The notes under the pieces were generated by a model. It was given only the letters and a program-made list of their open reading frames with translations, was not told the origin of the DNA and made no database searches. A DNA stretch of 64,000 bases from Lactococcus paracarnosus (GTDB lineage: Bacteria > Bacillota > Bacilli > Lactobacillales > Streptococcaceae). Where the stretch lies: the NCBI RefSeq assembly GCF_006770285.1, contig NZ_CP017195.1, positions 310,001-374,000 on the forward strand. Reading direction: 5' to 3'. Shown piece after piece: positions 1 through 64,000 of the stretch (positions within the stretch are counted from its first letter, which is position 1; the number at the start of each line of letters is the position of its first letter). The translations under genes were made by a program, and so were the position numbers.

Positions 1-17
1 AAGTGGGGGTGAATAAA

Positions 18-896
18 ATGGAATTACCTAAAATATTAACGGCATCTTTTGAGGAAAGTTTAGTCTTGCTTGATGACAGTATGATTGACTATATGATAAA
101 AAAAGGAGATCCAAAGCAACTCTACAAGCGACCGATATTAAGTATTCTCTTGGTTTTGCCAGTGATTGCTCTTTTATACGGTATGACTTTTCTTTATTAT
201 CATCATGACCCAAATTCTCCATTACCGATACCAACAATTAATTTTTTACCACAATGGTTGTTTTGGGTATTTCTATCTATGTGGATTTTAAGTATAGCTT
301 ATTTAAGGAAATATAGCATACTTTATTTAAAACAGGTGAAATATCATGTTAACAGTAACAGTTTCATAATTTGGTTGATGATAGCACTGAATCTATTTTT
401 CTTAACTTTTTTCTTCAGTTCGTTAACTATTTTAGGTGTTATTGTTTTCTTCGCTTTAGTTACTATAATAGGCTATTTAGTTGCTAGAAGTAAGTTACGT
501 GCTTTAAGCCAACAACTATTTCAGACTGAGCAAATAAATAATAAACTAGACGATTTGATGGATAAGCTAATCAAATTTTTGATGAAATATGGCTGGGTGG
601 CAGTTATTTTAGTTGTGTTATGGAAATTTATTTTTCCTGGTACAGCAGGCGTTAGAACAGATTTTATTGGCTTTATCAGTATTCTTGCTATGTGGTTTAC
701 AATGGATATTGGTATCGTAGTAGCAGAGTGTTATTTGTTTTTACCCTATTTGCTTTATGGCTATTATAAGTATAAATATCCAGAAGATTATCGGATATGG
801 GAAGAAAAAACGCAGATAGAATGGTATGGAAAAAAATATTTTGATAAGCATATTAAAGGGACAACATTAGAAGAAAAAGGAGAGAAACAGAAATGA
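18..896 (+). CDS. Multi-pass membrane protein of unknown function
   Basis: I do not recognise this 292-residue protein. The ATG at 18 is chosen because GGGGGTGA lies just upstream; the longer frame starting with GTG at 3 would put its start inside that ribosome site. The chain has a cytosolic-looking N-terminus of about 45 residues, hydrophobic segments near residues 45-65, 78-95, 115-155, 190-210 and 215-260, and a charged C-terminal tail rich in Lys and Glu. Its stop overlaps the ATG of the following DUF4176 gene by 4 bases, so the two were probably translationally coupled. DUF4176 genes are common in type VII secretion loci of streptococci and relatives, so a role as an accessory protein there is a guess from context only. 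Confidence 0.7.
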   Translation: MELPKILTASFEESLVLLDDSMIDYMIKKGDPKQLYKRPILSILLVLPVIALLYGMTFLYYHHDPNSPLPIPTINFLPQWLFWVFLSMWILSIAYLRKYSILYLKQVKYHVNSNSFIIWLMIALNLFFLTFFFSSLTILGVIVFFALVTIIGYLVARSKLRALSQQLFQTEQINNKLDDLMDKLIKFLMKYGWVAVILVVLWKFIFPGTAGVRTDFIGFISILAMWFTMDIGIVVAECYLFLPYLLYGYYKYKYPEDYRIWEEKTQIEWYGKKYFDKHIKGTTLEEKGEKQK

Positions 897-1225
897 ATAG
901 GAATGAACAACTTTTACCATTAGGTAGTATTATCCTGCTTAAAGAAGGCATGTAAAAATTAGTCGTCGTAGGTCGCGGTGCAGTTTATGAAGATGCAGAA
1001 ACTGGAAGCGACAGGTTCGCTGATTATATGGGTGCCATTTATCCGACAGGTATTAATCCTGAAAAAACGATTTTTTTTCAACATGAGAATATTGATAAAG
1101 TTGTGTTTATCGGCTATTCAGATGAAGAAGAAGTCCGCTTTTTGGAGATTTATGACGCCTGGCGACAAGGTCTAGTTGACGCTTCAGAAAATGAAACTTA
1201 TACAGCGGAATCGTTTGGTTTTTGA
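893..1225 (+). pseudogene. DUF4176-like gene broken by one in-frame stop codon
   Basis: From the ATG at 893 the frame reads MNRNEQLLPLGSIILLKEGM, then meets TAA at 953-955, and continues open in the same frame to the TGA at 1223-1225 with KLVVVGRG, GAIYPTG and IGYSDEEEVRFLE. That order (LPLGSIILLK..., KL-V-GRG, YPTG, F-I--VIF-GY--EEE) is the pattern of DUF4176 proteins, which usually lie in type VII secretion (ESX-like) clusters. One substitution (AAA or CAA to TAA) explains the break. A restart at the ATG at 1028 would give only the last 65 residues. No other type VII genes are visible in the window, so the rest of the locus, if present, lies to the left. Confidence 0.7.
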
Positions 1226-1330
1226 GTTGGATGAGTCAAATTAATAGTCAATAATCCTAAGTTTTCATATGATATCAATGAATTATCCGACGGAACTTAA
1301 ACGCAACAAGCACATGGCAATTTTAAAAAA

Positions 1331-1339
1331 TGGTATAAT
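1331..1339 (+). promoter_or_regulatory. Extended -10 promoter element of mutL, possibly leaderless
   Basis: TGGTATAAT sits here, with its last base 6 nt before the mutL ATG. RNA polymerase normally starts about 7 nt after the -10 hexamer, which would be the A of the start codon. There is no convincing -35, as is usual for TGn extended promoters. AAGG at 1341-1344 is too close to the ATG to serve as a Shine-Dalgarno site. Confidence 0.55.
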
Positions 1340-1345
1340 AAGGTC

Positions 1346-3304
1346 ATGACAATACAGGAAAAAAAACAGGCTAAAATCATTGAACTGGATGAAAACTTAG
1401 CCAATAAAATTGCCGCTGGTGAAGTGATTGAACGACCTGCTAGTGTTGTAAAAGAGCTGCTGGAAAATGCTATCGATGCAGCTGCGACACAAATTACGGT
1501 CAAAATAGAGGAATCTGGTCTCAAATCGATCGAAATTATTGACAATGGCGAAGGGATTGCGCGTGATGAAGTTGCCTTAGCGCTCAAACGTCATGCGACC
1601 AGTAAGATAAAAGATGTCGATGATCTTTTTCGGATTCGCACACTAGGCTTTCGTGGTGAAGCACTTCCTTCTATTGCAAGCGTCAGTGAGCTAACAATCA
1701 ACACGGCTGTAGCAGATAATGGCGATGAAAGTGGGACTTTGTTGATTGCCAAGGGTGGCGATATCATCCAAAATGATGCTGCACCTAAGCGTGTTGGCAC
1801 ACGTATCAAAGTCGAAAACTTATTTTATAATACACCAGCACGGCTAAAGTACATCAAAAGTCTACAGGCTGAGCTGAGTCATATCACCGATATCATCAAC
1901 CGTTTGAGTTTGGCGCATTCTGAGGTTGCTTTCACCTTGATCAATGATGGACGTGAGATGATGAAAACTGCTGGAACTGGTGATTTACGTCAGGCGATTG
2001 CGGGTGTCTATGGCATCTCCACAGCTAAAAAAATGCTGGCTATTTCAAATTCAGACCTTGATTTTGAAGTCAGTGGTTATGTCAGTTTGCCTGAGTTAAC
2101 GCGGGCGAATCGCAACTATATTACGATTTTACTGAATGGTCGCTATATCAAGAATTTCCTCATTAATCGTGCGATTGTAGATGGGTATGGGTCAAAACTG
2201 ATGGTGGGGCGTTTTCCGCTTGCCATCATTGACATCAAAATAGATCCTTTTTTAGCAGATGTAAATGTGCATCCGACAAAGCAAGAAGTCAGAATTTCCA
2301 AAGAGCGAGAGCTAATGGTACTCATCACACGAGCAATCAGTCAGGCCTTGCAGCCACAAACCTTAATTCCAAATGCCCTCGAGAACTTAAATAAGTCAAC
2401 GTCTACTGCGCCTCCCGCCGATAAAGCGGAACAGACTAGTCTTCCTTTGACGGGAAAACAGCTATATTATGATTCGGAGCGTCAGGACTTTTATGTCCAA
2501 GAAAAAGCAACCGTTGACCTTGTGCCAACGTCACTTTCAGAGCTTTCCGCTATCAAAGATAGGACGACTGTATCTAGTTCAGCAGTTGAAACAATATCTG
2601 AAGCAACCACTGAAGCAATACATGAGGAATCATCCGTAGTTAATGCAGCAATACCCATGACATCTGTAGATGATGAAGTGGGGAATAAAACCTTTCCTGA
2701 ACTAGAATTTCTAGCTCAAATGCACGGGACCTACTTACTTTGCCAATCGCCAGAAGGACTTTATATCGTGGATCAGCACGCGGCGCAAGAGCGTGTCAAA
2801 TATGAGTATTACCGGGAAAAAATCGGACAGGTTAACTATGATCAACAACAACTGTTAGTACCTATCTTAATCAGACTAACCCAGGATGAAATTTGCCTGG
2901 TATTGGATAAGAAAGAGCTGTTAGCAGAAGCGGGCGTTTTTTTAGCCGCTTATGGAGATGACCAGCTCATTTTACGCGAACATCCAATCTGGATGAATGA
3001 CGATGAAATCGAATCGGCTACTTATGAATTAATCGACCTATTATTAGCTGGACGTGATGTATCTGTTAAGAAATATCGGGAAGATCTGGCGATTATGATT
3101 GCTTGTAAAAGTTCGATTAAGGCTAATATGTTTATTGATCCAGCCAGTGCCCGTGATTTATTACAGCAACTCGCTCAATGTAAAAATCCCTATAATTGTC
3201 CACATGGTAGGCCAGCTCTTGTCTCGTTTTCAAATACAGACCTTGAAAAGATGTTTAGGCGGATTCAGCAAACACACAAAGGTGGTTGGCATACACAATT
3301 TTAA
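1346..3304 (+). CDS. mutL: DNA mismatch repair protein MutL
   Basis: MutL couples mismatch recognition by MutS to strand removal. The 652-residue chain has the GHKL ATPase motifs in order: ENAIDA (about residue 40), DNGEGI (about 68), GFRGEAL (about 103) and the [17 protein letters not shown] segment (about 150-170). The C-terminal dimerisation domain follows an acidic, poorly conserved linker (about 345-445) and carries [10 protein letters not shown] and [12 protein letters not shown]. The end has [14 protein letters not shown] and the MFRRIQ tail, so the protein is complete. The ATG at 1346 is the only start codon ahead of the conserved N-terminus. No mutS lies beside it in this window. ruvA follows after 32 bases and probably shares the transcript. 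There is no Shine-Dalgarno sequence. Confidence 0.97.
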
Positions 3305-3336
3305 GTAGGTCACACTGATGTTTATAGAAAGAAGTT

Positions 3337-3918
3337 ATGTACGAATATTTAAATGGCACGTTAAGCAAAATCACACCAACCTATGTCGTCGTTGATGTAT
3401 CAGGTCTTGGTTACCTCCTACATGTTGCTAACCCCTACGCGTTTTCAAATCTGGTCAATGCAGAGATTAAAATCTATGTGCATCAGGTCATTCGTGACGA
3501 TGCGCATACCTTGTATGGCTTTACAGATGAAACAGAGAAACGCTTGTTTTTACAATTAATCTCAGTGTCTGGTATCGGGCCAAAATCAGCTTTAGCGATT
3601 ATTGCAGCAGATGACAATGTCGGGCTAGTGACCGCGATAGATAGTGGGGATATCAAGTATCTGACAAAATTTCCTGGTGTTGGTAAGAAAACTGCCAGCC
3701 AAATGGTGCTAGATTTGGAAGGTAAGTTTGAAAATGTCGCAGCACCTACACAGGCACTAAAAGCATCTACTAACGCATCGCTAGATGATGCCTTAGCAGC
3801 ACTAAGCGCTTTAGGTTATAAAGCATCTGAGCTTAAGAAAGTCGAGACCTATCTAGATGGTAGCACAGACACGACCGAAGGCTTTATTAAAAAAGCATTG
3901 AAACTGATGATGAAATAA
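3337..3918 (+). CDS. ruvA: Holliday junction DNA helicase subunit RuvA
   Basis: RuvA binds four-way junctions and loads the RuvB motor for branch migration. The 193-residue protein has the N-terminal OB fold (residues 1-63, [14 protein letters not shown]...), tandem helix-hairpin-helix motifs in domain II ([10 protein letters not shown] near 80 and [16 protein letters not shown] near 115), and the flexible C-terminal domain III that contacts RuvB ([13 protein letters not shown]...). Length and order are normal. A weak AGAAAG ribosome site precedes the ATG. It follows mutL in the same direction and ends at a terminator. ruvB is not directly downstream, as it is in many bacteria: about 2.25 kb holding a decayed surface-protein locus separates them. 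Confidence 0.97.
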
Positions 3919-3947
3919 TTGGGCTTATAGCTCAGAGATGAAGGAGA

Positions 3948-3974
3948 AATACGGTATCTAATCGTATTTTTTTT
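3948..3974 (+). terminator. Rho-independent terminator after ruvA
   Basis: AATACG and CGTATT form a short stem around a 9-nt loop, followed by a run of eight T. It closes the mutL-ruvA unit. Confidence 0.65.
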
Positions 3975-4572
3975 ATTAAATCATGTGGGAAATAGTCAGA
4001 TGCTATCAGCAAGATTATTTTACTTGTTTTATAGTTGGTTGAAATCGTTTTTGTTAAACATAATGCTTTTTTGAAGGTATTAAACGTCGTAAATCAAAAT
4101 CAGTTATTTTTCTTTTAAAATGGCCATTAGAAACGACTCCCCATATAATCAAGTCAAAGTGGTTATCTCTGATATGGATAGTGAGATAGAGTTACTCACT
4201 CCTGTACTCATAAGTCGTATAAAAATCCTGGCAGTTTCTTTTTTAATTGACAATGATTTAGACAGCTTCATTAGCTTTGAATAGATCGAGAATTAGTAAT
4301 TGGATGTGTCATAGCAGAAAAACTAAAGATACCAAAAAATAAATCATCCTAAATTCACTGAGGGTATCCTTATTAACCAAAAATGATGCATCCAAGATTG
4401 TTTCATTTTAGCAACGGAAAAATAATTAAATAATTCAATAAAAACAAGAAAGTGAATTAAATGGACGCTATAATGACGTTTAATATAGCATTGCATACAC
4501 TATTGTTTTTATAATCGAAAAGAATTCCTTTCGATTTTAAAAAGTAAATGGGAAATGAATGAAAAATTAGAG

Positions 4573-4618
4573 GTGATGTAGTTTAGATGCGTTACAATAA
4601 GCATCTAAACTACATCAC
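4573..4618. repeat. Perfect 18-bp inverted repeat, 10-nt loop
   Basis: The arm GTGATGTAGTTTAGATGC at 4573-4590 is repeated exactly in reverse complement at 4601-4618 around GTTACAATAA. No T run follows on the + strand. On the - strand it is followed by TCTAATTTTTC, so it could be a weak terminator in that direction. Confidence 0.85.
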
Positions 4619-4732
4619 AAATAGAGATTGTCAGAATATAGGTAGGGGATGTTTCTCGATGAAACAGCTGTACCAAGGATTAAGCTGTAAAGATACCGGT
4701 AGAGAATAGCAATAGAGACGAAATGAGTTTCT

Positions 4733-4779
4733 TATTACTTAATATAATATTGTCTAACAGTTAATTATATTAAGTAATA
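4733..4779. repeat. Perfect 15-bp AT-rich inverted repeat, 17-nt loop
   Basis: The arm TATTACTTAATATAA at 4733-4747 pairs exactly with 4765-4779. It ends about 20 bp upstream of the promoter of the decayed WxL locus, so it may be a regulator site, or the leftover end of a small mobile element. Confidence 0.75.
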
Positions 4780-4801
4780 GTAAAATAATTTAATAAATAA
4801 C

Positions 4802-4830
4802 TTGAACTCAGATTAAAAAAAATGTATAAT
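4802..4830 (+). promoter_or_regulatory. Promoter of the decayed WxL locus
   Basis: TTGAAC, 17 nt, TATAAT, with a TG one base before the -10 hexamer. The layout matches the promoters of the two intact WxL clusters (16253 and 32067). It would give a leader of about 75 nt. Confidence 0.7.
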
Positions 4831-4913
4831 GATACGTAAGATAAGTTTTCAGGCAATTTCATCATAAGCGGTAAGTGTGTTACTTTTGAAACGGTGAGAA
4901 AATGGAGGGTGAA

Positions 4914-5192
4914 ATGAAAAAAATAATAATGATGGTCGTTTACGTCACTTTTATATCAGGGCTTACTCTAACATCACAAACAGTCCTTGCAGAAGGGATT
5001 CAACCTAGAGTGACAGGTCAATTAATTGAACAGACGCCGTCATCAGATGATAACGATCCAGCAAATCCAAGTAATCTACCAGACTCTGGAGAAAAAAAGA
5101 GTAGTGCAGTTATTGAAGGTGTTATTGCACTTGTGCTGTATAGTGGTATAGGCTGTTATTCTAGAAAAAAAGTGGAGGATAAACATGATTAG
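4914..5192 (+). CDS. Small sortase-anchored WxL-cluster protein (LPDSG motif)
   Basis: The ATG at 4914 is used because GGAGGG sits 4 nt upstream; the frame's earlier ATG at 4902 overlaps that site. The 92-residue product has a signal peptide (about residues 1-27, ending near VLAEG), a short extracellular segment and a C-terminal LPDSGEKK motif at about 58, then a hydrophobic stretch and a positive tail. This is the layout of the small LPxTG protein found in WxL surface-complex (csc-type) clusters. The motif has Ser for Thr, which sortase A often tolerates. It overlaps the following WxL gene by 8 bases. Because the next two genes are broken, this is the only intact member of the locus and may no longer matter. 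Confidence 0.75.
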   Translation: MKKIIMMVVYVTFISGLTLTSQTVLAEGIQPRVTGQLIEQTPSSDDNDPANPSNLPDSGEKKSSAVIEGVIALVLYSGIGCYSRKKVEDKHD

Positions 5193-5701
5193 GATAAAAC
5201 ATCTTTCAGGTATCGTGGCTATTTTTATTTCTTTAGGTTGGATTAGTATAACAGCTTATGCAAATACCCCTGAAACGACAGTTACTGGAGAAATCACAGC
5301 TGGTGATTTTTCGATGACGCCGCCAAATGAGGTCAGTTTTAATGCTAGGTTGACTGGTAAAATACAGAAAATAGATTTAGACGTGATTAAAACGACTGTA
5401 ACAGATTATCGTGGTAGTGAAGATGGCTGGCAGATTACTGTAAATTCACCAAATTATAAAAAATATGCTAAGAACTATCAGCTAAATTAACTGATAAAGA
5501 TGAAAAACGTGTATTGAAGCTTGCTGAAAAAGAATTGAGTGATACACCACAAGTTATTTCTGCTCCAAAAATGACTAAGGTAGGAGATAATGGAGACGCG
5601 GCATCTGCTGTATTATCTTATACTGGGATTACTAAAGTTCAAAATATGTGTCAACAATCGAATGGTCTTTAGAATCTACAACAGCATTGCTTGCTGAATA
5701 G
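5185..5701 (+). pseudogene. WxL-domain surface protein, two frameshifts
   Basis: The first frame gives a signal peptide (ending near TAYA), then TVTGEITAGDFSM and the first WxL signature DGWQITVNSP, and stops at 5488-5490. The conserved reading continues one frame over with KLTDKDEKRVLKLAEKE, then shifts again near 5644 to finish with YVSTIEWSLESTTALLAE, which carries the second signature WSL, and stops at 5699-5701. Both breaks are explained by loss of one A in a short A run. Start at 5185 follows GTGGAGG. WxL domains bind peptidoglycan non-covalently. The protein would be about 170 residues if intact, shorter than the WxL proteins at 16327 and 31993. Confidence 0.85.
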
Positions 5702-5722
5702 TTTGACGAACATATTGAAATG

Positions 5723-5745
5723 AGGAGGAGGAAACTCCTCTATTT
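5723..5745 (+). other. Hairpin between the WxL and DUF916 remnants
   Basis: GAGGAG-GAAA-CTCCTC with a short AT stretch after it. It occupies the same place as the terminator-like hairpins found after the WxL genes in the two intact clusters. It also contains a possible ribosome site. Confidence 0.45.
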
Positions 5746-5766
5746 TAATGGAGAATAAACATAAAA

Positions 5767-5959
5767 ATGAAGAAAATTTTACTAAGTCTTATCCTATAAC
5801 AAATCCTTTACAATCAATGGAAAACAAGACAAGTCTATCCGTCAACGATCACGCGTAAAATCACCATGGTTGCGATATGTGGTAAGTGCTTTGGGTATTA
5901 TCTTACTTTTATTAGTCATCTTGATGAAAAAGAAGCACAAAAAGTATGATGAGGGATGA
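5767..5959 (+). pseudogene. DUF916/DUF3324 anchor protein, most of the gene deleted
   Basis: The 5' end reads MKKILLSLIL, the start of a signal peptide, then joins out of frame to a 3' end that reads FTINGKQDKS..., a membrane segment VSALGIILLLLLVILM and a Lys-rich tail KKKHKKYDEG. The tail has the same layout as the C-terminus of the intact 335-residue DUF916/DUF3324 protein at 17214-18221 (FTIKSKEAK..., membrane helix, KKNRKP). Roughly 270 residues are therefore missing from the middle. These proteins are the membrane-anchored partners of WxL proteins, so this locus cannot make its own anchor. Confidence 0.75.
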
Positions 5960-6012
5960 AAATAAACAAAAATCCCCTTAGTGAGTCATTTAAATTGAAG
6001 ATAAAACGCATA

Positions 6013-6038
6013 TGACACATGTTGCATATGTGTTTTGA
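6013..6038. other. Imperfect hairpin downstream of the WxL remnant
   Basis: AACGCATATG and CATATGTGTT pair with one mismatch around a short loop. No long T run follows. It may be a weak terminator of the decayed locus. Confidence 0.3.
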
Positions 6039-6160
6039 GGATTATAGTTGTTAGTCATCACATAGAAAGACGAGAATAGAATGGTTAAAATTAACCTCAT
6101 TCAGACAAATCATAGTCAGATAATATGACAGAGATAACCCTATATAATAAAATAGTTTGA

Positions 6161-6169
6161 TGATATAAT
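6161..6169 (+). promoter_or_regulatory. Extended -10 promoter element of ruvB, possibly leaderless
   Basis: TGATATAAT ends 6 nt before the ruvB ATG, the same spacing as in mutL. A second TATAAT at 6143-6148 could start a transcript about 20 nt upstream, but no Shine-Dalgarno sequence exists between it and the ATG. Confidence 0.5.
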
Positions 6170-6175
6170 AGAGAT

Positions 6176-7195
6176 ATGGAAAATGACAAAATAACATCAG
6201 GGGAGTTGCAAGACTTTGACCGTGAAATAGAAGGAAACCTAGTCGAGAGGACGCTCAGACCCCAATATTTAGCCCAATATATCGGTCAGGATAAAATCAA
6301 GGAACAACTAGATATTTTTATCAAGGCAGCCAAATTACGTGAGGAGTCACTAGACCATGTGCTGCTGTTTGGTCCTCCAGGACTTGGTAAGACAACCATG
6401 GCCTTTGTGATAGCAAATGAACTCGGTGTCAATATCAAACAGACATCTGGTCCAGCCATCGAAAAGGCAGGCGATTTAGTCGCGATTCTGAATGAATTAG
6501 AGGCTGGAGATGTCCTGTTTATAGATGAAATTCATCGACTACCGATGGCAGTTGAAGAGGTGCTATATAGCGCCATGGAAGACTTCTATATTGATATTAT
6601 GATTGGTGGAGGAGATGCTAGTCGCAGTGTTCATCTGGAACTACCACCATTTACCTTGATTGGGGCAACCACTCGAGCTGGTATGCTATCCAATCCATTA
6701 CGTGCACGTTTCGGTATCAATGCCCACATGGCTTATTATGATATTGACGACTTGACAGAAATTGTCACACGAACAGCCGATATTTTTGACGTTGAAATTA
6801 CGGGAGATGGCGCGCATGAAATTGCTCGCAGGAGCCGTGGGACACCGCGTATTGCCAACAGATTACTCAAGCGAGTCCGAGATTTTGCGCAGATTAAAGG
6901 GACAGGTCTTGTCGATGATGAAGTGACACAAAAAGCGCTATTGATGCTAGATGTGGATGCTTCTGGTCTGGATTATGTCGATCAAAAGATCATTAAAACA
7001 ATGATAGAGATGTACCGTGGTGGGCCTGTTGGCTTGGGGACGCTTGCTGTTAATATCTCGGAAGAACGTGAAACTTTAGAGGATATGTATGAACCGTACT
7101 TAATTCAATCAGGCTTCTTGATTCGCACACGTCAAGGGCGCTGTGCAACGGCCAAAGCTTATGCACATTTTGGTTATGAGTACACGGGAGAATAA
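6176..7195 (+). CDS. ruvB: Holliday junction DNA helicase motor RuvB
   Basis: RuvB is the hexameric AAA+ motor that drives branch migration with RuvA. The 339-residue protein has [13 protein letters not shown] near 27, Walker [10 protein letters not shown] near 64, Walker [10 protein letters not shown] near 116, sensor 1 GATTRAG near 163, the arginine finger region LRARFGI near 173, and a C-terminal winged helix with RTRQGR near 320. Nothing is missing. It has no ribosome site: GAG stands only 2 bases before the ATG. It lies 2.25 kb from ruvA, with decayed surface genes between them, so it is probably transcribed alone from the promoter at 6161-6169. Confidence 0.97.
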
Positions 7196-7218
7196 CAGGA
7201 GTACGCTAGTTAATTAGA

Positions 7219-7235
7219 TGTTATTTTATCTGACA
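7219..7235. promoter_or_regulatory. GlnR operator upstream of glnR-glnA
   Basis: TGTTATTTTATCTGACA fits the GlnR/TnrA consensus TGTNAN7TNACA at every fixed position. It ends 7 nt before the -35 of the glnR promoter, which suits autorepression by GlnR under nitrogen excess. Confidence 0.8.
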
Positions 7236-7242
7236 TTAGCCG

Positions 7243-7271
7243 TTGACTTTTCTTAAAAGGCACTATATAAT
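7243..7271 (+). promoter_or_regulatory. Promoter of the glnR-glnA operon
   Basis: TTGACT, 17 nt, TATAAT. Transcription should begin near 7278, giving a leader of about 33 nt to the GTG start of glnR. Confidence 0.85.
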
Positions 7272-7310
7272 GAGAAGAGAGATGATGTGACATCTAGGAG
7301 GAGTATTCTA

Positions 7311-7673
7311 GTGAAAGAACGTGAACTAAGGCGCTCGATGGCTGTCTTTCCCATTGGTGCTGTTATGAAATTAACTGATTTGACAGCACGCCAAATTCGT
7401 TATTATGAGGATCAAGATCTGATTTTTCCAGCAAGAAATGATGGGAATCGTCGGATGTATTCGCTTAACGATATGGATGTTTTGTTAGAAATTCGAGATT
7501 ATCTGAATGATGGCTTAAACATCGCAGGGATCAAGAAAGTTTATGAAAAAAGTAAAGCAGAACTTGCAGAAGTTCAAAATAAATCGATAACTGATGCAGA
7601 AGTACGCAAGATACTCGAGCACGAGATCTTACAGCAGTCTAGATTTAATAAACCCAGATCGACCTTAAGGTAG
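7311..7673 (+). CDS. glnR: MerR-family nitrogen repressor GlnR
   Basis: GlnR represses glutamine synthetase and other nitrogen genes, with feedback-inhibited glutamine synthetase acting as its partner. The GTG at 7311 is taken as the start because AGGAGGAG lies at 7297-7304; the longer frame begins inside the leader. The 120-residue protein has the MerR winged helix (FPIGAVMKLTDLTARQIRYYE and RNDGNRRMYSLNDMDVLLEI, about residues 12-65) and a helical dimer segment ending in a short basic tail (FNKPRSTLR). Length and tail fit the family. It is followed by glnA after about 100 bases without a clear terminator, as expected for a glnRA operon. A perfect GlnR box lies upstream of its promoter. Confidence 0.95.
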   Translation: MKERELRRSMAVFPIGAVMKLTDLTARQIRYYEDQDLIFPARNDGNRRMYSLNDMDVLLEIRDYLNDGLNIAGIKKVYEKSKAELAEVQNKSITDAEVRKILEHEILQQSRFNKPRSTLR

Positions 7674-7772
7674 GTTTTGGCAGATGAGAGAAACTAAAAG
7701 AGATGTTTGTCATGATAGACACTCTTTTTATATGTAGCGAATAAGCTGTAAATGGAATAAAGGAGATACCAG

Positions 7773-9113
7773 ATGGTAACGACTACGACAGATATTTTAA
7801 GAGAAGTTGAAGAAAAGAATGTCACATTCTTACGCTTGATGTTCACGGATATTTTAGGGACATTAAAGAATGTTGAAGTACCCGCAACACAAGAGCAGTT
7901 AACAAAAATCTTAAATAATAAAATGATGTTTGATGGGTCCTCTATCGAAGGGTTTGTGCGAATCAATGAGTCTGATATGTATCTTTATCCCGATTTAGAT
8001 ACTTGGATTATTTTTCCTTGGGGAGATGAGAATGGCAAAGTAGCAGGCTTGATCTGCGATGTTTATAATCCCGATGGGACCCCTTTTGCTGGTGATCCAC
8101 GAGGTAACTTGAAACGTGCGCTTACGCATATGGAAGAGACTGGTTTTAAATCGTTTAATCTTGGACCAGAACCCGAGTTCTTCTTATTCAAATTAGATAC
8201 GCAAGGGAATCCAACACTCGAAGTGAATGACCAAGGTGGTTACTTTGATTTGGCACCAACGGACTCAGCTGATAATACACGCCGTGAGATTGTTAACGTC
8301 TTGACAGATTTAGGATTTGAAGTAGAAGCCAGTCATCATGAGGTCGCGGTGGGGCAACATGAGATTGATTTTAAATATACAAATGTCTTAGCAGCATGTG
8401 ATAATATCCAGATTTTTAAACTCGTTGTTAAGACAGTTGCACGTGCGCATGGGCTACATGCGACCTTCATGGCAAAACCTAAATTTGGGATAAATGGTAG
8501 CGGTATGCACTGTAACATGTCCTTGTTTAATCAAGCGGGTGATAATGTCTTCTATGATCCTAAAGGAGAACTAGAGCTGTCTGAGATAGCTTATCATTTC
8601 CTTGGTGGTATTTTAGATCATGCCTATAATTTCACAGCGATTACCAATCCAACAGTGAATTCTTATAAGCGCTTAGTCCCTGGTTATGAAGCACCTGTTT
8701 ATATTGCTTGGGCAGGACGTAATCGTTCGCCACTTGTTCGTGTCCCGGCATCACGTGGTATGGGCACACGCTTGGAACTCCGTTCAGTTGATCCGACAGC
8801 TAATCCTTATTTAGCGATGGCTGTTTTACTTGAATGTGGACTAGATGGTATTGACCGCAAGCTTGAAGCACCAGCACCAGTCGAAAACAATATTTATATG
8901 ATGACAGGTGATGAGCGTAAAGCAGTTGGTATTAGTGATCTACCATCAACGCTTCATAATGCTGTCAAAGCACTGCGCGAAGATGAGGTTGTCAAGTCAG
9001 CACTCGGTCAGCATATCTATACAAACTTTGTCGAAACGAAAAAAGTAGAATGGGCATCTTATGCACAGTTCGTTTCCCAGTGGGAAGTGGACAACTACCT
9101 CGATTTATATTAA
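7773..9113 (+). CDS. glnA: Glutamine synthetase type I
   Basis: GlnA makes glutamine from glutamate, ammonia and ATP. The 446-residue length is that of the Gram-positive GSI-alpha type, which is controlled by feedback inhibition and GlnR binding rather than by adenylylation. Visible signatures are the beta-grasp segment [17 protein letters not shown] (about residues 50-66), GPEPEFFLF (about 130), the metal-binding HHEVA--QHEIDF (about 188-200), the ATP-binding region [12 protein letters not shown] (about 235-246) and [13 protein letters not shown] (about 318-330). The C-terminus [10 protein letters not shown] resembles the end known to contact GlnR. Start ATG has AAAGGAGAT upstream. It is the second gene of the glnRA operon and is closed by a strong terminator. 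Confidence 0.97.
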
Positions 9114-9132
9114 AGCTAAGCATGCGAATCCT

Positions 9133-9173
9133 ATACAAGACAGCGCATTTAGATGCGCGTCTTGTATTTTTTT
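9133..9173 (+). terminator. Rho-independent terminator after glnA
   Basis: A long GC-containing stem (ATACAAGAC-GCGCAT paired with ATGCGC-GTCTTGTAT, one bulged A) with a TTAG loop, followed by a T run. Confidence 0.9.
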
Positions 9174-9223
9174 ATAGCAAAAATAGCTTAAAAAAAAGAA
9201 AATTCTAAAAATTACAACTATTG

Positions 9224-9252
9224 TTGCAATCGCGTCAAAAAAAATGTATAAT
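9224..9252 (+). promoter_or_regulatory. Promoter of glnN
   Basis: TTGCAA, 17 nt, TATAAT with an upstream TG directly before the -10. Transcription should start near 9259, at the beginning of the GlnR box. Confidence 0.75.
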
Positions 9253-9258
9253 GATTAG

Positions 9259-9275
9259 TGTTAGAACTTATCACA
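9259..9275. promoter_or_regulatory. GlnR operator overlapping the glnN start of transcription
   Basis: TGTTAGAACTTATCACA matches TGTNAN7TNACA at every fixed position. It starts 7 nt after the -10 and so covers about +1 to +17, a position suited to blocking initiation or early elongation. Confidence 0.75.
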
Positions 9276-9300
9276 TATATAATGTCAGGAGAATTTAATG

Positions 9301-11409
9301 ATGGAGAAAGTCAATATTCCAGAAATCTTTGCTGAGGATGTTTTCACAGATGCAGTCATGCAAGAGCGTTTACCTAAAAGTGTTTACAAACAATTTAAAA
9401 AATCAATTGATGAAGGACGAGACCTTGATCTTGCAACAGCCGATGTGATTGCAAATGAAATCCGTACTTGGGCGATTGCTAAAGGTGCAACACATTTTGC
9501 GCACCTCTTTCAACCACTTACTGGTGTTACTGCTGAAAAGCAAGATTCATTTATCACAGCACCAAAATCTGATGGTAGTGTTGTAACTGCCTTTTCAGGT
9601 AAAGAGTTGATCAAAGGCGAACCTGACGGATCTTCATTTCCTTCTGGTGGCTTGCGTGTAACATTTGAAGCTCGTGGCTATACTGTATGGGATACAACCT
9701 CTTCTGTATTTGTTCGTCATGATGCTGCAGGGACAACACTATTAATTCCAACTGCTTTCTATTCATATAATGGCGAAGCATTGGACCAAAAAGCACCGTT
9801 GTTACGTTCTATGCAAGTTATTTCTGATTCATCTATTAAATTACTCCGTCTTTTCGGTAATACAAGTGCTAAAAAAGTCGCGCCTTCTGTTGGTGCAGAA
9901 CAAGAATATTTCTTAGTTGATGCTGGCAAATTTGAACAGCGTAAAGATTTGATCTACACTGGTCGTACCTTATTTGGCGCACCAGCACCTAAAGGTCAAG
10001 AGCTGGATGATCATTACTTTGGTACGATTCGTCAACGTGTAGCTGGCTTCATGAAAAATATCAATGAAGAGCTTTGGAAAGTTGGCGTAACTTCTAAGAC
10101 ACAGCATAATGAAGTTGCACCAGCGCAACATGAAATTGCACCGATTTACGCCAATGCAAACGTTGCTGTCGATCAAAACCAAGTTGTTATGCAAACCTTA
10201 AAACGGATTGCTTGCCAACATGATATGAAATGTTTGCTACATGAAAAACCATTTGCTGGGGTAAATGGCTCTGGTAAGCATAATAACTGGTCACTTGTCA
10301 CAGATACTGGTGAAAACTTACTTGAACCAGGTGATACACCACATGAAAATAAACAGTTCTTACTTGTACTTGCAGCAATCATTAAGGCAGTGGATAAATA
10401 TGCTGGCTTGCTACGTGAATCTGCAGCAGACCCAGGTAATGACCACCGCTTAGGTGCAAACGAAGCGCCACCAGCAATCATCTCAGTCTTTTTGGGATCC
10501 CAGTTAGAAGATATTATTAACCAATATATTGAAACTGGTTCAGCTTCAACATCTATCGAAGGTGGGTTCTTAACAACTGGTTCTGCAGCCTTGAAAGATA
10601 TCACTAAAGATGCAACTGACCGTAACAGAACATCTCCATTTGCCTTTACAGGTAATAAATTTGAGTTCCGTATGGTTGGGTCACGTGATTCGATCGCCTC
10701 ACCAAATATCGTCTTAAACACGATTGTGGCAGAAGCCTTTGATGATGCATCAGAACGTCTGGCAAAAGCGACAGATTTCGATGCAGAAGTAGATGCACTC
10801 ATTTCTGAATATGCGAAAGCACATAGCCGAATCATCTTTAATGGCGATGGCTACTCTGACGAGTGGGTTGTCGAAGCTGAAAAACGTGGTCTGCCAAATC
10901 TTAAATCGATTGTTGATGCGACAGAAGTTTTGGAGTCTGAAGACGTGATCAACTTGTTTGATAAATATGGCGTCTTGACACCAACTGAGTTAAAAGCGCG
11001 TGAAGAAGTCAAGTATGAGAATTATGCTAAAGTCATCAATATCGAAGCCTTGACCATGATCGATATGGCGACTAAACAAATTATTCCTGCTGTCATCAAA
11101 TATACTAAGTCACTAGCTGACACTGTGATTGCAGTCAAGGCAGCTGGTAGCGATGCTAGTGTTCAGGCGGATATTTTAGGAGAAGTATCTGACTTACTTA
11201 AAGCAACTAAGTCAGCACTTACTGAGCTTAAAACAGTGACAGACCAAGCAACTCAAAAAGAAGAAGGCAAAGTACAAGCCCGCTTCTATAACGAAGTTGT
11301 CTTCAAAGCAATGGATGCCCTTCGTGCACCTGTTGATAAACTTGAAATGATCGTCGACAAAGAAGCATGGCCAATGCCATCATATGGCGATTTGATGTTT
11401 GAAGTTTAA
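9301..11409 (+). CDS. glnN: Glutamine synthetase type III
   Basis: GlnN is the large GSIII form, a dodecamer that also makes glutamine. The chain is about 702 residues, as is usual for GSIII. It carries FPSGGLRVTFEARGYTVWD (about 114-132), QEYFLVD (about 202), the metal-site segment TSKTQHNEVAPAQHEIAPIY (about 265-284), the ATP-site segment EKPFAGVNGSGKHNNWS (about 316-332), NEAPPAIISVFLGSQLE (about 387) and FTGNKFEFRMVGS (about 448). ATG 9301 stands 7 nt after AGGAGAA; the in-frame ATG at 9298 is equally possible. It is a separate unit from glnA, with its own promoter and GlnR box and strong terminators on both sides. Two glutamine synthetases of different classes side by side are unusual but known in this order. 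Confidence 0.95.
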   Translation: MEKVNIPEIFAEDVFTDAVMQERLPKSVYKQFKKSIDEGRDLDLATADVIANEIRTWAIAKGATHFAHLFQPLTGVTAEKQDSFITAPKSDGSVVTAFSGKELIKGEPDGSSFPSGGLRVTFEARGYTVWDTTSSVFVRHDAAGTTLLIPTAFYSYNGEALDQKAPLLRSMQVISDSSIKLLRLFGNTSAKKVAPSVGAEQEYFLVDAGKFEQRKDLIYTGRTLFGAPAPKGQELDDHYFGTIRQRVAGFMKNINEELWKVGVTSKTQHNEVAPAQHEIAPIYANANVAVDQNQVVMQTLKRIACQHDMKCLLHEKPFAGVNGSGKHNNWSLVTDTGENLLEPGDTPHENKQFLLVLAAIIKAVDKYAGLLRESAADPGNDHRLGANEAPPAIISVFLGSQLEDIINQYIETGSASTSIEGGFLTTGSAALKDITKDATDRNRTSPFAFTGNKFEFRMVGSRDSIASPNIVLNTIVAEAFDDASERLAKATDFDAEVDALISEYAKAHSRIIFNGDGYSDEWVVEAEKRGLPNLKSIVDATEVLESEDVINLFDKYGVLTPTELKAREEVKYENYAKVINIEALTMIDMATKQIIPAVIKYTKSLADTVIAVKAAGSDASVQADILGEVSDLLKATKSALTELKTVTDQATQKEEGKVQARFYNEVVFKAMDALRAPVDKLEMIVDKEAWPMPSYGDLMFEV

Positions 11410-11425
11410 ACATCAAGTTATGATC

Positions 11426-11473
11426 AAAAAAGACCGACTAAACTAAGTAAAACTTAGTTTAGTCGGTCTTTTT
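11426..11473. terminator. Strong bidirectional terminator after glnN
   Basis: A perfect 17-bp stem AGACCGACTAAACTAAG with a TAAAA loop, bordered by an A run on the left and a T run on the right, so it can work on both strands. Confidence 0.9.
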
Positions 11474-11488
11474 GTATACATGACATTC

Positions 11489-11519
11489 AAAAACAGACCA
11501 CATTAGTGATCTGTTTTTT
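11489..11519 (-). terminator. Terminator overlapping the end of the CLC gene
   Basis: AAAACAGA and TCTGTTTT pair around the CLC stop codon, with a T run on the - strand. The last codons of the gene form part of the stem. Confidence 0.6.
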
Positions 11520-12711
11520 TAGCTTTTAGTATGCTTTGAGCGCTATAGATTGAGTGATTAAAATTGAAGGCATAACTAACTGAGATTGTGATAAACAAAT
11601 AGGGCAGTAATGAAAAACCAAAGAGCTCACATCCGATCAGAATTGGTGCAAAAAACGTATTGGTGGCAGATGAGAAAACTGCAGCATAGCCTAATGCCGC
11701 TACAAATGTCAAGGGGAGGCCAAATAGTACGCCTAATACCATGCCAAGCGTGGCCCCGATTGCAAAGAGTGGCGTTACCTCACCACCTTGGAAGCCAAGA
11801 GATAACGTTAAAATCGTTAATACTAATTTTAATATGAAATCCCAGGCAAAAATGTGACCACCCTGAAAGACATCAAGAATTAAATTTGTGCCAAGTCCAG
11901 AATAACGCCCTTGGCCTAAAGTGATAAAGAGGATAGATAGGATGATACTACCCACAATAATCCTAGTATAAGGATTGGGCAAAAGTGTGGCTAACTTAAT
12001 TTTCGTTTTAACAAGTAACCAAGAAAACCCAAATCCGACAATGCCAAAAATCACACCTAATATCAGTAGTTTTATAATCGTCATCGGATCAATCTTAGGT
12101 AAGTTAACAATAGAAAAACTAATTCTACTTAATCCCAAAAATCGGGATGTCTGGGCAGCAACGACGCTTGCAACTAATGTGGGTAAAATAGCACTGTAAT
12201 AGATGACACCTGCGACCAACACTTCGACAGCAAATAAGGTGGCTGCAAAAGGTGTCTGAAATAAGCCAGAGAAACCCGCAGCCATACCGAGCATGATCAT
12301 AATATGACGATTCTTGACCTTGGCTATATCCCCTATACGATTTGCGACAGTCGCCCCGATTTGGATTGCGACACCCTCACGACCAGCAGACCCACCGAAA
12401 AGATGGGTTAACCAGGTTGCAACCATGGCTAAAGGGATTAAACGCTTGGGGATGACATCGTCAGTATGATGCCCAATATTAAAAATCAGCCCCATGCCTC
12501 GACCAGCGACCTTGCCATATCTTTGATATAGAAAAACGGTGATAAGGCCACCGATTGTTAGAAAGGGAATCAAATAAAAGAAATGTGCAGTCCGAAAGCT
12601 AGTTATAATCAGGAGTACACGACCAAATACTGCATCAAGAACACCGACAATCAGACCAATAATTACAGCTAGTGCTATCCAAATCGCAGTATCGCGATAA
12701 TAAAGTCTCAT
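11503..12711 (-). CDS. CLC-family anion transporter, probably fluoride/proton antiporter
   Basis: This 402-residue membrane protein has the CLC fold with about ten or more hydrophobic segments. The helix-F motif reads GGSAGREGVAIQIG. Chloride CLCs have GREGP there, while the fluoride-exporting CLC-F branch has GREGV. The N-terminal selectivity segment, GSGIP in chloride members, reads GRGMG here, so the central serine is absent and a Met is present, which also fits CLC-F. It follows the chorismate mutase gene by 14 bases on the same strand. I recall the same gene pairing (chorismate mutase, then fluoride-resistance CLC genes) in Streptococcus mutans. No fluoride riboswitch is visible upstream. 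Membership of the CLC family is firm; fluoride as substrate is an inference. Confidence 0.85.
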   Translation of the reverse strand: MRLYYRDTAIWIALAVIIGLIVGVLDAVFGRVLLIITSFRTAHFFYLIPFLTIGGLITVFLYQRYGKVAGRGMGLIFNIGHHTDDVIPKRLIPLAMVATWLTHLFGGSAGREGVAIQIGATVANRIGDIAKVKNRHIMIMLGMAAGFSGLFQTPFAATLFAVEVLVAGVIYYSAILPTLVASVVAAQTSRFLGLSRISFSIVNLPKIDPMTIIKLLILGVIFGIVGFGFSWLLVKTKIKLATLLPNPYTRIIVGSIILSILFITLGQGRYSGLGTNLILDVFQGGHIFAWDFILKLVLTILTLSLGFQGGEVTPLFAIGATLGMVLGVLFGLPLTFVAALGYAAVFSSATNTFFAPILIGCELFGFSLLPYLFITISVSYAFNFNHSIYSAQSILKAKKTDH

Positions 12712-12725
12712 GATGACTATCCGTT

Positions 12726-12995
12726 CTAATTTTTTAAGGCTTGCTCTTGATACTGACGTGAATTTTTTAAGATATCTTTAAAGGTATTCACGATTGTTTC
12801 TTCAAAGATAGGCTCTTGAACATGACTAGCGACTTTTTCTAAAATAATGAGTTCTCGTGTGTTATCAAGGACACGGCCACCTGTCATTTTTTTGAAAGTA
12901 GCAACTTGTGAGACGAGGTGCATCCGTTTTTCTAAAAGGTCAATCAGTTGACTATCTAATGCATCTATATCGACGCGAATTTCATCAAGGTTCAT
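12726..12995 (-). CDS. Chorismate mutase, AroQ type
   Basis: An 89-residue all-helical protein of the AroQ class, which turns chorismate into prephenate for Phe and Tyr synthesis. The start is the ATG at 12995, preceded by GGAGATAAAA; the longer frame begins at a TTG that overlaps this site. Features are MNLDEIRVDIDALDSQLIDLLEKRM (Arg and Asp pattern of helix 1), ATFKK (catalytic Lys about 39), GRVLDNTRE (Arg and Asp of the active site) and a C-terminal helix with F-DILKNSRQYQ. It is the first gene of an operon with the CLC transporter. The metabolic link to an anion transporter is not obvious. Its promoter lies in the 121-bp divergent region shared with the gene at 13117. Confidence 0.88.
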   Translation of the reverse strand: MNLDEIRVDIDALDSQLIDLLEKRMHLVSQVATFKKMTGGRVLDNTRELIILEKVASHVQEPIFEETIVNTFKDILKNSRQYQEQALKN

Positions 12996-13116
12996 TTTTA
13001 TCTCCAAAATTTGATATAATAATAGACGAGAGACTTTAATCTGCCAGACATGCTAACATGTACTGGTTTAGCGTGGTCTATAACAACTATTATATCAGAA
13101 AAGTCAGGTGAACAAG

Positions 13117-13617
13117 ATGTCGAGACAAGAAAAATATGAGCTAGCCCTGTTACAACTTGATGCATTGCTTGATGAAACAGGAAATGCGCTTTCAAATTTG
13201 GCAAATGCCTGTGCGCTATTATCACAAGTTCTCACGAATCAAGTATTTGTAGGCTTCTACTTATTTGATGGGGAAAAACTGGTTTTAGGGCCATTTCAAG
13301 GCGGCATTTCATGTGTCAATATTACCCTTGGTAAAGGTGTTTGTGGTCAAGCCGCCAGTGAAAATAAGACGATCATCGTGGATGATGTCAGATTGCATCA
13401 AAATTATATCGCTTGTGACGCAGCGGCCCGTTCTGAGATTGTCGTTCCCCTGGTTAAACATGGGGAATTACTCGGTGTCCTTGACTTAGATGCCACTATA
13501 GTCAAGGGATACGATCAAATTGATCGTGTCTTTCTTGAGCAATTTTGCCACCTATTAATCGAAAAAACGACTTGGCATTTTAATCAATTTTCAATTGAAG
13601 CAAAGGATAAAAAATGA
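13117..13617 (+). CDS. msrC: Free methionine-R-sulfoxide reductase (GAF domain)
   Basis: This 166-residue single GAF-domain protein resembles fRMsr, which reduces free methionine-R-sulfoxide with thioredoxin. The three cysteines expected for the family are present: the Cys in GGISCVNI (about 64), the Cys in GKGVCGQAA (about 74) and the catalytic-region Cys in NYIACDAAARSEIVVP (about 98). ATG 13117 is chosen over the GTG at 13108 because AGGTGA stands at 13104-13109. Its TGA overlaps the dnaX ATG by 4 bases, so the two are translationally coupled. The gene is divergent from the chorismate mutase operon. Confidence 0.85.
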   Translation: MSRQEKYELALLQLDALLDETGNALSNLANACALLSQVLTNQVFVGFYLFDGEKLVLGPFQGGISCVNITLGKGVCGQAASENKTIIVDDVRLHQNYIACDAAARSEIVVPLVKHGELLGVLDLDATIVKGYDQIDRVFLEQFCHLLIEKTTWHFNQFSIEAKDKK

Positions 13618-15257
13618 GCTATCAAGCCCTCTATCGTAAGTACCGAAGCCAACGCTTTGATGACATGGTTGGCCAAGAAGTTGTGTCGAAAACATTAAAG
13701 AATGCCATCGTCACAAATCAAATTTCGCATGCCTATCTGTTTTCTGGCCCTAGGGGCACTGGTAAAACATCAGCTGCAAAAATTTTTGCAAAAGCGATTA
13801 ACTGTCCAAATCAAGTAGCTGGCGAACCGTGTAATCACTGCGAAATCTGTCAAGGTGTCACCAATGGCTCCCTTGAGGACGTGATTGAGCTGGACGCTGC
13901 ATCAAATAATGGTGTAGATGAAATCCGTGAAATTAGGGATAAGTCAACCTATGCACCCTCTCGTGCTACCTATAAAGTTTATATTATAGATGAGGTTCAC
14001 ATGCTGACGACAGGGGCCTTTAATGCCCTCCTCAAAACGCTTGAGGAACCAACTGAAAATGTCGTTTTTGTATTGGCAACAACTGAAATTCAGAAAATAC
14101 CAGCAACGATTTTATCACGCGTCCAACGATTCGCCTTTAGAGCGATCACATCAGTCGATATTAGTCAGCATTTAGCCGATATATTGACACAAGAAGCAGT
14201 CACATTTGAAACAGATGCCATAGACTTGATTGCGACTGCAGCTGATGGCGGCATGCGTGATGCGCTATCAACACTTGATCAAGCCTTAAGCTTTAGCGAA
14301 AATGGCTTGACCCTGGATGTCGCTTTATTAGTAACAGGTGCTATTTCAAAGCAGGCTTTAGCGGCCTACATTAAGGCAATCTCAGAAGAAAAAGTCGAGG
14401 AGGCTCTTGCTCAACTAGATCAAATTTTTGGTGATGGAAAAAATATGATCCGCTTTACCGAGGACTTGATGGGTCATTTTCGAGATATGCTTTTAGCAGA
14501 TCCGGCGACACTCCCTATAGCCAAGGCACAAATTTTTAACTGGATTGATATCGCGACACAAACTCTGCAAACGCTGAAACAAACCACACAAGAGAAAATT
14601 GCTGCTGACGTCATGACCATGAGGCTGTCTGAGTCTCTAAAAACAGTTGATTATACGACTGTCATTGCTGACTTACAAGCGCAAGTTGCTGACTTAAGTC
14701 ACAAGCTTACTTCAGGTGAGTTCACGACGACGCCTACAGCACCAGCTAGGGCTGAAAAGAAAATCACAGCAAAGTCTAGTGCCAGCTACTTTAGTAAAGA
14801 CTTCGTCTTTAAGGCGCTATCTCAAGCAACAAACGAGGCTAGAACAGCGATTCAGGGTGCGTGGGAAGAAGTTATTAACTCCTTTGATAGTGGATTTGGG
14901 AAATCTATGTTGCAAAGTACCTCAGCAGTTGCCGCCTCAAGAGAGTTTGTTGTTGTGACCTTTGAAAGTGAGTTTATTGCCCAAAAAGCAGTTCAAAATG
15001 AAGAGCTAAAAGTGCAATTTGGCAATTATATGTCAAATATTGTCGGGTTTGCTCCTGAAATTATCGCCTTAACAAGTGAAGATTGGCTAGCGATTCGAAC
15101 AGAATATGCTGCCTTACAAAAGAGCAAAAGGACTGATTCTGATGCACCTCCGGATATGGATCAGGAACAAGAGACGACAACAAAAGGATCAGATAATCAA
15201 ATCATTGACCAAGCACAAGCTTTATTTGGTGATGTCGTTGAAATTATAGCGGATTAA
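13614..15257 (+). CDS. dnaX: DNA polymerase III subunits gamma/tau
   Basis: DnaX is the clamp-loader ATPase of the replicative polymerase. The 547-residue protein opens with SYQALYRKYRSQRFDDMVGQ, Walker A GPRGTGKTSAAK (about 45), a zinc-binding cluster with four Cys (CPNQ...CNHCEIC, about 64-80), Walker B IIDEVHML (about 125), sensor 1 LATTE and the SRVQRF segment (about 170). Domain III and a tau-like C-terminal region follow (about 390-547). I see no strong slippery site for a gamma frameshift product, as expected in this group. It is coupled to the upstream GAF gene. The 86 bases to queH hold no evident terminator. Confidence 0.96.
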   Translation: MSYQALYRKYRSQRFDDMVGQEVVSKTLKNAIVTNQISHAYLFSGPRGTGKTSAAKIFAKAINCPNQVAGEPCNHCEICQGVTNGSLEDVIELDAASNNGVDEIREIRDKSTYAPSRATYKVYIIDEVHMLTTGAFNALLKTLEEPTENVVFVLATTEIQKIPATILSRVQRFAFRAITSVDISQHLADILTQEAVTFETDAIDLIATAADGGMRDALSTLDQALSFSENGLTLDVALLVTGAISKQALAAYIKAISEEKVEEALAQLDQIFGDGKNMIRFTEDLMGHFRDMLLADPATLPIAKAQIFNWIDIATQTLQTLKQTTQEKIAADVMTMRLSESLKTVDYTTVIADLQAQVADLSHKLTSGEFTTTPTAPARAEKKITAKSSASYFSKDFVFKALSQATNEARTAIQGAWEEVINSFDSGFGKSMLQSTSAVAASREFVVVTFESEFIAQKAVQNEELKVQFGNYMSNIVGFAPEIIALTSEDWLAIRTEYAALQKSKRTDSDAPPDMDQEQETTTKGSDNQIIDQAQALFGDVVEIIAD

Positions 15258-15343
15258 AAACTGGTGATAGACAAGCTTGCTTTTTTACATGTGAGTGGCT
15301 AAGGGATATGGCAAACATAGGATAGGACATATAAAAGGGACCG

Positions 15344-16078
15344 ATGATGAAAGATTCGACAGAAATTTTAAGGACATATAAGGTTGGTCAGAAAGTCAAC
15401 TATGATAAGGTATTACAAGAAGTCATGGCAGACTGGCAGTTACAGCAGGTTCGACCAAGCATCTTACTGCATAGTTGTTGTGCCCCGTGTAGTACGTATA
15501 GTCTAGAGTATTTATCCACCTATGCGGACGTGACGATTTTATTTGCCAACTCTAATATCCATCCAGCAAGCGAGTACAAGCGAAGAGAGCAAGTCCAAAA
15601 AGACTTCATCGAGACCTTTAATCAAAGAACGGGCGCAAAGGTTGGTTTTATGTCGAGTCCCTATGAACCGGCTGTTTTTAACCAGATGGTCATGGCTAAA
15701 GGACTTGAATCTGAACTTGAGGGTGGCAAACGCTGTACAGCTTGTTTTCAAATGCGCTTGGACATCGTTGCCGAAAAAGCGCAAGCACTCGGTTTTGACT
15801 ACTTTGGCAGTGCCCTTACCGTTTCACCTCATAAGAACAGCCAAGTGATTAATGAAGTAGGCTTAGATATGCAAAAAATCTATGCCGTGAATTATCTACC
15901 GAGTGATTTCAAGAAGAATAATGGCTACCGTCGATCGGTAGATATGTGTGGTGAATATGATATTTACCGTCAGTGTTACTGTGGCTGTGTATTTGCTGCC
16001 AAACAGCAAGGTGTTGATTTGAAAGCAGTGAATGCAGCAGCCAAATCTTACCTGGTAGAACAAGATAGGAACCTGTAG
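15344..16078 (+). CDS. queH: Epoxyqueuosine reductase QueH
   Basis: QueH performs the last step of queuosine synthesis on tRNA, reducing epoxyqueuosine. It replaces the cobalamin enzyme QueG and uses an iron-sulfur cluster. The 244-residue protein has the expected cysteine sets: LLHSCCAPCSTYSL (about 40-53), GKRCTACFQMRL (about 127-138) and CGEYDIYRQCYCGCVFA (about 204-220). The ATG at 15344 is followed at once by a second ATG; AAAGGGA precedes both. A terminator follows, and after it comes the first WxL cluster. Confidence 0.93.
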   Translation: MMKDSTEILRTYKVGQKVNYDKVLQEVMADWQLQQVRPSILLHSCCAPCSTYSLEYLSTYADVTILFANSNIHPASEYKRREQVQKDFIETFNQRTGAKVGFMSSPYEPAVFNQMVMAKGLESELEGGKRCTACFQMRLDIVAEKAQALGFDYFGSALTVSPHKNSQVINEVGLDMQKIYAVNYLPSDFKKNNGYRRSVDMCGEYDIYRQCYCGCVFAAKQQGVDLKAVNAAAKSYLVEQDRNL

Positions 16079-16121
16079 GTCGATGTAGTTAAACGACATC
16101 GAAGATAAGTTATTGTCGTAT

Positions 16122-16164
16122 AAAAAAGATAAGCTACAGTCTACTGTGTAGCTTATCTTTTTTT
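16122..16164. terminator. Terminator after queH
   Basis: AAAGATAAGCTACA pairs with TGTAGCTTATCTTT, followed by a T run. The stem sequence resembles that of the terminator at 32166-32208, on the far side of the second WxL cluster. Confidence 0.85.
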
Positions 16165-16252
16165 CATTACTCAAATGAAATAATTAAAAAGATTATCTTT
16201 TTCGCATAAACAAAGCATTACATTAAAAAATAAAAATAATCTCATTTAAGTA

Positions 16253-16281
16253 TTGACTTTTAGAGATCAGCCTTATATAAT
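16253..16281 (+). promoter_or_regulatory. Promoter of WxL cluster B
   Basis: TTGACT, 17 nt, TATAAT. The sequence after the -10 (TATAATGATATT...ACAACTTAAT...AAAGGAGAT) is nearly the same as at the promoter of cluster C on the other strand (32039-32067), so the promoter was duplicated with the genes. Confidence 0.85.
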
Positions 16282-16326
16282 GATATTATACTACAACTTA
16301 ATTGAATAAAGGAGATAGAAAACTTC

Positions 16327-17109
16327 ATGGAATTAAGAACGATGTTAAAATGCACACTTGCCTTGACAAGTATTGTAACTGGCGGGTTAGTTGCAAACGC
16401 AACGATAGTTAAGGCTGATGACAACTATCCGGATGCCTTGCATGCTAACATGCAATCTGATCTGACATTTATAAAAACAGATACCCCGACACCACCAACA
16501 CCGCCTGGGCCAAAACCTGATCCAGATAAAATCCCAAACCCCACACCAAATCCAAAGGGTGCGGAATTAATGATTTCTTATGCACCTAATTTAAAATTTG
16601 GTACCCAGTTGAAATCAGATACAAGCTTTTTTGCTAAAGCGGATATCGATAGTAAAGGCATTGAATTCTTACCTTTTATCTCAGTATCAGATAATAGGGG
16701 ATCTGAGCGAAAAGGCTGGAAATTAACAGTAAAACAAGATGCGCCTTTCCAGTCGACACGAGATAGCAAAAAAGAATTGGCTGGTGCCACGCTTACATTC
16801 TCTAATCTATTTTATGACGCTGAGGCTGGTGCTCCTAAAGCTGTTTCTAGTGACATTACCTTATCTACTGCAGCAGCAGACCTTGCAACTGCCGATATGA
16901 CAACTGGTATTGGGTCATGGAGTCTTGGGCTAGGTAAATTAGAAGAGGGTATCGTAGATTACACAGCAGATAAAGACGGCAAGATGACACCTGTCAAAGG
17001 TCAAGTCACAAAAGGTGTAAAGTTATCGATACCAAGTACTTCTGTTAAAGAATCAGATACTTATAGTACGACGATTACTTATGAATTGATCGCAGATCCA
17101 GCAGCATAG
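16327..17109 (+). CDS. WxL-domain surface protein, cluster B
   Basis: A secreted 260-residue protein. It has a signal peptide (residues 1-30, ending near VKADD), a short Pro-rich linker TPTPPTPPGPKPDPDK (about 57-75) and a C-terminal WxL domain (about 80-260). The two domain signatures are GWKLTVKQDAPF (about 137, a true WxL) and TTITYELIADPAA at the end (YEL replaces the second WxL). WxL domains hold proteins non-covalently on peptidoglycan. AAAGGAG stands 12 nt before the ATG, a rather long spacing. It is the first gene of a four-gene cluster, followed by a terminator-like hairpin that should make it the most abundant product. Its paralogue at 31187-31993 is similar along the whole length. 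Confidence 0.9.
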   Translation: MELRTMLKCTLALTSIVTGGLVANATIVKADDNYPDALHANMQSDLTFIKTDTPTPPTPPGPKPDPDKIPNPTPNPKGAELMISYAPNLKFGTQLKSDTSFFAKADIDSKGIEFLPFISVSDNRGSERKGWKLTVKQDAPFQSTRDSKKELAGATLTFSNLFYDAEAGAPKAVSSDITLSTAAADLATADMTTGIGSWSLGLGKLEEGIVDYTADKDGKMTPVKGQVTKGVKLSIPSTSVKESDTYSTTITYELIADPAA

Positions 17110-17143
17110 TCAAGTGCTAGCTTAAACATTAAAATCAAAAGGA

Positions 17144-17197
17144 GGGAGTTAGACTTGAGATACATCATTTGCATGTACACAAGCTAAGTCCCTTTTT
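17144..17197 (+). terminator. Attenuating terminator between WxL and DUF916 genes
   Basis: GGGAGTTAGACTTG pairs with CAAGCTAAGTCCC (one mismatch, one bulge) around a long loop, followed by TTTTT. It lies inside the cluster, so partial read-through is expected. An equivalent sits at 31103-31154 in cluster C. Confidence 0.7.
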
Positions 17198-17213
17198 CTA
17201 AGGAGCATAAAAA

Positions 17214-18221
17214 TTGAAGAAAAAAATTTATATACTATTGGTTAGTCTCATTGTTTTGCTAAGTGCAGCAAGCGTATCAGCAGATACGAGTAAAAGTTTT
17301 TCAGTAACACCTCTTGATCCTGAAACAAAACAAACACAAAGTAGTTATTACGATTTAAAAGTATCACCAAATGAACAAAAAGTGCTACCAATTCGTATCT
17401 TTAATGGGGCAGATCAAGCAGTCAAGGTCAAGCTAAAACTTAATAACGGTGCTACAAATAGTAATGGGATTACGGATTATTCTGGTAATGTCAAAAGAAA
17501 TGCAACTTTAAAAGTAGGATTCACAGATGTTGCCACTGTCGAGAGTGAAGATGTGACGATTCCAGCAAAAAGTGCGGTAGATGTTCCAGTAACGATTAAG
17601 ATGCCTGAAACGCAATATGATGGACAGATTTTAGGTGGTATACGTGTCACATCTGCAGAAGTAAAAGAAAAACCAAAAACAAGTGGGATAGAGAGTAATA
17701 TTGCCTATACTGTTGGTGTCGTGTTACGCGAAACAGATACTAAGGTAAAACCAAGTATGTCGGTTCTAGATGCTAAAATAGAACAACGTAATTCACAAAA
17801 TGTTATCAGTGCGACCCTTCAAAATGGCGCACCTGTTATTATAAAAAAACTAGAAGCAAAATCATCTGTAACTAAAGAAGGTTCAAAAAAAGTATTATAT
17901 GAAGCTGAAAATACTAGCATGAGAATGGCGCCTAATTCTCAATTTGATTATGGTATAAATTTAGTCAACAATGGGTTTAAGTCAGGTAAGTACCTCATGA
18001 CTGTATCTGGTAAAGCTGATGGGGAACCTTTTTCGTTCACTAAAAAGTTTACGATAAAATCAAAAGAGGCAAAAGAGTTTAACAAAAATTCAGTCTACGT
18101 GACTGATAAATCGACAAATAATACTTACTTATTCTGGATTATTGGTGCTTTAGTATTGATTATCCTTGCGTTTATCATTTGGTATATCAAAAAAAATAGA
18201 AAACCGATTGTTGATAAATAA
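17214..18221 (+). CDS. DUF916/DUF3324 membrane-anchored WxL partner protein
   Basis: A 335-residue protein of the WxL-interacting type. It starts at TTG 17214 with AAGGAG 8 nt upstream, and the product begins MKKKIYILLVSLIV. Parts are a signal peptide (1-24), a DUF916 domain (about 25-150, with FSVTPLDPETKQTQSSYYDL and ILGGIRV), a DUF3324 domain (about 160-300), one membrane helix (about 305-325, FWIIGALVLIILAFIIWYI) and a short basic cytosolic tail. Such proteins tether WxL proteins to the cell membrane. It is the only intact copy in the window: the copy at 5767 is gutted and cluster C lacks it. A weaker TTG start plus the hairpin upstream suggests lower output than the WxL protein. Confidence 0.9.
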   Translation: MKKKIYILLVSLIVLLSAASVSADTSKSFSVTPLDPETKQTQSSYYDLKVSPNEQKVLPIRIFNGADQAVKVKLKLNNGATNSNGITDYSGNVKRNATLKVGFTDVATVESEDVTIPAKSAVDVPVTIKMPETQYDGQILGGIRVTSAEVKEKPKTSGIESNIAYTVGVVLRETDTKVKPSMSVLDAKIEQRNSQNVISATLQNGAPVIIKKLEAKSSVTKEGSKKVLYEAENTSMRMAPNSQFDYGINLVNNGFKSGKYLMTVSGKADGEPFSFTKKFTIKSKEAKEFNKNSVYVTDKSTNNTYLFWIIGALVLIILAFIIWYIKKNRKPIVDK

Positions 18222-18239
18222 AGAGGCCAAAAGAATGAT

Positions 18240-18524
18240 ATGAAATTGATAAAAATAAGCTTGAGCACCAGCTTGATTGGGATGCTGCTTCTAGGGACTA
18301 TCTCTAAAGTTTATGGAGATACTAAGGAGCAAGTCAAAACCGATGTTGGCATCACATTTATTGACGGTCCAACTCCACCGGTTGAACCCTCTAATAATCA
18401 TTTAATGCCCCTCGGCGCACATTCGATACCATTTCTCATCTGTGCTGGACTGGCACTACTGGCTTTAGGCGGATTGCTCGTCTATCTCAGGAAAAAAGGG
18501 ATATTAAAACATGAAAAAAAATAG
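18240..18524 (+). CDS. Small membrane protein with eroded sortase motif, cluster B
   Basis: A 94-residue protein with a signal peptide (1-26, ending near VYGD), a short acidic ectodomain (VKTDVGITFIDGPTPP), the segment HLMPLGAHSIP (about 56-66), a hydrophobic helix and a basic tail LRKKGILKHEKK. Position and layout match the small LPxTG protein of WxL clusters. However, the motif reads MPLGA where LPxTG is expected, one residue short and without Thr or Ser. It may therefore stay in the membrane instead of being wall-linked. The gene overlaps the next one by 14 bases. Its paralogue at 30743-31027 reads LPLGE at the same place. Confidence 0.8.
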   Translation: MKLIKISLSTSLIGMLLLGTISKVYGDTKEQVKTDVGITFIDGPTPPVEPSNNHLMPLGAHSIPFLICAGLALLALGGLLVYLRKKGILKHEKK

Positions 18525-20610
18525 ATTATTCATTCTGTTTTCTATGATATTTTTGATAACAACGATATCATTAACGAGTATTGCACGGGCAGTCGCCATC
18601 AAACAAGATACGACCGATGTATCAAGCGATGATACAGAGAAAAATAAAGAACAAGAGACTGGTTCATCATCAGCTGCTGATGAACAGCGTACGGATGAAC
18701 AAGAAACTGCCTTATCAACTACTGACCAACAAAAAGATGAAGTGATAGCCTCATCCACTAATCAAGAGCATACAGAAACAGGCGGAGCTGAAGACTTTAA
18801 TGATGATGCGCTTAAATGGAAAGATGCCACATGGACATTTGATCGTGATTCAGGTATCTTAACGATCAATTCAGGAGAGCTTGGTAGCTATGAATCCTCT
18901 CCGTGGCGTCGGTCTGATGATAAAAAAATCGACGGTAATCAGGTCAAACAGATTATCTTTTCGGGTGATAACAAAGCACCAAAATATTCAGGCTCCCTAT
19001 TTGCTAACTTACCAAACTTGACGGAAATCGTTAACTTGGCTAAACTTGATACCTCGCAAGCAACAAATATGGATCGGATGTTCCTTGGTTGTCGGTCTCT
19101 TAAATCAATAGATTTATCTCAGTTTAATACTGGAAATGTAACCAGTACTGAATGGATGTTTCAAGACTGTTCATCACTTACAGAATTAAATCTTAAAGCC
19201 TTTGATACCTCAAATGTTACAAAAATATGGATGATGTTTAGTGGATGTGCTAGCCTGACAAGTATCGATTTGTCAAACTTAGATGTAAAAAATGTTGCTA
19301 CGATGGGCAAATTATTTTATGGGTGTTCAAGTTTGACAAGCATTAACCTATCAGGCTTTGATACATCAAGTGCTGTAAATATGGGACATATGTTTCAAGG
19401 CTGTACTTCCCTTAAAAACCTTGATTTGTCGAGCTTTAAAATAAAAAAAGTGACAACGATGATGCAGATGTTTCGTGACGTCCCGCTTTCTAGTTTAACA
19501 CTAGGTGCTGATTTTAAATTCATAGGAATCGATGCTGGCTTATCTAACCCTACTGCATTAAATACGGGTGATAAGCTAACCGGAAACTGGATAAAAAATG
19601 ATGGCAAGTCTGCAGCTTATACGACTAAAAATTTCATAGCTAAATATGGAAAGACTGATGATTTAAAAGCTGGTACCTACGTGGCTGAACTGAAAAATAA
19701 TACTGCTATCTTAGAGACAGCTATCGCCTTTAGTACTGATTCGGGAGGAACAGTTGCGAAGAATGCTGTGATTGGGGACCAGTTACAAGGGGAAATCATC
19801 GTCAAACATAGTGCAGCATCACCGACAGAAGCAACTGCAGTCGCTGTTAAATTATCAAATATAAAGCTTTTGACAGATGTCTGGGCATTATCGCCTACTG
19901 TTACAGTCACAACATTTGATCAAACAGGTAAGCAAACAGCAAGTAATGAGCAAACGATTAAAAATAATGAACTTAGTCTGCCCACTTTGCCTTATGGGTC
20001 ATATTTTAAGATTAGGTTTACAGGGACTGTCTGGGAAAAATCAGATGCATCTCCAGGCTATAATTATCAATATACGCTGTGTCATAAAAATAAATCAGGA
20101 ACACAAAAGGTTGAAAAAACGGCTAACTTCATCATTAATAGTGGTGCTTTAAACTTTAAATCAGTACCTAATATCTCCTTTAATGACAGCTACTTACCGA
20201 CCGAATTCAACCAGATAATTGACCGAAAAGATGCTGACTATGCAATTTCAGTAGCAGACTATCGTAGCGCTCAGCTACCGTCTGATGATGCACAGGCAAA
20301 GCCTGATCGCCGCAACTGGGATGTCATAGCAACAGCTAGTCCGTTCAAGGATGCTGCTGGTAAAGAGATTAAGTTATCCACTATGGCAATCAGTTTTACA
20401 AATGAATTAGGGGAAACAACAGAACTCGGCTCGGATGAGACACGGATTGCATCTCATGATGTGGCAGGTGAGACTGCTAAAAATAATCATCTGACTAAGT
20501 TATCTTGGGCTAAAGATAATGGATTTAAAGTAGTTGTCCACAATAGGACTGATTTGGACACTACAAGCTATACTGCTGAGGTAACATTTGACTTACGGAC
20601 TGCACCTTAA
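18511..20610 (+). CDS. DUF285 (BspA-like) repeat protein with C-terminal WxL-like domain
   Basis: A secreted 699-residue protein. It has a signal peptide (1-29), an acidic Ser/Thr/Gln-rich linker (about 30-100) and one module (about 105-390). The module has a cap with WTFDRDSGILTINSG, five DUF285 leucine-rich repeats of the LDTSxVTxMxxMFxxC type (about 170-325) and a closing segment LTGNWIKNDGK...AGTYVAE. A beta-rich region follows, and then a C-terminal domain (about 545-699) with NWDVIATASPF and TAEVTFDLRTAP. These two spots correspond to the two WxL signatures but read WDV and FDL, so the domain is a divergent WxL. DUF285 repeats in surface proteins often bind host or environmental polymers. 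It overlaps the small membrane-protein gene by 14 bases, so translation is coupled. Confidence 0.88.
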   Translation: MKKNRLFILFSMIFLITTISLTSIARAVAIKQDTTDVSSDDTEKNKEQETGSSSAADEQRTDEQETALSTTDQQKDEVIASSTNQEHTETGGAEDFNDDALKWKDATWTFDRDSGILTINSGELGSYESSPWRRSDDKKIDGNQVKQIIFSGDNKAPKYSGSLFANLPNLTEIVNLAKLDTSQATNMDRMFLGCRSLKSIDLSQFNTGNVTSTEWMFQDCSSLTELNLKAFDTSNVTKIWMMFSGCASLTSIDLSNLDVKNVATMGKLFYGCSSLTSINLSGFDTSSAVNMGHMFQGCTSLKNLDLSSFKIKKVTTMMQMFRDVPLSSLTLGADFKFIGIDAGLSNPTALNTGDKLTGNWIKNDGKSAAYTTKNFIAKYGKTDDLKAGTYVAELKNNTAILETAIAFSTDSGGTVAKNAVIGDQLQGEIIVKHSAASPTEATAVAVKLSNIKLLTDVWALSPTVTVTTFDQTGKQTASNEQTIKNNELSLPTLPYGSYFKIRFTGTVWEKSDASPGYNYQYTLCHKNKSGTQKVEKTANFIINSGALNFKSVPNISFNDSYLPTEFNQIIDRKDADYAISVADYRSAQLPSDDAQAKPDRRNWDVIATASPFKDAAGKEIKLSTMAISFTNELGETTELGSDETRIASHDVAGETAKNNHLTKLSWAKDNGFKVVVHNRTDLDTTSYTAEVTFDLRTAP

Positions 20611-20651
20611 TTATCGTTATTCAGCATGACATTTTGGGAATTATTATCATT

Positions 20652-20687
20652 AAAAACAGTTGTCCTGTTATCAGGCCGCTGTTTTTT
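20652..20687 (+). terminator. Terminator of cluster B
   Basis: AAACAG pairs with CTGTTT outside and CCTG with CAGG inside, followed by a T run, 40 bases after the stop. Confidence 0.75.
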
Positions 20688-20907
20688 GTGTTCTATAAAG
20701 TGTGAAGCACTCGCTGATGATCTATTTGATAACCTGGTCAAAAAGTACTGATTGTGATTAACACCATGCCCATCTCTTGAATTACCAGTGAAACTTCAAG
20801 AAACGCATCATAATTAATGGACACTGTTTCAAATAACAAAAAAAGCAAGCACCGAAGTACTTACCTATAGACTTTGGACATTTTCTACACGATTTGATAA
20901 AGCAACC
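20688..20907. other. Spacer between the two convergent WxL clusters
   Basis: No gene or repeat is evident in these 220 bases. It is the junction between the two head-to-head duplicated clusters, and only the two terminators that border it are recognisable. Confidence 0.5.
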
Positions 20908-20950
20908 AAAAAAATCCAGACTAGGGGCTAAACCTAGTCTGGACTTTTTT
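20908..20950. terminator. Bidirectional terminator between clusters B and C
   Basis: TCCAGACTAGG and CCTAGTCTGGA form a perfect 11-bp stem with a 7-nt loop, bordered by an A run and a T run. It can stop transcription from either cluster. Confidence 0.9.
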
Positions 20951-21006
20951 AATTTGTAGCCCTTATAACTTATTATTCTTTAGCTAGGCAATTGATGCCT
21001 GATGCC

Positions 21007-24000
21007 TTAAGGTGCCGTTCTTAAATCAAACTCGACATCTGCTGTATATTTTGTGGTGTTTAATCCGCTTCTGTTATGGGAGATTGCTTTAAAGCCAAGC
21101 TCTTTAGCCCAAGATAACTTAGTCAGATTATTCTGCTTAGCGGTCTCACCTGTCACATCGTGAGACGTGACAAGTGTCGCATCAGCACCGAGTTCTGTCG
21201 TTTGCCCGATTGCCTTTGTAAAACTGACAGCCATAGTGGATAGCTTAATCTCTTTACCAGCAGCATCCTTAAATGGACTAGCTGTTGCTGTAATCTCCCA
21301 GTTAACACGATCAGGTTTTGCTGTTTCCCCATCAGGTAAACGCGTCCCTCGATAATCTGTTACTGAAATCGCATAGTCAGCATCTTTTCGATCAATAATT
21401 TGGTTAGATTTTGTCGGTAAGATATTGTCTTTAAAGGAAATATTAGGGACTGATTTCAAACCGAGTGCACCACTATTAATGACAAAGTTATTCGATTTTT
21501 CAACTTTTTGGTCCCCTGCTTGATTCTTGTAAGAGAGTGTGTAGTTACAATTACCACTAGGGATGGCGTATGCCTTTTCCCAGGCAGTCCCTGTTAACGT
21601 AATCTCAAAATACGAACCATATGGTAGAACAGGTAAATTTAATGCATCATTTTTAATGGTTTGCTCATTACTTGCTGTTTGCTTACCAGTCTGATCAAAG
21701 GTTGTGACTGTGACAGTAGGGGATAATGCCCATGCATCTGTCAACAGGCTGATAGTCGATAACTTAACGGCAATAGAGGTGGAGTCTTCTGGTGAATCAG
21801 CAGTATGTTTGACTGTGAGTTTAGCTTGCAATTGGTCACCAATCACAGCAGTCGTCGCACCTGTTTTACCTGAATCAGTACTAAAAGAGATGTTGGTTTC
21901 TAAAATAGCACCACTAGAGATCAACTCACCAACATAAGTTCCTGCTTGTAAGTCACCTTTCCCATAGTTAGCCATGAAATTTTTAGGACTATAGGCCTTA
22001 GACTTGCCATTTTCTCTTACCCAGTTTCCAGTTAATTGATCGCCTTCATTTAATGCGGTAGGTATAGGCAAGTCAGCATCTGTACCCATCGATGTGAACT
22101 TAACACCTAGTGTTAAACTAGCAAGAGGCGTGTTTTTAAATAGTTTTTGCATGGTTGTGACCTTACCTGTATCAAAGCTCGATAAATCGAGTTTTGTAAG
22201 GGAAATACAATCTTGGAACATCCCATCCATATTTGTGACTTGCGAGGTATCATACTGAGATAAATCTAATGTTTTAAGCGATTTACACCCTATGAACATA
22301 CGAGATATACGTGTCGCTTTTGAGGTATCCAAGTTAGTCAGGTTTACAATCTCTGTCAGATTCGATAGATCTGAAAATAGTGCATCTGAATTTTCTGGAG
22401 CTTGGGTCTTCCCAGTAAATATGATCTGTTTAACACTGTTCGCATCTATATTTTGACCATCAGTCCGCTTCCAAGGAGAAGTAGTTGATCCTGCCTCCAG
22501 TGTACCAGAGTTTACGGTTAAGATCCCAGTATCAGGGTCAAATGTCCAAATCGCATCTCCCCACTTATTAGGGTTAACTTCAGCGATATAAGTCCCAGCT
22601 GTTAAGTTATTTTCGCCATAGTTAGCTACGAAATCTTTAGTACTATAGGCGCCAGAGTTACCATCTTTTCGAATCCAATTTCCAGTCGATCTCTCCCAGC
22701 TGTTTAGCGCTTTAGGATCAGGGAGATCCATGCCTTTATGAAGTAGAAACCTATCTCCTAGTGTGAGGCTAGCTAGAGAGTCGCAATTCGTAAAGATCCT
22801 CATTGTTGACAAACCCCAAGTGTCTCTAGGAGGTATAATGAAACTTGATATGTCTAGCTTTTTAAGGCTTATACAGTTTTCGAACATGGCGCCGTATACT
22901 ACCAGATTGGAGGTATCCCAATTTGATAGATCAAGGCTTTCTAGCATGGTGCAGCCTTTAAACATGGAATTCGTACCTACGACATCTGAAGTATCCAATT
23001 TATCTAATCCGACAATTTCCTTTAGGGAGGTCAGGTAAGCAAATAAGTCACTAGAACTTTTCGGTGCTTTAGTTTTACCTGTAAAGATGATTTTCTTGAT
23101 TTGATCCTTATTAATTTTGGCGGTATCATCTCGTTTCCATGGTGAGTATTCTGTTACATCTAGGTTGCCTGGATTGACTGTTAAGACACCTGTGTCTGTA
23201 TCAAATGTATAGGGTGCCTCTCCCCAAAGAAGCGGTTTGGTTTCTGCGATGTAGGTACCTGCTCTTAAGTTATCTTTCCCATAGTTAGTGGTGAAGTCAT
23301 CTACAGTATAAGTAAATGAAGGCCTGCCTTTTTTAAACCACCTGCCAGTCAGATAAATTCCCTCACGTAGCGCTTGTGATTGCGATTGTGACAGGTTCAC
23401 GTCAGTTCCTCCTACGAACCTAAAATAATTACCTAGTGTTAAGCTAGAGAGGGCTGTATCTTTAAACATGTCCTTCATCTTTGGTTCGTATAAGGTACTA
23501 AATCGGGATAGATCTAGGGTTTTAAGTTTCTGACATGCTTTGACTAGTCCGCTCATATCTGTCACCCTTGAAGTTTCGAAATTAGATAGGTCTAACGATT
23601 CAAGACTAGAGCAGTAGAAGAACATATCGACCATCCTTGTTACCTTTTCGGTGTTAAAGCTTGATAAGTCTAATTGTTTTAAATGATAACAATCATAGAA
23701 CATCCCCGTCATGTTCGTCACATCTGACGTGTCGAGATAGGTCAGGTTTTCGAATTCAGTTAAGCTAGTTAGCTTTCTAAATAACTCTGTCGAATCTTCT
23801 GGTGCTAAAACTGGACCTGTGAAGATAATTTTCTTAATCTTTGTCCCATCTATTTTGTCATCATCTGTGCGCTTCCAAGGAGATTCGTTAGACTTAGTTA
23901 ATCGCCCAGATTCAATCGTCAAAGTCCCTGTATTTTTGTCAAATGTCCAAGGTGCATCTCCCCAGAGACGAGGCGCTTTAATTTCTGCGACATAGGTGCC

Positions 24001-27000
24001 AGCCGTCAAGTCCTTTGTCCCATATTTTTGCATGAAACCAGCCGGACTTTGGGGATAAGAACCACGATTCTCTTTGATCCATTTTCCGGTTAATTCCTCT
24101 CCAGCGTTTCGCGCAGTTGGCTTAGGCAGGTTAGCGCTATTTTCTCCGACAAATCTAAACGCATCTCCTAGTGTTAAACTGGAAAGGATTGTGTCATTAA
24201 ACATGCCTGCCATCTTTTTCACGTTTTCGGTGTCAAATCCTGATAGGTCTAGCGTTTTAAGTTTCTTACACGATTGGAACAGTTCCGTCATATCTGTCAT
24301 ATTTTTAGTATTGAATTTAGATAGATCTAGTGATTCGAGACTAGTACAGAAGAAGAACATCTTTATAATACTTGTTACTTTTGAGGTGTTAAAGTTTGAT
24401 AAGTCTAATTGCTTTAAGTTATAACAATCATAGAACATCTCGTCCATGTTGATTACCTCAGACGTATCAAGATAGGTCAAGTTTTCGAATTCAGTTAGGT
24501 TATTTAGAGCCTTAAATAACTCGCTACAGTTGGTAGGTGCTTTAGTCGCGCCTGTAAAGTTAATTTTCTTAATCTTATCCGCGTCAACCTTTCGATTGCC
24601 AGTAAGCTTCCAAGGTGCGTTTTCAGGTTTATCTAGTGTCCCTGAGTTGATTGTTAAAATACCTGTATTTGAATCAAAATCCCAAGGTGCATCTCCCCAA
24701 GTAAGTGACATAATTTCTGCGACATAGGTGCCAGCTTTTAAGTCACCTTTCCCATAGTTCGTCATGAATTTTTCTGTATCATAAGCAGCTGATTGATTGT
24801 CTTTTTTAATCCAGTTACCAGTCAGATATTTCCCTTCACGTTGCAGATCTGATGTGGAGAATAGCGATTGTGGTTTTGAGAGTTTACTGTCTGTCTTGAC
24901 AAATGTAAAGCTCTCCCCTAGTGTTAAACTCACAAGGGGTACATTTTCAAATAGTTTATTCATTTCTGTAACAGCTGAGGTATCAAAAGTTGATAAGTCT
25001 AAGCTTTTAAATGATGTACAGTCTCTAAACATCCCCCTCATATCTATTACTTTTTTAGTGTTAAATTTAGATAGGTCTAATGTCGTAAGACTAGTACAGT
25101 TACGAAACATATCACGGGTATCCGTTACTTTTTCAGTATTAAAGTTTGATAAATCTAATGTTACGAGACTAGAACAGTCACGAAACATATTAAGCATCGT
25201 CGTTATATTTGATGTATCTAGATTAGTCAAACCTACTATTTCAGCTAAGCTGCTTAGCGACTTAAATAGCTCTTGAGAATCCTCAGGTGCTTTAGTCACA
25301 CCTGTAAAGCTAATTTTCTTAATCTTATCCGCATCAATCTTTCGATTATCAGTCAACTTCCAAGGTGCATTTTCAGTCTTATCCAAGCTCCCAGGACTAA
25401 TAATTAAGACACCTGTATCAATATCAAATGTATAGGGTGCATCTCCCCAAAGCATGGGATTAATTTCTGCAACATAGGTGCCAGCTTTTAAGTCACCTTT
25501 CCCATAGTTATCCATGAATTTTTGTGTATCATAAGCAGCTGACTGATTGTCTTTTTTAATCCAGTTACCAGTCAGATATTTCCCCTCACGTTGCAGTTCA
25601 GATTTGGAGAGTAAAGATCGTGGTTTTGATAGACTGATGTCTGTATTGATAAATTTAAAGTTGTCACCTAGTGTTAAACTAATAAGTGGTACATTTTCAA
25701 ATAGTTTATTCATCTGTGTAACAGCTGAGGTATCAAAGCTTGATAGATCTAAGCTTTTAAGTGATGTACAGCCTCTAAAGATCCCCCTCATATCTTTTAC
25801 AATTTTTGTGTTAAATTTAGATAGGTCTAATGACGTGAGACTAGTACAGTCAAGAAACATATCAAGCATAGAAGTCACTTCTGACGTATCAAGATTGGTC
25901 AATCCTTTAATTTGAGTTAAGCTAGTTAGCTGCTTAAATAAATCTTTAGCATCTTCAGGTGCTAAAACTGGACCTGTGAGAATAATCTTCTTAATCTTTG
26001 TGCCATCTATTTTTTTATCATCATCCCGTTTCCAAGGTGAGGTATCCGACTTGAATAATCGCCCAGATTCAATCGTCAAAGTCCCTGTATTCTTGTCAAA
26101 TGTCCAGGGTGCATCTCCCCAGAGAAGCGGGGCTTCAATTTCTGCGACATAGGTGCCAGCCGTTAACTCATTTTTACCGTATTCTCTCATGAAACCGCCC
26201 GGACTTTGGGGATAAGAACCGCGATTTGTTTTGATCCATTTTCCGGTTAATTTATCTCCAGCGTTTAGTGCAGTTGGCTTAGGTAGTTTACTATCATCTC
26301 CGATGAATCTAAACTCGTCCCCTAGTGTTAAGCTAGAGAGGACTGTGTTGTAAAACATGTCTGTCATTTTTGGCTTGCTTAAGGTATTAAATCCAGATAA
26401 ATCTAGGGTTTTAAGTTTCTGACACTCTTTGAATAGTCCCGTCATATCAGTCATCTTTTTAGTATCGAATTTCGATAGGTCTAGCGATTCGAGATTAACA
26501 CAGTAGAAGAACATATCGACAATACTTGTTACTTTTGAGGTGTTAAAGTTTGATAAGTCTAATTTTTTTAAGTCATAACAATCAAAAAACATCTCGTCCA
26601 TGTTGGTCACATCAGACGTATCTAGATTAGTCAATCCTTCAATTTCAGTTAATGTTTTTAGCGCCTTAAATAATTCTTTAGAATTTACAGGTGCTTTAGT
26701 CACGCCTGTAAAGTTAATTTTCTTAATCTTTTTCGCGTCAACCTTTCGGTTGTCAGTCAACTTCCAAGGGGCATTTTCAGGTTTATCTAGTGTCCCTGAG
26801 TTAATCGTTAAGATACCTGTATCGCTATCAAATGCCCAAGGTGCATCTCCCCAAGTCAGTGCCTTAGTTTCTGCGACGTAGGTGCCAGCTTTTAAATCAC
26901 CTTTGCCATAGTTCTCCATGAATTTATCTGTATCATAAGCAGCTGACTGATTATCTTTTTTAATCCAGTTACCAGTCAGGTATTTCCCTTCACGTTGCAG

Positions 27001-30000
27001 ATCAGATGTGGAGAGTAAGGATTTTGGTTTTGATAGGCTACTATTTTTATTGACAAATCTAAAGTTGTCACCTAGTGTTAAACTCACAAGTGGTACATTT
27101 TCAAACAGTTTATCCAATGTCTTACCAAAACGTGGTGTATCTATTCCTGAGGTATCAAAACTTGACAGATCTAAGCTTTTAAGCGATGTACAGCCACTAA
27201 ACACTCCCCTCATATCTAAGACATTTTTAGTATTGAATTTAGATAGGTCTAATGTCGAGAGACTAGTAGCGTCACAAAACATATTAAGCATAGAAGTCAC
27301 ATCAGACGTGTCAAGATAGGTCAAGTTCTCGAATTCAGTTAAGCTAGTTAGCTTTCTAAATAAATCTGTCGCGTTTACAGGTGCCTTAGTTGTACCTGTG
27401 AAGACGATTTTCTTAATCTTTTCCGCATCAATTTTTCGATTATCAGTCAGCTTCCAAGGGGCATTTTCAGTTTTATCTAGGGTTCCCTGGCTAATGGTTA
27501 AGACACCTGTATCGCTATCAAATGCATATGGCGCATCTCCCCAGAGAAGCGCTTTAGTTTCTGCAACATAGGTGCCAGCTTTTAAGTCACCTTTCCCATA
27601 GTTTGTCATGAATTTTTGTGTATCATAAGGAGCTGACTGATTGTCCTTTTTAATCCAGTTACCAGTCAGATAGTTCCCCTCACGCTTCAGATCTCCTGGC
27701 GTTAGCGCAGCTGGATTAGATAGGTGACTATCATCTTTGATGAATCTAAACTCATTCCCTAAGGTTAAACTAGAGAGGACTGTGTCGTTAAACATGTCTG
27801 TCATCTTTGGCTTGCTTAGGGTATTAAAGCTTGATAAATCTAGGGTTTTAAGTCCTGTACATGTTTTGAACAGTCCTGTCATATCGGTCATCTTTTTAGT
27901 ATCGAATTTAGATAGGTCTAGCGATTTGAGGCTAACACAGTAGAAGAACATATCGACAATGCTTGTTACATTTGAAGTGTTGAAGTTTGATAAGTCTAAT
28001 TGCTTTAAGTCATAACAATCATAGAACATCTTGTCCATGTTCGTCACCTCTGACGTGTCGAGATAGGTCAAGTTTTCGAATTCAGTTAAGCTAGTTAGCC
28101 TCCTAAATAACTCTGTCGAATCTTCAGGTGCTAAAACCGGCCCTGTGAAAATAATCTTCTTAATCTTTGTGCCATCTATTTTTTTATCATCATCCCGTTT
28201 CCAAGGTGATGTATCCGACTTGACTAACCGACCAGATTCAATCGTCAAAGTCCCTGTATTCTTGTCAAATGTCCAGGGTGCATCTCCCCAAAGAAGTGGC
28301 GCTTCAATTTCTGCGACATAGGTGCCAGCCGTCAACTCATTTTTACCGTAATATTTCATGAAACCGCCCGGACTTTGAGGATAAGAACCGCGATTCTTTT
28401 TGATCCATTTTCCGGTTAATTTATCTCCAGCATTTAGTGCAGCTGGTACAGGTAGCTTACTATCATCTCCGACAAATCTAAACGCATCTCCTAGTGTCAA
28501 ACTCACAAGTGGGACATTTTCAAACAGTTGATTCATTTTTTTGACAGCTGAGGTATTAAAACTTGACAAATCTAAGCTTTTAAGCGATTTACAGCCACTA
28601 AACACTCCTCTCATATCTGAGACATTTTTAGTATTGAATTTAGATAGGTCTAATGCCGTGAGACTAGTAGCGTCACAAAACATATTAAGCATAGAAGTCA
28701 CATCAGACGTGTCAAGATAGGTCAAGTTCTCGAATTCAGTTAAGCTAGTTAGCTTCCTAAATAAATCTGTCGCGTTTACAGGTGCCTTAGTTGTACCTGT
28801 GAAGACGATTTTCTTAATCTTTTCCGCATCAATCTTTCTATTACCAGTCAGCTTCCAAGGTGCGTTTTCAGGTTTATCTAGTGTCCCAGAGTTGATGGTT
28901 AAGATACCCGTATCAGCATCAAAAGTCCAGGGTGCATCTCCCCAAGTCAGTGCCTTAGTTTCTGCGACATAGGTGCCAGCTTTTAAATCACCTTTGCCAT
29001 AGTTCTCCATGAATTTATCTGTATCATAAGCAGCTGACTGATTATCTTTTTTAATCCAGTTACCAGTCAGATATCTTCCGTCTTGTAGCAATTCAGATGT
29101 GGAGAATAACGATTTTGGTTTTGATAGGCTACTATTTTTATTGACAAATTTAAAATTGTCACCTAGTGTTAAACTCACAAGTGGGACATTTTCAAACAGT
29201 TTATCCAATGTCTTACCAAAACGTGGTGTATCTATTCCTGAGGTATCAAAACTTGACAGATCTAAGCTTTTAAGCGATGTACAGCCACTAAACACTCCCC
29301 TCATATCTAAGACATTTTTAGTATTGAATTTAGATAGGTCTAATGCCGTGAGACTAGTAGCGTCACAAAACATATTAAGCATAGACGTCACACCTGATGT
29401 ATCCAGATTAGTCAAGCCTTCGATTTCAGTTAAGTTTTTTAACGCCCTAAATAACTCTTCAGAATTTTTAGGTGCCTTAGTTGTACCTGTGAAGCTGATT
29501 TTCTTAATCTTTTCGGCGTCAATCTTGCGTTCATCAGTGCGTTTCCAAGGTGCGCTATCAACTTGAGCTAGTGTCCCTGAGTTGATGGTTAAGATACCTG
29601 TATTTGCATCAAATGACCAGGATGCATCACCCCAGAGTAAGGATTTAGTTTCTGCGACGTAGGTGCCAGCTTTTAAGTCACCTTTGCCATAGTTCTCCAT
29701 GAATTTATCTGTATCATAAGCAGCTGACTGATTATCTTTTTTAATCCAGTTACCAGTCAGGTATTTCCCTTCACGTTGCAGTTCAGATGTAGAGAATAAC
29801 GATTTTGGTTTTGATAGGCTACTATTTTTATTGACAAATTTAAAATTGTCACCTAGTGTTAAACTCACAAGTGGTACATTTTCAAACAGTTTATCCAGGG
29901 TTGTGATACCTGATTCTGATGTATCAAAAGTTGATAAATCTAAGCTCTTAAGCGATGTACAGCCTCTAAACGTCCCCCTCATATCTGCTACATTTTTAGT

Positions 30001-30756
30001 GTTGAATTTAGATAGGTCTACTGTCAGGAGACTCGTACAATCACGAAACATGTCACGGATATCCGTGACTTTTTCAGCAGTAAAGTTTGATAGATCTAAT
30101 GTTACGAGACTAGAGCAGTCACGAAACATATTGAGCATCGTCGTCACATCTGATGTATCCAGATTAGTTAAGCCTTCGATTTCAGTTAAGTTGCTTAGCT
30201 CTCTAAATAAATCTTCAGACTTTTCAGGTGCCTTAGTCGCACCTGTAAGGCTAATTCTCTTAATCTTTTTCGCGTCAATCTTTCGTTCATCAGTGCGTTT
30301 CCAAGGTGCGCTACCAACTTGGCCTAGTGTCCCTGAGTTGATGGTTAAGCTACCTGTATTTGCATCAAATGACCAGGATGCATTCCCCCAGGTAAGGCCG
30401 TCATTTTTTAAGTTTTCAGTGTTTCCTGCTCTCGCTTTTTTGTCTGATGGCGTGCTCGTTTCTTTTTTGGGTGTTTCAGTAGCTTCTGGCTCAGTTTCTT
30501 GTTTCTCTGACTTTTTCTGATTAGTTTTATCTTGCTCAGTAGTTACGGACTCAGTTTCATCTTTATCAGTCTTATCTTCGTCAGTAGGCACTGGTTTAGT
30601 TTCTTTATCTTGTGTGCTTTTAGTTTCCTCGTTTGATGCAGTGGTGATAGCAGGAGTATCTTGGGTAATAGCAACTACCTGTGCAATACTTGTGAGTGGT
30701 GTTCCCATCGACAACAGTGTCAGAGAAAATAAAGTGAATAATTTATTTTTTTTCAT
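21007..30756 (-). CDS. Giant 3249-residue DUF285 repeat protein with WxL-like C-terminus
   Basis: Paralogue of the 699-residue protein at 18511, enlarged by repetition. It has a signal peptide (1-30), a charged linker of Thr, Glu and Lys runs (about 31-118), then twelve tandem modules (about 119-2940, average near 235 residues). Each module runs: WGDAPWTFD--TG-LTI cap; PWKR-D--KID--KIKKI-FTG; two to four DUF285 repeats (LTNLDTSDVT-M--MF); SLTLGD-F-F; and a closing LTGNWIKKDNQSAAYDT...AGTYVAE. The C-terminus (about 2940-3249) ends with NWEITATASPF and TADVEFDLRTAP, a divergent WxL domain. There is no sorting motif or membrane helix, so wall attachment must be non-covalent. The frame is open over 9.75 kb, so it is probably expressed. 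It overlaps the preceding small gene by 14 bases. Confidence 0.9.
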   Translation of the reverse strand: MKKNKLFTLFSLTLLSMGTPLTSIAQVVAITQDTPAITTASNEETKSTQDKETKPVPTDEDKTDKDETESVTTEQDKTNQKKSEKQETEPEATETPKKETSTPSDKKARAGNTENLKNDGLTWGNASWSFDANTGSLTINSGTLGQVGSAPWKRTDERKIDAKKIKRISLTGATKAPEKSEDLFRELSNLTEIEGLTNLDTSDVTTMLNMFRDCSSLVTLDLSNFTAEKVTDIRDMFRDCTSLLTVDLSKFNTKNVADMRGTFRGCTSLKSLDLSTFDTSESGITTLDKLFENVPLVSLTLGDNFKFVNKNSSLSKPKSLFSTSELQREGKYLTGNWIKKDNQSAAYDTDKFMENYGKGDLKAGTYVAETKSLLWGDASWSFDANTGILTINSGTLAQVDSAPWKRTDERKIDAEKIKKISFTGTTKAPKNSEELFRALKNLTEIEGLTNLDTSGVTSMLNMFCDATSLTALDLSKFNTKNVLDMRGVFSGCTSLKSLDLSSFDTSGIDTPRFGKTLDKLFENVPLVSLTLGDNFKFVNKNSSLSKPKSLFSTSELLQDGRYLTGNWIKKDNQSAAYDTDKFMENYGKGDLKAGTYVAETKALTWGDAPWTFDADTGILTINSGTLDKPENAPWKLTGNRKIDAEKIKKIVFTGTTKAPVNATDLFRKLTSLTEFENLTYLDTSDVTSMLNMFCDATSLTALDLSKFNTKNVSDMRGVFSGCKSLKSLDLSSFNTSAVKKMNQLFENVPLVSLTLGDAFRFVGDDSKLPVPAALNAGDKLTGKWIKKNRGSYPQSPGGFMKYYGKNELTAGTYVAEIEAPLLWGDAPWTFDKNTGTLTIESGRLVKSDTSPWKRDDDKKIDGTKIKKIIFTGPVLAPEDSTELFRRLTSLTEFENLTYLDTSEVTNMDKMFYDCYDLKQLDLSNFNTSNVTSIVDMFFYCVSLKSLDLSKFDTKKMTDMTGLFKTCTGLKTLDLSSFNTLSKPKMTDMFNDTVLSSLTLGNEFRFIKDDSHLSNPAALTPGDLKREGNYLTGNWIKKDNQSAPYDTQKFMTNYGKGDLKAGTYVAETKALLWGDAPYAFDSDTGVLTISQGTLDKTENAPWKLTDNRKIDAEKIKKIVFTGTTKAPVNATDLFRKLTSLTEFENLTYLDTSDVTSMLNMFCDATSLSTLDLSKFNTKNVLDMRGVFSGCTSLKSLDLSSFDTSGIDTPRFGKTLDKLFENVPLVSLTLGDNFRFVNKNSSLSKPKSLLSTSDLQREGKYLTGNWIKKDNQSAAYDTDKFMENYGKGDLKAGTYVAETKALTWGDAPWAFDSDTGILTINSGTLDKPENAPWKLTDNRKVDAKKIKKINFTGVTKAPVNSKELFKALKTLTEIEGLTNLDTSDVTNMDEMFFDCYDLKKLDLSNFNTSKVTSIVDMFFYCVNLESLDLSKFDTKKMTDMTGLFKECQKLKTLDLSGFNTLSKPKMTDMFYNTVLSSLTLGDEFRFIGDDSKLPKPTALNAGDKLTGKWIKTNRGSYPQSPGGFMREYGKNELTAGTYVAEIEAPLLWGDAPWTFDKNTGTLTIESGRLFKSDTSPWKRDDDKKIDGTKIKKIILTGPVLAPEDAKDLFKQLTSLTQIKGLTNLDTSEVTSMLDMFLDCTSLTSLDLSKFNTKIVKDMRGIFRGCTSLKSLDLSSFDTSAVTQMNKLFENVPLISLTLGDNFKFINTDISLSKPRSLLSKSELQREGKYLTGNWIKKDNQSAAYDTQKFMDNYGKGDLKAGTYVAEINPMLWGDAPYTFDIDTGVLIISPGSLDKTENAPWKLTDNRKIDADKIKKISFTGVTKAPEDSQELFKSLSSLAEIVGLTNLDTSNITTMLNMFRDCSSLVTLDLSNFNTEKVTDTRDMFRNCTSLTTLDLSKFNTKKVIDMRGMFRDCTSFKSLDLSTFDTSAVTEMNKLFENVPLVSLTLGESFTFVKTDSKLSKPQSLFSTSDLQREGKYLTGNWIKKDNQSAAYDTEKFMTNYGKGDLKAGTYVAEIMSLTWGDAPWDFDSNTGILTINSGTLDKPENAPWKLTGNRKVDADKIKKINFTGATKAPTNCSELFKALNNLTEFENLTYLDTSEVINMDEMFYDCYNLKQLDLSNFNTSKVTSIIKMFFFCTSLESLDLSKFNTKNMTDMTELFQSCKKLKTLDLSGFDTENVKKMAGMFNDTILSSLTLGDAFRFVGENSANLPKPTARNAGEELTGKWIKENRGSYPQSPAGFMQKYGTKDLTAGTYVAEIKAPRLWGDAPWTFDKNTGTLTIESGRLTKSNESPWKRTDDDKIDGTKIKKIIFTGPVLAPEDSTELFRKLTSLTEFENLTYLDTSDVTNMTGMFYDCYHLKQLDLSSFNTEKVTRMVDMFFYCSSLESLDLSNFETSRVTDMSGLVKACQKLKTLDLSRFSTLYEPKMKDMFKDTALSSLTLGNYFRFVGGTDVNLSQSQSQALREGIYLTGRWFKKGRPSFTYTVDDFTTNYGKDNLRAGTYIAETKPLLWGEAPYTFDTDTGVLTVNPGNLDVTEYSPWKRDDTAKINKDQIKKIIFTGKTKAPKSSSDLFAYLTSLKEIVGLDKLDTSDVVGTNSMFKGCTMLESLDLSNWDTSNLVVYGAMFENCISLKKLDISSFIIPPRDTWGLSTMRIFTNCDSLASLTLGDRFLLHKGMDLPDPKALNSWERSTGNWIRKDGNSGAYSTKDFVANYGENNLTAGTYIAEVNPNKWGDAIWTFDPDTGILTVNSGTLEAGSTTSPWKRTDGQNIDANSVKQIIFTGKTQAPENSDALFSDLSNLTEIVNLTNLDTSKATRISRMFIGCKSLKTLDLSQYDTSQVTNMDGMFQDCISLTKLDLSSFDTGKVTTMQKLFKNTPLASLTLGVKFTSMGTDADLPIPTALNEGDQLTGNWVRENGKSKAYSPKNFMANYGKGDLQAGTYVGELISSGAILETNISFSTDSGKTGATTAVIGDQLQAKLTVKHTADSPEDSTSIAVKLSTISLLTDAWALSPTVTVTTFDQTGKQTASNEQTIKNDALNLPVLPYGSYFEITLTGTAWEKAYAIPSGNCNYTLSYKNQAGDQKVEKSNNFVINSGALGLKSVPNISFKDNILPTKSNQIIDRKDADYAISVTDYRGTRLPDGETAKPDRVNWEITATASPFKDAAGKEIKLSTMAVSFTKAIGQTTELGADATLVTSHDVTGETAKQNNLTKLSWAKELGFKAISHNRSGLNTTKYTADVEFDLRTAP
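21935..30400 (-). repeat. Array of twelve tandem gene-internal modules, about 0.7 kb each
   Basis: The unit boundary AGTYVAE...WGDAPW occurs eleven times inside the gene, with a twelfth closing AGTYVGE before the C-terminal domain. Units fall into subtypes that recur in a mixed order: some share the SLDTSGIDTPRFGKTLDKLF variant, some the KKNRGSYPQSPGGFM variant, some the DNQSAAYDT variant. This suggests duplication followed by recombination between units. The last two modules before the C-terminus are the most divergent, and the final one is closest to the single module of the paralogue in cluster B. Confidence 0.85.
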
Positions 30757-31027
30757 AGGTTAATGTCCCTTTTTTTCTGATATAGAGTATTAGTGCGACT
30801 AAAACCAGTAGGATTAGTCCGGCACAGATAAGACTCGGTATCGTCTCCTCTCCCAGGGGCAATAGCTGATTACTAGCAGGTGAACCAGCTGTAGCTGTCC
30901 CATCAATAAATGTAATGTTGGCATCAGTTTTGACTTGGTCCTTAGTATCCCCATAAACTCTAGAGATAGGCCCTAAAAGTGTTATCCCTATCAATATGGG
31001 GGCCAAAGTTAATTTTATCGTTTTCAT
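30743..31027 (-). CDS. Small membrane protein with eroded sortase motif, cluster C
   Basis: A 94-residue paralogue of the protein at 18240-18524. It has a signal peptide (1-26, ending near VYGD), a short segment VKTDANITFIDGTATAG, the motif region NQLLPLGEETIP (about 55-66), a hydrophobic helix and the tail IRKKGTLTYEKK. LPLGE replaces LPxTGE, which again lacks the Thr and one residue. The start is preceded by GAGGTCAAAAGGACGAT, similar to cluster B. It overlaps the start of the giant gene by 14 bases, exactly as in cluster B, which supports descent of both clusters from one ancestor. Confidence 0.8.
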   Translation of the reverse strand: MKTIKLTLAPILIGITLLGPISRVYGDTKDQVKTDANITFIDGTATAGSPASNQLLPLGEETIPSLICAGLILLVLVALILYIRKKGTLTYEKK

Positions 31028-31102
31028 ATCGTCCTTTTGACCTCTTTACTTAACAATCATTCTATTCTACTGATACAGTCCCTGCAGTTAACAGATTTAT
31101 GC
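31028..31102 (-). other. Deletion scar of a DUF916 gene in cluster C
   Basis: Read on the - strand, the sequence just before the small gene (GATTGTTAAGTAAAGAGGTC, then AAAAGGACGATATG) matches the 3' end of the cluster B DUF916 gene and its spacer (GATTGTTGATAAATAAAGAG, then GCCAAAAGAATGATATG). On the other side it joins directly to the hairpin that should precede that gene. Almost the whole DUF916/DUF3324 gene is therefore missing, with its last few codons left. Confidence 0.7.
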
Positions 31103-31154
31103 AAAAAGAGACTTAGCCTTCATATACAGGTTCTGTATAGCAAGGCTAACTCCC
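31103..31154 (-). terminator. Attenuating terminator after the cluster C WxL gene
   Basis: On the - strand GGGAGTTAGCCTT pairs with AAGGCTAAGTCTC around a loop with its own small stem (TACAG...CTGTA), followed by TTTTT. It is the counterpart of 17144-17197. Confidence 0.7.
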
Positions 31155-31186
31155 TTCTTTTGATTTGAATATTTAAGCTAGCTTGA

Positions 31187-31993
31187 CTAGGCTGTTGGGT
31201 CTGCGATTAATTCATAGGTGATCGTCGTAGTATAGGTATCAGACTCCTTAACAGATGTATTTGGTATAGAGAGTTTGACACCCTTAGTAACTAGTCCCTT
31301 TACAGGTGTCATCTTACCATCTTTATCTGCTGTGTGGTTAACGATTCCCTCTTCTAATTTACCTAAGCCAAGGCTCCATCTGCCAATACCAGTTGTCGTA
31401 TCAGCAGTCGCGAGATCTTTTGCATCGGAGGTTAAGACAACATCACCAGAAGCTGCTTTAGGCGCCCCTGCTTCATCGTTATAAAATAAATTAGAAAATG
31501 TGATAGTAGCACCATTCAACTGTTTTTTATTATCTTTTGTCGAGTTGAAAGGCGTATCTTGCTTAGCAGTAAGTTTCCAACCTTTTCGTTCAGACCCTCT
31601 ATTGTCTTCTACGCCGATAAATGGTAAGAATTCAGTGCCATTACTCCCTTTGTCTGCTTTAGCAAAGAAGTTCGTATCTGATTTTAGCTGTTTACCAAAG
31701 TTTAGGTTAGAGGCGTAAGATAGCATTAATTCGCCACCTTGTGGATTTGGTTGTGGATTTGGCGCAGGTTTTGGCTCTTCACCTGGTTCTGGTTCTGGAG
31801 TTGGTCCTGGAGGAGTAGGAGGTGTTGGTGTTTCTGATTTAATAAAAGTAAGATCAGATGTTGTTTTGGCATGCTTGGCATCCTCATACGAGGTACCATC
31901 AGCATTAGCAACTGTGGCATTTTGCAATATCGCACCAGTCGTTACAATGCTTGTCAAGATAAGCGTGCTCTTTAGTAGTTTTTTAAGTTCCAT
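31187..31993 (-). CDS. WxL-domain surface protein, cluster C
   Basis: A 268-residue paralogue of the WxL protein at 16327. The ATG at 31993 is used because it aligns with MELRTMLK... of the paralogue and follows AAAGGAGATTG; the longer frame would run through the leader and the -10. It has a signal peptide (1-34, ending near VANAD), a longer Pro/Glu linker (TPTPPTPPGPTPEPEPGEEP, about 57-80) and a WxL domain with GWKLTAKQDTPF and a final TTITYELIADPTA. The first gene of cluster C, it is followed by a terminator-like hairpin. Its sequence is strongly similar to the cluster B copy from the end of the linker to the C-terminus. Confidence 0.9.
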   Translation of the reverse strand: MELKKLLKSTLILTSIVTTGAILQNATVANADGTSYEDAKHAKTTSDLTFIKSETPTPPTPPGPTPEPEPGEEPKPAPNPQPNPQGGELMLSYASNLNFGKQLKSDTNFFAKADKGSNGTEFLPFIGVEDNRGSERKGWKLTAKQDTPFNSTKDNKKQLNGATITFSNLFYNDEAGAPKAASGDVVLTSDAKDLATADTTTGIGRWSLGLGKLEEGIVNHTADKDGKMTPVKGLVTKGVKLSIPNTSVKESDTYTTTITYELIADPTA

Positions 31994-32038
31994 AAAGTTT
32001 TCAATCTCCTTTAGTATATTAAGTTGTTTTACAATATC

Positions 32039-32067
32039 ATTATAACAAGGTGGCATATAATTGTCAA
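32039..32067 (-). promoter_or_regulatory. Promoter of WxL cluster C
   Basis: On the - strand TTGACA, 17 nt, TATAAT with TG one base before the hexamer. The flanks resemble those of the cluster B promoter. Confidence 0.85.
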
Positions 32068-32165
32068 TAATAAAAATGAAATATTTTTTATTTTTACACT
32101 TTTTAATCTTCGGAGATGACTTATTTTGATAAAAAATGGTTTGTTTTACAGGATTTAAAGATAAT

Positions 32166-32208
32166 AAAAAAAGATAAGATACAGGTGATTAAGTATCTTA
32201 TCTTTTTT
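32166..32208. terminator. Bidirectional terminator between cluster C and the ABC transporter
   Basis: AAAGATAAGATAC and GTATCTTATCTTT form a perfect 13-bp stem bordered by an A run and a T run. It ends the ABC operon transcript from the right; no gene runs into it from the left. Confidence 0.85.
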
Positions 32209-32232
32209 AAAAATTAATTTAGTATGCCTGTG

Positions 32233-32973
32233 CTAATCTTTTAAGAAACGTGTCAAGAATGCTTTAGTTCTAGCTTCTTTTGGATGAACAAAAATTTGAT
32301 CGGGTGTACCAGATTCGGCAACAACGCCTTGGTCCATGAAGATAACACGATCGGACACTTCGCGAGCAAAGTCCATTTCATGTGTCACGATAACCATCGT
32401 GAGCCCGCTATCAGCAAGTTCTTTCATCGTTTTAAGCACTTCGCCGACCATCTCAGGATCAAGCGCACTTGTTGGTTCATCAAACAATAAAACATCAGGG
32501 TTCATCGATAAAGCACGCGCGATAGCGACACGTTGCTTTTGACCACCAGATAACTGACTTGGTTTGGCATTGATGAATCGATCCATCCCAACTGCCTTGA
32601 GGTTGTCTAAGGCAGTCGTTGTCGCTAAATCTCGACTACGTTTTAAGACAGTCGTTTGGGCGACGATAACATTTTCTAATACATTTAAGTTATTAAACAG
32701 GTTAAATGACTGGAATACCATCCCTAGATGGGTGCGGTACTTGTTCAGGTCATAACCTTTTGTGAGGACGTTTTCACCTTTATAGAGAATTTCGCCAGAG
32801 GTTGGGGTCTCTAGTAAATTGATTGAGCGTAGCAGTGTTGATTTACCGCTACCAGAGCTACCGATGATTGAAATAACTTCACCAGATGTAACGGTCATAT
32901 GGATATCTTTCAGGACTTCATTTTGGCCAAAAGATTTTTTTAGATTTTTAATATCAAGAATAACTTCGCTCAT
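32233..32973 (-). CDS. Amino-acid ABC transporter ATPase
   Basis: A 246-residue ABC ATPase of the polar amino-acid uptake family (GlnQ/ArtM type). It shows Walker [10 protein letters not shown] (about 36), Q-loop VFQSFNLF (about 86), signature [15 protein letters not shown] (about 140), Walker [15 protein letters not shown] (about 160) and the switch His in IVTHEMDFA (about 196). The ATG overlaps the stop of the upstream transporter gene by 4 bases, so it is translated with it. Together they make a complete importer. The substrate cannot be read from the ATPase; glutamine, glutamate or a basic amino acid are the usual options. Confidence 0.93.
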
Positions 32974-34565
32974 TTTTCACCCCCTATTTCTACAACTTTT
33001 TTCTCTAAAGGCAATTGCATTTGGTTAGCGCCCGTTGTATAATTTTCAGAATCTAATTTTTTCTCTACTAATCTCAGGATACGTGTCACAGTAAATGTTA
33101 AGACGAAGTAAATCGCTGCGATGATTGTAAAGGTTTGGAAATATTGATAGTTTTGTTGGGCAACAGTATTCCCTTGGAAGAAAAGCTCTGTAATCGAGAT
33201 AACATTTAAGACTGATGTGTCCTTGATGTTAATCACAAATTCGTTACCAGTTGCAGGGAGGATATTACGGATAACCTGAGGCAAGACGATCTTACGCATG
33301 GTTTGGCCGTGGCTCATACCAAGTGCACTGGCGGCTTCAAATTGTCCTTTATCAACAGCGAAGATACCACCACGCACAATCTCACTCATATAAGCACCTG
33401 TATTGATCGAGACGATAAGCAAGGCAGCAAGTGTTTTGTCTAAAGAAATATCTAGAAATTGTGCTGATCCATAGTAGATGACCATGGCTTGAACGATCAT
33501 CGGTGTACCACGGAATATCTCAACATAGATATTGATCAACCAGCCTACCACAGTTTGTAGTAGTGACATAGCAAGATTAGCAGATTTCTTTGATGTCCGG
33601 AAAACACCGATCATGAGGCCGATAAATGTCCCGATAAATGTCCCGATAATCGAGATGAAGAGGGTCATCCCAGCAGCTTGTACAAAGTCACCACCATTAT
33701 TTTTGAGGATCTCTTTTACCTGACCCCAAAAGCCGACCTTTTGGGTTGTTTGCGTTTGAAGTGCGACCATTTGATCCATCGTTTTTGTTTGTTCAGCTTG
33801 GCTCATACCAGCTAAAACTGTGTTGATATCCTCAAGATTTTTATCGCCTTTTTTGAGGCCAACAGCAGTTTGTGTATCATCTGGATTTGTCTTGAAGCCC
33901 TTGCCATCAGCAAAGGTAATCATCTTGAACTTAGGATTCTTAGAGACTGCGGTGATCCCTTCAGGACGTTCCCCGACATAGCCATCTATCGTGCCAGACT
34001 CAAGTGCGACACGCATAGCTGAGAAATCTCCCATGGCTGGTTCTTTTGTCGCACCAGTCATTTGTGGAATTAAGTCATAGTGGAAGACACCTTGTTGCCC
34101 CGTGATTTTAGCCCCTTTAAAGTCATCAATCGACTTGGCGTTGGCATATTTACCATCCTTTTTGACCATGACGACCAGTTGGCTGGTGTAATAGTTTTGT
34201 GAGAAATCGATGGCTTGTTTACGTTCAGCAGTTGGGCTCATACCAGCGATGATCGCATCGATTTTGCCAGAGGTTAGGGCTGGTAATAGACCATCCCATT
34301 TTGTCTTGACGATGACTAATTTTTTATCCAGTTTATCTGCAATTTTTTTTGAGATTTGGACATCATAGCCATTAGTATACTGATTGGTACCATCGATTTT
34401 AACCGCACCATCGGCATTTGTTTTTTGCGTCCAGTTAAATGGCGGGTAACCTGCTTCCATACCGACACGGAACTCTTTATCGTCACTAGCTGCCTTTACA
34501 ATAGCAGTTGGCGCTAGGCTTAGGACAAGCAGTGTCGCAAAGATAAGGGAAAATATTTTTTTCAT
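32970..34565 (-). CDS. Amino-acid ABC transporter, fused binding protein and permease
   Basis: One 531-residue chain. It has a signal peptide (1-26, ending VKAAS), a single family-3 solute-binding domain (about 32-270, opening [14 protein letters not shown]), then the permease (about 305-520) with the EAA loop [11 protein letters not shown]...[11 protein letters not shown] (about 410-440). ATG 34565 is preferred over the longer frame because it opens a clear signal peptide and AAGAGA precedes it. Lactococcal GlnP has the same fused plan but with two binding domains; this one has one, like several lactococcal homologues. Binding domains stay tethered to the membrane, two per dimer. No clear GlnR box or CodY box was found in the 206-bp region upstream. 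Confidence 0.92.
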
Positions 34566-34720
34566 AAGTCTCTTTCTAAGTGAATATATTATCTTCCCTA
34601 TTGTACTAAAAATAGACTGAATTTTCAATATCTGTCTGGCTTGCAATTTCCATTTCACCTTTCATTTCACCTTTAATATGAAAGAAAACTATTGATTGTC
34701 TACATAATTTGTTTGGCTTT

Positions 34721-34729
34721 TGATATAAT
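34721..34729 (+). promoter_or_regulatory. Extended -10 element of uppP
   Basis: TGATATAAT, about 43 nt before the uppP ATG. The -35 is poor, as is usual for an extended -10. Confidence 0.5.
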
Positions 34730-34771
34730 GAATAAAGTAACTTGTAAAATTAAAATAAGAAAGCAGATATC

Positions 34772-35605
34772 ATGGAATTTATTAAAGCGATTATTTTAGG
34801 CATTATAGAAGGTATAACGGAATGGCTGCCGATTAGTTCGACAGGCCACTTGATTCTGGCCGATGAGTTTATCAAACTCAAGCAACCAACTGAGTTTATG
34901 AACATGTTTAATGTGGTGATTCAACTGGGTGCGATTCTAGCAGTTGTTGTCATTTACTTTAAAAAATTGAACCCATTTGACAAAGCAAAGACTGCACGTG
35001 AGACACAGTTAACCTGGCAACTATGGCTGAAAGTGGTGATTGCTTGTATCCCGGTTGTAGTCATTGGCCTGCCACTGAATAAATGGTTGGATGCGCATTT
35101 TCAAAAGTTTGTACCGATTGCCTTCATGCTGATTATCTACGGCGTTGCCTTCATCTATATCGAGAAGTGGGCGAAAACACGACCAGATAAGCTAGTTAAC
35201 CTCGATAGTATGCCTTATCAGTTCGCCTTTTATATTGGACTGATTCAACTCTTATCGCTTATGCCTGGTACATCACGCTCTGGTGTGACGATCTTAGGTG
35301 CGATCATTCTAGGTGCATCTCGTTTCGTTGCTGCAGAATTCACTTTCTTTCTTGGTATTCCCGTCATGTTTGGTGCGAGTTTATTGAAGGTTATTAATTT
35401 TATGTTTTCAGGCTCAGGATTTAGTTTTTATCAGTTTAGCATCTTGTTCATCGCTAGTCTGACTGCCTTTCTAGTCTCCATCGTTGTGATCAAATTCTTG
35501 ATGGATTATATCAAGAAACACGATTTTACTTTCTTTGGTAAGTATAGGATTGTACTAGGTGTCATCATACTTGTGTATGCAGGTATTTCAGCAGTATTTG
35601 GGTAA
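34772..35605 (+). CDS. uppP: Undecaprenyl-diphosphate phosphatase
   Basis: UppP (BacA) recycles the lipid carrier for peptidoglycan and teichoic acid synthesis by removing a phosphate from undecaprenyl diphosphate. It also gives low-level bacitracin resistance. The 277-residue membrane protein has the two active-site motifs: [17 protein letters not shown] (about 14-30) and [13 protein letters not shown] (about 168-180). About eight hydrophobic segments are visible. It stands alone, divergent from the ABC transporter, with its own promoter and terminator. Confidence 0.96.
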
Positions 35606-35607
35606 GA

Positions 35608-35635
35608 CAAAAAAACTGGTTCGTCCAGTTTTTTT
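35608..35635 (+). terminator. Terminator of uppP
   Basis: AAAAAACTGG-TTCGT-CCAGTTTTTT, directly after the stop codon. Confidence 0.9.
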
Positions 35636-35751
35636 GTATGCGCTTATCATGGTTAGCCCTAGTAAACTATACCCTCAGTGTCTTTATCTTGTACGGCTTA
35701 CTGATTCACTTTTGTAAGCACAAGGACGTATATGAACCAAAGAGGAACTGA

Positions 35752-35780
35752 GCCATGTTGATGAGATGTATCAACATGGC
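35752..35780. repeat. Perfect 10-bp inverted repeat
   Basis: GCCATGTTGA and TCAACATGGC around a 9-nt loop, in the spacer between uppP and the MFS gene. No T run follows on either strand. Its role is unknown. Confidence 0.7.
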
Positions 35781-35808
35781 TTGGCATCAATATTGCGTTA
35801 AATGATAC

Positions 35809-35847
35809 AAAACCCCTGATCAGCTGTTTGGCTAATCAGGGGTTTTT
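35809..35847. terminator. Bidirectional terminator by the MFS gene
   Basis: AACCCCTGAT and ATCAGGGGTT form a perfect stem with A and T runs on either side. It ends the MFS transcript on the - strand. Confidence 0.85.
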
Positions 35848-35878
35848 AGGATGATCTTATCAAAATCGTGACGTGAAT

Positions 35879-37075
35879 TTATTTAATGGTGACAGGCGCA
35901 TTATTTTTTTTACGAGATGAAACCATGTAAAGCACGAGACATACGATCGGTAGGACTGCTGCAATCAAGTAAACTTCTTGGAAAGAGAATAAGCTTCTTA
36001 ATTCACCTAGGACGAATGGACCAACCCCCAAACCGAGGTCTAACCCAATGAAGTAAGTTGAAAGGGCGACACCAATACGGTGATTAGAGACGACTTGTTT
36101 TAAGGCAACGGCTTGACCATTTGACATGAATGTACCGTAACCAAGACCGATTAACCCACCTGAAAGTAACAACATCCAGCTGCTATCAGTGATACTTAAT
36201 AGAATTAAACCAGCTGTTAAGAATAGGTAACTAGGATACATGACAAATTTTTCACCAAATGAGTCAAATATTTTACCAGAAAGTGGTCGTGTTACCGTGA
36301 TAACTAAGGCATAGACGACGAAGAATAGTGAACTGATCTCAACCAAATGAATCACTTTAACGTAAGAAGAAAGGAAGGCAAGAACACTTGAATATGAGAG
36401 ACCCATTAAGAATGCAACGAAAGCGATGAAGATGACTTTCTTTTCGATGAAACTGTCGAAAGTCCATTTGTTAATTGCTGCTTTATTTTCTTTTGTAAGT
36501 ACGATATTTTTGACTGGGAAAACAAAACAAGCAATCGTTGTGAGTAAAACGAGAACGATAGAGAAGATGACGATAAATCTAAAGTTAGTAAGATTTAAAA
36601 GCAACAAACCAATTAATGGTCCGATAGCAGCTGCCAGACTTGTACTTAGGCCGTAGTAGTTAATTCCTTCACCATAACGTGATTTAGGAATGTAGGCAGT
36701 TACAATCGCATTAGTAGCTGTTGATAAGGCACCATATGCAAACCCGTTTAATAGACGGACTAGATAAAGCATTGGGATAATGGGCATATAGAGGTAGGCG
36801 ATTGTCGTAACCAAGTAGAATAGCGCCCCGTATCTTAGTACGGCTTTTCTACCCATCACTTCTAATTTCTTACCGATAAACAGGCGGGCTAATAAAGTAC
36901 CAATAATATAAATGCCGGAAGCTAAGCCTGCCTGTCCTAATGTCGCATGTAATTCACTTTGTGCAATAACTGCAATGATGACGATGAGTAAGTAATAAAC
37001 GAGGTAGACAACAAAGTTGATGAGTGTGATTGAAATGAACCCTTTGTTAAATAATTTTTCATTTTCCTGTTCCAA
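35879..37075 (-). CDS. MFS transporter, drug-efflux-like
   Basis: A 398-residue major facilitator protein with twelve hydrophobic segments. The start appears to be TTG at 37075, 11 nt after GGAG; no ATG is in frame nearby. The loop between helices 2 and 3 reads ARLFIGKKLEVMGRKAVLRYG, the usual G-x-x-x-D-R-x-G-R-R-like MFS signature in degenerate form. Helix 5 region has GINYYGLSTSLAAAIGPLIG, resembling motif C of efflux pumps. It is the second gene after a 99-residue unknown gene, and the pair is divergent from a LysR regulator that may control it. Substrate unknown. Confidence 0.85.
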   Translation of the reverse strand: MEQENEKLFNKGFISITLINFVVYLVYYLLIVIIAVIAQSELHATLGQAGLASGIYIIGTLLARLFIGKKLEVMGRKAVLRYGALFYLVTTIAYLYMPIIPMLYLVRLLNGFAYGALSTATNAIVTAYIPKSRYGEGINYYGLSTSLAAAIGPLIGLLLLNLTNFRFIVIFSIVLVLLTTIACFVFPVKNIVLTKENKAAINKWTFDSFIEKKVIFIAFVAFLMGLSYSSVLAFLSSYVKVIHLVEISSLFFVVYALVITVTRPLSGKIFDSFGEKFVMYPSYLFLTAGLILLSITDSSWMLLLSGGLIGLGYGTFMSNGQAVALKQVVSNHRIGVALSTYFIGLDLGLGVGPFVLGELRSLFSFQEVYLIAAVLPIVCLVLYMVSSRKKNNAPVTIK

Positions 37076-37128
37076 TGTCTTGTAAACTCCTTTTCTTTTA
37101 TGAAATGATCAGTGATCGGTGCGCTTGC

Positions 37129-37428
37129 TTATTTGCTGATGCTCAATACTTGATCATTCATTTGGTGTAATACTGCTATTTTAGCTTCAATATTATGATA
37201 GTTTGATGGGTAACGGTCAACTAATTCACCGATGAACAAATCTCTTACTTCCATAAAGTAGGCGATGAATTGATTCAGTTGTTCGTTATCATCTAATTGC
37301 GCTTTAAGTTCAAGTATTAATAAATTTTGATAAGCATCATTTAAGAAAATCAAAGATTCATCTTTATCAAAACGTACACGGTAAGCAGCATCTAGTCTAT
37401 CAACGATAGCATTTGTCCAATTTTTCAT
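37129..37428 (-). CDS. Small helical cytosolic protein, unknown
   Basis: I do not recognise this 99-residue protein. It is predicted to be helical, slightly acidic and without signal peptide or membrane segment (MKNWTNAIVDRLDAAYRV..., FLNDAYQNLLILELKAQL...). It lies 53 bases upstream of the MFS gene on the same strand, so both probably share a transcript and perhaps a function. The start is preceded only by AGAAAGTGTAGTAAGA, a weak ribosome site. The palindrome at 37479-37512 lies just upstream and is a candidate operator for this pair. Confidence 0.6.
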   Translation of the reverse strand: MKNWTNAIVDRLDAAYRVRFDKDESLIFLNDAYQNLLILELKAQLDDNEQLNQFIAYFMEVRDLFIGELVDRYPSNYHNIEAKIAVLHQMNDQVLSISK

Positions 37429-37478
37429 TCTTACTACACTTTCTATTATTTCCCTAGTTATTGTCTATTCAGTTCTCT

Positions 37479-37512
37479 AACACTTATATTCTCACGTCAG
37501 GATATAAGTGTT
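37479..37512. promoter_or_regulatory. Perfect palindrome between the divergent MFS and LysR genes
   Basis: AACACTTATAT and ATATAAGTGTT with a 12-nt spacer. It could be a LysR-type operator, or a hairpin in the leader of the 99-residue gene. A divergent LysR gene makes the operator reading attractive. Confidence 0.5.
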
Positions 37513-37702
37513 GAGCCCTTATTAAATAATTTATGTGTACGCATTTGTACATCCTCCAATAAAATAATGCTCTATAACTTCTCTACGGTCTATAGTTTAA
37601 CCCTTGTGAAAGATTATAGTCAACTCCAATAGATATGATAAATTTTACTTATAACAAAAAGAGGATAATGTGATAGAATAATAAGAAAAGGAGCACTTTA
37701 TC

Positions 37703-38602
37703 ATGAATTTACGAGATTTTGAATACTTTAATGCTCTAGGAGAATTATTGTCATTTACCCAAGTAGCAACCCAGTTCAATGTCAGTCAGCCGACGATTAG
37801 CTATGCCATGAAACGTCTCGAACAACGGTATGGGTGCGACCTAATCCAAAAAGACCCCTCACATCGGTTCGTTGTCTTAACGCGGGAGGGTGAGATACTA
37901 AAAGCCCATGTTACTAGTATATTGGATGAATTACTGGTTGTTGATAGAGCGATTGAACATGCCAAGCAAAATAAAATACATATCGGCTTTCCCCCACTTA
38001 TCAGAGCGAGGATTTTTTCTAAATTACTAAGGGAAGAGGGCACTGTTAATCTCATTTCACATTTTAACTTGATTTCTGCAAGATCAAAGGACTTACTTGA
38101 TCATTTATTATCCGGTCAGCTAGATTTTAGTTTGATGGGGAGTGTAACACCTTTGACACACCCTAGTCTAACTGTAGAGTTGCTTTATAAGCGTGAGTTC
38201 TTTATTTTTGTGTCCAAAGATAATCCACTCTCTCAAAAGTCGGAAGTGTCATTTGCTGATACTTTAGACTACCCCTTTATTCTACTGGAAAGAGGCTTGG
38301 CACATACAGGTGCCTTTCAAAGTCTAAATGATAAGTATAAAAACAAGGCCAAAGTGCTCCTTCATTTTTCTGATGTCCATACGATCGGCCAACTCGTCAA
38401 ATCAAATATCGGGATTACCCTAATGACAGACTTTCTGCCGTTTCAAGATATGGATGGGTTGGTAAAAATCCCCTTAGTTGCTGAGGACAAAGTCCCATTT
38501 TATGTGCAATATGCTTATTTAAGAAATGCCGTATTGGATGAAAAGTTACAAGAATTGATTGCTATGCTAGATAAGCTCTCTAAAGAAGATGAATTAGTTT
38601 GA
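37703..38602 (+). CDS. LysR-family transcriptional regulator
   Basis: A 299-residue LysR regulator. The N-terminal winged helix (residues 1-60) contains LSFTQVATQFNVSQPTISYAMKRLE, the recognition helix of the family. The C-terminal effector domain (about 90-290) has two periplasmic-binding-like lobes (IHIGFPPLIRARIF..., FFIFVSKDNPLSQ..., IGITLMTDFLPFQ). The sequence recalls MleR, the malolactic regulator of lactococci, but I cannot confirm that. It is divergent from the 99-residue/MFS pair, and LysR regulators usually control the divergent neighbour. AAAGGAG stands upstream of the ATG. Confidence 0.9.
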   Translation: MNLRDFEYFNALGELLSFTQVATQFNVSQPTISYAMKRLEQRYGCDLIQKDPSHRFVVLTREGEILKAHVTSILDELLVVDRAIEHAKQNKIHIGFPPLIRARIFSKLLREEGTVNLISHFNLISARSKDLLDHLLSGQLDFSLMGSVTPLTHPSLTVELLYKREFFIFVSKDNPLSQKSEVSFADTLDYPFILLERGLAHTGAFQSLNDKYKNKAKVLLHFSDVHTIGQLVKSNIGITLMTDFLPFQDMDGLVKIPLVAEDKVPFYVQYAYLRNAVLDEKLQELIAMLDKLSKEDELV

Positions 38603-38702
38603 TATCAGTCATTTCGGCCAGTCATGAACAGCTATGTTATCCATTGCTTTCACCTAACCTAAGTGCTATAATGATAAAAAAATAAGAGTGGGAGTTGTTC
38701 AT

Positions 38703-39020
38703 ATGTTTACGAGTCGTAAGAAGATGACCTTAATTGAGGATGGTCTGCTAGATCAAGTTTTTGATTATTGTTTAAACCCAAATTTAACTGAGCGTGAACG
38801 TAAAATCGGCCTGATGGCCAAACAAGATTTGGAAAAGAAACGCTATCCTGTCGCTGTAGTTAATAAATTTATGTCTAGTCTACAATTTGAGGCTATGCAT
38901 ACAGGATTAACAAAAGATGCATCTGACTTCTATAAACACTTAAGTCAAGTGATGAATCAGATCATGCCGATCGGTACAAATAGAGGCGCTGCCTTTTTGA
39001 ACAGCTCATATTTAGATTAA
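38703..39020 (+). CDS. Bacteriocin-immunity-like protein (EntA_Immun type)
   Basis: A 105-residue helical protein starting at ATG 38703 (GTGGGAG upstream). The core NPNLTERERKIGLMAKQDLEKKRYP...NKFMSSLQ...LTKDASDFYKHLSQ resembles the four-helix immunity proteins of class IIa pediocin-like bacteriocins. These sit inside the cell and protect the mannose-PTS receptor from attack. No bacteriocin gene or ABC exporter lies nearby, so it is an orphan immunity gene. Such genes are common in lactic acid bacteria and protect against neighbours' bacteriocins. Recognition is by pattern only, so confidence in the family is moderate. Confidence 0.6.
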   Translation: MFTSRKKMTLIEDGLLDQVFDYCLNPNLTERERKIGLMAKQDLEKKRYPVAVVNKFMSSLQFEAMHTGLTKDASDFYKHLSQVMNQIMPIGTNRGAAFLNSSYLD

Positions 39021-39101
39021 GCAGTGATATAGTCAAAGTAGTAGCCTGTGATGACGTCAACCGATGTGATTAGGTCGTATTAGCATGAGAGAGGAGAAGA
39101 T

Positions 39102-39323
39102 ATGATTTTGTTTGCGATATGTATGCTTATGCTGGGCACGTATTTACAAGAAGCTATTTTCCCTAAACTCCCAAGTGCTATTTCAAGATATAGTGGATTT
39201 GTCATATCAGCTATCATCGTCCTTCTCCTCTATGTTCTGAGAATCCCAGTCTTGAGCCAATACCCTAGTTTTAGTCTAGTATTACTTGCATTTGGGGTGT
39301 TCATTTTTTTAACAGATAAATAG
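39102..39323 (+). CDS. Small membrane protein, unknown
   Basis: A 73-residue hydrophobic protein with three likely membrane segments (about 1-15, 27-47 and 52-70) and a good GAGAGGAGAAG ribosome site. It follows the immunity-like gene by 81 bases in the same direction and ends before a terminator, so it may share that transcript. I do not recognise the family. Confidence 0.55.
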   Translation: MILFAICMLMLGTYLQEAIFPKLPSAISRYSGFVISAIIVLLLYVLRIPVLSQYPSFSLVLLAFGVFIFLTDK

Positions 39324-39416
39324 AAAACAGTGATTAGCTAGTCATAATCGTAAAAAATATATTGCTTGAATATGCGTTTATCTGATGATAAGTTGTCATG
39401 TTCATTAATCGGTCGG

Positions 39417-39450
39417 CACCAAAGAGATTGTTTTCTCTTCGGTGTTTTTT
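39417..39450 (+). terminator. Terminator after the small membrane protein
   Basis: CACCAAAGAGA and TCTCTTCGGTG pair with one mismatch, followed by six T. The stem resembles that of the terminator at 44531-44562. Confidence 0.8.
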
Positions 39451-39698
39451 GTATGATTGTAAACGCGCTTTAAGATGAGCCTAAAGCGTCTGTATTTTAG
39501 TTTGACTGTCTAAAAAACTCGATATTGCAAAATCAAGGTCTTGTCAACGATGTTTACACTAAGTAGGTATCGTTGCGACTATCTACGATGCCTCTGTCGA
39601 AACCTTTTGACATTGTTTGAAATCAAGAGAATAAGAAAGATTTTGACAGTTTTTGATAGTGATTCTTGCTATACTTGGTTTATATAAAGGAGGCAATT
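39451..39698. other. Spacer upstream of the XRE regulator
   Basis: No gene is seen. A 7-bp hairpin CGCTTTA/TAAAGCG lies near 39471-39490. TTGACA at 39643 and an extended -10 TGCTATACT at 39667-39675 probably form the regulator's promoter, although the 21-nt gap is too long for a normal -35, so the extended -10 must carry it. Confidence 0.4.
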
Positions 39699-40295
39699 AT
39701 GGAGATAGGTAAACGAATAAAAGCATATCGAGGGTTTTTAGCGCTTTCCCAAGATGATTTAGCCAAAAAAATATTTGTATCAAGACAAACCATTTCTAAC
39801 TGGGAAACGGACAAGACATATCCAGATATCCAAAGTATGATTGCATTATCGATTTTATTTGATGTGTCACTAGATGAGTTGATCAAAGCAGACCTGGAGG
39901 AAATCGAAATGAAGATCAGTAGAAATAAAGTCAACCAACAATCCGACTTACATGTGATAATCATGTTAATTTCCACAGTTTTGTCAGCCTTATCTGTTGG
40001 TTTAGTCGTCGCATTTCCAGAATCTAATGCAATACTGCTCGTACCACTTGTCTTATTTTTACCTGGCTTTTGGAGTTCATTAAAACTAGAAACCTTTAAA
40101 AAAGAAAATGACTTAAAAACGTTCAAGGAAATTCTAGCCTTTTCACAAAATGGTGATGTCAATGCGTTAAGAGAAAAGAGAACGGGTAAAAAAATCGGGC
40201 TAGTAGACTGCTTAATTGTTTTAGCCTATGGTGTTGCCACACTTATTATTTGTATATTAGCCATAGTTATTGTCAAATTTTTTAAACAGCTATAG
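39699..40295 (+). CDS. XRE-type regulator with membrane-spanning C-terminus
   Basis: A 198-residue protein starting at ATG 39699 after AAAGGAGGC. The N-terminal helix-turn-helix (about 1-60) is of the Cro/CI type: LSQDDLAKKIFVSRQTISNWE and PDIQSMIALSILFDVSLDEL. A linker follows, and then hydrophobic segments at about 85-105, 108-122 and 165-195. HTH proteins of this layout occur widely in Firmicutes. Their targets and signals are mostly unknown, but membrane location suggests sensing of envelope state. The short membrane-protein genes downstream may be related. Confidence 0.8.
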   Translation: MEIGKRIKAYRGFLALSQDDLAKKIFVSRQTISNWETDKTYPDIQSMIALSILFDVSLDELIKADLEEIEMKISRNKVNQQSDLHVIIMLISTVLSALSVGLVVAFPESNAILLVPLVLFLPGFWSSLKLETFKKENDLKTFKEILAFSQNGDVNALREKRTGKKIGLVDCLIVLAYGVATLIICILAIVIVKFFKQL

Positions 40296-40462
40296 CACTA
40301 GTGGGTCTAGTCTGCACATCCCTGATACAACAAATAGACACAAAATTATGGAATTATGATAAGATTAATTTTAGATAGCCTTTGCTCACTTTTCGCGTAA
40401 CCGTGCATTAAGGACGCGTATCGAAAAATGTTATGCTGAAAGTAGCATGAGAGGGGTGACGT

Positions 40463-40543
40463 ATCGGACTTTTCGGATGGATTTGGGTTTTAGTAACCAT
40501 TAGCTGTGGTCTGATTTTATCAATTCAAAACAATAAAAAATAA
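40463..40543 (+). CDS. Possible 26-residue membrane peptide with ATC start
   Basis: After GAGGGGTGACGT comes an open frame reading IGLFGWIWVLVTISCGLIL and ending SIQNNKK before a TAA. It looks like a one-helix membrane peptide with a positive tail, but the first codon is ATC and a TGA lies in frame directly upstream. Either ATC is used as a rare start, the ATG has mutated, or this is chance. It lies 29 bases ahead of another small membrane gene. Confidence 0.25.
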   Translation: MGLFGWIWVLVTISCGLILSIQNNKK

Positions 40544-40572
40544 TTAACCTATAGTAGAAAAGAGATGATACG

Positions 40573-40752
40573 ATGTTTAATGTGACTATTCCTTTCGGAC
40601 CGAAGGATGCCGTTTTAGGGACTTGTTTCTTGATTGTTCTATGCCTAACGATTTTCGGTAGATGGACATGGTGGGAATTTGTTATCACGTCACTTGTTGT
40701 TTGCTTAGCTTATTTTGCGGGTACCATGAAACAAGTTAAACGTCTGGAATGA
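40573..40752 (+). CDS. Small membrane protein, 59 residues, unknown
   Basis: ATG 40573 follows AAAGAGATGATACG, a modest ribosome site. The product reads MFNVTIPFGPKDAVLG at its start, has two hydrophobic segments (about 14-28 and 34-50) separated by GRWTWWEF, and ends TMKQVKRLE with a positive tail. The clean start, two-helix layout and charged end make it a likely gene, although I do not recognise a family. Confidence 0.5.
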   Translation: MFNVTIPFGPKDAVLGTCFLIVLCLTIFGRWTWWEFVITSLVVCLAYFAGTMKQVKRLE

Positions 40753-40819
40753 GCAGGTTATGTTGATCGAATGCTTGCTTTTAAGCAAGCAATGCTATTT
40801 TAAATGAAAGATAGGGTGT

Positions 40820-41185
40820 ATGAAGATGGTGACTAAAACAAGAATCATGCTGTATATTGAGGATATCGATAGCGTAAGTACCTTTTGGCTTGAGAACTTT
40901 AACGCAAAGATTAAGGAAGAAATCCCGCTACCAGAAGATTTCAAGGGTATCATACTAGATTTGACACCGACAGTTGAACTGGCACTTTTTGAGAAGGACT
41001 TTATCAAAAAATATTCGCCAGAAGTGCTGGGGTCTTTTCCTTCACTTATGATTTTTATCGAGAATTTCGAGGCGGTTCACGCAAAAATTAGCACTGCAAG
41101 TGAGATTGTGGCTTATAATGGCCTCATGACTTTTAGTTGCTCGGACCCAGAAGGCAACTATATTGCGGTTGCAAAAGCAAATTAA
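40820..41185 (+). CDS. VOC-superfamily (glyoxalase/bleomycin-resistance-like) protein
   Basis: A 121-residue protein with the beta-alpha-beta-beta-beta fold pattern of one VOC pair: TKTRIMLYIEDIDSVSTFW at the N-terminus and FSCSDPEGNYIAVAKAN at the C-terminus, where DPEGN is the typical turn before the last strand. It may be a metal-dependent enzyme or a binding protein. Usual metal ligands are not obvious in the first strand. It stands alone and ends with a clear terminator. AGGG precedes the ATG; the second ATG, two codons on, is also possible. Confidence 0.75.
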   Translation: MKMVTKTRIMLYIEDIDSVSTFWLENFNAKIKEEIPLPEDFKGIILDLTPTVELALFEKDFIKKYSPEVLGSFPSLMIFIENFEAVHAKISTASEIVAYNGLMTFSCSDPEGNYIAVAKAN

Positions 41186-41199
41186 GTTAGACATATAGT

Positions 41200-41229
41200 G
41201 CCGTAGATGCTTGCATGTACGGCTTTTTT
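41200..41229 (+). terminator. Terminator of the VOC gene
   Basis: GCCGTA and TACGGC around a 12-nt loop, followed by six T. Confidence 0.85.
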
Positions 41230-41294
41230 GTTGTCAGAAAAATGATAACGACCTTTCTACTTTTGCTCGAGAGTTTAAACGTCACAACAGGCTG

Positions 41295-41381
41295 TTAAAG
41301 TAAATAAAATACCATAATCTCTACTAGAATTGGTTGGATTACAATAAAAAATCCGACTTTATTTAATGCTAATCTAATCAT
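41295..41381 (-). CDS. Possible 28-residue hydrophobic peptide
   Basis: On the - strand GGTGGG stands 9 nt before an ATG that opens MIRLALNKVGFFIVIQPILV and ends VEIMVFYLL. It could be a small membrane or toxin-like peptide, but it has no positive tail, no recognised family and no evident antisense RNA. Chance is likely. Confidence 0.2.
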   Translation of the reverse strand: MIRLALNKVGFFIVIQPILVEIMVFYLL

Positions 41382-41445
41382 GAATAGAATCCCACCTTTC
41401 TATGTTAAAATGATTTAATAAGTAATATTGAAAGAGGTGAGTTAA

Positions 41446-41850
41446 ATGGGACAATTTATTAAACTATCACTAACTACTGCGGGCTATTTCTTGTTTTTTG
41501 ACATGTTATGGCTACTCCTTATCTCACGAAAGTTCTACCAACATCATCTAGGCCATATCATGGGGCAAACCCAGTTATTGCCTGCAGTACTTTTCTACAT
41601 ACTGTATGTGCTAGGCCTGGTCTTCTTTGTTATCAATCCTGCACTATCAAAAGAAAGTCTGCTATATGCTTGCTTAGCAGGCGCTTTTCTAGGCTTGCTG
41701 TGTTATGCGACCTATGACTTGACCAACTTGGCTACGTTAAAAGACTGGCCGGTGGTTGTGACAGTCGTCGATTTAGTTTGGGGAACAAGCGTCACAGCAG
41801 CAGTTTCAGTCTTGACGATGCTTTCAGCGACTTATTTTAAATGGAGATAG
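41446..41850 (+). CDS. DUF2177 membrane protein
   Basis: A 134-residue protein with four membrane segments (about 5-28, 43-63, 71-90 and 105-128). The FFDMLWLLLISRKFY opening, CYATYDLTNLATLKDWP and VDLVWGT are typical of DUF2177 proteins, a family of unknown function. AGAGGTGA gives a good start. Its TAG overlaps the ribosome site of the DAK2-DegV gene. The next three genes are packed with overlaps, so all are one operon. Confidence 0.8.
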   Translation: MGQFIKLSLTTAGYFLFFDMLWLLLISRKFYQHHLGHIMGQTQLLPAVLFYILYVLGLVFFVINPALSKESLLYACLAGAFLGLLCYATYDLTNLATLKDWPVVVTVVDLVWGTSVTAAVSVLTMLSATYFKWR

Positions 41851-41855
41851 ATATA

Positions 41856-43664
41856 ATGGCAGAACATACCGATATTCAGGAATATCAGCGCTTTAAACTT
41901 GCCTTCCAAGCTGGCGCTGAGCAAGTGATTGTCCATAAAAAGGAGCTAAATGATATTAATGTATTTCCTGTATCTGATGGGGATACAGGAAATAACTTAG
42001 CTGCTTTGATGCAGACAATCAAGGAAGCAATTGACGGACAGTTTCCGTCTACCTTATCCCTTTTTGAGCGACTTGCGGATGCCTCTTTAGTTGGTGCTAG
42101 AGGCAATTCAGGTAATATATTGGCTCAGTATTTTAATGGCCTATACGACAATTTGTGTCAAACATCTGAACACACTTTTATTGACAAATTTGTGTCAAGT
42201 ACCAAACTAGCGGTGGACGATGCGTATCATGCCGTTGGTCAGCCAGTGGAAGGGACGATTTTAACGGTGATTCGGTCTTGGGGTGATGCGCTTGCAGCGC
42301 AATCAGCAACACTACAGATTGAAGAACGCTTAACTAAGGCACTCGTGATTGCTAAAAATGCCTTAGAAAATACGACGGGTCAGTTGAAAATTCTACAAAA
42401 GAATCAGGTGGTAGATTCTGGTGCAAAGGGGTTTTACCTCTTTATAGAGGGCTTTACACTAGGCTTTACGAATCAAGCGATTCCAGTGGCCATAGCAGAA
42501 GAAAATTCTGAGATTGATCAGGTTGTCCATCGTAATCGATTGATTACAGAAATACCGACACAACGCTACTGCATAGAGGTCTTGTTGGAACATGTGGCGG
42601 AGACTAGTGAGGCCATTCAAACTTCTCTAAAGGGCTTAGGAGAGTCTACGATCGTCTCAGTGAATCGCGGAAAAGCACGTATTCATGTGCATGCTAACGA
42701 CCCTTCAGAAATTGTTGATAAGTTACGTACATTTGGTCAACCTATCCAACAAAAGATTGATGATATGCTACTACAGTACCATGTTAGCCAAACACCAAAG
42801 GCAAAAATTGCTTTAGTTACGGATTCTATTGCCGATATTCCGGCTGATTATGTATTATCAGAACAAATACATGTCTTACCCATGACGATTTTGATGGGTG
42901 AAGCAAGTTATCTGGATCGATTGACGATTAGGAATCAACAGTTCTTCGATTTACAGCAAAAACTAAGTGAGCGCGGGTCATCCGCACAACCCGGACTGAG
43001 TCAGATCGATAGCTTGTTCCGCTTTTTAGAGGGGCATTATGAGGCTGTCATCGTCGTCACGGTATCTCAAAAAATGAGTGGCACTTTTGATAGTATCAAG
43101 CGAATTGCTGAGACCATTTTGCCAGCCGAGCGTTTAGCTGTAATTGATTCTAAACAAAATTCTGCTGCTCAAGGCTTGCTTATCATGCGCGTGAATCAAT
43201 GGATTCACGATGGTCTTGGTCTAAAAGAGATAGCAGATAAAGCGAAACAGTGGACGCAACATGTTGCTATCTTAGTGAGTGTGGATGATATAGAACCGAT
43301 GATTAGCTCTGGTCGTGTCCCTGAAAAAGCAGGTCGATTAGCACAGAAGTTGCATCTAAAACCACTCGTCACCATAGCTGATGGTGCAGGTAAGTTAGTC
43401 AATTTTTCTTTCGGCTTAACTGGTAATGAAAAGAAGATGTTGAAAAAAATCATGAAGTTACATCAGAAGAAGCAACTCTTAAGTTACGGGATTGTCTACG
43501 CTAGTCAGCCAGATCGAGCAGAGAAATGGCAGCATGACTTAAAACAAAAATTAGGCATGGCACCGACATTTGTTCTACCCATCTCAACAGCTGTTGCCTT
43601 GAGTGCGGGAGACGGGTCAGTCGCTATTGCCTACGAGTTTGATAAAGGAGATGGAAGAATATGA
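41856..43664 (+). CDS. DAK2-DegV fusion, probable one-chain fatty-acid kinase
   Basis: A 602-residue protein that joins what are normally two: FakA (kinase) and FakB (fatty-acid binder). ATG 41856 is used because GGAGAT precedes it at 41843. The N-terminal DhaL/DAK2 domain (about 1-200) has [16 protein letters not shown] (metal-binding Asp cluster), [12 protein letters not shown] and DSGAKGF. The middle domain (about 215-300) has a Cys in RYCIEVLL and HVH in ARIHVHAND, matching the zinc-site residues of FakA. The C-terminal DegV/FakB domain (about 303-600) has [28 protein letters not shown] and SGRVPEK. Free fatty acid would be phosphorylated on the fused binder and passed to phospholipid synthesis. 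The fusion is seen; the reaction is inferred. Confidence 0.85.
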
Positions 43665-44428
43665 GTAGTGTCATTTTAGTTGTATGTATTTATTTTATAG
43701 CCCTGTTCTTATTGGCACAAGTTTTAGGGGATAATTCGATTGTTGATATTGCTTGGGGGCTGGGCTTTATCGTCGTAGCTGGTACTGGATTTTTAGTGAA
43801 TCAAAATGCTACGCCTGCAAGCGTGATAACGCTTATTTTAGTTGTTATTTGGGGACTACGTCTAGCGATTCATCTAGGGAAACGTAATATTGGCAAAGGT
43901 GAAGACTACCGATATGTCAATATGCGTAAACGCTGGGGAAGCAAGTATGCAAGACTAAAAGCATTTTTAAATGTTTTTGTTTTACAAGGTGTCCTATTGA
44001 TGATTGTATCGCTACCTATTTTGCTTGTTAATACTGGCACATCGACCGTTGTCGGCTGGTGGACGATTTTAGGTATCATCATATGGGTGATTGGCTTTGG
44101 GTATGAGGTGATTGGTGACTATCAATTAGCCCAATTCAAGAAAAATCCAGACAATAAAGGCAAGTTGCTGACAACTGGCCTTTGGTCAACAACACGTCAT
44201 CCTAATTATTTTGGTGAAGCCTTAGCTTGGTGGGGTGTATTCTTGGTAACGCTAAACGAAAGTCGTAATATGTGGGGGATTATTGGCCCCATAGTTATTA
44301 CCTTGTTATTGTTGTTCGTATCAGGTGTGCCATTATTAGAAAAAAAATACAAGAATCGTCCAGATTTTAAAGTGTATGCTGAAAAAACAGCTAAATTTGT
44401 CCCATTTATTGGTAAAAAGGGCTTATAA
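43661..44428 (+). CDS. DUF1295 membrane protein (5-alpha-reductase/ICMT-like)
   Basis: A 255-residue membrane protein that overlaps the DAK2-DegV gene by 4 bases (ATGA). It has about six hydrophobic segments. The C-terminal signature [22 protein letters not shown] (about 165-186) and [20 protein letters not shown] mark DUF1295, related in fold to isoprenylcysteine methyltransferases and steroid reductases that act on lipids. Coupling to a probable fatty-acid kinase supports some lipid-related role, which is inference. A strong terminator follows about 100 bases on. Confidence 0.85.
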
Positions 44429-44530
44429 AGCATGGTAAATGTTCTAGTATAAGGCGCTCGTAAAATAAGTGAGACGTTAACTTTTCTAATGAAGTCGTTT
44501 TTTATGAATAAAAATTAATTGATTAAGTGA

Positions 44531-44562
44531 ACCGAAGAGACTAGATCTCTTCGGTTTTTTTT
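44531..44562 (+). terminator. Terminator of the DUF2177-DAK2-DUF1295 operon
   Basis: ACCGAAGAGA-CTAGA-TCTCTTCGGT, a perfect 10-bp stem, then a run of T. Confidence 0.9.
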
Positions 44563-44615
44563 GTGTTATTGTCAGGATGTTTAATTTATATCAAATATAT
44601 ATAAAATTTAATATA

Positions 44616-44640
44616 AATAAAACGCTTTCATTGCTATAAT
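44616..44640 (+). promoter_or_regulatory. Promoter with a cre-like (CcpA) site
   Basis: TGCTATAAT is an extended -10 (44632-44640). Just upstream, AAAACGCTTTCATT resembles the 3' two thirds of a catabolite-responsive element (consensus WTGNAANCGNWNNCAW), with the first TG missing. Its position in front of a sugar-type transporter operon suits carbon catabolite repression. Confidence 0.45.
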
Positions 44641-44647
44641 AAGCTTG

Positions 44648-44880
44648 TGAAATAAGAGATTTAAGTATCGACTATTCATTTTAATTGGATAGCTGATACT
44701 TGATAGGTGGGAGACTAAGAAAAATGAGGCATGCTGCAAGTGCTGTTGATTTCTGCAGGATTTACAGTATAAAACAGATATAGTTACCGGTTTTGCAGCA
44801 TACCTGTCATCGTAAGCGATAGGTTTAGTTTACTTATCGATTATTGTGTCACTTTGATCAGTTATTAAAGAAGGTAGAAT
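44648..44880 (+). other. Long structured 5' leader or small RNA
   Basis: About 230 nt separate the predicted transcription start from the hydrolase ATG. Pairings seen: AAGTATC (44665) with GATACTT about 25 nt on; ATGCTGCAA (44732) with TTGCAGCAT, an exact 9-bp arm pair about 60 nt apart; and GCGATAGG/CTTATCG further down. I recognise no riboswitch class, T-box or protein-binding antiterminator here. No frame of useful size is present. Confidence 0.5.
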
Positions 44881-44881
44881 T

Positions 44882-46117
44882 ATGAATAAAATGCGTCAAG
44901 ATATGTCTAGTAGTCATTGTAATTGGCTTACGACATGGAGTCAGTCTCAAAAAGGATTGGGGCTTTTTCCGATTAATGACAACGGGCACACGGTAGCCTA
45001 TCAAATCCCCATTCAAAATAGTGGTGATAGGATTCGCTTGTCTTTAGGAAATTACTATGGTGAGTCGGCGTTTGAAGTTGCCGCGATAACAGTTTCAGAT
45101 AAAGCAGATCGAGACTTTAAGCAAGTGACTGTAGGGGGTGAAAGATCATTTGTCCTCGAAACAAATCAAACACGTAAAACAGACGAACTTGAGTTTGCTG
45201 TTACACCTGGTAGTAAGCTCTACGTGAGGATTTATTATCCCGAGCAATCTGAGGATAAGCGTGCGGTTTCAGGGAGTATATTTGGTTTAGATCCCAAACG
45301 TTTTGAATCAGGAGATTGTAGTCAAGATAATACGTTATCTATTGATAAAACTTATGTGGACGAATTTGTTGCAGATCCATACGCCGTGAAATTCTCTCAA
45401 GAATTTGATCAGTTTAAGCAAAGGTATACCCTAACGATTCAAGGGGTGGATGTCAGAACAAAAGATGCAGGGCATACAATCGTTGCCTTTGGAGATTCCA
45501 TCACAGAACAAAATCATTGGGTAGGCCCTTTGCAAGAGCAAATCGCTCGAACATCCAATCATCGTTCTAGTGTCGTAAACGCTGGAATTTCTGGCAATCG
45601 ATTATTAAAACAGATTGCTAATTTGCCAAGACGTGCCCAATATTTTGGCCTATCAGGTGTTGATAGATTTGAACATGATGTGTTTGAAGTGAACACCAAT
45701 GTGTCAACTGTGATTGTATCTCTTGGTGTCAATGATATTCATCAGCCTGGTACGGATGACTTCTTCTCTATTGATGAACTACCAACATTTAAGGAAATGG
45801 TTGATGGATTTGAAAAATTGATCTCTATTGCACATCAACACAACAGTCGTATTATTTTGGCTACGATTTCTCCATTCATCGGCTATGCTAAGGATGCGAA
45901 AAATTCAGAAAAAGAATTACTACGACAAGCTTTGAATGAATGGATTCGTCATAATAGCCTAATTGATGATTGCTATGATTTTGATAACATTTTGGCTGAT
46001 ACGGAAACTAAAAGCAGATTAAATGAAATCTATGATTCAGGAGATAAACTGCATCCTAGTGCTACGGGTGGAAAAGCGCTGTTACACCTGATTGATAGTC
46101 ATGAACTTATTGCATAA
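44882..46117 (+). CDS. SGNH/GDSL-family hydrolase, cytosolic
   Basis: A 411-residue esterase-type enzyme without signal peptide. An N-terminal beta-rich domain (about 1-190) precedes the SGNH domain. Block I is VAFGDSITEQ (about 202, nucleophile Ser), block II NAGISGNR (Gly), block III SLGVNDIHQ (Asn) and block V GDKLHPSATG (Asp and His of the triad). Related enzymes remove acetyl or other acyl groups from sugars. It is the first gene of an operon with an MFS sugar-type transporter, 21 bases on, so I infer deacylation of an imported oligosaccharide or glycoside. A long leader with a cre-like promoter lies upstream. Confidence 0.85.
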   Translation: MNKMRQDMSSSHCNWLTTWSQSQKGLGLFPINDNGHTVAYQIPIQNSGDRIRLSLGNYYGESAFEVAAITVSDKADRDFKQVTVGGERSFVLETNQTRKTDELEFAVTPGSKLYVRIYYPEQSEDKRAVSGSIFGLDPKRFESGDCSQDNTLSIDKTYVDEFVADPYAVKFSQEFDQFKQRYTLTIQGVDVRTKDAGHTIVAFGDSITEQNHWVGPLQEQIARTSNHRSSVVNAGISGNRLLKQIANLPRRAQYFGLSGVDRFEHDVFEVNTNVSTVIVSLGVNDIHQPGTDDFFSIDELPTFKEMVDGFEKLISIAHQHNSRIILATISPFIGYAKDAKNSEKELLRQALNEWIRHNSLIDDCYDFDNILADTETKSRLNEIYDSGDKLHPSATGGKALLHLIDSHELIA

Positions 46118-46138
46118 GCAACTTTAAAAGGAGAAAAA

Positions 46139-47365
46139 ATGGTTACAAATTACAAACGGTTCGTCTGGGCGATTGTTATCGGCTATACGATGCTATCTAT
46201 CGCATTATTGACACCTGCACTTGTTTTACTGAGTGTTAAAATTATTAATATTGATCCTACAAACTACACAAATACCTTTGGACTATGTTCTATCTTTGGG
46301 ACAACATTTGCAATTATTGCCCCGCCATTGGGCGGAGCCTTGGGTGACCGTACTAAACTAAAATTTGGTAAAAGAAGAACATGGTTAATAGTAGGTGGTA
46401 CCGTTGGTGCTATTGGTATGCTATTAATGGGGTTTAGCACAACGATTACACCACTTATTATTGGTTGGATGATTGTACAATTCTTCTATAATTTAGCAGG
46501 GGCTTCTTTTTCAGGTCTGATGCCAGATCAATTACCAGAAGATAAGCGTGCCTCTTTCTCTGGTATTATCGGCATTGTGCAGCCTTTAGGTGTCCTCATT
46601 GGGATGATGCTTTCTTACCTACTTAGTGGTAAACATGTGGGTATATTATGGATTATCCTAACAGTATTTGGTATTTTAGGTCCAGTTATTACTTGTTTAA
46701 TGATTAAAGACACACCAGCGCAACCAAGAAATAAAGAAAAAGTAAGTTTGAAAAAAAGTTTAACGTCAATTTACCCTAGCCCAAGAAAGTATCCTAATTT
46801 CACAAAGGCTATTTTACTCAAAATATTGTTCCTAATGGGCTATGGTGCAGGATCTTATCTTACAATCATGCTAGCAAAACGTTTTGGTATGTCAGGAGAT
46901 GCAGCAGGGAAATTAGTCTCTTTGATTAATTTACTTGGCTTAGTATTAACCGCATTTGCCAGTATCATAGGCGGTGTATTAAGTGATAAAACAAAAATGC
47001 AACGCCCATTTATCACAATAGCTGGTATTTGCTTCATAATCAGTCTTGGTTTTGATATGTTTGCATCTAATATCGTATTTGTCATGATTGGTGCTATCTT
47101 TGCCTCACTAGGGTTTGGTATCTTTAATTCCACAGATGCTTCACTAGTCTTACGTGTACTACCCGATCCTGAAAATGCCGGAAAAGATTTTGGGTTGATG
47201 GCATCAGCTAATAATTTACAGGGTGTCTTAATTCCGATGTTAGCACCGATTTTACTAGGTATTGGTAGCTGGTATGCATTTTTTGGTGGCTTATCGATAT
47301 TCATCTTCCTAGGTTTGATTGTGTTATACACGATTCCAGAAGATCCAAGATATACAAAAAAATAA
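46139..47365 (+). CDS. MFS transporter, sugar-symporter-like
   Basis: A 408-residue protein with twelve hydrophobic segments. The loop after helix 2 reads GGALGDRTKLKFGKRRTWLIVGG, resembling MFS/GPH sugar:cation symporters. A second copy of the motif, GGVLSDKTKMQRPF, follows helix 8, as in two-fold MFS proteins. AAAGGAG precedes the ATG. It lies directly after the SGNH hydrolase gene, so its likely substrate is an acylated sugar or glycoside; this is inference from context. Confidence 0.85.
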   Translation: MVTNYKRFVWAIVIGYTMLSIALLTPALVLLSVKIINIDPTNYTNTFGLCSIFGTTFAIIAPPLGGALGDRTKLKFGKRRTWLIVGGTVGAIGMLLMGFSTTITPLIIGWMIVQFFYNLAGASFSGLMPDQLPEDKRASFSGIIGIVQPLGVLIGMMLSYLLSGKHVGILWIILTVFGILGPVITCLMIKDTPAQPRNKEKVSLKKSLTSIYPSPRKYPNFTKAILLKILFLMGYGAGSYLTIMLAKRFGMSGDAAGKLVSLINLLGLVLTAFASIIGGVLSDKTKMQRPFITIAGICFIISLGFDMFASNIVFVMIGAIFASLGFGIFNSTDASLVLRVLPDPENAGKDFGLMASANNLQGVLIPMLAPILLGIGSWYAFFGGLSIFIFLGLIVLYTIPEDPRYTKK

Positions 47366-47403
47366 ATAGATTAATTATTTACTCATAAAGAAAAGGAAAA
47401 CAA

Positions 47404-47634
47404 ATGAAAGAAAAAATGATAATAGATCCTGAAAAATTTGCTTATACAGCGATTTCAAATTATGACATCGCATCTGAAGATGATGAACTTATCAGTAAAA
47501 AAATGTTATCCCGTTATTTGACTGCCTATTATCTCATTACAAAATTTAATGATTTAGAAGAAAAACAGATTGATATCAGTAAAACAAATGATATCAAGAA
47601 AATATTGACGATGTTGGGTACAAATAACTATTAA
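47404..47634 (+). CDS. Small cytosolic protein, unknown
   Basis: A 76-residue acidic, probably helical protein (MKEKMIIDPEKFAYTAISNY..., SKKMLSRYLTAYYLITKF). AAAGGAAAAC precedes the ATG. It is the third gene of the SGNH hydrolase/MFS operon, 38 bases after the transporter, and ends just before a terminator. I do not recognise it; it may be a small partner of the operon's enzymes. Confidence 0.6.
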   Translation: MKEKMIIDPEKFAYTAISNYDIASEDDELISKKMLSRYLTAYYLITKFNDLEEKQIDISKTNDIKKILTMLGTNNY

Positions 47635-47665
47635 GATGACCAGTTTATAATGCTGAGTTAGTTGA

Positions 47666-47697
47666 GGAAAGAAGTCGTATAGCTGCTTCTTTTTTTG
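47666..47697 (+). terminator. Terminator of the hydrolase/MFS operon
   Basis: AAAGAAG and CTTCTTT around an 11-nt loop, then a T run. Confidence 0.8.
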
Positions 47698-47743
47698 TTT
47701 GCCTTGCTACAGGAAAAGGTATGTGCTTGACATATCAGGAAAC

Positions 47744-47768
47744 AAAAAAAGATTTCTTTTACGAAATC
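47744..47768 (-). terminator. Terminator of the wall-anchored hydrolase
   Basis: On the - strand GATTTC-GTAAAA-GAAATC followed by seven T. Confidence 0.8.
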
Positions 47769-47787
47769 CTTTCTTTAAAGTTATGCC

Positions 47788-49608
47788 TTATTTTGCTTGT
47801 CGCTTATATGTCTTGAAGATAAATGGTAAGACAATGAGCAGCATACCTAGTATTACAGTGATGTATGAAGTTTCCTGCTTCTCACCAGTATCGGGTAAGG
47901 ACTTATCTGTTGCACTAGATGGTGTATTGTTTTGGGTGTATACATAGGTGACAGTCTGATCTTTATCACTTAGTATACCTTGAGCATTATCAGGTAGTTT
48001 GCTTTCATCCAGTGTATAGCCATCAATAGCTAACTTGTAGCTAGGTGTTGCTGCATTAAAAGTTTCTGAAATATTACCAGTGATTGTTTGACTAGCATGT
48101 AGCGGTTTGTTGGCTTGATCAACATAGGTTATCGTGACAGGTTTAGCTGGTTGAGGATTTTTCGCATAAACCAGGTTAACTGTTTGAGGTTGTTCACTAA
48201 AGGTACCTGTGGGGTTGCCGGTTACAGTTTTAAATGTGTAGGCTTGGATGCCTATTTGATAGTCTTTGTTCGACGCATCATACGTATCTCCATAACTACC
48301 AGTTAGTATTTTTGGTGTTGTGCCAGCAATTTGTTGACCCGTTTCATCTACGTAGTTAATCGTTACTTTATCATCAAAGACGACGTTTAGAAACTTATCT
48401 AAATTTTCGTTATAACCATTTGGATCTACAGCTAATGATTGCCCATGATCAGCACCTGGGACAGAAAATAGTTGTTTATAACCTGAACTATTATCAGCTA
48501 ATCTAGCCAGATTTGTATAAGGAACAACACTATCTGCTGTACCGTGTATAAATAATTTTGGAATAGTCGATTTTTTAACACCAGCTAAAGGTAGATCTGC
48601 GTGTAAGTCAAGGTTAAGCCAATTTTGTGCATAAACTCGATCAACTCTAGCTAAGTTTTCTTGCTTGAATTCAGCGGTTAGCCCTAAAGACTCCAACAGA
48701 CCTTTTGCCGTATCGTTTTGACTCGTAGCATTGACTAAGGTATCGTAGCTATCAGATAGTTGGTCAAAGGTAGATGCAAAACCGCAGTCTTCAACAGCAC
48801 CTTTGACATTAGTAGGGATATCTTTATTCAAAACAGATAAGATAGTGGCGGCGCCCATTGACCCACCATCTAATAAAATTTTCTGATTTGGTCTTTTCGC
48901 GATTTCATGATTGATCCAATAGATCACATCATCTGATTCATAGGCACCAAAGGTGATATAATCCCCACCGCTTGACCCTGTCGCACGGTTATCAACGATT
49001 AGTAGGTTATAGCCTCTGTCATAAAATAAGCGCGTTTGACTATTGTCATTACCATTTGACCAACTATTTCTGAACCCGCCATGCATGACGACTGTCTTAT
49101 CGGATCCGTTATCTATGTAGTAACTTGTCGAGTGAAGCGTTTTATTAGTTTCCTGATCTGGAATATCAGCATTTTCAGTGACCGTATTTGGATAGGTGCC
49201 AGTTGCAGGAGCAGGCATGTTTGTTAAAGATTGACTTGGCTGACTAAGTAGTCCTGAAAATACACTATTACCAACAAATGCGATATCGTATAGGATATAG
49301 GCACCGTATTGTCTAGCAATTAAGTCTTCATCTCCATATTTTTGACCGTCAGCAAAAATGTGAAAATTGAGATTTGCGATAAATATACCTAAATCAAATT
49401 CACTAGCTGAATGAGGCTTATTAGCTTTCATCCAAGTATCAACTTCTTTTGCATATGTTGTTTCATCAAAGGGGATTTTGTCTTTTGGTGCTGGTATTGC
49501 GTCTGCTTTAGTTGTGTCTGCTTTCAAAATACTTGATTTGGTGGTAGGCGTCAAAGTGCCACAAAGTAAGCATAGTGTCAGCATAGGGTAAGTAATTTTT
49601 TTATTCAT
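47788..49608 (-). CDS. Wall-anchored alpha/beta hydrolase with two MucBP repeats
   Basis: A 606-residue surface enzyme. ATG 49608 follows GGAGAG and opens a signal peptide (1-32). The alpha/beta-hydrolase domain (about 40-405) has the oxyanion-side motif VMHGGFRNSW (about 168), nucleophile elbow DGGSMGAA (about 243, Ser), acid Asp in HGTADSVVP (about 352) and His in GADHGQSL (about 382). Two MucBP-type repeats follow (about 410-480, ITINYVDETGQQI-like; about 485-555, TITYVDQANKPL), which in lactobacilli bind mucin or glycans. The end has a canonical sorting signal LPDTGE (about 573), a hydrophobic helix and a basic tail, so it should be covalently wall-linked by sortase A. Monocistronic. Substrate unknown; esterase or peptidase are both possible. 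Confidence 0.88.
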   Translation of the reverse strand: MNKKITYPMLTLCLLCGTLTPTTKSSILKADTTKADAIPAPKDKIPFDETTYAKEVDTWMKANKPHSASEFDLGIFIANLNFHIFADGQKYGDEDLIARQYGAYILYDIAFVGNSVFSGLLSQPSQSLTNMPAPATGTYPNTVTENADIPDQETNKTLHSTSYYIDNGSDKTVVMHGGFRNSWSNGNDNSQTRLFYDRGYNLLIVDNRATGSSGGDYITFGAYESDDVIYWINHEIAKRPNQKILLDGGSMGAATILSVLNKDIPTNVKGAVEDCGFASTFDQLSDSYDTLVNATSQNDTAKGLLESLGLTAEFKQENLARVDRVYAQNWLNLDLHADLPLAGVKKSTIPKLFIHGTADSVVPYTNLARLADNSSGYKQLFSVPGADHGQSLAVDPNGYNENLDKFLNVVFDDKVTINYVDETGQQIAGTTPKILTGSYGDTYDASNKDYQIGIQAYTFKTVTGNPTGTFSEQPQTVNLVYAKNPQPAKPVTITYVDQANKPLHASQTITGNISETFNAATPSYKLAIDGYTLDESKLPDNAQGILSDKDQTVTYVYTQNNTPSSATDKSLPDTGEKQETSYITVILGMLLIVLPFIFKTYKRQAK

Positions 49609-49783
49609 GTTAACTCTCCTCAATCATGTGTACTTTATTTTACGAAATGTAAGCGTTTTTATATATCAAAATCGTTATCTTTTTAGTATGTTTGTTAGGT
49701 GTGGTATTGAACTGTAACGCGTAAGGATAATGACACATACAGATTAACATGTTCAGGAGATACCAGGCGAGTTAAATTAAAAC

Positions 49784-49812
49784 TTGTGTCGTCGGACTTA
49801 TTGTGGTATAAT
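49784..49812 (+). promoter_or_regulatory. Promoter of rpsF-ssb-rpsR
   Basis: TTGTGT, 17 nt, TATAAT with TGTGG before the hexamer. Confidence 0.75.
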
Positions 49813-49818
49813 TAATAC

Positions 49819-49885
49819 TTGTGAGAAACCCTCACTTACTCGGGGAAGACCTCGAGTCATTAGACCAAAAGGAGGAGATACATCA
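49819..49885 (+). other. Structured leader of rpsF with two hairpins
   Basis: GTGAG-AAACC-CTCAC and CTCGGGG-AAGA-CCTCGAG (one G-U pair) stand in the leader. Autoregulation by an S6:S18 binding site is known for rpsF operons in many bacteria. The second hairpin is a candidate, but I could not match the motif with certainty. Confidence 0.4.
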
Positions 49886-50185
49886 ATGGCTACTACAAAG
49901 TATGAAATTCTTTACATTATTCGTCCAAATATTGACGAAGATGCAAAAACAGCGCTTGTTGAGCGTTTTGACACAATCTTAACAGAAAATGGTGCAACTA
50001 TTTCTGAATCAAAAGATTGGGAAAAACGTCGTCTTGCGTACGAAATCAACAATTTCCGCGAAGGTTTATACCGTATTGTCACGATTGAAGCTGATTCAGA
50101 ATCAGCTGCGACAAGCGAATTTGACCGTCTATCGAAAATCAACGGCGACATCTTACGTCACATGATCACTAAGGTTGAAGCTTAA
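49886..50185 (+). CDS. rpsF: Ribosomal protein S6
   Basis: A 99-residue small-subunit protein that pairs with S18 on the ribosomal platform. ATG 49886 follows GGAGGAGATACATCA; the longer frame runs back through the leader and promoter. The ferredoxin-like fold is clear from [40 protein letters not shown] and the end [10 protein letters not shown]. It is the first gene of the classical rpsF-ssb-rpsR operon. Confidence 0.97.
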
Positions 50186-50221
50186 TTTTAAGCCAGCCTT
50201 AGGTATCAGGAAGGACTAAAC

Positions 50222-50728
50222 ATGATTAATAATGTTGTTTTAGTAGGTCGTTTGACCAAAGACGTTGAACTCCGTTACACACCAGCTAACCAAGCAGTCG
50301 CTACGTTTACGCTTGCCGTAAACCGTACCTTTAAAAATGCAAATGGAGAGCGTGAAGCGGATTTCATTAATATCGTCATTTGGCGTCAAGCTGCGGAAAA
50401 TCTAGCGAATTGGGCTAAAAAAGGTGCACTTTTAGGTGTTACTGGACGTATCCAAACGAGAAATTATGAGAATCCACAAGGTCAACGTGTTTACGTAACC
50501 GAAGTTGTTGCTGATAATTTCCAAATGCTAGAAAGCCGTTCAGCTCGCGACAATGGTCAAGGTGGCGGTGGTTATACACCATCATCACAACCAAACACTG
50601 CAAACTTCGGTGGCAATCAAGCATCACAACCACAAGCATCAGCTGCAACACCTGACTTTGGCCGCGATAGCGATCCGTTTTCAGGTGGTACGCCGATGAA
50701 CTTGAGTGATGATGATCTACCATTTTAA
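50222..50728 (+). CDS. ssb: Single-stranded DNA-binding protein
   Basis: A 168-residue SSB. The N-terminal OB fold (about 1-105) starts [21 protein letters not shown] and has [20 protein letters not shown] and [26 protein letters not shown] Gly/Gln/Ser-rich flexible tail follows, ending in the acidic tip DDDLPF that recruits repair and replication partners. The tail is slightly long but normal for the group. The gene lies between rpsF and rpsR, as in most Firmicutes. AGGAAGGAC gives the ribosome site. Confidence 0.98.
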
Positions 50729-50784
50729 TCACAGGTAGATAGGTTTAATTAAAACCTATCTAGAATAATATAAGGAGAAAACAC

Positions 50785-51030
50785 ATGGCAATCCAACGTC
50801 GTGGTGGCTTCAAACGCCGCAAAAAAGTTGACTTTATCGCTGCAAATAAAATCGAAAATGTTGACTACAAAGACACTGAGCTCTTGAAACGTTTCATCTC
50901 TGAACGTGGTAAAATTTTACCACGTCGTGTGACTGGTACGTCTGCTAAAAACCAACGTAAAGTTGTAACAGCAATCAAACGTGCACGTATCATGGCTTTG
51001 CTTCCATTCGTAGCAAATGAAACTGAATAG
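50785..51030 (+). CDS. rpsR: Ribosomal protein S18
   Basis: An 81-residue protein of the small-subunit platform and partner of S6. It shows [46 protein letters not shown] and [14 protein letters not shown] zinc-binding Cys set is absent, so it is the Cys-free form. AAGGAG stands 8 nt before the ATG. It is the last gene of the operon and is closed by a short terminator. Confidence 0.97.
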
Positions 51031-51041
51031 TAAATGAATAA

Positions 51042-51066
51042 GCAAATCTTTCGGGATTTGTTTTTT
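51042..51066 (+). terminator. Terminator of rpsF-ssb-rpsR
   Basis: CAAATC and GATTTG around a short loop, then six T. Confidence 0.8.
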
Positions 51067-51097
51067 GATGGCTAAAAGTTACCAGATTAAGCCATAA

Positions 51098-51124
51098 GAA
51101 AAAGACTGACAGATGTTGTCAGTC
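51098..51124 (-). terminator. Terminator of the DUF960 gene
   Basis: On the - strand GACTGACA and TGTCAGTC form a perfect stem followed by five T. Confidence 0.8.
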
Positions 51125-51149
51125 TCATTTCAGTCTGCTAGATAAGGTG

Positions 51150-51461
51150 TTAGAGTTCCATGGGCGTCATGATTGTTTCACGACCCATATTATCTACCGC
51201 ATGAAAAAGTCTAGGCCAGTTTGACTCGAACTTATAGTTAAAGTCGATGACGACAGCAGTCTCTGGATCATCATCCTGTGAAAAACGGACGGAGAGGGCG
51301 CCATGATTATTTAATAATTCAAAGTTAATCGTTGCTTCCAAAACGAAAACGCCTTTTAGGTTATTATCTATTATGTACCAGAAACAATCGATTACCTCAC
51401 CTGGTATGGTTTGGATTGTTCCAAAACTAGCATATCGTGAGAGTGTATGTGTAAAAGCCAT
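51150..51461 (-). CDS. DUF960 family protein
   Basis: A 103-residue cytosolic protein beginning MAFTHTLSRYASFGTIQTIP, which I take as DUF960, a family of unknown function in cocci. ATG 51461 follows GAGGT; the longer frame adds a Lys/Arg-rich stretch before it. The rest is beta-rich (VFVLEATINFELLNNHGALSVRF..., VIDFNYKFESNWPRLFHA). Single gene with its own terminator. Confidence 0.75.
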   Translation of the reverse strand: MAFTHTLSRYASFGTIQTIPGEVIDCFWYIIDNNLKGVFVLEATINFELLNNHGALSVRFSQDDDPETAVVIDFNYKFESNWPRLFHAVDNMGRETIMTPMEL

Positions 51462-51548
51462 AGGTTTACCTCGCTTTTTTTTCAAAAATAATTATATAAT
51501 TAAATTATATTTTAAAAGTCAGAAAAGGTCAAGAAATAGGAATTAAAA

Positions 51549-52256
51549 ATGCGAATTGATGATGTACTAGTTAGCTATACGATGACAAAAAAGTCAGAAG
51601 TCAAAAAAATAATCAAACAAAACCGTGTGCTGGTTGATGGCATCCCTATCAATTTGATCAACCACCAAGTTGACAGTAACCTCAATGAGGTCAAGTTAGA
51701 TGGTAAGCTGGTCCAATTTCCAGCCCATCGTTATCTGATGCTAAATAAGGTCATCAGGACCTTGTCCGCTAATCAGGATGCCAGTTTACCAGTGGTGTTT
51801 GATGCCTTATCATCAGATATCAATCGTGAGGGGCTTTACATTATCGGGCGATTAGATTTTTTATCTGAGGGTCTAATTTTGATAACAGATAATGGCAAGT
51901 TGGGGCGCAAGCTATTGGAGCCTGAGGCACATGTCGAGAAGGTTTATGACGTTGTGACAAAGGAGCCATTATCAGAAACAGCTGTTGCTAAATTTGCCTC
52001 TGGTCTGGTCATCGATGGTACTGTTAAGTTAGCACCTGCAAAATTAGTCGTGACATCTGAACATGCAGCGAGTGTCACGATCAGTGAAGGCAAAAATCGT
52101 CAGGTTCGCAAGATGTTTTTAAGTATAGGCGTTTTAGTCACCAAACTGGTCAGAAGGCAAATCGGACCCATCAAGTTAGATGAACAGCTAGCATCTGGAG
52201 ATTATCGCAGTCTTACTAAATCTGAAATTAAGGCACTATCGCGCTATTTTAACTAG
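51549..52256 (+). CDS. RsuA-family rRNA pseudouridine synthase
   Basis: A 235-residue enzyme that makes pseudouridine in small-subunit rRNA. The N-terminal S4 RNA-binding domain (about 1-58: MRIDDVLVSYTMTKKSEVKKIIKQNRVLVDG-like) precedes the catalytic domain. The catalytic motif is GRLDFLSEGLILIT (about 101, catalytic Asp) and the C-terminal motif is EGKNRQVRKMF (about 180). Two places deviate from the family: MLNKVIRTLSA where most members have MLNKPKG-like sequence, and FLSEGL where DTEGL is usual. The catalytic Asp is kept, so it is probably active. It converges with recX, and the two stop codons overlap by 4 bases. Confidence 0.88.
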   Translation: MRIDDVLVSYTMTKKSEVKKIIKQNRVLVDGIPINLINHQVDSNLNEVKLDGKLVQFPAHRYLMLNKVIRTLSANQDASLPVVFDALSSDINREGLYIIGRLDFLSEGLILITDNGKLGRKLLEPEAHVEKVYDVVTKEPLSETAVAKFASGLVIDGTVKLAPAKLVVTSEHAASVTISEGKNRQVRKMFLSIGVLVTKLVRRQIGPIKLDEQLASGDYRSLTKSEIKALSRYFN

Positions 52257-53047
52257 AAGTCTATCTCTCGGAGTTCTCGGTTAATTACGTCGAAATCAAA
52301 TCCTTTACGAGCGAGGGCGTTACTAACACGCTGTTTAAGATCATAGCCATCGTAGGTTCTGCTATATTTTCTCAGGACTTTTTCCAGTTCTTTTTGGAGG
52401 AGTTCAGCTTCATTTTCTTGGTCAGCTTCTAACTCGAGGTTAACCAGTGCGATTTTGCTGATATCATAGGAAAAGCCCTTGCTCGTTAAGTGGGTCGAGA
52501 TCTTCATTTTTAATGCTTTTAATGGTAGGCGACTATACTTAGTCATGACCAATTTTTCTGCCAGATGGGTGGCAACCTCAACCTGGGTATCAAAATCAAA
52601 CAGCTCGTCTAGTTTATCTATCACCAGGGCTTTATCGATGCCCTTTTCAGTCAACTTTTGTCTGATTTGGTAAGGACCTGAAGATTTTCCTAACACTTTG
52701 CCGCGGATGAAGGATGCGGCATAGGCGTCGTCATCTATAAAATGTGAAGCGGTTAATTCATCGATGATTTTAGCAATTTGAAAGTTAGGGATATCATGAT
52801 CAAGGAGGTAGGTAACCACCTCTTTTTTTGTACGCTGTTTAAATGAAATATAGTAAAGTCCTAGATTTTTTCCCCTAGAAAAATCAGAAAATGCAATGAT
52901 TTTATCGATTTCAGGTGGGTCAAAGATAGCACCTTTTGATAGGAAAAAACGGACGATGGTATCTTCAGTGACATAGATAGTCTGGTCGTTGTCAAACACA
53001 ACCTTATATAGGCGTTTCTTTTTTTCGAGTGAGATAATTTTAGGCAT
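52253..53047 (-). CDS. recX: Regulatory protein RecX
   Basis: RecX modulates RecA filaments. The 264-residue protein is full length for the group. It has an N-terminal segment VVFDNDQTIYVTEDTIVRFFL and then three-helix RecX repeats: GLYYISFKQRTKKEVVTYLLDH (about 73), FIDDDAYAASFIRGKVLGKSSGPYQIRQKLTEKGI-like (about 110), and a third near the C-terminus with LRKYSRTYDGYDLKQRVSNALARKGF. No ribosome site stands before the ATG. A TATAAT lies 5 nt upstream, so it may be translated from a leaderless mRNA. Confidence 0.93.
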   Translation of the reverse strand: MPKIISLEKKKRLYKVVFDNDQTIYVTEDTIVRFFLSKGAIFDPPEIDKIIAFSDFSRGKNLGLYYISFKQRTKKEVVTYLLDHDIPNFQIAKIIDELTASHFIDDDAYAASFIRGKVLGKSSGPYQIRQKLTEKGIDKALVIDKLDELFDFDTQVEVATHLAEKLVMTKYSRLPLKALKMKISTHLTSKGFSYDISKIALVNLELEADQENEAELLQKELEKVLRKYSRTYDGYDLKQRVSNALARKGFDFDVINRELREIDF

Positions 53048-53052
53048 ACTTT

Positions 53053-53058
53053 ATTATA
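53053..53058 (-). promoter_or_regulatory. -10 element of recX, possibly leaderless
   Basis: On the - strand TATAAT ends 5 nt before the ATG at 53047. No TG extension and no clear -35 are seen, so this is the weakest of the four similar cases. Confidence 0.45.
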
Positions 53059-53121
53059 CGTAAAAAAACAAGATTTTGCTCGTCCTTTTAAACTTGTGCG
53101 CTAGATAGGTTGGACAGCCCT

Positions 53122-53898
53122 TTATTTTAATAGTAATCGTAGTTCTAAGTGGGGATTGACGACATGATAAGGTGATTCATAGGTTTCTAAAATCAAGCAC
53201 TTACAGCTGATATTTGCGAGTTCAGTTAGTTCAAGCGCGACTTCATCTGGGCGGATATGTTTGATAATCGCCGTTTTATTATTAACGTGTAGGACTTCTA
53301 GACAGCCGGTATCAGGCGTATGTGCCTGTATTTTTAAAGCAAGATACTGTTTTGTTTGATTAGGTTGAATATCATAATAACAGCCGACCTTATTAAAATA
53401 GGTCGTTTTATGTCTGTCGATGATGGCTAAAGCCTTGTGAAATTCGGCATAGTAGTGGTAAGAAAAAATATCTCCCTCAAAAGGAATCAGTAAGAAATCT
53501 TCATGCTTGGTTTCGACGAGCGCATCAATCTTAGTATGCAAATTTTGTGATAAAGCCAGTTCAGCACTCAGCTCAGATAGAAAGTTTTCATCTCGTAATA
53601 GCTGTTGCTTCTTTTCGGCAATATGTAGTTTAGCTTGTTCAATGATGGCATTTAGATCAATTTTATCATCACCATCCCAGTAACTATTAAACGACTTTAA
53701 TGAAATATCGTAGGTGACGCATAGCTTGATTAACTGTAAATAAATGACATGTGCATTTGAATAGTAACGATAACCGTTATCAGGATCAACATAACTGGCT
53801 GGAAAAATACCGATTTTCTCGTAGTATCTGATAGCTTTGATGTGGGAATCTGATAGTTTACTGAGTTGACCGATCGTTAATAAATTATTTTTGTTCAT
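53122..53898 (-). CDS. MerR-family regulator of the metal ATPase
   Basis: A 258-residue MerR protein. The N-terminal winged helix (about 1-75) has LTIGQLSKLSDSHIKAIRYYEKIGIFPAS-type sequence and PDNGYRYYSNAHVIYLQLI. A coiled-coil follows (IIEQAKLHIAEKKQQLL), and then a C-terminal domain of about 130 residues of the GyrI/BmrR-like ligand-binding type (about 125-258). It is divergent from a P1B ATPase gene with 77 bp between the starts, and a MerR-type promoter with a 19-bp spacer reads toward the ATPase. It most likely activates the pump in response to its substrate. A ligand-binding rather than a short Cys-metal domain is unusual for a metal regulator of this family. Confidence 0.88.
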   Translation of the reverse strand: MNKNNLLTIGQLSKLSDSHIKAIRYYEKIGIFPASYVDPDNGYRYYSNAHVIYLQLIKLCVTYDISLKSFNSYWDGDDKIDLNAIIEQAKLHIAEKKQQLLRDENFLSELSAELALSQNLHTKIDALVETKHEDFLLIPFEGDIFSYHYYAEFHKALAIIDRHKTTYFNKVGCYYDIQPNQTKQYLALKIQAHTPDTGCLEVLHVNNKTAIIKHIRPDEVALELTELANISCKCLILETYESPYHVVNPHLELRLLLK

Positions 53899-53902
53899 AT
53901 GC

Positions 53903-53933
53903 TTGACCTTCCCTTTAAGGTATAGTTTATTCT
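53903..53933 (+). promoter_or_regulatory. MerR-type operator-promoter of the metal ATPase
   Basis: TTGACC, 19 nt, TATTCT. The long 19-nt spacer, with the palindrome ACCTTCCCTTTAAGGT overlapping its left half and the -35, is the hallmark of MerR-activated promoters. Confidence 0.8.
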
Positions 53934-53975
53934 ATTAATATACCATAAATCATTCAGATCATAAAGGAGTATGTC

Positions 53976-55868
53976 ATGGCACACACACACCATCATAAAA
54001 AAACAGCATTTTGGGCAACCACCCAATGTCACTACTTTCTAGGAATCATTTTATTTAGTTTAACTTTCTTCCTACCTATTTCTCAACAGGTGTCGCAAAT
54101 CCTTGATATCATTGCCCTCTTATTATCAGGTTATCATGTGATGATTGAGGGAATCGTCGATACGATTGAAAATACCAAAGTTAACAGAAAATTTACCCCG
54201 AATACGCATATCTTGATGACGCTTGCAGCACTAGGTGCCATTATACTAGGCGAATCCAAAGAAGCCGCTTTATTAATATTTATTTTTGCTGGTGCACATT
54301 TTCTAGAAGACTATGTGGCAGGTAAAAGCAAGAGAGAAATTACCAAGTTATTAGAGATGAATCCGACAGAGGCACGGAGACTCAAACCGGATGGTACTGT
54401 TGAAGTCGTCTCCGTCGACCAATTACAGGTTGGCGATCACGTACAAGTCCAAAATGGTGCACAAGTACCGACAGATGGGACGATTATTGAGGGTGCAGTC
54501 AGTATTGATGAGTCAACGATTAATGGCGAAAGTATACCGCGAGAAAAAACGGTAGGTGACCCTGTTTTTGGGGCAACGATGAATGGCAACAGTACTTTCA
54601 CGATGACAGTGACTAAAAACAGTGAGGATACTGTCTTTGCAAAAATTTTAAAAATGGTCGCGCAATCACAAAATAATTTGTCGCCGACAGCCGCTGGCAT
54701 TCAAAAATATGAGCCAGTTTATGTGACAGCTGTTTTAGCAATCTTTATCCTATTACTTGTTAGCTTTCCCATCGTATTTGGCTGGTCATGGTCTGATACG
54801 TTTTCAAGAAGTTTAGTCTTCTTAGTCTCAGCCTCACCATGTGCTATTGCGGTTTCAGCTATTCCTGCAACACTTGCAGGTATCTCTAATCTAGCACGTC
54901 AAGGCATCTTGTTTAAGGGTGGTTCGTTTTTAGCAAACTTTGTCAATTTGAAAGCCATCGCTTTTGATAAGACAGGGACATTGACACAAGGAAAACCAAA
55001 AGTTGTTGCCTATGACCTTGATCCTGAATTTACAGCTATTTTACCAGTTGTTGTTGCCATGGAGAAACAGAGTAATCACCCGCTTGCCACGGCTATCGTT
55101 GCTGAATTTGAACTGGCCGAGCAACCCATCTCGCTAGCAGTAACAAATCGTGTGGGAGAAGGTCTATCAGCTAGGTATGATAACAAGTTGATTCAAATTG
55201 CCAAACCGAGTATATTTGATCAGGTTGCTACCAAGTGGACGACACAGAGAGAAGGTCATGAAAGTCAAGGTAAGACAGTTGTCTATATGGCTGTGGACCA
55301 GCAAGTCATCGGCATAATTGCCATACAAGATGTGCCGCAAGAGAATGCAGTCTCAGTGATTAACTACCTCAAAAAAGAGGCAATCCAATCCATCATGATT
55401 ACAGGAGATGCGCAATTAACTGGTCAAGCGATTGGTCAAGCAATTGGGGTTGATACAATTCTGACAAATGTGCTACCTGACCAAAAAGCAGCAAACATCA
55501 CGACGAATAAAGACAAATTTGGCATGATTGCCATGGTAGGAGATGGGGTTAATGATGCACCAGCATTGGCAACTGCCGATATCGGTATTGCGATGGGAGA
55601 GGGAACGGACGTCGCGATTGAAACAGCTGATGTTGTCCTGATGAAGAATAATTTAACCAATATCGTCAAAGCACATCAGGTATCTAAACGGTTGAAACGG
55701 ATCGTCTTCCAAAATATTTTGTTCTCCCTAGTTGTCGTTTTCTTTCTTGTGATCATGAGTTTGATTGGTAATCTATCGGTTGTGGCTGGTGTGATGGCAC
55801 ATGAGGGAAGTACAATTATTGTGCTACTCAACTCACTCAGACTTTTGATACCAACCAAACCTGTTTAA
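53976..55868 (+). CDS. P1B-type metal-exporting ATPase (SPC/HEG type)
   Basis: A 630-residue heavy-metal pump. The short N-terminus carries MAHTHHHKK, a His cluster instead of a metal-binding domain. Order: membrane helices (about 15-110), actuator with NGESIPREK (about 186), ion-pathway helix FLVSASPCAIAVSA (about 283), phosphorylation site DKTGTLTQG (about 330), HP locus NHPLATAIV (about 370), GDGVNDAPAL (about 520), and a last helix with AHEGSTIIVLLNSLRLL. The pair SPC plus HEG(S/G)(T) is that of P1B-4 pumps, which move cobalt, ferrous iron or zinc. The divergent MerR regulator supports substrate-induced efflux, like the CoaR-CoaT pair. Which metal is not readable. Confidence 0.9.
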   Translation: MAHTHHHKKTAFWATTQCHYFLGIILFSLTFFLPISQQVSQILDIIALLLSGYHVMIEGIVDTIENTKVNRKFTPNTHILMTLAALGAIILGESKEAALLIFIFAGAHFLEDYVAGKSKREITKLLEMNPTEARRLKPDGTVEVVSVDQLQVGDHVQVQNGAQVPTDGTIIEGAVSIDESTINGESIPREKTVGDPVFGATMNGNSTFTMTVTKNSEDTVFAKILKMVAQSQNNLSPTAAGIQKYEPVYVTAVLAIFILLLVSFPIVFGWSWSDTFSRSLVFLVSASPCAIAVSAIPATLAGISNLARQGILFKGGSFLANFVNLKAIAFDKTGTLTQGKPKVVAYDLDPEFTAILPVVVAMEKQSNHPLATAIVAEFELAEQPISLAVTNRVGEGLSARYDNKLIQIAKPSIFDQVATKWTTQREGHESQGKTVVYMAVDQQVIGIIAIQDVPQENAVSVINYLKKEAIQSIMITGDAQLTGQAIGQAIGVDTILTNVLPDQKAANITTNKDKFGMIAMVGDGVNDAPALATADIGIAMGEGTDVAIETADVVLMKNNLTNIVKAHQVSKRLKRIVFQNILFSLVVVFFLVIMSLIGNLSVVAGVMAHEGSTIIVLLNSLRLLIPTKPV

Positions 55869-55924
55869 AATAAGATATAAGCTAAATCGTTGCTTAAGGA
55901 TAGTAAGTCAAAATGAGCAAAAAA

Positions 55925-55933
55925 TGGTAAAAT
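55925..55933 (+). promoter_or_regulatory. Extended -10 element of the RlmD-type gene, possibly leaderless
   Basis: TGGTAAAAT ends 6 nt before the ATG, the same spacing as in mutL and ruvB. No Shine-Dalgarno sequence is present. Confidence 0.5.
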
Positions 55934-55939
55934 GAGTAT

Positions 55940-57277
55940 ATGACTCTCAAAATTAAGCAAAAAATTCCACTTAAAATAAAAAAAATAGGTATCAATGGTG
56001 AAGGTGTCGGGAACTTTAAAGGGATGACAGTTTTTGTCGCTGGTGCACTTAAAGGTGAAGAGGTTTACGCCGAAATTATCAAAAGTGAACCAAATTATGC
56101 GACAGCAAAAGTCCTTAAATTAAATAAGCAGTCCCCACATCGTGTGGTCCCTGTATGTGATATTTATAAGCAATGTGGTGGGTGTCAAATCATGCATTTG
56201 GCTTATCCACAACAATTAGTGTTCAAGCAAGACTTGTTAAGGCAGGCTTTGCAGAAATTCAAGCCAGCGGGCTATGAAGCCTATGAGGTTCGCAAGACGA
56301 TAGGGATGAAAAATCCGCAACATTATCGGGCGAAAATGCAATTCCAGACCCGTTTTCTAGGCGAAAAAGTCAGAGCAGGTCTTTTTGCTGAGAGTTCTCA
56401 TCGGCTTGTTGAAATCAAAAATTGTTTCGTACAGGATGAGACGACACAAGCAATTATTAATGAGATAACTGAACTCTTGACCTTTCATCGGATTCCGATT
56501 TACAATGAGCGCCAGTTTGATGGTGTCCGGACAGTGATGGTGCGGCGAGCACATAAGACAGGACAGGTTCAGATCATTTTCATTTCCTCTGCACCTGTTG
56601 AGCTGACACGTACGATTACGAGTTTAACTGAGAAATTTCCAGAGATTAGAACGATCGCCCTAAATATAAACGCCAAGAAAACATCAGAAATTTATGGTGG
56701 TGAAACGAAGATTTTATGGGGAGAGCGTGCGATTTTAGAAGGCGTACTTGACTATAGTTTTGAACTGAGTCCGCGTGCTTTTTATCAGTTAAATCCAGAA
56801 CAGACAAATGTCCTTTATCGTGAAGCGGTCAAAGCCATGGACGCAGGGCCAGATGATGATTTGATCGATGCCTATTCTGGTACAGGCACGATTGGTCGTG
56901 CTTTCTTAGGAAAAGTGCGCAGTATTCGTGGCATGGATGTGATTGCAGAATCGATAGATGACGCAAGAATTAATGTGCCTGACGGGATCTATGAGGTGGG
57001 AACAGCAGAGACAGTTATCCCTAAATGGGTAGCTGATGGCTTTGAAGCAACAGCGCTGATTGTTGATCCACCACGGACTGGCTTAGATGATAAGTTATTG
57101 GATACGATCGTTGCGACTAGGCCTGAGAAAATGGTCTATGTCTCTTGTAATGTGTCAACTTTGGCGCGAGACTTGGTCAAGCTAGCGGCTGTCTATGATA
57201 TTAAGTACATCCAGTCAGTGGATATGTTCCCGCATACTGCTAGAACAGAAGCAGTTGTCAAGTTGGTGCGCAAATGA
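55940..57277 (+). CDS. rlmD: 23S rRNA (uracil-5-)-methyltransferase, RlmD/TrmA family
   Basis: A 445-residue SAM-dependent enzyme that makes 5-methyluridine in 23S rRNA. It has an N-terminal TRAM domain (about 1-60, [22 protein letters not shown]-like), the four-Cys iron-sulfur site starting [11 protein letters not shown] (about 73-83, with a further Cys in the domain at about 161), the SAM site [13 protein letters not shown] (about 312) and the catalytic Cys in [13 protein letters not shown] (about 398). In Gram-positives one enzyme (RlmCD) can serve two sites, so the exact position methylated is open. Start at 55940 is fixed by the TRAM domain. It overlaps the GNAT gene by 4 bases. Confidence 0.92.
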
Positions 57278-57786
57278 TAGAAAAAGCAAAGCAAGCAGAT
57301 TTATCAGAGATCATCGAGGTGATTGAAAGTGCGCGTGCGTTTTTAAAGGCACAAGGCCTTGATCAATGGCAAACGAGTGCCTATCCAGCATCTAGTGATA
57401 TTTTGTCTGACATCGAAAAAGGGATTGGTTATGTCTTAAGACATGATGGTGTTCTTGCAGGATATGCAGCAGTTATCACGGGTTTTGAACCAGCCTACGA
57501 TCAGCTCAAGGGTGCTTGGTTAAATCATAACCGAGACTACGTGACAGTACATCGCTTAGCCATTTCAAGCCAGGTTCGAGGTCAATCATTAGGACAAAAG
57601 CTGTTTACTGATATTTTTGAAACATTTGATACCTATACTGATTTTCGCGTTGATACCCACCCAGATAATCAGATTATGCAACATATTTTGACCAAATTAG
57701 GATTTGAAGCCCGTGGTACCGTCATGTATGAAGGCGAACGCGTTGCCTACCAAAAGCTAATAAGCAAGGTATCTGTTAAGAGATAA
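57274..57786 (+). CDS. GNAT-family N-acetyltransferase
   Basis: A 170-residue acetyltransferase. The fold runs from [21 protein letters not shown] to the acetyl-CoA loop [20 protein letters not shown] (about 90-110, with the Q/R-x-x-G-x-G/S pattern) and the end [22 protein letters not shown]. The substrate is unknown. Coupling by a 4-base overlap to the RlmD-type methyltransferase suggests a shared transcript rather than a shared pathway. Confidence 0.85.
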
Positions 57787-57803
57787 GACATAAGACATAA
57801 GAC
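57783..57803. repeat. Three tandem copies of ATAAGAC
   Basis: Three exact 7-bp units starting at the stop codon of the GNAT gene. Probably polymerase slippage; no known role. Confidence 0.8.
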
Positions 57804-57866
57804 ATGCAGTCAAGGTAGTGATTAACCTTGCTGAACAAATAAAAATCGCCTTAAGGAGCGTAAGTG

Positions 57867-58121
57867 ATGACAAGTGAACAAAAATTTATAGCAGAGTTTG
57901 AAGAGTGGGTGACTAGTCAAGTTGCCATTAATGAGTTAGCGATGACAGCAAGTCAAAAAGTCGTCGATGAGGATGGGGATGATCGTGCTAGAGAAGCGGT
58001 CATTCGCTATGAGAGCCGCTTAGATGCCTATGGTTTTCTACTAGGGAAATTTGATAACTTCAAGGCTGGTAAATCATTTCATGACTTGCCAGAGGGTTTA
58101 TTTGATCAAATCAAGTATTAA
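57867..58121 (+). CDS. DUF1912 family protein
   Basis: An 84-residue acidic helical protein (EQKFIAEFEEWVTSQVAINE..., YESRLDAYGFLLGKFDNFKAGKSFHDLPE). It fits DUF1912, a short family of unknown function in streptococci and lactococci. ATG 57867 is used, with AAGGAG 8 nt upstream; a GTG directly before it is less likely. Confidence 0.8.
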   Translation: MTSEQKFIAEFEEWVTSQVAINELAMTASQKVVDEDGDDRAREAVIRYESRLDAYGFLLGKFDNFKAGKSFHDLPEGLFDQIKY

Positions 58122-58144
58122 CCGATCAAAAACGCGTAAACCGC

Positions 58145-58173
58145 TTGACGAGACACCAGTACTTTGATATACT
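58145..58173 (+). promoter_or_regulatory. Promoter of the leucine tRNA
   Basis: TTGACG, 17 nt, TATACT, about 17 nt before the mature tRNA. An 8-bp palindrome AGTACTTT/AAAGTACT overlaps the -10. Confidence 0.75.
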
Positions 58174-58189
58174 TATAAAGTACTGTTTC

Positions 58190-58275
58190 GCGGAGATGGC
58201 GGAATTGGCAGACGCGCAGGATTAAGGATCCTGTGACCTACTTTGGTCGTGAGGGTTCAAGTCCCTTTCTCCGCA
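58190..58275 (+). tRNA. tRNA-Leu (AAG anticodon)
   Basis: An 86-nt class II tRNA. The acceptor stem is GCGGAGA/TCTCCGC with discriminator A. The D arm is GGCGGAATTGGCAGACGC. The anticodon stem CAGGA/TCCTG holds the loop TTAAGGA, so the anticodon is AAG. A long variable arm (GACCTACTTTGGTC) is typical of leucine tRNAs. The T arm has GGTTCAAGTCC. The CCA end is not encoded. It should read CUU and CUC codons. Confidence 0.95.
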
Positions 58276-58280
58276 TATTT

Positions 58281-58308
58281 GCTGGGCGATGATGCTCAGC
58301 TTTTTTTT
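58281..58308 (+). terminator. Terminator of the leucine tRNA
   Basis: GCTGGGC and GCTCAGC (one G-U pair) around a short loop, then eight T. Confidence 0.9.
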
Positions 58309-58316
58309 ATTCGATT

Positions 58317-58356
58317 AAAAACCCACCCTATTCTACTCACGATTAGGGTGGGTTTT
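58317..58356. terminator. Bidirectional terminator by the PTS regulator
   Basis: AAAACCCACCCTA and TAGGGTGGGTTTT form a perfect 13-bp stem. It ends the PTS-regulator transcript on the - strand. Confidence 0.9.
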
Positions 58357-58407
58357 GATAGTTGGCATCTCAAAATAATAGCACATAAGTAAGATAGGTT
58401 GGCATGA

Positions 58408-60330
58408 TTACTCATACTCCGATAGCATGTTCAAGATGTCGAGTGCATGTTTATTTTGACAAATTTCATGTACTTTATCTGGTGACTGCTCTAAATAATG
58501 GATAACAGAAAATAATTTCTTGAATTCGACGTTTTTTAGGTGCTCTTTTTTTACAGCAATCAGGATAACCAAGCTAATCTGCTCACCATGCCAATCAATT
58601 GGCTCCTTTAATGTTAATATCGATATTGTGGACTGCTTAACAAAACTGGGATTGGCATGAGGTAGGCTGATTAGCGGCGCAACTCGGATACTAGATTGTC
58701 TATCTCTAGACAGGACTTCTGAAACAAATTGTGCCTCAACATAGTCATTGTTTACCAAATTTTCTCCCATGAACTTAAGAATATCTTCGGGGGTGTTCAA
58801 GTTTGCTTGCGGAAAGATTAAAAATGGATTGGTAAAGCTCGATAAGTCAAACTGTTTAAGTTGACTACTTGGTTCATACGCGACCATATATTTCTCGATG
58901 TTTAGGACATCATTTGCATTGATCATAGGCGATATTTCTAAGACGGAAACTGATGGGTGGTAAAATGGCACAGTTGACAAGATAAAGTCAGCGTCTCTAA
59001 AATTGCTTTCTATGATTGTGTCGGTGTACTCAATCAAGTCAATGACTTGCAATTCAGGCAGCTCTCTATTGAGGCGTGCTTCAATAAAAGATGCCATTGC
59101 TTTAGAGTACTCACTGACCAAAACAACTCGGAAATGTCGTGTTTTTTTTTGCTTTTGTCTCTCAATAGCGGCTTGGAAATGGATAGCGAGATAAGCAATT
59201 TCTTCTTGTGGGACAAAGTAGGATTTTTGTTTAAAGTAATCGTCCAAGATCAACTGAAGGACTAAGAATAATTGGGGATATGCACTAAAGACATTTGTCG
59301 TTAGGGGATTTGAAATATTTAAGTTGTAGTTGAGCCTGAAATAGGTTGACGTTAGATGAGAAATGAGATTCGCTTTTAATACCTCATCGGTGATTAAGGT
59401 ATAGTTCAATACGTCATCTACCTGATCAATCAAGTAGTTTGTTAAGACAGTTGCCTCTTCCTCAAAGTAGAGAGCAGAACTAGCAGATGGAAAAGTACTT
59501 GCAATTCGTAGCGCTAAGTAGTTAATTTCGTCAGGTGAAAATTCAATCGGATAGATGGTGGATAAGGTTGCAAGGACTTGGCTACTTACTTGTTGAGCTG
59601 GTGTGTCATTAACAGCGGCTGTTTCGGACTGAGTTAGGGTAATCTCTCCCTTGTGTCTCATTCTTTCTAGCATGAAGTAGATATGTATTTCAATATTAGA
59701 CAGTGATTTAGAAATGACAATTTTGTTCTCTAATAAAATATCTTTCAGCGTATCTTGAATGACTTTTAAGGTATCTTGTTTGAAGAACTCATTTAAGGAT
59801 GGTGTTTTTGATTTTGAACTCTTCATATTACGTAAGGTCTTGATTAGTAAGTGTCTTTTTTTATCTTCGTCTCCAAGCACCTGAGTTCCCACGCCTGGTT
59901 TAGAGATGATTTCTAAACCATGGTGTTGAAAAAAAACTCTCAATTTCTTTAATTCTTCTTGAATGATGCGGCGACTGACAAAAAGTTGATCTGCTAACTC
60001 ATCTAGCTTAATCAAGCCATTTGGGGTTTGAAGCAGGTGAAAAATTAATAGTTTCTGAAGCTCATCTTCTTCTATATTTAGCGTGTTAGTTGCAACCAAT
60101 CTGAGTAGTTTTTCTTTATCGTGTTCCGATCCCTTTAGCCAAATACCAGTCCCTTTTTTTCGCTCTAGAACTAATGGCATATGTTCGGAACCTAAAAAAT
60201 TTGCTAATAGATTTAGGTCTTTTGCGAGTGTGCGTTCGGAGACTTCAAACTTGGTTGCGAGTGTTTTTGTAGTGACATAATGTGCTTCTTTTACAAGAAA
60301 ACTGATGAGCGCCGTTTGACGTGTATTCAT
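58408..60330 (-). CDS. PRD-domain PTS transcriptional regulator (MtlR/ManR type)
   Basis: A 640-residue regulator. ATG 60330 begins MNTRQTALISFL, the usual start of the first helix-turn-helix; the longer frame lacks this. Domains: two winged helices (about 5-60 with FEVSERTLAKDLNLL, and about 80-150 with LFVSRRIIQEELKKL), two PRDs (about 185-290 and 295-395, with LAIHFQAAIERQ holding a candidate His), an EIIB-like domain (about 400-490) and an EIIA domain (about 500-640, with SLPHANPSFV holding the phospho-His). The EIIB-like domain begins FRVVLVSEYSKAMA and lacks the phosphoryl Cys usual there, so that input is probably lost. It follows the PTS permease gene and is likely its activator. Confidence 0.88.
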   Translation of the reverse strand: MNTRQTALISFLVKEAHYVTTKTLATKFEVSERTLAKDLNLLANFLGSEHMPLVLERKKGTGIWLKGSEHDKEKLLRLVATNTLNIEEDELQKLLIFHLLQTPNGLIKLDELADQLFVSRRIIQEELKKLRVFFQHHGLEIISKPGVGTQVLGDEDKKRHLLIKTLRNMKSSKSKTPSLNEFFKQDTLKVIQDTLKDILLENKIVISKSLSNIEIHIYFMLERMRHKGEITLTQSETAAVNDTPAQQVSSQVLATLSTIYPIEFSPDEINYLALRIASTFPSASSALYFEEEATVLTNYLIDQVDDVLNYTLITDEVLKANLISHLTSTYFRLNYNLNISNPLTTNVFSAYPQLFLVLQLILDDYFKQKSYFVPQEEIAYLAIHFQAAIERQKQKKTRHFRVVLVSEYSKAMASFIEARLNRELPELQVIDLIEYTDTIIESNFRDADFILSTVPFYHPSVSVLEISPMINANDVLNIEKYMVAYEPSSQLKQFDLSSFTNPFLIFPQANLNTPEDILKFMGENLVNNDYVEAQFVSEVLSRDRQSSIRVAPLISLPHANPSFVKQSTISILTLKEPIDWHGEQISLVILIAVKKEHLKNVEFKKLFSVIHYLEQSPDKVHEICQNKHALDILNMLSEYE

Positions 60331-60356
60331 AGACAATAACTTTCTTCTTTTACCTC

Positions 60357-60397
60357 GAAAATCGACATGCCGAGAGTAACTCAACATGTCGATTTTC
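60357..60397. repeat. Perfect 13-bp hairpin between PTS permease and regulator
   Basis: GAAAATCGACATG and CATGTCGATTTTC, with a smaller GAG/CTC stem inside the loop. On the - strand GAGGTAAAAG follows, not a T run, so it is not a normal terminator. It could stabilise the permease mRNA or be an RNA processing site. Confidence 0.75.
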
Positions 60398-60405
60398 AAC
60401 TAACT

Positions 60406-62331
60406 TTACATTTCGTTTAATAATGTTTTGATTGCTGCTTTATCTGGCGCATCAAGTAGTGCTTGTCTAAAGTCACTATCCATTAATTTACGAGAGAGAC
60501 GTTGTAATATTTTTAAGTGAATATCTTCTTTATTATTTTCTGGTACAGCAATCATGAAGATTAACTGTGCAGCGGTACCATCTAGAGATTGCCAGTCGAT
60601 ACCATCGGTGCTTCTAGCAAATGCTAATGTTGGTTTTGTGACATAGGCAGACTTACCATGAGGAATTGCAATGCCCATGCCAATACCAGTTGTGCTTTCG
60701 TTTTCACGATTATGTATGGCAGTTTCGAAGCCGATTAAATCTGTAATGTTACCAGTCTTAACTAGCTCTTGTGATAATTTTGAAATGACACTATCTTTAC
60801 TTTGCTCAGCTAGATCAAGAATGATCGTATTATCATGAAGTAAATCTGTGATGGAATTAAACCCAGTTGTTTCAACTACTTCAGGCGTAGTCGCTGTTTG
60901 ATTAGCATTGATTGTCGCAGCTTTCACTGCTAAGTTAGGTTTAAGAATACGTAACATGATGACAGTAACAAGGATACCAGCTGCTACTGCAGCAAAGAAC
61001 ATGACAACATGATCGACAGCGCCTAAAACAGCGACGATTGGGCCACCATGCGCAACGTGGTCTGTTACACCAGCTAACATGGCAATCACACTACCTGTCA
61101 TCGCACCAACGACGATACTAGGGATTGTCCGAAGTGGATCAGTTGATGCAAAAGGAATTGCCCCTTCAGTGATACCGAAAAGTCCCATAGCAAGTGATGC
61201 TTTACCCGCTTCTTTTTCTGGCGCAGTGAATCTATTTTTTAAGACGAGTGATGCAACACCTAGACCAAGTGGTGGGATACAAATCGCAACGGCAATAGGT
61301 CCCATGACTGAATAGTTACCACCTGCGATAAGGCCTGAGCCGAATAAGAAGGCAACTTTGTTGAATGGGCCACCCATGTCGAATGCGATCATGGCACCAA
61401 GAATTAAGGCTAGGATAATTTCACTACCATTGTTACCTTGCATATTTGTTAAGAAAGTCGTGAGGGACGTGAATAACCATGTTACGGGTTGACCAACGAT
61501 ATAGATGAAACTGAAGCCGACGACTAGTGAGGCTAATATCGGAATAATGATAATTGGCATAATAGATTGTAGTGCTTTAGGTACCGGTAATTTTTTAATA
61601 CCTAGCGCAACGAAACCAGCTAGAAAACCTGTGATGATACCACCTAAGAAACCAGCGTTTGCTGTACTACCGTACAAAGCACCATTTGCAGCTAGCATAC
61701 CACCGATAAAACCAGGCACTAAACCAGGTCTATCTGCAATACTTTCAGCGATAAATGCTGAAAGTATTGGCACCATTAAGCCCATTGAAATGGTACCGAT
61801 TGTTTGCATCGTTGCCCACATCGTACCAGCTGGCACTTTGATACCAGAAGCTGTTGGAGTGCCACCAAGACTCAATGAAATCGCGATAAGTAGCCCACCA
61901 GTTACAACAAATGGCACCATATAAGAAACGCCCTTCATGAGGCTCTTATAGATTTTTTTACCCAATCCTTCGTTTCCAGTATCATCACTTTCTTGAGTGG
62001 CTGTAGTTGTATTTTTATATATATCAGCCTCATTGTCAAGTATTTGCTGTACTAATTTTTCAGATTGATGAATGCCATCTTGTACACCGACTGTAATCAA
62101 GGGCTTACCATTAAATCTAGACTTGTCAACTTTTGTATCAGCAGCGATGATCACACCAGCAGCATCAGCAATATCTTGCGACGATAGCTTGTTTTCAATC
62201 CCAATAGATCCGTGTGTCTCAACTTTCACGATAACGCCTAATGCTTGACCTGCTTTTTCCAGATTTTCAGCCGCCATATATGTATGGGCGATGCCAACTG
62301 GGCAAGAAGTAATTGCTACAATTGTTTTCAT
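60406..62331 (-). CDS. PTS fructose-family permease EIIBCA
   Basis: A 641-residue one-chain PTS transporter of the fructose/mannitol superfamily. The EIIB domain (about 1-100) has TSCPVGIAHTYMAAENLEKA with the phosphoryl Cys at residue 10. EIIC (about 130-465) has many hydrophobic segments with FDMGGPFNKVAF and GAIPFASTDPLRTIP. EIIA (about 490-641) has GIAIPHGKS with the phosphoryl His. The B-C-A order resembles fructose (FruA) and related hexose permeases. Fructose, mannose derivatives or a glycerate-linked sugar are possible substrates. AAAGGAG precedes the ATG. It is the first gene of an operon with the PRD regulator. Confidence 0.92.
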   Translation of the reverse strand: MKTIVAITSCPVGIAHTYMAAENLEKAGQALGVIVKVETHGSIGIENKLSSQDIADAAGVIIAADTKVDKSRFNGKPLITVGVQDGIHQSEKLVQQILDNEADIYKNTTTATQESDDTGNEGLGKKIYKSLMKGVSYMVPFVVTGGLLIAISLSLGGTPTASGIKVPAGTMWATMQTIGTISMGLMVPILSAFIAESIADRPGLVPGFIGGMLAANGALYGSTANAGFLGGIITGFLAGFVALGIKKLPVPKALQSIMPIIIIPILASLVVGFSFIYIVGQPVTWLFTSLTTFLTNMQGNNGSEIILALILGAMIAFDMGGPFNKVAFLFGSGLIAGGNYSVMGPIAVAICIPPLGLGVASLVLKNRFTAPEKEAGKASLAMGLFGITEGAIPFASTDPLRTIPSIVVGAMTGSVIAMLAGVTDHVAHGGPIVAVLGAVDHVVMFFAAVAAGILVTVIMLRILKPNLAVKAATINANQTATTPEVVETTGFNSITDLLHDNTIILDLAEQSKDSVISKLSQELVKTGNITDLIGFETAIHNRENESTTGIGMGIAIPHGKSAYVTKPTLAFARSTDGIDWQSLDGTAAQLIFMIAVPENNKEDIHLKILQRLSRKLMDSDFRQALLDAPDKAAIKTLLNEM

Positions 62332-62356
62332 TGTTTCTCCTTTTCTCTACAATTTT

Positions 62357-62385
62357 AGTATAGCAAAGCTAATCAATGCTGTTAA
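62357..62385 (-). promoter_or_regulatory. Promoter of the PTS operon
   Basis: On the - strand TTAACA, 17 nt, TATACT, with TG one base before the -10 hexamer. Confidence 0.65.
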
Positions 62386-62575
62386 GCGCAACTTTGTTCC
62401 GTTATAGCTGAAGTTTCTAACATAATGCTACTTATTCATAAATGCTACTCTTGATAAAGTGATTAACCTTTCTTTAATCCCTAATTAAGTTATAATAGGA
62501 TAGACAATTACAAATGAAAATTTTCGTACATCTATTTACTTTAAAACGGATAGCATTGTGAAAAGGAGAGAAAAT

Positions 62576-63091
62576 ATGTGTGTATTTTTTTATGGCTGTA
62601 TGTCTTTGGATGGCTATTTGGCAGACAAAAATCATCAGTTAGATTGGTTGTATCAGACAGGATCAGTTGAAGCGATTGATTACGATGCTGTTTATGACCA
62701 GATGGATATTGTCATCATGGGCAAGAAAACATTTAATGCCGTTAAGGGTTTAGATAATCTAGATGAAATTTACCCGACAACGACAAACTATGTGTTCACA
62801 CATGAGCCAAACTTGCATATAGCTGGGTTTAACTTTGTGTCAGGATCAATAGTTGACTTTATTAAGCAACAAGATACTGCCAAAAAAATCTGGATTGTTG
62901 GTGGGAATACACTTTTAGCCCCACTTTTAGAGAAGGACTTAGTAGATGTGCTAAAGATTCAAGTTGCCCCAGTCTTACTGGGAGATGGCATTCCACTTTT
63001 CACAAAGAGCGACAGCTTACAAAGATTTGAACTAGAGGATGTGACTCAATATGGGCCGTTTGCTGCATTGACCTATCATAAGTCAGTCTGA
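62576..63091 (+). CDS. RibD-C/DHFR-like reductase
   Basis: A 171-residue protein of the dihydrofolate-reductase fold group (YyaP/YwjB type). ATG 62576 follows AAAGGAGAG. Signs are FYGCMSLDGYLADKNHQLDWL at the N-terminus, VIMGKKTFNAV (about 49), IWIVGGNTLLAPLLEKDLVD (about 103, the NADPH-binding GG) and QVAPVLLGDGIPLF. It is probably an NADPH-dependent reductase; the substrate is unknown. It is divergent from the PTS operon. A TATAAT at 62491-62496 may belong to its promoter. Confidence 0.85.
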   Translation: MCVFFYGCMSLDGYLADKNHQLDWLYQTGSVEAIDYDAVYDQMDIVIMGKKTFNAVKGLDNLDEIYPTTTNYVFTHEPNLHIAGFNFVSGSIVDFIKQQDTAKKIWIVGGNTLLAPLLEKDLVDVLKIQVAPVLLGDGIPLFTKSDSLQRFELEDVTQYGPFAALTYHKSV

Positions 63092-63105
63092 ATAAATTAA
63101 ATAAT

Positions 63106-63160
63106 AAAAAAGTTAAGTCTTCCGTGCGTAATCGCTATCAGGATAAGACTTAACTTTTTT
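63106..63160. terminator. Bidirectional terminator between reductase and YeiH genes
   Basis: AAAAAAGTTAAGTCTT and AAGACTTAACTTTTTT form a perfect 16-bp stem with a 23-nt loop. It serves both convergent genes. Confidence 0.92.
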
Positions 63161-63162
63161 AG

Positions 63163-64000
63163 TTAGTTGATTTTAAAAATGATAATCAATAGAATAGCAG
63201 CAAGTGTTTGGACTGTACCGACTGAAAGTCCGTAAATCAGAAATCTTGGCCCTTCTTTGATGAATTTCTTCAAGTCTAATCTTAAGCCGATCGCAGCAAG
63301 TGCGATTGTTTCAAACCACGTACTGATAAAGTGTGCGCTATCGCTGAAAGGTTTGGGTAGGCTGACAGAGCTGTTCAAGATACAAATGAGTAAGAAAGCA
63401 AGTACATACCAGGGGATAGGGAATGACCGTTTCTTAGTGACCGTGCTGTCTGTCCGCTTTTTATGACGTTGTTGAAAGATAAAGACGACCACGACTAAAA
63501 ATAAGATACGGGTAATTTTAAAGAGCATGGCATATTGGACTGTTTCTTGGTTGATCAGGCTAGCACCCGCTACGACCTGTCCGACGGATTGTAGTGTACC
63601 CCCTAATAGGGCGCTATGGGCTAATAAGCTGTTACCAAATAGAATAGTACTAATTAGTGGCAAGGCTAGCATCATGACGGTGCCTAATAGATTTACGAGT
63701 GTGATGACTTGACCTTTTTCGTCATCATCAGCCCCAATAGTCGGTGCAACAGCCCCAATAGCAGATGAGCCACAAACAGCATTGCCACTGGCCATCAAAA
63801 TACCGACATTTTCTGAAAATCCGAGTTTTTTACCGATAAACATGGCTGAAATGATGACGACTGTCATCATAACGATGATAAAACCTAGCCCATTTAACCC
63901 TAGTCGACTGATGGTTTGAAAGGTGACAGTAAAGCCTAGTAAGACGACTGAACACTCTAGTAACTTACTTTCGGAAAACTTAGTCCCATCTGCTAAATAG
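63163..64000 (-). CDS. YeiH/UPF0324 family membrane protein, cut by the window edge
   Basis: The frame is open from the window edge (64000) to the stop at 63163, so the gene's 5' end lies outside; the visible part is about 278 residues. The reading before the Met at 63870 ([16 protein letters not shown]...) clearly belongs to the same protein. It shows [25 protein letters not shown], a conserved segment of the UPF0324 (YeiH) family, and many hydrophobic segments. Family members have been linked with sulfonate or sulfate export and are often controlled by LysR regulators, but the function is not settled. Confidence 0.88.

What the first reader, a model, noticed from the sequence alone, without database searches (positions are those of the whole stretch)
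1331..1348. Possible leaderless mRNAs for mutL, ruvB, the RlmD-type gene and recX
Seen: extended -10 elements TGGTATAAT (mutL), TGATATAAT (ruvB, 6161) and TGGTAAAAT (RlmD-type, 55925) all end exactly 6 nt before the ATG. recX (- strand, 53058) has TATAAT 5 nt before its ATG. None of the four has a Shine-Dalgarno sequence, while nearly all other genes here do, and the starts are fixed by conserved N-termini. Known: RNA starts about 7 nt after the -10, which here is the A of the start codon. All four act on DNA or RNA upkeep. Leaderless translation could be a shared control, for example under stress when ribosomes change.
Basis: partly seen in the sequence, partly recalled or inferred. Interest (0 to 1): 0.6.

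Follow-up and report, generated by a model that had tools for sequence, protein, structure and literature searches.

The report
Leaderless mRNAs of DNA-upkeep genes
Four DNA/RNA-maintenance genes of a Lactococcus piscium-like bacterium are almost certainly transcribed starting right at their start codon; this is real and conserved, but it is a known habit of lactococci and streptococci shared by dozens of unrelated genes, and nothing found points to a special stress control.

Summary
Observation confirmed. TGGTATAAT, TGATATAAT and TGGTAAAAT end exactly 6 nt before the ATGs of mutL, ruvB and an RlmD-type gene; TATAAT ends 5 nt before recX. None has a Shine-Dalgarno (SD) site. Genome-wide, TGNTATAAT-N6-ATG occurs 50 times against 4 for the reversed control; N5, N7 and N11 give 9, 22 and 8. 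Of the 50, 43 open an ORF of at least 60 aa, and none of those 43 has an SD. Within the genus, TG and the -10 hexamer stay fixed while upstream DNA, the -35 zone included, has diverged. The recX and ruvB layout reaches other genera of the family. So the four are very probably leaderless mRNAs made from extended -10 promoters without a -35, a class already mapped experimentally in S. pneumoniae (9% of operons) and L. cremoris (about 13%).

Shared stress control is not supported. Leaderless genes here span lipid, cell-wall, nucleotide, sugar and regulator genes, with only a modest excess of DNA-repair and RNA-modification genes (13/43 versus 6-7/60, p about 0.01-0.05, not blind). No shared operator is conserved.

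New details: an 8-codon N-terminal shift in leaderless MutL, a 36-38 bp bidirectional leaderless promoter between recX and rlmD, and a ~340 bp repeat abutting leaderless -10 boxes.

The parts
1331..1339 (+). extended -10 element TGGTATAAT of mutL, no -35 match
   Evidence: TG and hexamer invariant in 7 diverged genus members
1346..3304 (+). mutL, predicted leaderless; ATG lies 6 nt after the -10 and about 8 codons upstream of the usual MutL start
6161..6169 (+). extended -10 element TGATATAAT of ruvB, no -35 match
6176..7195 (+). ruvB, predicted leaderless
53053..53058 (-). -10 element TATAAT of recX (preceded by ACG, not TGN), 5 nt before the ATG
52253..53047 (-). recX, predicted leaderless
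55925..55933 (+). extended -10 element TGGTAAAAT of the RlmD-type gene
55940..57277 (+). 23S rRNA (uracil-C5)-methyltransferase of RlmD type, predicted leaderless

Best explanation
The four genes have extended -10 promoters without a -35 element, placed so that RNA polymerase starts on, or within a base or two of, the A of the start codon. The mRNA therefore begins 5'-AUG with no leader and no SD, and is translated by direct binding of the initiator-charged ribosome (70S or 30S) to the 5'-terminal AUG. It is one instance of a family-wide (Streptococcaceae) way of expressing low-to-moderate housekeeping genes that head a transcription unit. Constitutive basal expression, not a dedicated stress response, is the likeliest role. 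Shown: sequence layout, spacing peak, SD exclusion, conservation, clade distribution. Inferred: the 5' ends themselves, the 70S route, and constitutive low-to-moderate expression.
For: N6 is a sharp peak: N5/N6/N7/N11 give 9/50/22/8 hits against controls 0/4/1/2. 0/43 of the ORF-opening N6 hits have an SD, while about 74-76% of other genes do. In diverged genus members the -10 and TG have pairwise identity 0.91-1.00, while the -35 zone and distal upstream DNA sit at 0.25-0.41. Spacing stays 5-7 nt although start-codon positions move (MutL, RuvB N-termini). recX and ruvB have the same layout in other genera. The pattern is enriched in this genus and in g5 (15-32 hits, controls 0-2) and near background in most other families of the order. 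Published mapping: in 70 S. [quoted passage not shown] About 13% of L. cremoris mRNAs are leaderless, with bimodal leader lengths and none between 4 and 14 nt (PMC10986495). The strong TG peak and missing -35 in Lactococcus leaderless genes were already noted (PMC3160421).
Against: No 5'-end data for this organism. ruvB has a second -10-like TATAAT about 26 nt upstream (6145-6150) that could give a short SD-less leader. recX lacks TG and its spacing is 5. The -10 identity is partly built in, because sequences were registered on TANNAT; the TG columns were not.
Confidence: 0.9

Rival explanations
1. Leaderlessness is a shared translational switch for genome and RNA maintenance: when ribosomes or initiation factors change under stress, these mRNAs are favoured together.
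For: 13/43 consensus leaderless genes are DNA-repair/recombination or RNA-modification/ribosome-maturation genes (RecG, MutL, RuvB, RecQ, a DnaQ-type exonuclease, RlmB, an RlmD paralogue, RlmH, TruA, TrmN-like, TsaE, RimM, CshA) against 6-7/60 SD-led first genes; Fisher p 0.01-0.02, 0.03-0.05 without mutL and ruvB. Leaderless translation rises under oxidative stress in E. coli according to PMC9031893.
Against: About 70% of the class has other or unknown functions (PlsX, AcpS, MurE, RpiA, Udk, ArgR, EcfA, LspA, phosphatases). mutL is not leaderless in a genus member (G011, SD-led) nor in the genomes examined outside the genus. The MazF/61S stress-ribosome model was not reproduced by other laboratories (PMC6561025, PMC9031893). 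The comparison was small and not blind.
Confidence: 0.08
2. The -10 at N6 is a chance or secondary promoter; the main transcript starts further upstream and the gene is translated from an SD-less leader or by coupling to an upstream gene.
For: A second -10-like sequence lies upstream of ruvB.
Against: N6 peak and SD exclusion genome-wide. Upstream DNA shows no conservation of another promoter or leader.
Confidence: 0.05
3. The start codons are misassigned and a downstream start with an SD is used.
For: MutL and RuvB family profiles begin 8 and 20 residues after the proposed start.
Against: No other in-frame ATG/GTG/TTG in mutL before the conserved region; in ruvB only a TTG at +30, which touches its purine-rich stretch and is absent in several relatives. 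recX and RlmD align from the first residues.
Confidence: 0.02

Closest known systems
Leaderless operons of Streptococcus pneumoniae D39V (Slager et al. 2018, PMC6212727)
   Same: [quoted passage not shown] efficient translation without RBS shown for pbp2A
   Different: mapped experimentally; the main text does not name mutL, ruvB or recX
Leaderless mRNAs of Lactococcus cremoris (PMC10986495; original map in MG1363 not held here)
   Same: related genus, ~13% leaderless, leader lengths either under 5 nt or about 40 nt
   Different: experimental; the individual gene list could not be read here
TA-led genes of the 2011 genome survey (PMC3160421)
   Same: Pribnow box about 12 bp before the start codon, strong TG and probably no -35 in Lactococcus; found in the Lactococcus-Streptococcus clade
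   Different: computational survey; no gene-level treatment of these four seen in the passages read
MazF/kasugamycin stress-ribosome model in E. coli
   Same: would favour leaderless mRNAs
   Different: contested and not reproduced by others (PMC6561025, PMC9031893); no sign of it here

Membership tests
Leaderless mRNA genes of Streptococcaceae (extended -10 class) | -10 hexamer 5-7 nt before the start codon | tested here: met
Leaderless mRNA genes of Streptococcaceae (extended -10 class) | no Shine-Dalgarno site | tested here: met
Leaderless mRNA genes of Streptococcaceae (extended -10 class) | TGn before the -10, -35 dispensable | tested here: met
   TGn met for mutL, ruvB, rlmD; recX has ACG instead of TGn. 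No -35 match for mutL or ruvB; -35 zone poorly conserved in all four
Leaderless mRNA genes of Streptococcaceae (extended -10 class) | layout conserved in relatives against divergent upstream DNA | tested here: met
Leaderless mRNA genes of Streptococcaceae (extended -10 class) | mapped 5' end at the start codon | not testable with these tools
   no RNA data for this organism
Stress-ribosome regulon | selective translation under stress by altered ribosomes | not testable with these tools
   needs ribosome profiling; the published model is disputed
Functional regulon for DNA/RNA upkeep | leaderless set made mainly of such genes | tested here: not met
   13/43, i.e. enriched about threefold but a minority

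The most novel reading that the evidence does not exclude
Leaderlessness in this family is selectively retained on genome-maintenance and RNA-modification genes, so that changes in initiator tRNA, IF3 or free 70S ribosomes shift the dose of repair and rRNA/tRNA-modification enzymes as a group. That includes enzymes which themselves modify the ribosome, which would close a feedback loop.
Probability: 0.08. Interest if true: 0.65.

Novelty: new member of a known kind. Interest (0 to 1): 0.28.

Why it matters
It shows how far sequence alone can identify leaderless genes in lactococci: the TGNTATAAT-N6 peak, the missing SD and a conserved -10 in an otherwise drifting upstream region. It helps set gene starts (leaderless MutL carries about 8 extra residues). 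The conserved recX and ruvB cases and the modest excess of repair and RNA-modification genes give a short, testable list for asking whether leaderless initiation has any coordinated physiological role.

Tried and rejected
A variable-gap scan listed only its first 100 sites, so single-spacing scans were run. The spacing histogram on sampled stretches is not usable for N6, because those stretches were chosen between known N6 hits. The first upstream extraction had wrong strands and was redone. My rough gene caller put the ruvB start too far downstream; that entry was left out of the control set. Rfam on the window gave one tRNA only; no RNA family covers the repeat upstream of plsX/cvpA/cshA. 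No unusual structure at the 5' ends of the four mRNAs. Paper searches for mutL, recX or ruvB as leaderless genes in streptococci gave nothing useful in the titles, abstracts and passages looked at; the MG1363 transcriptome paper, looked for by a DOI from memory, was not found in the library.

Full report
What is there. No SD precedes any of them. NCBIfam names them MutL, RuvB, RlmD-type and RecX. The organism is close to Lactococcus piscium: a 28-base repeat sequence of this genome is found exactly in DSM 6634, and a 1.5 kb gene region is 93.6% identical. The window is bases 310001-374000 of a 2.27 Mb genome.

Is it more than chance? In the whole genome, TGNTATAAT followed by six bases and ATG occurs 50 times, while the same pattern read backwards occurs 4 times. 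Spacings 5, 7 and 11 give 9/0, 22/1 and 8/2, so 6 is a sharp peak with a shoulder at 7. Of the 50, 43 open an ORF of at least 60 codons, and none of these 43 has an SD-like motif. In sampled stretches about 74-76% of called genes have one. Without the TG, only 12 of 34 TATAAT-N6-ATG sites open such an ORF, so the TG matters. The window's two consensus cases are close to what 2.8% of the genome would give; there is no local clustering.

Conservation. In diverged members of the genus the TG and the -10 stay invariant before mutL, ruvB and rlmD (C instead of T at the third base of the hexamer in several ruvB copies), and before recX the CG plus TATAAT stays. The -35 zone and the distal upstream sequence are at 0.25-0.41 pairwise identity. 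A short T/A-rich run just upstream of the -10 is partly kept before recX and rlmD. The hexamer was used to register the sequences, so its own score is partly built in; the TG score is not. Spacing remains 5-7 nt. No -35/-10 consensus pair ends at the mutL or ruvB -10s. Together this is the signature of -35-less extended -10 promoters.

Reach. The recX layout holds in 21 of 23 genomes examined from other genera of the family (in two of them, both g2, with an unusual spacing of 4 or 9). The ruvB layout holds in all 16 examined genomes of genus g5, one g50 genome and (with a 9-nt spacer) one g2 genome, but not in g3, g4 or g6. Many of the g5 genomes look closely related, so these are not independent counts. 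mutL is leaderless only in this genus: member G011 and the other genera use a start near the usual place, most with an SD, and the leaderless MutLs carry about 8 extra N-terminal residues. At order level the pattern is enriched in this genus and g5 (15-32 per genome, controls 0-2) and near background in most other families, matching the published statement that leaderless genes among Lactobacillales are found in the Lactococcus-Streptococcus and Oenococcus-Leuconostoc clades (PMC3160421).

Known context. In S. [quoted passage not shown] In L. cremoris about 13% of mRNAs are leaderless, with leaders either under 5 nt or about 40 nt (PMC10986495). The TG peak and probable loss of the -35 in Lactococcus leaderless genes were described in 2011 (PMC3160421). 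The finding is thus a correct recognition of a known class.

The proposed shared control. The 43 consensus leaderless genes include RecG, MutL, RuvB, RecQ, a DnaQ-type exonuclease, RlmB, an RlmD paralogue, RlmH, TruA, a TrmN-like enzyme, TsaE, RimM and CshA, but also PlsX, AcpS, MurE, RpiA, Udk, CoaE, Tmk, ArgR, BirA, EcfA, LspA, two Cof phosphatases and others. Against 60 SD-led first genes annotated with Pfam the DNA/RNA-upkeep share is 13/43 versus 6-7/60, p 0.01-0.02, and 0.03-0.05 without mutL and ruvB. The classification was mine and not blind, the two sets were annotated with different libraries, and low-expression housekeeping genes may explain it. No common operator is conserved upstream. 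The MazF/altered-ribosome model, the best known version of the stress idea, was not reproduced by independent work (PMC6561025; PMC9031893), though its authors disagree (PMC6561028, listed). I judge stress control unsupported, not excluded.

Architecture worth noting. In four genus members and in one g5 genome recX and rlmD are divergent with only 36-38 bp between their ATGs. That stretch holds both -10 elements back to back, about 12-13 bp apart. Such packing is possible only because both genes are leaderless and need no -35. In the window's own genome the two genes have been separated.

Side finding. A repeat of up to about 340 bp stands before the leaderless genes plsX, cvpA, cshA and a GNAT gene (74-88% identity) and, in L. 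piscium DSM 6634, before plsX and a Cof phosphatase gene. Its conserved right part ends a few bases before the TGNTATAAT and supplies a TTGCGG -35 with an 18-nt spacer. At the Cof gene the two species are alike from exactly the TGTTATAAT onwards and unrelated upstream. So the -10 belongs to the gene, and the repeat was gained or lost in front of it or the upstream DNA was exchanged.

Noticed in passing
L002, L025, L035, L068 (own genome, upstream of plsX, cvpA, GNAT, cshA); L246, L247 (L. piscium DSM 6634): A repeat of up to ~340 bp ends a few bases before the extended -10 of several unrelated leaderless genes and supplies a TTGCGG -35 with an 18-nt spacer; at the Cof gene the two species match only from the TGTTATAAT onwards. 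Possible promoter-abutting mobile repeat or recombination hot spot.
   Followed up: partly
L184, L185, L186, L188, L194 (recX loci of relatives): recX and the RlmD-type gene are divergent with only 36-38 bp between their ATGs, both -10s back to back: a minimal bidirectional leaderless promoter; separated in the window genome.
   Followed up: partly
window 1346-1372 versus L102: Leaderless MutL starts about 8 codons upstream of the usual MutL start, while genus member G011 is SD-led with a GTG at the usual place: a switch of initiation mode within one genus.
   Followed up: partly
window 3919-6160: ruvA and ruvB are separated by about 2.2 kb holding a short signal-peptide-like ORF (4902-5192) and what look like broken reading frames; mutL and ruvB lie much closer together in some genus members.
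   Followed up: no
window 6145-6150: A second TATAAT lies about 26 nt upstream of the ruvB ATG and could be a further promoter with an SD-less leader.
   Followed up: no
G000 C1:1057501 (L042): The second RlmD paralogue of this genome is also TGNTATAAT-N6-ATG leaderless.
   Followed up: yes
window 21007-30756, minus strand: A single ORF of 3249 codons, not examined.
   Followed up: no
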